Source: a virus
IMG/VR virus record: IMGVR_UViG_3300010883_000456
Coordinates: 1 to 24,221 of that record
DNA length: 24,221 nt
Strand: one strand, 5' to 3'
Of the stretch, positions 1 through 24,221 are shown one piece after another (positions within the stretch are counted from its first letter, which is position 1; each line of letters starts with the position of its first letter). The position numbers and the translations under genes were made by a program. The notes beneath the pieces were generated by a model. It ran no database searches, was not told the origin of the DNA, and saw only the letters and a program-made list of their open reading frames with translations.

Positions 1-602
1 AAATAAATTTACATGATTTTGGTATATTTTTAGATCTTGAACCAGACGAAGAAGAAAAAGCAATGTTAGAACAGAACATACAAGTTGCTTTAAGTTCTGG
101 AGGAATTGATTTAGAAGACGCTATTGAAATACGTCAAATACGTAATTTAAAATTAGCCAACCAAATGCTTAAAATGAAACGTAAGCAAAAACAACAATAC
201 GCTAGGCAAATGCAAGCAGAAGCTTCTCAACAACAATCACAAGCTCAAGCTCAAGCTAGTCAAGCTGCGGCAGAACAAGAAGTTCAAAAGCAACAAGCTT
301 TAACTTCTGAAAAAGTAAACTTTGAACAAGCAAAATCTCAGTTTGAAATACAACGTATGCAAGCAGAAGCTCAAATAAAAAGAGAGTTGATGTCTGAAGA
401 GTTTAATTACCAAGTGCAATTAGAGCAAATGAAAATGCAAACAGAAACTGGCCGTGAAAAAGAAATAGAAGATCGTAAAGATAAAAGAACAAGAATAGCA
501 GGATCACAACAAAGTGCTATGATAGATCAAAGAAAAAATGATTTATTACCTACTAATTTTGAACAACAAAGTCAAGAAGGCGCGATGCCACCAATGGCTT
601 AA
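1..602 (+). CDS. Portal protein, C-terminal part (5' end outside window)
   Basis: The reading frame is open from the left edge, so the ATG at 63 is an internal Met and not the start; codons upstream of it read INLHDFGIFLDLEPDEEEKA. The visible part begins with a compact acidic segment (EKAMLEQNIQVALSSGGIDL) and then becomes a long, highly charged, Gln/Ala-rich helix (QASQQQSQAQAQASQAAAEQ region, near nt 228-290) that continues as a predicted coiled coil to the end. This is the pattern I associate with the barrel/tail end of crAss-like phage portal proteins. The portal is the dodecameric head vertex ring through which DNA is packaged and ejected. Its place upstream of a scaffold-like gene and the capsid gene supports the call. 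The clip and stem domains are not in the window, so the assignment rests on the C-terminus and on context. It ends with TAA. Confidence 0.65.
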   Translation, partial: INLHDFGIFLDLEPDEEEKAMLEQNIQVALSSGGIDLEDAIEIRQIRNLKLANQMLKMKRKQKQQYARQMQAEASQQQSQAQAQASQAAAEQEVQKQQALTSEKVNFEQAKSQFEIQRMQAEAQIKRELMSEEFNYQVQLEQMKMQTETGREKEIEDRKDKRTRIAGSQQSAMIDQRKNDLLPTNFEQQSQEGAMPPMA

Positions 603-610
603 TTATTAAT

Positions 611-635
611 TATTTAATTATATTATATTATGGCT
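611..635 (+). promoter_or_regulatory. AT-only leader, copy 1 (start region of the scaffold-like gene)
   Basis: This 25-nt A/T-rich stretch runs into the ATG at 630 and includes the second codon GCT. It matches 3315-3339 at 24 of 25 positions, the only difference being A versus T at the tenth base. No Shine-Dalgarno sequence is present. It may be a translation initiation leader, a promoter, or both; the sequence alone does not decide. Confidence 0.5.
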
Positions 636-1784
636 GAAGAAGCAAAAGAACCTGTTAAGCAGGAAGGTGACTTTAAAATAAAGTCAAAACCTAAAAGTAA
701 AAAACCAAAGCAATTAGCAGTTTCTGAAAAAGAAATAGCAAAAATTGATTTATCCAAACCAGAAGCACAAGGTGAAATACAACCCGCTGTTGCTAAAATG
801 GATTTAACTAAAGAACCTGAAACTATTAAAAAAGAAGTACCGGTTGTTGAAATTAAAGAAGAAGTAAGAGAAGAAATACCTATACAAGTAATTGAAGAAA
901 TTACAGAAAAGGTAAAAGACGCTCCTATACAAAAAAGAACTCCTTTAATTGAAACTCCTAAACTGCCAGAAAACGTAGAAAAACTTGTAAAGTTTATGGA
1001 CGAAACTGGAGGTACTGTATCTGATTATGTTGAATTAAACAAAGACTATAGTTCTTTGGATGATAATCAAGTATTAAAAGAGTTTTACAAAAAAACAAAA
1101 CCACATCTAGACAACGATGACATAGGTCTATTATTAGAAGACTATCAGTTTGACGAAGATTTAGATGAGGCAAAAGATATACGAAGAAAAAAACTAGCTT
1201 ATAAAGAAGCTGTTGCTCAAGCAAAAAACGATCTTACTAAAATGAAAGATCAATATTATGCAGAGATAAAAAACAGACCTGGTGCTAATCCAGAACAAGC
1301 TAAAGCTACAGATTTTTTTAATCGTTATAATAAACAGCAAGAAACTATAAAGCAATCGCAAGAGCTTTTTAAAGAACGTACTAATGATTTGTTCGGATCA
1401 GAATTCAAAGGTTTTGATTACTCTGTCGGAGACAAAAATTTTAGATACAAATTAAAAGATCCTGCGCGTGTTGCCGAGACTCAGAGCAATATTGAAAACT
1501 TTGTTAATAAATTTATTGATAAAGAAGGAAATATTTCTGATACTGCGGGTTATCACAAAGCTTTATATGCTGCGATGAATTCGGACAAGCTAGCTTCTCA
1601 TTTTTATGAGCAAGGTAAAGCTGATGGCGTTAAAGCTGTCGTTAAACAATCGAAAAATCCAGCTACAGACACACCTAGGCAGGTTGCCGGAGGAGATGTT
1701 TTTGTGGGTGGAATGAAGGTAAAGTCTATTAGTGGATCTGATTCATCAAAATTGAAAATAAAAAAACGAACATTTAACAATTAA
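630..1784 (+). CDS. Putative scaffolding or head-assembly protein
   Basis: This 384-aa protein has no fold that I recognise. Residues 1-120 are very rich in Lys, Glu and Pro and look disordered, with many short EIKEEV/KEEIPIQ-like stretches. Residues about 120-260 are highly charged and likely helical (DETGGTVSDYVELNKD, then a long coil around 185-260). The C-terminal 60 residues are basic and end in KLKIKKRTFNN. A charged, helical protein with a basic C-terminus encoded directly between portal and major capsid protein is where many podoviruses keep the scaffold, which shapes the procapsid and then leaves. The gene starts 27 nt after the portal stop, behind an AT-only leader, and sits 12 nt from the capsid gene, so it is probably cotranscribed with it. 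It could instead be a packaged head protein; the scaffold call is inferred from position and composition. Confidence 0.45.
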   Translation: MAEEAKEPVKQEGDFKIKSKPKSKKPKQLAVSEKEIAKIDLSKPEAQGEIQPAVAKMDLTKEPETIKKEVPVVEIKEEVREEIPIQVIEEITEKVKDAPIQKRTPLIETPKLPENVEKLVKFMDETGGTVSDYVELNKDYSSLDDNQVLKEFYKKTKPHLDNDDIGLLLEDYQFDEDLDEAKDIRRKKLAYKEAVAQAKNDLTKMKDQYYAEIKNRPGANPEQAKATDFFNRYNKQQETIKQSQELFKERTNDLFGSEFKGFDYSVGDKNFRYKLKDPARVAETQSNIENFVNKFIDKEGNISDTAGYHKALYAAMNSDKLASHFYEQGKADGVKAVVKQSKNPATDTPRQVAGGDVFVGGMKVKSISGSDSSKLKIKKRTFNN

Positions 1785-1796
1785 AATTTAGAAAAA

Positions 1797-3248
1797 ATGG
1801 CTTTAACCCCACAATTTGGTAGTATAATACCAAGTCAACAACAAGAAGTCTTACAATCTAACTATTTACAGTGGACAGATGCTGGAGCTGCTAATTTTGC
1901 GGATTTCGCACAGCAGTATTTACCAGAAATCTATGAAGCTGAAGTTGAAAGATATGGTAATAGAACCTTATCTGGATTCTTAAGAATGGTTGGAGCGGAG
2001 CTTCCAATGACAAGTGACCAAGTAATTTGGTCAGAACAAAACAGATTGCACATTGCTTATGACGTACCAGCTGCTAACGTAGCTGCAGGACCTCCAACAG
2101 TATTAACACTGCCAGGAACCGTAACAAACGTTGTATCAGCTAGAGCTACAGTAGTTATCTTAGATAACTTCGGTGGTGAAGCAAAATGTTTAGTAGTATC
2201 TTCTACACCTGGTGTAGGTGGTACTATAACAGTTGAACCTTACACGTCTACTTGGGCTGCTGCTGGATTAGCAGGAGATCTTAAGATATTCGTATACGGT
2301 TCTGAATACTCGAAAGGATCAGTTACTTTAAATAGTAACGGTGGTGCTTCTACACTAGCGAACAATGAGTACGTAAGTGTTGAACCTGCTTTCACACAAT
2401 TCAATAACAACCCTATTATAATCAGAAACAAGTACACAGTAAATGGATCTGATACAGCTCAAATCGGTTGGGTAGAAGTTGCTACTGAAGATGGAACTGG
2501 AGGATACCTTTGGTATTTAAAATCTGAATCTGAAACAAGATTAAGATTTGAAGATTACCTAGAAATGATGTGTGTTGAATCAGAAGTTACAGCAGCAGGT
2601 TCTGCAGTTGCTTTAGGTGCTTCAGGCGCTATAGGTTCTCAAGGTTTATTTGCAGCTATCGAAGATAGAGGTAACGTACAAGTTGGATTCTCTGCTGCTA
2701 CAGGTATTGGAGATTTTGATGGTATCCTTAGAAACTTAGATACACAAGGTGCAATTGAAGAAAACATGTTATTCTTAGACAGATCTACGGCTCTTGACTT
2801 TGATGATATGCTTGCAGGAATTTCTGCAGGATTCAATGGTGGTACTGCATTTGGATTATTTGAAAACTCAGAAGAAATGGCTTTAAACTTAGGTTTCAGT
2901 GGTTTCAGAAGAGGTTCTTATGACTTCTATAAAACTGATTGGAAATACTTAAACGACGCTTCAACACGTGGTGGAATGGTAGGACCTCAGTCTATTGAAG
3001 GAGTATTAATTCCAGCAGGAACAACAACTGTTTACGATCAAATTTTAGGAACTAACATCAGACGCCCTTTCTTACACGTAAGATATAGAGCTTCACAAAC
3101 TGATGATAGAAGAATGAAATCATGGTTAACAGGTTCTGTTGGTGGTGCATTTACTTCAACTCTTGATGCTATGGAAGTTAACTTCCTATCAGAAAGATGT
3201 TTAGTAACTCAAGCTGCTAACAACTTTGTATTATTCAAAGGAGTGTAA
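1797..3248 (+). CDS. Major capsid protein (crAss-like, HK97-fold expected)
   Basis: This 483-aa protein builds the head shell. It starts MALTPQFGSIIPSQQQEVLQ and continues with a helical N-arm (YLPEIYEAEVERYGNRTLSG), a beta-rich insertion at about residues 90-210 full of Val, Thr and Gly, and a core in which I recognise the crAss-like style around EDYLEMMCVESEV and RGSYDFYKTDWKYLNDASTR. The C-terminus (SERCLVTQAANNFVLFKGV) is typical of capsid proteins from this group. Length fits the family (close to 500 aa). Codon choice differs from the neighbours: Phe is TTC in 15 of 25 cases by my manual count, as expected for the most highly expressed gene. There is a tandem TAATAA stop followed by a hairpin terminator 22 nt on. 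Function is well supported by context; placement in the crAss-like group rests on remembered similarity. Confidence 0.75.
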   Translation: MALTPQFGSIIPSQQQEVLQSNYLQWTDAGAANFADFAQQYLPEIYEAEVERYGNRTLSGFLRMVGAELPMTSDQVIWSEQNRLHIAYDVPAANVAAGPPTVLTLPGTVTNVVSARATVVILDNFGGEAKCLVVSSTPGVGGTITVEPYTSTWAAAGLAGDLKIFVYGSEYSKGSVTLNSNGGASTLANNEYVSVEPAFTQFNNNPIIIRNKYTVNGSDTAQIGWVEVATEDGTGGYLWYLKSESETRLRFEDYLEMMCVESEVTAAGSAVALGASGAIGSQGLFAAIEDRGNVQVGFSAATGIGDFDGILRNLDTQGAIEENMLFLDRSTALDFDDMLAGISAGFNGGTAFGLFENSEEMALNLGFSGFRRGSYDFYKTDWKYLNDASTRGGMVGPQSIEGVLIPAGTTTVYDQILGTNIRRPFLHVRYRASQTDDRRMKSWLTGSVGGAFTSTLDAMEVNFLSERCLVTQAANNFVLFKGV

Positions 3249-3270
3249 TAACTCAATACTAATGTAATTC

Positions 3271-3300
3271 TTACCCTCGTTATATCAACGGGGGTAATTA
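3271..3300 (+). terminator. Rho-independent type terminator after the major capsid gene
   Basis: The left arm TTACCCTCGTT (3271-3281) and right arm AACGGGGGTAA (3287-3297) pair over 11 bp with one U-G wobble, around the 5-nt loop ATATC. The following bases are T/A-rich (TTATTACTTTTAT) without a clean T-run, so termination may be partial. The position 22 nt after the capsid stop fits a device that limits read-through from the most expressed gene. Confidence 0.7.
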
Positions 3301-3314
3301 TTACTTTTATAAAC

Positions 3315-3339
3315 TATTTAATTTTATTATATTATGGCT
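3315..3339 (+). promoter_or_regulatory. AT-only leader, copy 2 (start region of the 271-aa gene)
   Basis: This stretch is identical to 611-635 except for one base and contains the ATG at 3334. It lies directly after the capsid-gene terminator, so if transcription restarts before the 271-aa gene, this is the candidate site. No -33/-7 flavobacterial promoter consensus is clear. Confidence 0.45.
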
Positions 3340-4149
3340 AAACAAGCTAAAGCAGAAACTATTGAGGTTGCACCTCAGCCGGTAGCTACAAAAGTAGCGC
3401 CACCAGCTAAACCAAGCTGGGAAATAAAAGATAGAACTTATTTACTTAAAGGAAATAAATCACCTTTAACTTTTACAATACCAAGTAAGCACACGGCAAG
3501 GCATCCAATGTTATGGTTTGATCCTAAAACTAATGAGCAAAGAGAGTTAAGATACGCTACAAACATGAACAGTGCGTTTCGAGATGAACAAAAAGGCGAA
3601 GTAACATTAGGTCATATTATATTTGTTGATGGAACTTTAAGTGTTGCAAAAGAAAAAACAGCTTTACAAAAATTGTTATCTTTATATCATCCGATGAGAG
3701 ATCAAAAATATATTGAACACAAACCTGTTAGTATAGCACAAGATGAACTTGAAGATATTGAATGGGAAATTGAAGCTTTAAACATTGCTAGAGATATGGA
3801 TATAGATTTAGCTGAAGCTATTGTAAGAGTAGAATATGGTTCAAAAGTAAATAAAATGTCTTCAAAAGAATTAAGAAGAGACTTATTATTACTTGCTAAA
3901 AAGAACGCTAAATTGTTCTTGTCTCTTGCGTCAGATGAAAATGTGCAATTAAGAAACTTTGCAATAAACGCGGTAGAACATAACATTATAAGAATATCAC
4001 CAGACCAAAGATCAGTTCATTGGACTACTAATGATAGAAAATTAATGACTGTTCCATTTGATGAAAACCCTTACTCAGCTATTGCTGCGTGGTTTAAAAC
4101 AGATGAAGGAGTAGAAGTATTTAAGTCAATAGAAAAAAGACTAAAATAA
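3334..4149 (+). CDS. Unknown protein, probably head- or virion-associated
   Basis: This 271-aa protein is not one I can name. Residues 1-30 are an Ala/Lys/Pro-rich, probably disordered lead (MAKQAKAETIEVAPQPVATK). Residues 33-115 look like a beta-rich domain (DRTYLLKGNKSPLTFTIPSK, later LGHIIFVDGTLSVAKEK). Residues 135-260 are helical and charged (LEDIEWEIEALNIARDMDID; KELRRDLLLLAKKNAKLFLS). There is no signal peptide or membrane segment. It stands alone between two terminators and behind a copy of the leader found at 611-635. Its place between capsid and connector genes suggests a capsid auxiliary, head completion or regulatory role, but nothing in the sequence proves this. Confidence 0.4.
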   Translation: MAKQAKAETIEVAPQPVATKVAPPAKPSWEIKDRTYLLKGNKSPLTFTIPSKHTARHPMLWFDPKTNEQRELRYATNMNSAFRDEQKGEVTLGHIIFVDGTLSVAKEKTALQKLLSLYHPMRDQKYIEHKPVSIAQDELEDIEWEIEALNIARDMDIDLAEAIVRVEYGSKVNKMSSKELRRDLLLLAKKNAKLFLSLASDENVQLRNFAINAVEHNIIRISPDQRSVHWTTNDRKLMTVPFDENPYSAIAAWFKTDEGVEVFKSIEKRLK

Positions 4150-4156
4150 TAATAAC

Positions 4157-4180
4157 AAGGGCGGATTCGTCCGCCTTTTT
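4157..4180 (+). terminator. Strong Rho-independent terminator with TTCG loop
   Basis: GGCGGA (4160-4165) pairs with TCCGCC (4170-4175) around a TTCG tetraloop (4166-4169). The stem extends outward as AAG with TTT through one G-U pair, and a run of five T follows (4176-4180). This is the clearest terminator in the window and sits 7 nt after the TAATAATAA stops of the 271-aa gene. Confidence 0.88.
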
Positions 4181-4197
4181 ATTAAAACATAAATATA

Positions 4198-4935
4198 ATG
4201 GTAAACGTTAACACAGTATATCAAACGGTATTATTAATCCTTAATCAACAACAAAGAGGTTATATAACTCCTGATGAATTTAATAAAATCTCTACGCAAG
4301 CTCAACTAACTATGTTTGAGGCTTATGCTAGCGACCTAAACCAACAGTATCGTTTACCGAGTAATGATACAGAATACTCAGATAGGGTAAAAAACATTGA
4401 GCAAAAATTACAGTTTTTTCAAACAAACACTGCGATACCTTATGACGCATTGAATTCTAATTTTCCTTTAATAGAATTTCCTGTAACAAATGATTCCCCT
4501 GTTATTGTAGGAACTACAAACGTTTTATATAGATTAGGTTCTGTATTTTACAAAGACACTGACCTAGGTCAATACACTCAGCCAAATGAGTTAAGACAAA
4601 TATTACTTTCCCCATTAACTCAACCTACACAAAACTTTCCAATATACACATATTTACAAGATATCGTCAAAGTATATCCTAGTAGTATAAATAGCGATAT
4701 AGCTATATCATATTTAGTTAAACCTAACGATATTGTTTGGGGTTTTACAACTAACGGTGTAGGAGCATTGTTATATGCTGAAGGTACTTCTGTGCAATTT
4801 GGATTAGATGTAACAGATCAAGATGAATTAATAATGAGAATACTAGCTTACGCTGGCGTTATCATACAAGACCCATACATTGTGCAAACAGCTTCACAAG
4901 CCGTAGCCACTGTAGATGTAAACGAAAAAAGTTAA
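4198..4935 (+). CDS. Putative head-tail connector / ring protein
   Basis: This 245-aa protein is mostly soluble, with an N-terminal helical part (MVNVNTVYQTVLLILNQQQR, then ITPDEFNKISTQAQLTMFEA) and a beta-rich middle (VIVGTTNVLYRLGSVFYKDT). It lies 6 nt upstream of a tail-tubular/stabilisation-like gene, in the position where crAss-like phages encode small ring proteins between portal and muzzle. The helix-rich N-terminus with DEFNKISTQAQ resembles adaptor proteins in such phages as I remember them; I see no catalytic motif. It is the first gene after the terminator at 4157-4180 and lacks the repeated leader. By my reading all 10 Phe codons are TTT, in contrast to the capsid gene. The connector role is inferred from context. 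Confidence 0.45.
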   Translation: MVNVNTVYQTVLLILNQQQRGYITPDEFNKISTQAQLTMFEAYASDLNQQYRLPSNDTEYSDRVKNIEQKLQFFQTNTAIPYDALNSNFPLIEFPVTNDSPVIVGTTNVLYRLGSVFYKDTDLGQYTQPNELRQILLSPLTQPTQNFPIYTYLQDIVKVYPSSINSDIAISYLVKPNDIVWGFTTNGVGALLYAEGTSVQFGLDVTDQDELIMRILAYAGVIIQDPYIVQTASQAVATVDVNEKS

Positions 4936-4941
4936 TAAGAT

Positions 4942-6180
4942 ATGGCAACACCAAATGGTGGATTAATCACCGAAACAAATCAACAATATTACGCGGGCGC
5001 GCAGGGTTTTGTAGTAACAGCAATAGCTGGACAAAGTGATTTTACATTTACATTTAATACTAATTTAATATTAGGTGATACTGATCCTGTTAACGCTGAC
5101 TATGCTTTAAATAATTTTAAATTATACTCTAGCGTGGATGGTATAAACTATATAGAATATATATTACCATACAGTATTGATAGAAATGTTATTTCTTTAG
5201 CAGCTCCGTTACCACAAAACAATATACTCGTGTGTCAATTAAAAACAATTGACGGCGGTAGCTTTGGTAATAGAGACGCGTATGGTGTTACTACAGAACA
5301 AAATTACGGAAGCTATGGTTACGTAACACTAAAAGATATTGTTAATAATTTTATAGTAGGTTATATTGGAAAAGATAAATTAATATCAAACGCTAAAAGA
5401 ACTGACATAATATTCCACGCTAAACGTGGATTACAAGAATTTAGTTACGATACTTTAAAATCTATTAAATCTCAAGAGCTAAACATACCACCTAGTTTAA
5501 GTGTTATATTACCACAAGACTATGTTAATTATGTTAGAGTTTCAAGAATAGATGCTTTAGGTGTTAAAAGAATTATATACCCAGCAAACAATTTAACTAT
5601 ATCTCCTTATGAAAATCCAATACAAGATAACTTAGGTAGTCCAACTCAAGATAATTTTGGTGAAAACACAGAAGGAACTTCATTAACTGAAATGAAATGG
5701 AAAAGAGGTAATACTAATTTAATAAATGGATTACCATCTTTTGGCCTTTACAATGAAGGTTTAGATTGGGCTGGTTACAACTGGGGATTTGGTGGTTATT
5801 GGTATTGGGGTTGGGGACAACAATACGGAATGTCTCCACAATACGCTCAACACAACGGCTGGTTTAACATGAATGAAAGAGAAGGTAAAGTATCTTTTTC
5901 AAGTAATCTTGTAGGCGCTTTAATAGTGTTAGAGTATGTGTCTGACGGGCTTGCTTATGATTTAGATAGTAGAATACCAAAGCTAGCAGAAGACGCTTTA
6001 TATGCTTATATTTCACATGCTATAATTTCTACTAGAATTAATCAACCTGAATATATTGTTCAAAGACTTAGACAAGAAAAAAGTGCTAAATTAAGAAATG
6101 CTAAAATAAGATTATCAAACGTTAAGCTTGATGAAATAGTTCAAGTAATGAGAGGTAAAGCTAAATGGATAAAACGATAA
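4942..6180 (+). CDS. Tail stabilisation / tail-tubular-A-like connector protein
   Basis: This 412-aa protein has two parts. Residues about 15-115 form a beta domain (FVVTAIAGQSDFTFTFN through YSSVDGINYIEYILPY) similar to the N-terminal anchoring domains of podovirus tail fibres. Residues 125-215 hold the adaptor-like core (TLKDIVNNFIVGYIGKDKLI, then AKRTDIIFHAKRGLQEFSYD and ILPQDYVNYVRVSRID), a layout known from gp4/gp11-type connector proteins and the crAss-like 'stabilisation' protein. Around residues 275-295 is a striking aromatic Trp/Gly/Tyr patch (WAGYNWGFGGYWYWGWGQQY). The C-terminus is helical and basic. It lies 6 nt after the previous gene and 3 nt before the muzzle gene, so the three are clearly one unit. 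The expected role is to sit under the portal and dock the distal tail. Confidence 0.6.
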   Translation: MATPNGGLITETNQQYYAGAQGFVVTAIAGQSDFTFTFNTNLILGDTDPVNADYALNNFKLYSSVDGINYIEYILPYSIDRNVISLAAPLPQNNILVCQLKTIDGGSFGNRDAYGVTTEQNYGSYGYVTLKDIVNNFIVGYIGKDKLISNAKRTDIIFHAKRGLQEFSYDTLKSIKSQELNIPPSLSVILPQDYVNYVRVSRIDALGVKRIIYPANNLTISPYENPIQDNLGSPTQDNFGENTEGTSLTEMKWKRGNTNLINGLPSFGLYNEGLDWAGYNWGFGGYWYWGWGQQYGMSPQYAQHNGWFNMNEREGKVSFSSNLVGALIVLEYVSDGLAYDLDSRIPKLAEDALYAYISHAIISTRINQPEYIVQRLRQEKSAKLRNAKIRLSNVKLDEIVQVMRGKAKWIKR

Positions 6181-6183
6181 CAC

Positions 6184-9100
6184 ATGCCAAAAATAACTAA
6201 TACGTTTCTAAAGTCTAAAATGAATAAAGACTTAGATTCTAGAATATTACCAAATGGCGAATATAGAGATGCTCAAAATCTGCAAATAAGTAGATCAGAA
6301 GGCTCAGAGGTAGGAGAATTTGAGAATATACCAGGTAACGTTGAGTTGCAAAACTTATACACTGGCAATTTTGTTAGTAAATTTATAGGTCAATTTACAA
6401 ATGAAACTTCTGGTGACATGTATTTGTTTAACTCAAGTTTCACAGAAGATGGCATATGCCCTAGAGACACTATTGTTTATTTTAACAGTGCTCTTGGAAC
6501 TGGTGACGCTATAGTATTACAAGATAACTTAGGTGCAGTGTTAAATCCTGAGGTTTTAGGAATAAAAGTAGGTATGTCACTTTGGGGTAACTCGTGGGGT
6601 CCGTCAGGTATACCATCTGGTCTTAATGGTTTTAAAAGAGAGTTCAATATTATAAAAGTAACATCTACTGAAATTCAAATCAGCACCGATGTACCCACAG
6701 GGCCTGATGGTATTGGGGTTGGCGACACAATTTATATAGGTTATATTAACACTATATATAGGTATAACACAGTAAGCAACGAATTAGTTTTATTAGTTAG
6801 AGGAGATTTTTTAAATTTTAGCCAACAAAATAAAATAACAGGAATTAATCTTATAGATGATTTATTGTTCTGGACAGATAACCGTAATCAACCTAGAAAA
6901 ATAAACGTTAGTTTAGCCAACCCTCAAGCGTTAGCCTCTCCAATTCATTATGTAAATGAAGATCAAATATCTGTAGCAAAATACTATCCGTATAAAACAC
7001 CTTTAGTGTTAGAAGACAACGTAAAACAAATCAATACAGGTGCTCAGGCTGCTGCTCCTTTAAAAGGCTATGTTTTAACCGGTTTAGCAATAGCTGGTTC
7101 AACTTCAGGTGTAAAAATAGGTGATATAGCTTCAGGTTTCCCAGGTCAAGAACCTCAAGAATTGTGGAACGTTATTTCAATTGAAAAAGACGTTAGTATA
7201 ACTATTTATAATAATTTTAAAGATGGAGACTTTGCGGCAAACATGTCGCCTGGAACTTGGGATGGTACAGCTACAGCGAGTAAATTACTCATAAATTTTA
7301 AAAGACCTTCTGTAAAAAACCTTGCTGATAAAAAACAAACAAACGGTTTTGAAACTACAGCAATAAGCGTAGGAGCAATAGCCGCGGGTAATACTTTTAG
7401 TATAAATTACGCTTACTTTAATCAAATAGACGATCAAAGCCCGCAACCAACACCGCGTGTAGGTGATTTTATTACTAGTAAAACTTTATTAGCGCCAGAC
7501 GGTAGCACAGGTATAACTATTGCTGACCAAGTAATTATACAAAGTATTGATGTTATTGATGTTGGTATTAATATTGAATTACAACTTACAAAAGATATAA
7601 CATCTGCGCTAGCTAATGACGTTACAGTATCTGCTAACCCAAATTACGATGCTTTATTTACAGGGGATCCTGATTTAATTGAAGAAAAATTTATAAGATT
7701 TAGTTATAGATTTAAATTTGAAGACAATGAATATTCTTTAGCAGCTCCTTATACACAAATATGTTTTATACCTAAACATAATGGTCTTTTTGGAGGAGGT
7801 CAAAACGAAAGTCTTCAAGATATGAAAAACGCTTACGACTCAACTATAGTAGAGTGGTTTACAAATAACATAGATACTGTATCTTTAAAAATACCTTTTC
7901 CAGACCTACCTTCTTCAACAAGCGCAGAAGCTATACAGTATTTAATAAACGATTATAAAGTAACAAATATAGAAATTTTATACAAAGAGAGTGATGCGCT
8001 TTCTACTAAAATATTAGAAAGTATAGAAATAAATAATAGTTTATTAGTATCTTTTTTAGAATTAATACCTCAAATTAACAGCAACGTTTCTGGTTCTAAT
8101 TGGTTTTATAATTTTGATTATAAGTCTATAAAAGCTTTTAGAACGTTACCAACGTCTCAGCAAAATAGAGTATATGACAACGTGCCTATTAAAGCTTTAG
8201 CTCAAGAATTAACAGCAAATAGAGTTATGTATGGTAATTTTTTACAAAAACATACACCACCAACTGGTATTGATTATGAAATTATCAATAGTAATAAATC
8301 TATTGAATACGATAATTACGCTCAGTATCCTTACCATACAGTAAAACAAAATAGAAGTTATCAAGCAGGTTTTGTGTTAAGCGATAGATACGGTAGAGCT
8401 TCTAGCGTTGTATTATCTACTAATGATGATAATCCAGACGTTTCAGGATCTACTTTATATGTTCCTTATAAAAGTTTTGGAGAAATAGATGACCCTGTTA
8501 ATGATGTGACTACTTACAAGTGGTTAGGAAATGCATTAAGATTAAAAATAAATAATGGAGTTACTCAAATAACTAACAATACTAAAACTGGAGAACCTGG
8601 ACTTTATAAGTCTTGGTCAAACACGTCTGTTGATAGTATTAGCATTATTGATCCTGGACAAGGATACGCTATAGGAGAAATACTTGATTTCACATATAAC
8701 ATAGGTTTACTTGGCGAAGGTAGTGGTTTAGAAATTGAAATATTATCAATTGGTGGCGGTGGAGAAGTAACTGGATTTAGAATTAAAGAAAGAGGACAAA
8801 AATATGTAAGTGGTCAAACTCTTTTATATAACAGCGGAAGTGTGTTTCCAGGTACAGACTTAGAGATACAAGTTACTGTAAATCCTCCTAACGTTTTAGG
8901 GTGGCAATCATATAAGTTAGTTGTAAAACAACAAGAACAAGAATATTATAATGTTTATCTTCCTGGTTATGTATCTGGTTATCCAGTTACAGCTAGTACT
9001 GATTATGGTAGAATAGCATTTGCAGCTTTATTTGGAGACAATATAAACAAAGTACCTAGAGATTTAAATGAAGTAGGTCCAACTCAAACAGAATTTAGTA

Positions 9101-11205
9101 GTTCAGTGGTTTTATATGGAAGAGTAAATAATCCTAATATAAATAATAATAATAAAGGCGCTGCGCTTCCTGGTGGTCCTTTTTATTACGAAAATAGAAA
9201 TTGGGCTTGGAATTGTCAATATTATGCAGGAAGATTAAAAGACGAAGCTGTAACTATTGGTCCTATTGGTCAAGGTGGTTTAGAGCTAGCTAACTCACCG
9301 TTTGATGACGCGGCTATAAAAGGAACTTTTATAAATGACTTTCCTACATCTAAGATTCCATGGGGAAGTACTGCTGGCGCTGTGCAAAGTTTTTATAACG
9401 TAGAACAAAACCCTTTATGTGCTGTTGTAAAGATAGGAGCTGAAGATGCGCAACCTAATTTAACACAACCAACCGGACCACAGTTAAATACTTTAGGAGC
9501 AAGTGTTACTGCAAATAATACTTTTCCAGTTCCGTCTTCACCTCCACGAATTGGTTGTATGTATCCTTTTTTAAGTGTGTCAGAAACGGAACCTGTAGAG
9601 AGTTTATTAGAAATATTTTATGAAACTTCTACTTCTGGAAACTTTGTAGATTTAAATGGAACAGTATTGTCTGATTACGGAGGCGTAACCAATACATCTG
9701 TTAGTGTTGCTGATTTTGGCGAAAATTTAACTAGCGGAAGTACTATAATTACTTCGTTTGATTTCAAAGACTCAGCAGGTAATTCATTAATTTTAGATAG
9801 TGTTCCTGTAATAACTCAAGTATTAGATTCTAATGACAATGATGTAACAGGAATATTCAACATAAGCGAGTCTGTTCCTACAATTTATGATAAATTTGAT
9901 ATTAAAACAAATGGTTTATTTTGGTATGGGTTTCCTTCTGGAACTAAATCTAATCAATGGTTTGTAACTTTTCAAACAAGTTATCAAGCTGGAGCTTTTA
10001 TAGATATACTATCAAACGCTATAACTATTGATTTAGATAATATAGCGCCAATTATAGGAGGATTTACCCCTGCGCAAACTAGCGATTTAACAGAACTTGG
10101 CGTTGAACAAGCTTGTAGTAAACCAGGTGGTACAGCAGGTTATGACACTACAATGACAGGTGTGTTTGGTCAATTTACTAACGCTAAAAACGGTTCACTA
10201 GATATAGTCAATGAAACTCAAGACCTTTGTTATACTTTAAGTGTTACATCAGAACCTGTTGGTTCTACAGCTATATGGGCAATAAGTCAAGATGGTACTT
10301 TAAGTTTAACAAGTGGAACTTTAGTTAACGGAAGTTATATTTTTGAATGTACAGTTACTGACGCGGCTTCTTCTTGCGTTTTAGATGCCGGTAGCTTATC
10401 AACAACATGTGAGTATGAATTAGTATTTGGAACACCTCCAACTAATCAAGCTATATGTTTTGGCCCTACGTCTGCTATTAGTTCACTAGATACTTCTTGT
10501 CCTTCATCATTCAGTGGAACTGGTTTACCTTTAGAAGCGTTTTTTGGAGCTAGTAGATTTGTTAACTCTGGTATTGCTGGAACAGCTGGAGCAAATATTG
10601 GTAGTGACACGACTACAATAATGAGTACTATAGATACATCGATAGGAGTTTTAGGGCCTAAGTATGGTTTTACATCTAACTACGGTCTAAACTTAGCTTA
10701 CTATAATGTTTTACAAGAAGGTAATCCTAGTTTTACAAGTTCACCTCCAGCTTTTGATTGTATTACAATACCCCCAACAGTACCTCCAGATCCTAATTTT
10801 ACAACAGGAGCTTTAACTCAAGGTATAATGGCTATTCAAACTATACTAACTAAGTCAGTAACAACAGGAACTCAGCATACGTATAAAACCAATTTTACAA
10901 TTGTATACCGACCAACAAGCGCTGACGCGTGGGCGCTAGCCACTTGCTTAGCTGGTTCACCTTCTCAACCAGCGGGTGGAGTTGTAGGTAATTTTAATTT
11001 ATTACAAGTTTTAGGATCTGGAGCAACAACAGCTAGTATTACATATTTTTTCCAAAACGCTGGAGAATATGCAATTAGAAATAACGGGATTCACGGTGTT
11101 GGTTGTAACAACTGTAATAGTTGTGCTAGTTTTACTGTAAACTATTATGACGCTCAACAAGCGCAACCAGTTAATGGATGCACAGACTGCCTTGGACCAC
11201 TGTAA
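6184..11205 (+). CDS. Muzzle-type tail protein (large N-terminal portion)
   Basis: This 1673-aa protein opens with NTFLKSKMNKDLDSRILPNG and EYRDAQNLQISRSEG (residues 6-40), a start I associate with muzzle/tail-tubular-B-like proteins of crAss-like and marine phages. Residues 220-241 contain a propeller-blade style strand (DDLLFWTDNRNQPRKIN). An inserted beta domain carries two GxxYxxG motifs, PGQGYAIG (824-831) and GQKYVSG (871-877). Residues about 1200-1640 are Ser/Thr/Gly-rich and Ig-like in style and could contact the host. The last 34 residues hold five Cys (1641, 1644, 1647, 1666, 1669) as CxxCxxC and CxxC. No signal peptide or membrane helix is visible. The gene starts 3 nt after the connector gene and ends in TAATAA. 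The role would be the distal tail barrel, perhaps with receptor contact. The family call is fairly firm; domain limits are approximate. Confidence 0.65.
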   Translation: MPKITNTFLKSKMNKDLDSRILPNGEYRDAQNLQISRSEGSEVGEFENIPGNVELQNLYTGNFVSKFIGQFTNETSGDMYLFNSSFTEDGICPRDTIVYFNSALGTGDAIVLQDNLGAVLNPEVLGIKVGMSLWGNSWGPSGIPSGLNGFKREFNIIKVTSTEIQISTDVPTGPDGIGVGDTIYIGYINTIYRYNTVSNELVLLVRGDFLNFSQQNKITGINLIDDLLFWTDNRNQPRKINVSLANPQALASPIHYVNEDQISVAKYYPYKTPLVLEDNVKQINTGAQAAAPLKGYVLTGLAIAGSTSGVKIGDIASGFPGQEPQELWNVISIEKDVSITIYNNFKDGDFAANMSPGTWDGTATASKLLINFKRPSVKNLADKKQTNGFETTAISVGAIAAGNTFSINYAYFNQIDDQSPQPTPRVGDFITSKTLLAPDGSTGITIADQVIIQSIDVIDVGINIELQLTKDITSALANDVTVSANPNYDALFTGDPDLIEEKFIRFSYRFKFEDNEYSLAAPYTQICFIPKHNGLFGGGQNESLQDMKNAYDSTIVEWFTNNIDTVSLKIPFPDLPSSTSAEAIQYLINDYKVTNIEILYKESDALSTKILESIEINNSLLVSFLELIPQINSNVSGSNWFYNFDYKSIKAFRTLPTSQQNRVYDNVPIKALAQELTANRVMYGNFLQKHTPPTGIDYEIINSNKSIEYDNYAQYPYHTVKQNRSYQAGFVLSDRYGRASSVVLSTNDDNPDVSGSTLYVPYKSFGEIDDPVNDVTTYKWLGNALRLKINNGVTQITNNTKTGEPGLYKSWSNTSVDSISIIDPGQGYAIGEILDFTYNIGLLGEGSGLEIEILSIGGGGEVTGFRIKERGQKYVSGQTLLYNSGSVFPGTDLEIQVTVNPPNVLGWQSYKLVVKQQEQEYYNVYLPGYVSGYPVTASTDYGRIAFAALFGDNINKVPRDLNEVGPTQTEFSSSVVLYGRVNNPNINNNNKGAALPGGPFYYENRNWAWNCQYYAGRLKDEAVTIGPIGQGGLELANSPFDDAAIKGTFINDFPTSKIPWGSTAGAVQSFYNVEQNPLCAVVKIGAEDAQPNLTQPTGPQLNTLGASVTANNTFPVPSSPPRIGCMYPFLSVSETEPVESLLEIFYETSTSGNFVDLNGTVLSDYGGVTNTSVSVADFGENLTSGSTIITSFDFKDSAGNSLILDSVPVITQVLDSNDNDVTGIFNISESVPTIYDKFDIKTNGLFWYGFPSGTKSNQWFVTFQTSYQAGAFIDILSNAITIDLDNIAPIIGGFTPAQTSDLTELGVEQACSKPGGTAGYDTTMTGVFGQFTNAKNGSLDIVNETQDLCYTLSVTSEPVGSTAIWAISQDGTLSLTSGTLVNGSYIFECTVTDAASSCVLDAGSLSTTCEYELVFGTPPTNQAICFGPTSAISSLDTSCPSSFSGTGLPLEAFFGASRFVNSGIAGTAGANIGSDTTTIMSTIDTSIGVLGPKYGFTSNYGLNLAYYNVLQEGNPSFTSSPPAFDCITIPPTVPPDPNFTTGALTQGIMAIQTILTKSVTTGTQHTYKTNFTIVYRPTSADAWALATCLAGSPSQPAGGVVGNFNLLQVLGSGATTASITYFFQNAGEYAIRNNGIHGVGCNNCNSCASFTVNYYDAQQAQPVNGCTDCLGPL

Positions 11206-11234
11206 TAAAAATATAAAATAAGTAATAATAATAT

Positions 11235-12689
11235 ATGGCGACTACACTAGAAATATCGTACTTTAATTCCTTTTGGCTAAAGAGACTGAAAAACGCTACT
11301 CAATACCAAGAAAGAAGACCAGACGGTAGTCTTGAAATAGTAACGGCACCTCTCTCGCTAGGAGGAGGGACAACAGATGGAACACCTAATGTAAGTACGG
11401 GAGCTGGATATATTAACTCAAATGTAAACGAAGACTGGTTCGTAGAAGAAGCTAGAATAGAAGGCGGTTTTAATAACGCTTCTGTTGACTTTGGAAATAA
11501 GGCTTACATAGTAGAAGAAGAATCTAGACAAGAACGTAGAAAAAACGCTATAATATATTCAGGCGTATACAATTCTAAAAATGGTATTAACAATAGTAAT
11601 CAATTCCCTATTGGTGAAGACATTACAAGAGCAGTTGATCCTGCTTCTGGAAGCATACAAAAGTTATTTGCAGAGAATACAAATTTAGTAATATTTCAAG
11701 AGCGTAAAGTTAATAGAGCACCTATAGATAAAGACGTTGTGTTTACTCAAGAAGGTCAACCTTTAACTACTAACAGTAATTTAGTTATAGGAACGCCAAG
11801 TCCTTTTGAAGGTAATTTTGGAATCTCTGAAGACCCAACCTCATTTGCTACATATGGTTATTTTAAGTATTTTACAGATAGAGACCGTGGAGTTGTTATG
11901 CAGCTAGGGCCTAATGGTCTTAATGAAATATCTAATTTTGGTATGATAGATTATTTTAGAGATTCGTTTAATTCTTTAAATTCTGCATCTGATTCAAGTA
12001 TCGTAGGAGGTTATGATGTTTATCAAAAAAACTACGTTGTAACTTTTCCAGGACTTATTAAAACATTACATTACGATGCAGCTGTTAAAGGTTGGGTTAG
12101 TTTCCAAACATATATACCAGACTTATCTACAAGCTTACAAGGCGAATATTATACTTTTGCTGGTGGTGGTATATGGAAACATTATAGTAACGCTAAATAT
12201 AATACTTTTTATAATGCATATCAAAACTCAAGCGTTACTTTTGTTTTTAATCCCAAACCAAAAATGCTTACAAAAACTTTTAAAACTATAGAATACACCG
12301 GTAGTAATGGTTGGCAGGTTGATTTTTCAACTGTTGATTACACTGGTACAGATACAAACCCACAAGGTCCAGGTCTTGGTGAAACTGATCTTGAACAAAA
12401 AGGTAATAAAATATTTAGTTACGACGAAGGTTATTACGTTAACAATGGCATAGAATACAGGGCAGGTTTTGATAGAAAACAAAACAAATATTACGCGCCT
12501 ATAAAAGCAAACAACGAGCAATTAGCAGGTCAAGTAATTTTAGGTGGTGGAGTTTATCCATTTGAATACAGTAATAATAGCGGTATAAAAGGTATGTATT
12601 TAACGGTTACTTTTTCTACAGATGGAGCAACATTTAGAGACGACTCTAAACAATTGTTTTCTGTAAGTAGTAATTACAATAATAGATAA
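11235..12689 (+). CDS. Muzzle-type beta-propeller protein (C-terminal portion as separate gene)
   Basis: This 484-aa protein has motifs I know from the C-terminal part of large phage propeller/muzzle proteins: EESRQERRKNAIIYSGVYNS (about 95-115), then a run of DPASGSIQKL, NTNLVIFQERKVNRAPIDKD, and YFTDRDRGVVMQLGPNGL with GMIDYFRD at 236-243. No N-terminal anchor corresponding to the SKMNKDLD start of the upstream protein is present, so this looks like the missing half of that protein placed in its own gene. The stop of the upstream gene and a TAATAATAATAT leader before this ATG make a simple frameshift unlikely. It probably assembles with the 1673-aa protein in the tail. Alternatively it is a separate tail propeller that arose by duplication. 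Confidence 0.6.
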   Translation: MATTLEISYFNSFWLKRLKNATQYQERRPDGSLEIVTAPLSLGGGTTDGTPNVSTGAGYINSNVNEDWFVEEARIEGGFNNASVDFGNKAYIVEEESRQERRKNAIIYSGVYNSKNGINNSNQFPIGEDITRAVDPASGSIQKLFAENTNLVIFQERKVNRAPIDKDVVFTQEGQPLTTNSNLVIGTPSPFEGNFGISEDPTSFATYGYFKYFTDRDRGVVMQLGPNGLNEISNFGMIDYFRDSFNSLNSASDSSIVGGYDVYQKNYVVTFPGLIKTLHYDAAVKGWVSFQTYIPDLSTSLQGEYYTFAGGGIWKHYSNAKYNTFYNAYQNSSVTFVFNPKPKMLTKTFKTIEYTGSNGWQVDFSTVDYTGTDTNPQGPGLGETDLEQKGNKIFSYDEGYYVNNGIEYRAGFDRKQNKYYAPIKANNEQLAGQVILGGGVYPFEYSNNSGIKGMYLTVTFSTDGATFRDDSKQLFSVSSNYNNR

Positions 12690-12699
12690 ATATAATAAT

Positions 12700-13107
12700 A
12701 TGAAATTAAATTCAAGAGGACTAACTGAAAATGACTGGAAGTTGTTAGAAAGTTGGTGGAAAGACTGGGGTTGGCCCGTATTAAATAAAGATATATTACC
12801 TGACAATGGAACAGGTGGTATTATGATTGAAAATGAAGGTAAGCCAATTGCCGCCGGTTTTTTATACTGGAGTAATTCAGGTTTATGTTGGTTAGACTGG
12901 GTAATATCTGATCACAAAGGAAACAAAAGAGCTAGACCTTTAGCAGTAAAACTATTGATAGAAACAGCAGAAGAACTAGTAAAGGCAGCAGGTAAAAAAT
13001 GCCTAATGTCAATAAGCAGAAGTAATAGCTTATTAAAAATACATAAAAAACTAGGGTGGACAATTGATGAAACTCCATCCCATGAAATGATAAAAAGAAT
13101 AATTTAA
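12700..13107 (+). CDS. GNAT-like acyltransferase-fold protein in the T7 gp13 position
   Basis: This 135-aa protein has the strand-helix order of the GNAT acetyltransferase fold: GIMIENEGKPIAAGFLYW (40-57), CWLDWVISDH (63-72), a helix RPLAVKLLIETAEELVKAAG (79-98), strand CLMSISR (101-107), and the closing SNSLLKIHKKLGW (108-120), which corresponds to the usual 'lYeklGF' element. The acyl-CoA pyrophosphate-binding loop, normally Q/R-x-x-G-x-G/A, is here KRARPLA (76-82) without the glycine, so activity is uncertain. GNAT-fold proteins are found as gp13-type internal core genes of T7-like phages, and the next three genes follow the T7 14-15-16 order, so a virion or assembly role is as likely as an enzymatic one. 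It is Trp-rich (W13, W19, W20, W23, W25). It starts 10 nt after the muzzle gene. Confidence 0.6.
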   Translation: MKLNSRGLTENDWKLLESWWKDWGWPVLNKDILPDNGTGGIMIENEGKPIAAGFLYWSNSGLCWLDWVISDHKGNKRARPLAVKLLIETAEELVKAAGKKCLMSISRSNSLLKIHKKLGWTIDETPSHEMIKRII

Positions 13108-13121
13108 AAAAAAATAATAAT

Positions 13122-13850
13122 ATGGCAGCAGTAGCAGCAGTAGCATCAGTAGCGGTCGGAGTAGGAAAAGCAGTAGGAGGAGCAGTAAAAGCCGGTAAAG
13201 CGCATAAAGAAATGCGAAGAGCTCGCGCAAGAAAACAAGTAGCAAAAGCTGGAATGTTAAACGCTATGGCGAATAGAGCAGAAATAACTAATCCTTACGC
13301 AGGGGTAACTGATCTATCTGGACTAGCCAGCGATTTATCAAGCCAAATATCTAACCCATATAATCAACTAAGTGTTTCTACAGCAGCAGCAGAAATGCAA
13401 ATTGAAGAAGCCGATATATCCTTAGCTAACACTCTTGATACTTTAGAACAAACAGGAGCAAGCGCTGGTGGTGCCACGGCTTTAGCTATGGCAGCTTTAA
13501 AATCTAAAAAAGGAGTAGCGGCAGATATTAGTAAACAAGAAGCGGACAACGCTAAACTAAGAGCTCAAGGCGAGGCACAAATGATGCGAGAGAAAGTAGC
13601 AGCAACTACTAGATATCAAGACGTATTGATAACACAAGGCACAAGAGTTGAAGACTCTGAGATAGCTGGAGAAATATTTCAGTTTACAGCTCAAGAAAAT
13701 AGAAGTAACGCAGACGTACAAATGTACTCACAGCAGTACCAAGGTTTTGCAAACCAACAATCACAATCTTCTCTTGCATCAGCAGCAGGAACAGGTGCAA
13801 TGATAGCTGGAATAGGTGAGATAGCTGGTGGTTTATTAAGCTCTGATTAG
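13122..13850 (+). CDS. Small internal virion protein, T7 gp14-like in position and composition
   Basis: This 242-aa protein has hydrophobic small-residue ends (AAVAAVASVAVGVGKAVGGA at about 2-21 and AAGTGAMIAGIGEIAGGLLS near the C-terminus). Between them is a long Ala/Gln/Glu-rich helical body with ISLANTLDTLEQTGASAGGA in the middle. That is the composition of podovirus internal core proteins that insert into the outer membrane during DNA ejection. There is no signal peptide cleavage site. The ATG follows AATAATAAT directly and lies 14 nt after the previous stop. It is the only gene in the window ending in TAG; an in-frame TAA follows after one further codon. Similarity to T7 gp14 is in architecture and gene order; I cannot claim sequence homology. 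Confidence 0.5.
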   Translation: MAAVAAVASVAVGVGKAVGGAVKAGKAHKEMRRARARKQVAKAGMLNAMANRAEITNPYAGVTDLSGLASDLSSQISNPYNQLSVSTAAAEMQIEEADISLANTLDTLEQTGASAGGATALAMAALKSKKGVAADISKQEADNAKLRAQGEAQMMREKVAATTRYQDVLITQGTRVEDSEIAGEIFQFTAQENRSNADVQMYSQQYQGFANQQSQSSLASAAGTGAMIAGIGEIAGGLLSSD

Positions 13851-13873
13851 AATTAAAGAAAAACAAACACAAA

Positions 13874-15427
13874 ATGAACGAAATAATTAAAGCTCATAAT
13901 AGTAAAATTAATAGACTTGTTAACGTGTCTCAAGTAAGACGCGCTAATGAGTTAGACTTTTTTACAGATGCTAGTATAAAATATCGTAAATATTTAAACA
14001 GTCCTTTAGCTTTAAATAAAAACGAAGACAAAAATCTTTCAGACATTATAGTAAAAACTTTCTTAGAACAAGCTCAAGATCAAGAAATGGGAGTTCTAGT
14101 AAGACAAACTAGATTAGCTACTGATGTCAAGAACATGAGTCAGGAGCAAATAAAAGAAGACAGAGAATATATATCAACATTTTTCTCAAGATTAACTTCG
14201 ATACAAGAAATAGGAGGATATTTAATAGTTGCCGTAGAACCTGTTAAACCAGATAATTTACCTGCTTTTATATCTAGCTATAATCAGATTAATATAAACG
14301 GGACAAACGAAAGAACTAAAGATAGAAACATGTTTATGGTCGCTGCTTGGGCTGATTTATTTAATTATTTTGATGATGTAAAGGTCGAAAAAAACTTTAC
14401 GTTTAGACAAACAAACAATGGAGAAATAGCGGTTTTAAATCAAAGAATAAAAATAAAAATAACTGGTGAAACTTTTAGTAAATATTTGCACAAAAAACCT
14501 TATATTATAGATGATTTTTTAGCAAATAAAAACATAAGTTTTGATGAAAACATGGAAGGTTATTACACTATATATGGAGAGGTTGATTCTACTCAAATTC
14601 CTAATGGGGATTTATTAGATCTTTATTTATCAGAAGTTCCAGCTAGCATGGATCTAGGTTCTACTTTTGACAACGCTGGTATAACTATAAACGCAACTAT
14701 TCAACCTCAATATTTTTTAGGTGGTACTATTCCGCAAGGAGATAGAAATGATCCAGGACAAGACACAGCTATTCAAATACCTATGTTTAGTATAGAAGGT
14801 AATAAAGTAAAAAAGTCCATGATTAAACCTGTAAACACAACAGCTATAAACATGACACCTGCTTACAAAGCTGAGATTAATAACTATGTAGCTAGTTTAT
14901 TTGCTATAGCTAGTGGTAATATATCTGTATTATCTGGCTACAGTAACAAAAGACTAGGTATTGATTTACCTTTAGGTATAAACGAAGTAGCTACTAAAGA
15001 ACTAGAATCAATGTATGAGTCTTTATCTCCAGAACGTAAAGCTAGTTTTGTAGGTAATAGATATCAATTTAATACTATATCTAAAAACTCTAGTCAAAAG
15101 ATTAGTTTAGTAGATGCTCAAAAAGCTTTTATAACGCAATTGATTATGGACTCTAATTTAGATATTAAAATAATACAAGAAGATGTTCCAGGTGGGCCAA
15201 GCTTTGTTAAAGAAACTTTAACAGATCAAACAAAACAAGGTCAAGATTTAATAAAAGCATTAAACGAAAATCGAATGCCATTGCCAGATTTTTATAAAAA
15301 TCAATTAGGCATAACTGAATGGCAAGCTGGTTTACCTTTATTTTATCAAAAATTACCAGAAGAATCAAACGAATTACCAGCAGAACTTGACGAACAAACA
15401 GCAGCTTTAGTTGCTCAATATTCTTAA
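13874..15427 (+). CDS. Unknown structural protein in the T7 gp15 position
   Basis: This 517-aa protein is not one I recognise. The N-terminal 120 residues are helical and charged (MNEIIKAHNSKINRLVNVSQ; IIVKTFLEQAQDQEMGVLVR). Residues 120-300 look beta-rich (EIGGYLIVAVEPV; GYYTIYGEVDSTQIPNGDLL; TFDNAGITINATIQPQYFLG). The rest is helical again, ending in an acidic Glu/Ala tail. No catalytic motif, signal peptide or membrane segment is visible. It lies between the small Ala/Gly-rich protein and the giant protein, 9 nt upstream of the latter, which suggests a partner of the giant protein in the internal core. It could also be a tail or head protein. Confidence 0.4.
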   Translation: MNEIIKAHNSKINRLVNVSQVRRANELDFFTDASIKYRKYLNSPLALNKNEDKNLSDIIVKTFLEQAQDQEMGVLVRQTRLATDVKNMSQEQIKEDREYISTFFSRLTSIQEIGGYLIVAVEPVKPDNLPAFISSYNQININGTNERTKDRNMFMVAAWADLFNYFDDVKVEKNFTFRQTNNGEIAVLNQRIKIKITGETFSKYLHKKPYIIDDFLANKNISFDENMEGYYTIYGEVDSTQIPNGDLLDLYLSEVPASMDLGSTFDNAGITINATIQPQYFLGGTIPQGDRNDPGQDTAIQIPMFSIEGNKVKKSMIKPVNTTAINMTPAYKAEINNYVASLFAIASGNISVLSGYSNKRLGIDLPLGINEVATKELESMYESLSPERKASFVGNRYQFNTISKNSSQKISLVDAQKAFITQLIMDSNLDIKIIQEDVPGGPSFVKETLTDQTKQGQDLIKALNENRMPLPDFYKNQLGITEWQAGLPLFYQKLPEESNELPAELDEQTAALVAQYS

Positions 15428-15436
15428 TATAATTAT

Positions 15437-18400
15437 ATGGAAGAAGAAGAAGAAATCACTATTGAGGATCTTTTGAAACCCTCACCCAACCAAGTTGTTG
15501 AGGGAGAAGAAAAAGAAGAAGAAGAAAAAGAGAATCAGTATGATTTAACCCCAATAACTATAGAAAGTTTAATGGCTGCTAGGGATAAAGACTTGCCTGT
15601 CGTCAATAGTATAGAGCCAATGCCAACTGTTGTTAGAGATAACCCAGGTTTGCGTCAGTCCCGTTTAGGGGTAAAACTTGATGATGAAGGTTATCCTATG
15701 CAGCCTTTATTGAGCCAAGCCATAAACTATAACCTAGACGAAGAATTCATATTAGGACAAACTCAAAATCCTGAGGAAACTAAATTTTATATAGAAACTC
15801 AAGAAGTAACTAATGAGTTTGAAAAAATAATTAATAACCCAGTTTTAAAAGATTATTCTACAATATTACCTATACAGGCAGACGCGTTAAATCTTGATTT
15901 TGAAGATGTTCAAAAGATAGACGTTGAAGCAACAATGAATGAGTTGTCAATGGCTAAAATAAACTTACCAGCTATCGTTGCATATGACATTACAGCAAAA
16001 TCACTGATAGATGGACCTAACCCATTAATTGACGGTCCTATACCAATGTTTAATTATTCAGAAAACCCAAAAGAAGATACTACTAGGTTTTATACACCTA
16101 CTTCAGAAGTTAAAGATTATATAAGAAACTCTATACTTACAGAGACTGGAAGAGACTTTAAAGATACTATGACATGGGAAGACTTTGTAGCAAAAGCTAG
16201 CAAGGTAACAGATGAAATAATGAAGAAAGACCCTCTTATTAAAGAAATTTTTGGAAAAGCAAACATGGTTTTAAAAAACGAAGGCCAAGCTAAATACATC
16301 GAGATGTTAAACACTGCTCGAGAAGAAAATGGTTTAGACACTCCAGAAGAAATAGAAGCTTTACAAAGTCAATATAGTGATTGGGAAAAGAAAAGATGGG
16401 ATGAATTAATACAAAGTACAACTTTTGACAATAGAGCACAAAAATATCAGTTTGCTACAAAAAATGTATTAGAAGAATTATACAAACCTTTTGGAAGATC
16501 TAAAGATGAAAGTTTAGCTGAAATTGATAGAAAACTTAAGTCAGGAGAAATAAGCGAAACTTTGTGGGGATTAAGAGATATAGGAATAGGCACGTGGAGA
16601 GGATTACCTAACAAATGGAATATTCTTGATATTACCGCTAAAAAATCTACTCTTAATGAGTTCCAAAGTAATATTAATTTTTACGAAAGTAACAAAGAAA
16701 AATTAGAAAAATTAGGAATGCTTGATTTAACTAATAAAGAGTTTGAAGAAAAACTTAGATTAGCTGGGTTTCCTCAATTTAAACGTAAAAAGAAAAAAAT
16801 CAATCCGGCCCTCGGGTACGCCCGGTTATCCACTGAACAAGCTGCTAAACTGATAAAGGATTTAAAAAAGTATGACGATGATTACCCTACAACTTTAGAA
16901 TACGAAAATAGTCTTAAACACTTAACTCAAGAAGAAAAAGAATTAATGCTTGAGACATATACCCAGTTTACTGATATGCAATCTAGCATGTCTGGCTTTA
17001 ACGCTTTGGATGCTAGTCAAGGCAAGAATACTTTACGAAACGGTATGAATAGAATTATACCTAGACAAGAAATGATACTTAAAAGCACTATCGAACCTAC
17101 TATAGAAATATTAAAAAATACAAACTTTCAAAGTTTATTAAATGAAACAGATCCTGATGAGGACGGTATTGTAGATACTGTTGGTCAAATACTTAGTCAA
17201 AGTAACATGATGTTGACTTTTGGTGGAGAACTTACAGCTATGGTTGGGTCTAAAATGAAAAATCCTCTTGGAGTTGTATTGTATGGATCAGGAAAATTAG
17301 CATCTCTTATAGGTACAGCAGATATAGCAGCGCAAGAATTTGGTTCTGGAATATGGGGAACTTTTGACGCAAACATTAGAAAAAGAAAAGGAGAAAACTA
17401 CCAACCTACTTTAGATGATTACCTAGCTGAGTTAGAAGACCCAGATTCTGTAAGCATTATACAAAATATTATTAGTACTGGAGGTATTGTTGCTTTAGAA
17501 AGACTTGGTTTAGGTAAAATGTTAGGAGCTACTAAAATGACTAGCAAAAATTTAGCATCACTGTTAAGAGGAGAATATAAAACTTGGCTTAAAACTTTAC
17601 CTGCTCTTGTTTATCAAAGAGAACTTGCTGGGGGAATTGAATTTGTAACAGAAGGATCACAAGATTATATTAGTAGTGCTAATATTAAATTTGGTTCCGG
17701 AGATAGCTTAGGACAATCTATATCCGAGGCAGAGTTTGGTATGTTAGCCGCTAAAAAAGGTCGACAGATAGGTAGATTTTTACCTGTTGTAGGTCAAATA
17801 ACTAAACAAACAGCTATAGAATTAAATGCTGCTGCTTTAAAATTATCAACAAATTTTGATTTAGGTAAATATAGTCAAACATTTAAATCAACTGAATTGT
17901 TTTTTAATCAATCTATAGAAAAAATACAAAAAGATGTAGATTCTAATAAAATATCACAAGAGGACGGTCAGTTAGCGATTAGAAATATATCAAATATAAG
18001 AAATGCTGGTATGAAAATACCTACTAACATAGACGGTAGATCTAAACCCAGACTAATGAGACTATTGTTAGAGCAACAAGCTTTACAAAATAAAATTAAA
18101 GAAATAGACAATAAAGACTTAAGCGCTAATGACATTTTACAGTTAGCTACAGTATCTAGTCAAATTCAAGGTATAGTTAAAAAAGCTGACTCAAGAGAAA
18201 ATTACATTAAACAAGTTGGAAATGTTGTTAATATTATAAATAATAACGAAAACGCTAAAGTAAAAATAATACGTAGCAAAGATAATAAAGGTGTTGAAAA
18301 TCAAATAGACAAATTAAACAGTGAAGGCTGGAAAATAGCAGCGTCAAAAGGTTTAACAACCAATTATGGTACTATATTTCAAAAAGGTGATCAACAAGTT

Positions 18401-21400
18401 ATACTACTTAACGATAAAGAAATATTAGCTGATGGCGCTATAAACACAGCTGCTCATGAATTTTTACATGCTGTATTATGGAATACGGTAAAAAATAGTA
18501 AAGGAACTGCGTTAGCTTTAGGAAATGATTTGGTTAAATATTTAAAAGACGTAAATCCTGAGTTAATGAAAAACTCTGTTTTAGTCGATAGATTACAGCT
18601 ATACAAAGATGATGCTACTGTAACTAACGAGCAGCAAGCCGAAGAAGTTTTAACTTTATTTTCAGAAGCAGCGTTAGACGGTGCTATAGAATTAAACGAA
18701 GGAGCATTAGATCAGATACAAGGTTTTTTTACAAGAATATTTAACTCTTTAATAGGTCGTGAAGCAAACCTTACTTTTAATAGTGGTAAAGACGTGTTTA
18801 AGTTTATAAAAGGTTATAATGAAAGCATAAAGAAAGGTAAATTTACTACTGCTCAAAATAAACTACTTGAAGGTAGAGCAGAAGGTGATTTAATTAAAAG
18901 AGAATACAAAACTAAAGATATAAAAGATCGTGACACCGCCTCTAAAAGCAGCCAAAGTTTTGATAAAACAAATGAATTGTTTTCTGATCCAGACTTTGAA
19001 GCTACCAATAGGTTTGATCAAAAGAATGCTGTAAAAGCTGCAGGCGGAGTTATAGAAGCAGCAACTCAAAGATTATGGAGACAAGGCAGTCTGTTAACAA
19101 GAGATCAATTTAAAAAAGCTTTAGAAAACGAATACGTACAGGCATTAGTAGAATATGATTCCAATAGAGATACTGGAACTGGAGCTGGTTCTTCAATTTC
19201 AAGTAAGTTTAATTTAAGAGCCGGTGGAGTTGCTAAAGCTAATTTAGGAAAAGGCGAATCTTTAAGTTTAGATTCTGAGCAAGCTAAACAAGTAGCAGAT
19301 AAAACAGAGCAAAGAGAGTTTGACGAAGTAGAAAGTAAAGAGAACACACAAAGAAAAAAAGTATACTCTTCCAACACAAATCAAGTTGGTAATTTAGACA
19401 CAGCAGAAACTAAAGCTATTATAAAAGAAGAAGTTTCTAAAGATATATTGCTGTCTGCTAATAAAGGTAACAACGCTGCAGATACAGCTAGAGTTATAGC
19501 TAACGAAGCTAAGCAAAATTACTTTAAAAAACTTAGAAAAGATATAGGAACTTTTTCTAGTCAAAAATATAAAGATTTTGTAAACTCATTAGATAAAAAC
19601 TTTATTAAGTCTTTACCAGTTTCAATTATAAAAAGAAGATTTGGCAAGTTGTTTGGAATAAAACAAACAGGGATTGCTAAGACTAAACAAACAAGCAAAA
19701 CAGGTAAGCCTAGCTATTTTAATAAACCAGTTTTTAGCGTACCTAAAGTAACAAACGAAGGCTTACAACAGTTTAAAGATTATTTCTTGGGAGGAGAAAA
19801 AAGACAACAGTCTTTATACAATATACTAGCTACTGATTTTGCTTTAGAATCTATACAAGAGCTAATGTCGGACAAAACTTTCATGGACAAGCTACAAACT
19901 TCTTTAGGTGATCAAGGTATTACAGCTAATGAGTTTATGCAAAATATTGAAAACAAGTTAGACGCAAGAACAGTAGAAGATACTTCGTTAGATGTGGTTA
20001 AAGCTAGTAAGAAATATAAAACATCTGCAACAATTGTTGATCTTACTATTGAAAATTATATGTCAGATAAGGGTTTTACAACGTTCGCAACAAAAGGTCA
20101 TTATTTTGGACACGATAAATTCACTGATGATCAGATAAAAGCAAGAAACGAAAGCGTGCTATTGACTATACCTGAGCTTGGTTTAGATTTTTATGAGTTT
20201 ACTAATTCTAAAAATGGAAAAACAAGAAGTTCAGATTCTTTCGGCGCAAGCAGCGGAAGAACTATATTTAATTTCAATGCTGGTAACAAGATTGATCAAT
20301 TAAAAGATTTGCTTAATGCTGCTTTAACTGGTGAGTTTATTAAAGCTAATCCAGAATATGTAAAAAAATATACTAAAACCATTGGCAATGATGTATTTTT
20401 AGATAAAGCTAAACTTAAAAAAGGCTCTGCATTAAGCACTAAAGATATTACTGTATTAAAAAAAGCAGAATCAGAACAAGGTCAATACGCGAAATTAAGT
20501 CCAGAAAAAAGAATAAAATTATTAAGAGATAAAAAATTTAGAGACTTCCAAGCAGACAAAAGTAAAATACTAAAAAAGATACTTAACGTTATAAGTAAAA
20601 ACGTAAGAACAGACGGAAAAATAATACCAGCTAGAATGGAGTTCTGGGCTTCTTGGATAAATAGTCAAGTTAACAATTCAAAACATGTGATGAGAGTTTT
20701 AGCTCCTATTGAATTCTTTTCTTTGTCTAAAATGCCTAAAAGTACATTTGTTGAAGGTTATAAATTAAATAAAAATGATGAAGTAGTCTCTGGCAATCCT
20801 TTAAACTATGTTGCAGAACATTTAATGCCTGCTAATAACGCAGCTAAAATAGCAGTTGATCTTATATATAATAACACTGTCAATAAAGACTTTAGTTTAA
20901 TAAAAGATAATTACGTTCAAGGTCAGTTATTAAAAACAGATGACGTTATAGTTGGAAAAGCTGGTTATACTTCTCAGTTTCCTAGTGAGTTTTGGCAAAT
21001 GGACAAGCCAAACGTTTGGGTTAGATATTTATTAGGTAATCCTAACATAAACTTAAACCAATATGTTACTTATAAAGATGGAAAAGTAATGACTATAGCT
21101 GAAAGCTTAGGTTTGCCTTTAGATAAATCATTAAGAAATCCTGATAGTATTAACTTTCAAAATAAATTACTTACAGAAATTTTAGGTGTATATAAAGAAA
21201 ATAATACTTTTGTATTAAAAGAACCTAAAAGCATTAAAAATGCTAAAGCAGAATTAAAAGATTCTCAAATAGTAAATCAAAAATCATCTAAGAAAGTTAA
21301 TGTAAATCAAAAAACTTTATTTAACTTAATAACTCCTAATAGTACAACAGAAGCTTCTATTGAAGCTATGGGTAATGCAGACAAAACAGTAGATCTTGGA

Positions 21401-24115
21401 AATAAAGCGAGTAAGAAAATAAAAGGTATAAGTGTATTTGATTTTGATGATACGTTAGCTTTCAGTAAAAGCATGGTTATAGTTAACCTATCTAATGGAA
21501 CTACTCAAAAAATAACACCAGCTGAATTTGCAAGCGAAGCAGAGTTATTAGAAGAAAATGGAGCAGAGTTTGATTTTAGTGAATTTAATAAAGTTGTTGA
21601 TGGCAAAAAAGGACCATTAGCAGATCTTGCTTTAAAACGTCAAGATAAGTTTGGTAGTGGAGATATATTTGTATTAACGGCTAGACCTCAAGCATCGGCT
21701 TTAAGTATTAAAAAGTTCTTAGATGGCATAGGATTAAACTTACCTTTAGAAAATATAACTGGTTTAGAAAATGGTAGTCCTGACGCTAAAGCACTATGGG
21801 TGTTAGATAAAACAGCTAAAGGATATAATGATTTTTATTTTGCTGATGATGCACTAGCTAATGTGCAAGCTGTTAAAAATATTCTTGATCAAGTAGATGT
21901 TAAATCTGAAGTACAGCAAGCTAAAGCTAGTAAGAAAAGAAATTTAAATAAAGAATTTAATGGAATAATAGAACAACAAAGTGGAAAAGAATGGTTCAAA
22001 AATTATTCTGATTCTAGAGCTAAAGTAGAAGGTAAAGCTAAAAATAAATTTGAATTCTTTATTCCACCTTCAGCAGAAGATTTTACAGGTTTATTATATA
22101 AGATATTACCAAAAGGTGAAAAAGGTAATTTAGCTAAACAATGGATTCAGGACAATTTATTAGATCCATTTAATAAAGCTGAGCAATTAGTTATAAAAGC
22201 TAAAATAGCAGTTGCTAATGATTTTCAAGAATTAAGAAAAAATATTAAAAATGTTCCTAAAAATCTTTCTAAGCAATCAGGCTATAGCAAGTTTACTTTT
22301 TCTCAAGCTTTAAGAGTTCATATATGGACAATGCAAGGTATGGAAATACCTGGTTTATCAACAAGAGATAAAAACGCTTTAAATAAATTAATAGAAAAAG
22401 ATCCTGCATTAAAAGTTTTTGCTGAAAAAATAGCATTTATACAAAAAGGAAAACAATACCCTGGTCCTAACACTAATTGGGTTTCTGGATCTATTACATC
22501 AGATATTATAAATGGAATACAAAAAGTATACAGAAAAGAAGCTTTACAAGAATGGCAAGATAATGTAGATATTATATTTTCTAAAGACAACATGAATAAA
22601 TTAGAAGCTATATACGGTTCTAATTTTACTATAGCTTTAAATAACATGTTATCTAGAATGAAAAGCGGAAGCAACAGACCTGTTGGTGGCAATGCTCAAG
22701 TAGAAAACGTAATGGATTGGTTAAACAATTCAGTTGGTGCTATAATGTTTTTAAACGTTAAATCAGGATTACTACAGCTTATATCTTCAGTTAACTTTAT
22801 GAACTGGAGTGATAATAATCCATTAGCTGCTGGAAAAGCTTTTGCTAATCAAAAACAATATTGGAAAGATGTAATGTATTTATTGAACTCTGATTATTTA
22901 GTACAAAGACGTAACGGGTTAAAAATAAATGTAGCTGAATCTGAAATTGCAGAAGCATCTAAAAAAGGTGGACTTAAAGGCGTTATTGCTTACATGCTTA
23001 ATAAAGGTTTTATATTTACTAGAATAGCAGATAGTTTAGCTATTTCAACTGGTGGTTCAACTTTTTACAGAAATAGGGTAAATAGCTTACTTAAGCAGGT
23101 GAACATAGATACAGGCAAGCTTTATACTAAAGCAGAAGCAGAGGCTATAGCATTCAATGATTTCTATCAAGTATCAGAAGAAAGCCAACAGTCAAGTAGA
23201 ACAGATAGAATATCAATGCAACAAGCAAGTGGTCTTGGTAGGTTAGTGTTAAACTTTGCTAATACACCTATGCAGTACGCTAGAATAATTAAAAAGTCTA
23301 CAGCAGATTTATTAGCAGGAAGAGGTGATTGGAAAACTAATTTATCTAAAATATTTTATTATGGAATAGCTCAGAATTTAATATTTAACGCAATGCAAGC
23401 TGCAGTGTTTACGGTATTATTTAAAGAAGATGACGACGAAGATAAAGAAGGAAGAGCTATAGATGACAAAGCTAGAGACGTTGGTCAAGGAATGTTAAGT
23501 TCTTTGTTAAGAGGTTTAGGATACGGTGGAGCTTTAGTAGATACATTGATAGCTGTTAGTTTAGAAGTAAACAAACAATCAAAAAAGAAAACACCAGATT
23601 TTGAAGAAGCTGTTTGGTCTGTATTTGATTACTCTCCAGCTATGGATTCTAAAATAAGAAAACTAAGAAGCGCAGCTAAAACTTATAAATACAATAGAGA
23701 AGAAATATACAGAAGAGGATTTAATCTTGAAAATCCAGCTTATTTAGCTATAGGTCAATTGATATCAGCTTCTACAAATGCTCCAGCTGATAGAATATTA
23801 AGATTAATGATGAGCATAAAACAAATGGGAGACAAAGATCTTGAGTTATGGCAAAGAGCAATGTTAGCCTTTGGTTATAGTAGTTGGCAAGCAGATTTAC
23901 CATACTGGGGAACTAAAACTACTCTAGAAAATGAAGAAAAAGAAGATGCTAAAATTAAATTGCAATACAAAAACGACGCTCGTAAGTTAAAAACTGGCGG
24001 TTACAAAAGAAGACCTATGACAAAAGGCGTGCCAGAAGGTAAGCTAAACGTAGATTATATAAGAGTAGAAAGACCTACCGGAGATTATGAATATTGGTTA
24101 ACACCAAAAAATTAA
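15437..24115 (+). CDS. Giant 2892-aa virion protein with metallopeptidase and HAD phosphatase motifs
   Basis: This is probably the largest ejected internal virion protein, in the T7 gp16 position. Regions in order: an acidic start (Glu runs, 1-40); KRKKKKIN (449-456) beside a GC-rich codon patch; a Gly/hydrophobic stretch (about 589-650) that may meet membrane; GGIEFVTEGSQDYISS (about 735-750). A peptidase-like domain spans about 939-1135, with H1007-E-F-L-H1011 as zinc site and EE at 1069-1070 as possible third ligand. A HAD domain spans about 2000-2155, with DFDDT (2002-2006, nucleophile and acid/base Asp), VLTARP (2079-2084, motif II Thr) and ADDALANV (motif IV acids, 2137-2138). A conserved-looking C-terminal block follows (KNKFEFFIPPSAEDFTGLLY; FANTPMQYARII), with hydrophobic helices near 2430 and 2650. 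Such giant multi-domain proteins are known from marine phages; activities here are inferred from motifs only. No RNA polymerase motif is seen. Confidence 0.7.
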   Translation: MEEEEEITIEDLLKPSPNQVVEGEEKEEEEKENQYDLTPITIESLMAARDKDLPVVNSIEPMPTVVRDNPGLRQSRLGVKLDDEGYPMQPLLSQAINYNLDEEFILGQTQNPEETKFYIETQEVTNEFEKIINNPVLKDYSTILPIQADALNLDFEDVQKIDVEATMNELSMAKINLPAIVAYDITAKSLIDGPNPLIDGPIPMFNYSENPKEDTTRFYTPTSEVKDYIRNSILTETGRDFKDTMTWEDFVAKASKVTDEIMKKDPLIKEIFGKANMVLKNEGQAKYIEMLNTAREENGLDTPEEIEALQSQYSDWEKKRWDELIQSTTFDNRAQKYQFATKNVLEELYKPFGRSKDESLAEIDRKLKSGEISETLWGLRDIGIGTWRGLPNKWNILDITAKKSTLNEFQSNINFYESNKEKLEKLGMLDLTNKEFEEKLRLAGFPQFKRKKKKINPALGYARLSTEQAAKLIKDLKKYDDDYPTTLEYENSLKHLTQEEKELMLETYTQFTDMQSSMSGFNALDASQGKNTLRNGMNRIIPRQEMILKSTIEPTIEILKNTNFQSLLNETDPDEDGIVDTVGQILSQSNMMLTFGGELTAMVGSKMKNPLGVVLYGSGKLASLIGTADIAAQEFGSGIWGTFDANIRKRKGENYQPTLDDYLAELEDPDSVSIIQNIISTGGIVALERLGLGKMLGATKMTSKNLASLLRGEYKTWLKTLPALVYQRELAGGIEFVTEGSQDYISSANIKFGSGDSLGQSISEAEFGMLAAKKGRQIGRFLPVVGQITKQTAIELNAAALKLSTNFDLGKYSQTFKSTELFFNQSIEKIQKDVDSNKISQEDGQLAIRNISNIRNAGMKIPTNIDGRSKPRLMRLLLEQQALQNKIKEIDNKDLSANDILQLATVSSQIQGIVKKADSRENYIKQVGNVVNIINNNENAKVKIIRSKDNKGVENQIDKLNSEGWKIAASKGLTTNYGTIFQKGDQQVILLNDKEILADGAINTAAHEFLHAVLWNTVKNSKGTALALGNDLVKYLKDVNPELMKNSVLVDRLQLYKDDATVTNEQQAEEVLTLFSEAALDGAIELNEGALDQIQGFFTRIFNSLIGREANLTFNSGKDVFKFIKGYNESIKKGKFTTAQNKLLEGRAEGDLIKREYKTKDIKDRDTASKSSQSFDKTNELFSDPDFEATNRFDQKNAVKAAGGVIEAATQRLWRQGSLLTRDQFKKALENEYVQALVEYDSNRDTGTGAGSSISSKFNLRAGGVAKANLGKGESLSLDSEQAKQVADKTEQREFDEVESKENTQRKKVYSSNTNQVGNLDTAETKAIIKEEVSKDILLSANKGNNAADTARVIANEAKQNYFKKLRKDIGTFSSQKYKDFVNSLDKNFIKSLPVSIIKRRFGKLFGIKQTGIAKTKQTSKTGKPSYFNKPVFSVPKVTNEGLQQFKDYFLGGEKRQQSLYNILATDFALESIQELMSDKTFMDKLQTSLGDQGITANEFMQNIENKLDARTVEDTSLDVVKASKKYKTSATIVDLTIENYMSDKGFTTFATKGHYFGHDKFTDDQIKARNESVLLTIPELGLDFYEFTNSKNGKTRSSDSFGASSGRTIFNFNAGNKIDQLKDLLNAALTGEFIKANPEYVKKYTKTIGNDVFLDKAKLKKGSALSTKDITVLKKAESEQGQYAKLSPEKRIKLLRDKKFRDFQADKSKILKKILNVISKNVRTDGKIIPARMEFWASWINSQVNNSKHVMRVLAPIEFFSLSKMPKSTFVEGYKLNKNDEVVSGNPLNYVAEHLMPANNAAKIAVDLIYNNTVNKDFSLIKDNYVQGQLLKTDDVIVGKAGYTSQFPSEFWQMDKPNVWVRYLLGNPNINLNQYVTYKDGKVMTIAESLGLPLDKSLRNPDSINFQNKLLTEILGVYKENNTFVLKEPKSIKNAKAELKDSQIVNQKSSKKVNVNQKTLFNLITPNSTTEASIEAMGNADKTVDLGNKASKKIKGISVFDFDDTLAFSKSMVIVNLSNGTTQKITPAEFASEAELLEENGAEFDFSEFNKVVDGKKGPLADLALKRQDKFGSGDIFVLTARPQASALSIKKFLDGIGLNLPLENITGLENGSPDAKALWVLDKTAKGYNDFYFADDALANVQAVKNILDQVDVKSEVQQAKASKKRNLNKEFNGIIEQQSGKEWFKNYSDSRAKVEGKAKNKFEFFIPPSAEDFTGLLYKILPKGEKGNLAKQWIQDNLLDPFNKAEQLVIKAKIAVANDFQELRKNIKNVPKNLSKQSGYSKFTFSQALRVHIWTMQGMEIPGLSTRDKNALNKLIEKDPALKVFAEKIAFIQKGKQYPGPNTNWVSGSITSDIINGIQKVYRKEALQEWQDNVDIIFSKDNMNKLEAIYGSNFTIALNNMLSRMKSGSNRPVGGNAQVENVMDWLNNSVGAIMFLNVKSGLLQLISSVNFMNWSDNNPLAAGKAFANQKQYWKDVMYLLNSDYLVQRRNGLKINVAESEIAEASKKGGLKGVIAYMLNKGFIFTRIADSLAISTGGSTFYRNRVNSLLKQVNIDTGKLYTKAEAEAIAFNDFYQVSEESQQSSRTDRISMQQASGLGRLVLNFANTPMQYARIIKKSTADLLAGRGDWKTNLSKIFYYGIAQNLIFNAMQAAVFTVLFKEDDDEDKEGRAIDDKARDVGQGMLSSLLRGLGYGGALVDTLIAVSLEVNKQSKKKTPDFEEAVWSVFDYSPAMDSKIRKLRSAAKTYKYNREEIYRRGFNLENPAYLAIGQLISASTNAPADRILRLMMSIKQMGDKDLELWQRAMLAFGYSSWQADLPYWGTKTTLENEEKEDAKIKLQYKNDARKLKTGGYKRRPMTKGVPEGKLNVDYIRVERPTGDYEYWLTPKN

Positions 24116-24136
24116 TAAAAAAATAATTAGCGAATA

Positions 24137-24221
24137 ATGGCTCAAGAAATAGGAGAAAAAACACAAGTAACACTTGATCTTAAAACGATAGGTACGATCG
24201 TAGGATTTACTATAGCGTTAG
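24137..24221 (+). CDS. Small membrane protein, N-terminal part (3' end outside window)
   Basis: The ATG at 24137 opens a frame that runs to the window edge and reads MAQEIGEKTQVTLDLKTIGT followed by IVGFTIAL, the start of a likely transmembrane helix. It begins 21 nt after the giant gene, on the same strand, behind an AT-rich leader. A short polar N-terminus followed by a single membrane helix, placed right after the internal virion genes, would fit a holin or spanin-like lysis protein or a small membrane accessory. The visible 28 residues do not allow a choice. Confidence 0.5.
   Translation, partial: MAQEIGEKTQVTLDLKTIGTIVGFTIAL

Follow-up and report, generated by a model that had tools for sequence, protein, structure and literature searches.

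A giant protein of a marine crAss-like phage, likely virion-borne, combines a zincin-type metallopeptidase domain with a HAD-superfamily phosphatase domain in one chain

We report that a single open frame (15437..24115, + strand) on a marine phage fragment encodes a giant protein of 2892 amino acids in which a zinc-peptidase-type domain and a HAD domain lie in one chain, each with all of its key residues, as a preliminary description of this DNA had proposed. The frame is the last one on a virus record of 24,221 bases, the whole of which was analysed and is called the window here. Judged from aligned relatives, both the peptidase site and the HAD site are real, and both domains are conserved in more than 100 relatives. 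The gene, its motifs and their conservation, the superfamily-level domains, the homology of the N-terminal region and the independent loss and exchange of modules can be taken as established from sequence. These findings lead us to favor, with moderate confidence, a model in which the protein is a giant cargo (ejection) protein of polyvalent type that delivers a peptidase and a HAD phosphatase into the host cell.

The window covers part of a podovirus structural module in which the portal, major capsid protein, muzzle and small proteins are followed by the giant; the portal C-terminus and the capsid protein have PHROG head and packaging matches. The muzzle-type tail protein (11235..12689, + strand) carries a crAss_MUZ_C domain (Pfam PF25729, 1.9e-12) and matches that of phi38:1, a member of the Pervagoviridae. 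A 135-residue protein (12700-13107), whose place beside the muzzle is conserved, is homologous to phi38:1 gp098 and also to an MW202828 protein annotated as an acetyltransferase subunit. A 242-residue neighbour (13122..13850, + strand) with a hydrophobic N-terminus is homologous to phi38:1 gp099, which is annotated as structural, and is a candidate small ejection protein. The 517-residue protein that adjoins the giant upstream (13874..15427, + strand) holds the position of phi38:1 gp100, with which no sequence match was found. The suggestion that the giant occupies the position of T7 gp16 therefore survives as an analogy only: its neighbours, the muzzle and the gp098 and gp099 homologues, are of crAss-like/Pervagoviridae type. 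The capsid protein shares 49% identity with that of an uncultured Manatee Spring phage, 47% with that of Maribacter phage Panino and 41% with those of Flavobacterium elemo phages. The source phage is thus probably a marine podovirus of crAss-like/Pervagoviridae type with a Bacteroidota host: the hosts of the named relatives are Bacteroidota, and the metagenome-assembled genome (MAG) contigs that bear relatives include Flavobacteriaceae, Saprospiraceae and Sphingobacteriales. Contigs of this phage group also sit, probably through mis-binning, in bins of unrelated genomes (L086, L087, L090 (Aliivibrio MAG) and L095 (Woesearchaeota MAG)).

The reality of the motifs is best judged from the family. 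All of them lie at the residues first described: HEFLH at 1007-1011, the sole HExxH in the protein, EE at 1069-1070, DFDDT at 2002-2006, LTARP at 2080-2084 and ADD at 2136-2138. Composition shuffles gave expectations per protein of 0.0015 for HExxH, 0.004 for DFD[DEG]T and 0.059 for the LTARP-type pattern, and conservation in aligned relatives rules out chance motifs. A tblastn search of IMG/VR returned 155 relatives, and 80 loci with full or partial relatives were kept; a second search, with the HAD alignment, found at least 511 matching places in IMG/VR. Among named phages, tblastn with P0001 gave no match. Across residues 1-1970 of 72 aligned full-length giants the mean top-residue frequency is only about 0.1-0.3, and the sole columns conserved to at least 90% are H1007, E1008, H1011 and E1070. 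The last third is different, with strong conservation of the HAD and of a helical C-terminal region. In about 160 aligned HAD copies D2002, D2004, T2006, R2083, K2118, D2137 and D2138 are either fully conserved or differ in a single sequence. We counted 143 HAD-bearing giants, 139 of them usable once four pieces of frame-broken genes were set aside, and 128 of these 139 contain a single HExxH, which in every case precedes the HAD; the other 11 have HExxxH (2), EExxH (5), HDxxH (2) or a peptidase site that is not recognisable (2). Two samples are biased toward intact motifs: alignment A1, whose sequences were picked by length, and a tally of 115 of 115, in which default filters drop divergent copies.

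The peptidase region spans residues 860-1145 (18014..18871, + strand) and is supported by an AlphaFold model, near-invariant columns and profile comparisons. HEFLH (18455..18469, + strand) would supply two zinc ligands and the catalytic glutamate, and E1070 (18644..18646, + strand), 59 residues past H1011 and a glutamate in 69 of 72 giants, is the probable third ligand. In the model (pLDDT 87.3) the elements follow a zincin-like order, with a helical lead-in, a beta-alpha-beta-beta-beta unit, the HExxH helix, which four strands precede, and a helix bearing the glutamate. H1007, E1008 and H1011 share one predicted helix (model residues 145-159) and E1070 lies on a later one (205-221), so that the predicted structure has the HExxH and the downstream Glu on a following helix that mark zincins, an order of elements that does not speak against a shared site for these residues. 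When profiles were compared with hhalign, the peptidase aligned its HExxH with those of SprT-like proteins (P 2.3e-4), of the metallopeptidase region of the N4 virion RNA polymerase (vRNAP; P 2.1e-3) and, over 15 columns only, of MPTase-PolyVal (P 7.2e-3); column-shuffled controls all scored below the real profile. The window's copy did not match Pfam MPTase-PolyVal (PF18818) even with hits admitted up to E 1, and a search for this family in Bacteroidota genomes gave few reference sequences. A Foldseek search of the PDB with the model found no zincin and nothing below E 0.1; in BFVD the best match was a protein of an uncultured virus (E 5.1e-5) and a named neighbour was a PolyVal ADP-ribosyltransferase (prob 0.87, E 0.06). 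We accordingly assign the region to the zincin-type metallopeptidases at the level of superfamily, a placement drawn from sequence and model under which proteolysis would be its expected activity. One giant from an uncultured phage (L083:26355-37934), annotated as a reticulocyte binding/rhoptry protein, has two HEFGH motifs, at 1615 and 2500. Four others (L031, L033, L035 and L055) contain a stretch such as NYDPSKGLEFSTYVNSVIPKR that by eye resembles sigma-factor region 2; the stretch recurs in L143, where the peptidase is missing, and gave no Pfam match.

Between the two enzyme domains, the middle region (residues 1146-1974; 18872..21358, + strand) gave no known Pfam domain. Inside this otherwise variable region an EHxxP motif (1794-1798; 20816-20830) and R1863 (21023-21025) are conserved: E in 85%, H in 83% and R in 64% of the full alignment, and all in at least 90% of alignment A5. 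They are possibly a third functional site. A Pfam search for a lysozyme or transglycosylase found none in the N-terminal and middle regions of 35 family members. An endolysin was considered for the N-terminus of L040 (contig position 30714-31001, locus L274) and rejected, as the weak PHROG match spans about 100 of the 870 positions in the profile.

The HAD domain (residues 1985-2180; 21389..21976, + strand) has all four motifs of the superfamily, with two aspartates, a Thr/Ser, a lysine and an acidic pair. In motif I, DFDDT (21440..21454, + strand), D2002 and D2004 are present in 72 of 72 giants; in motif II, LTARP (21674..21688, + strand), T2081 is kept in 68 of 72, with serine in the other 4, and R2083 in 72 of 72. 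The motif III lysine K2118 (21788..21790, + strand) is found in 160 of 160 aligned copies, and D2137 and D2138 of motif IV, ADD (21842..21850, + strand), in 71 of 72, with one gap. In the AlphaFold model A2, motif I ends the strand 23-28, motif II the strand 103-107 and motif IV the strand 158-163, and D2002 and D2004 lie where the first strand of an alpha/beta domain finishes, a placement that does not contradict a HAD fold. No Pfam, PHROG or NCBIfam HAD model matched the window's own copy. Profiles did match in relatives: DUF2608 in 28 of 53 members, the PHROG_415 polynucleotide kinase in 26 of 53 (best 2.4e-7), the TIGR01664 DNA 3'-phosphatase in 15 of 43 and TIGR01509 (HAD-IA) in 10 of 43. 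A search for DUF2608 in Bacteroidota genomes gave no reference sequences. With hhalign, the HAD profile resembled mixed bacterial HADs (P 3.9e-6) and polynucleotide-kinase-like HADs (P 3.4e-4), all shuffled controls scoring lower than the real profile, and Foldseek found HAD structures in the PDB at prob 0.93 (Ceg4, E 0.43) and 0.44, none below E 0.1. Sequence and model thus point to a HAD phosphatase, to be placed at superfamily level only, and catalysis is argued for by the near-invariance of the catalytic residues D, D, T, R, K, D and D in about 160 relatives. That a polynucleotide kinase and a DNA 3'-phosphatase are the named HAD profiles nearest to it lends some support to the earlier idea that the phosphatase acts on nucleic acid ends. 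In one relative (L086:1-6579) about 195 residues are inserted in the HAD between motifs I and II.

Beyond the HAD, the highly conserved C-terminal region (residues 2181-2850; 21977..23986, + strand), defined by the conservation profile, is alpha-helical in the AlphaFold model. At the other end of the chain, the fast-diverging N-terminal region (residues 1-859; 15437..18013, + strand) ties the giant to cultured phages: its profile, A4, matches phi38:1 gp101 (1e-24), elemoE gp18 (6.1e-20) and Panino CDS0069 (3.5e-15). The first two hold the same gene position as the giant and were annotated by their depositors as 'structural protein', a label that for phi38:1 gp101 was given, according to the record, by similarity to phi18:1 gp101. 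The three differ in their enzymes. ElemoE gp18 shares the peptidase, whose profile it matches at 2.6e-14 with its HEIFH aligned, and lacks the HAD; phi38:1 gp101 and Panino CDS0069 have neither the peptidase nor the HAD motif. Gene position and homology to an annotated structural protein make a virion role for the giant likely, and mass spectrometry of PhicrAss001 reports large cargo proteins in its virion (PMC10172136). Because both domains are conserved in more than 100 relatives, it is probable that the infecting phage supplies the cell with finished enzymes as its DNA enters. As read from these sequences, the giant would be a cargo protein packaged in the virion, with enzyme modules that can be exchanged, and would stand near the 'polyvalent proteins'.

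The modules come and go separately. Nine HAD-bearing giants are without an intact peptidase site (EExxH in five, HDxxH in two, the domain not recognisable in two), and on a tree of C-terminal sequences this loss takes about eight parsimony changes. Their HAD motifs are kept, with DLDDT for DFDDT in L143. Conversely, an HExxH stands without a detectable HAD in three relatives and beside the remnant of one in a fourth. The peptidase and HAD have thus been lost independently; the enzymes are therefore exchangeable, neither depending on the other across the family. The giants of L019 and L025 are 93% identical across the HAD and C-terminus, and residues 1-1050 of L019 have no match in the L025 giant. 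This pattern suggests a recent module exchange, the one such event seen, in which the C-terminal region travelled with the HAD as a cassette. Gene splits were rejected as proof of separable modules, L201 being a frameshift and L013 a tandem duplication; splits in L034 and L077 look like frame breaks and were left out as evidence.

These patterns bear on how the two enzymes might work together. The preliminary description had raised the possibility that the giant cuts itself, and the peptidase could in principle be an obligatory self-processing protease that acts within the virion or once injected to free the HAD together with the C-terminal part. Iyer et al. 2017 (PMC5512222) suggested autoproteolysis for the zincin-like domains of polyvalent proteins, P1 DdrB among them, and in the giants the HAD is always preceded by the peptidase in the same chain. 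However, the peptidase site is gone from at least nine relatives in which the same long chain and the HAD persist, and what might have passed for gene splits are a frameshift and a duplication. It is unlikely that the HAD must be released by the peptidase, because the peptidase is lost with the HAD intact and vice versa, and we regard this reading as improbable. Somewhat less doubtful, yet still unlikely, is that the peptidase is an anti-host effector that cleaves a host or defence protein at entry while the HAD dephosphorylates a host phosphoprotein or a signalling nucleotide and not nucleic-acid ends. The independent variation of the two modules fits this idea, as do the DUF2608 matches and the best structural match of the HAD, Legionella Ceg4, which we take to be a HAD phosphotyrosine phosphatase; PHROG_415 and TIGR01664, which also rank among the top HAD profiles, speak against it. 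Least probable of all, in our judgment, is that the HAD serves virion structure or assembly, or is an ordinary nucleotidase, in a giant that is never injected. The large conserved helical C-terminal region would suit such a protein, but the catalytic HAD residues are near-invariant in about 160 relatives and the HAD is dispensable in some.

We therefore return to delivery by a polyvalent-type cargo protein, a model in which packaging, ejection, catalysis, substrates and host are what we infer. We envision a chain made up of an N-terminal virion/ejection region, a zincin-type metallopeptidase, a variable middle, a HAD phosphatase and a helical C-terminus. Most likely it would be kept in the virion, pass as a thread into the cell either alongside the DNA or before it, and regain its fold there. 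The HAD could then dephosphorylate a macromolecule, our best guess being 3'-phosphorylated nucleic-acid ends produced by host nucleases or damage, and the peptidase could cut a host protein or make an optional processing cut. The fullest version is one that we offer as speculation and consider unlikely: an abundant marine crAss-like lineage would pre-load its virions with an exchangeable anti-defence metallopeptidase and with an end-healing phosphatase, so that breaks made in DNA or RNA by host nucleases at entry could be repaired ahead of phage gene expression. If delivery is confirmed, a HAD phosphatase would join the set of enzymes that phages are likely to introduce along with their genomes; the phage group concerned has at least 511 matching places in IMG/VR. 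The peptidase half is open to direct test in the cultured relative elemoE, a phage of Flavobacterium sp. BAL314.

The giant recalls several known systems. T7 gp16 carries a lytic transglycosylase for entry and, like the giant, is a very large protein that ends a podovirus structural module; the giant, by contrast, has no detected transglycosylase and lies in a crAss-like gene neighbourhood. The vRNAP of Escherichia phage N4, gp50, is likewise a giant virion protein that adjoins structural genes, and its only HExxH (HELVH at 2228) lies in a similar strand-HExxH context, although the peptidase similarity reaches only P 2.1e-3. The giant differs from it in having a HAD and no RNA polymerase. A homology of the two C-termini, suggested by eye, was discarded when its hhalign score did not exceed those of column-shuffled controls. 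The polynucleotide kinase/3'-phosphatase HADs (PHROG_415, TIGR01664) share the DxD(T), (T/S)xR and DD motifs, with profile similarity in many relatives, but the giant has no visible kinase domain and the window's copy falls below threshold. A further parallel is with the polyvalent proteins of phages and conjugative elements (PMC5512222). These too are very large multidomain chains encoded by virion genes that combine a zincin-like metallopeptidase with a second, unrelated enzyme, and their domain content varies between relatives. The giant departs from them in that no part of it outside the peptidase and HAD is recognised, and in its HAD, since neither a HAD nor a phosphatase is named in the main text of that study. 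It nevertheless bears one mark of the class, at least two unrelated enzyme domains on a single polypeptide encoded close to virion genes, and our best reading of the giant is as virion cargo of polyvalent type that includes a HAD as an uncommon module.
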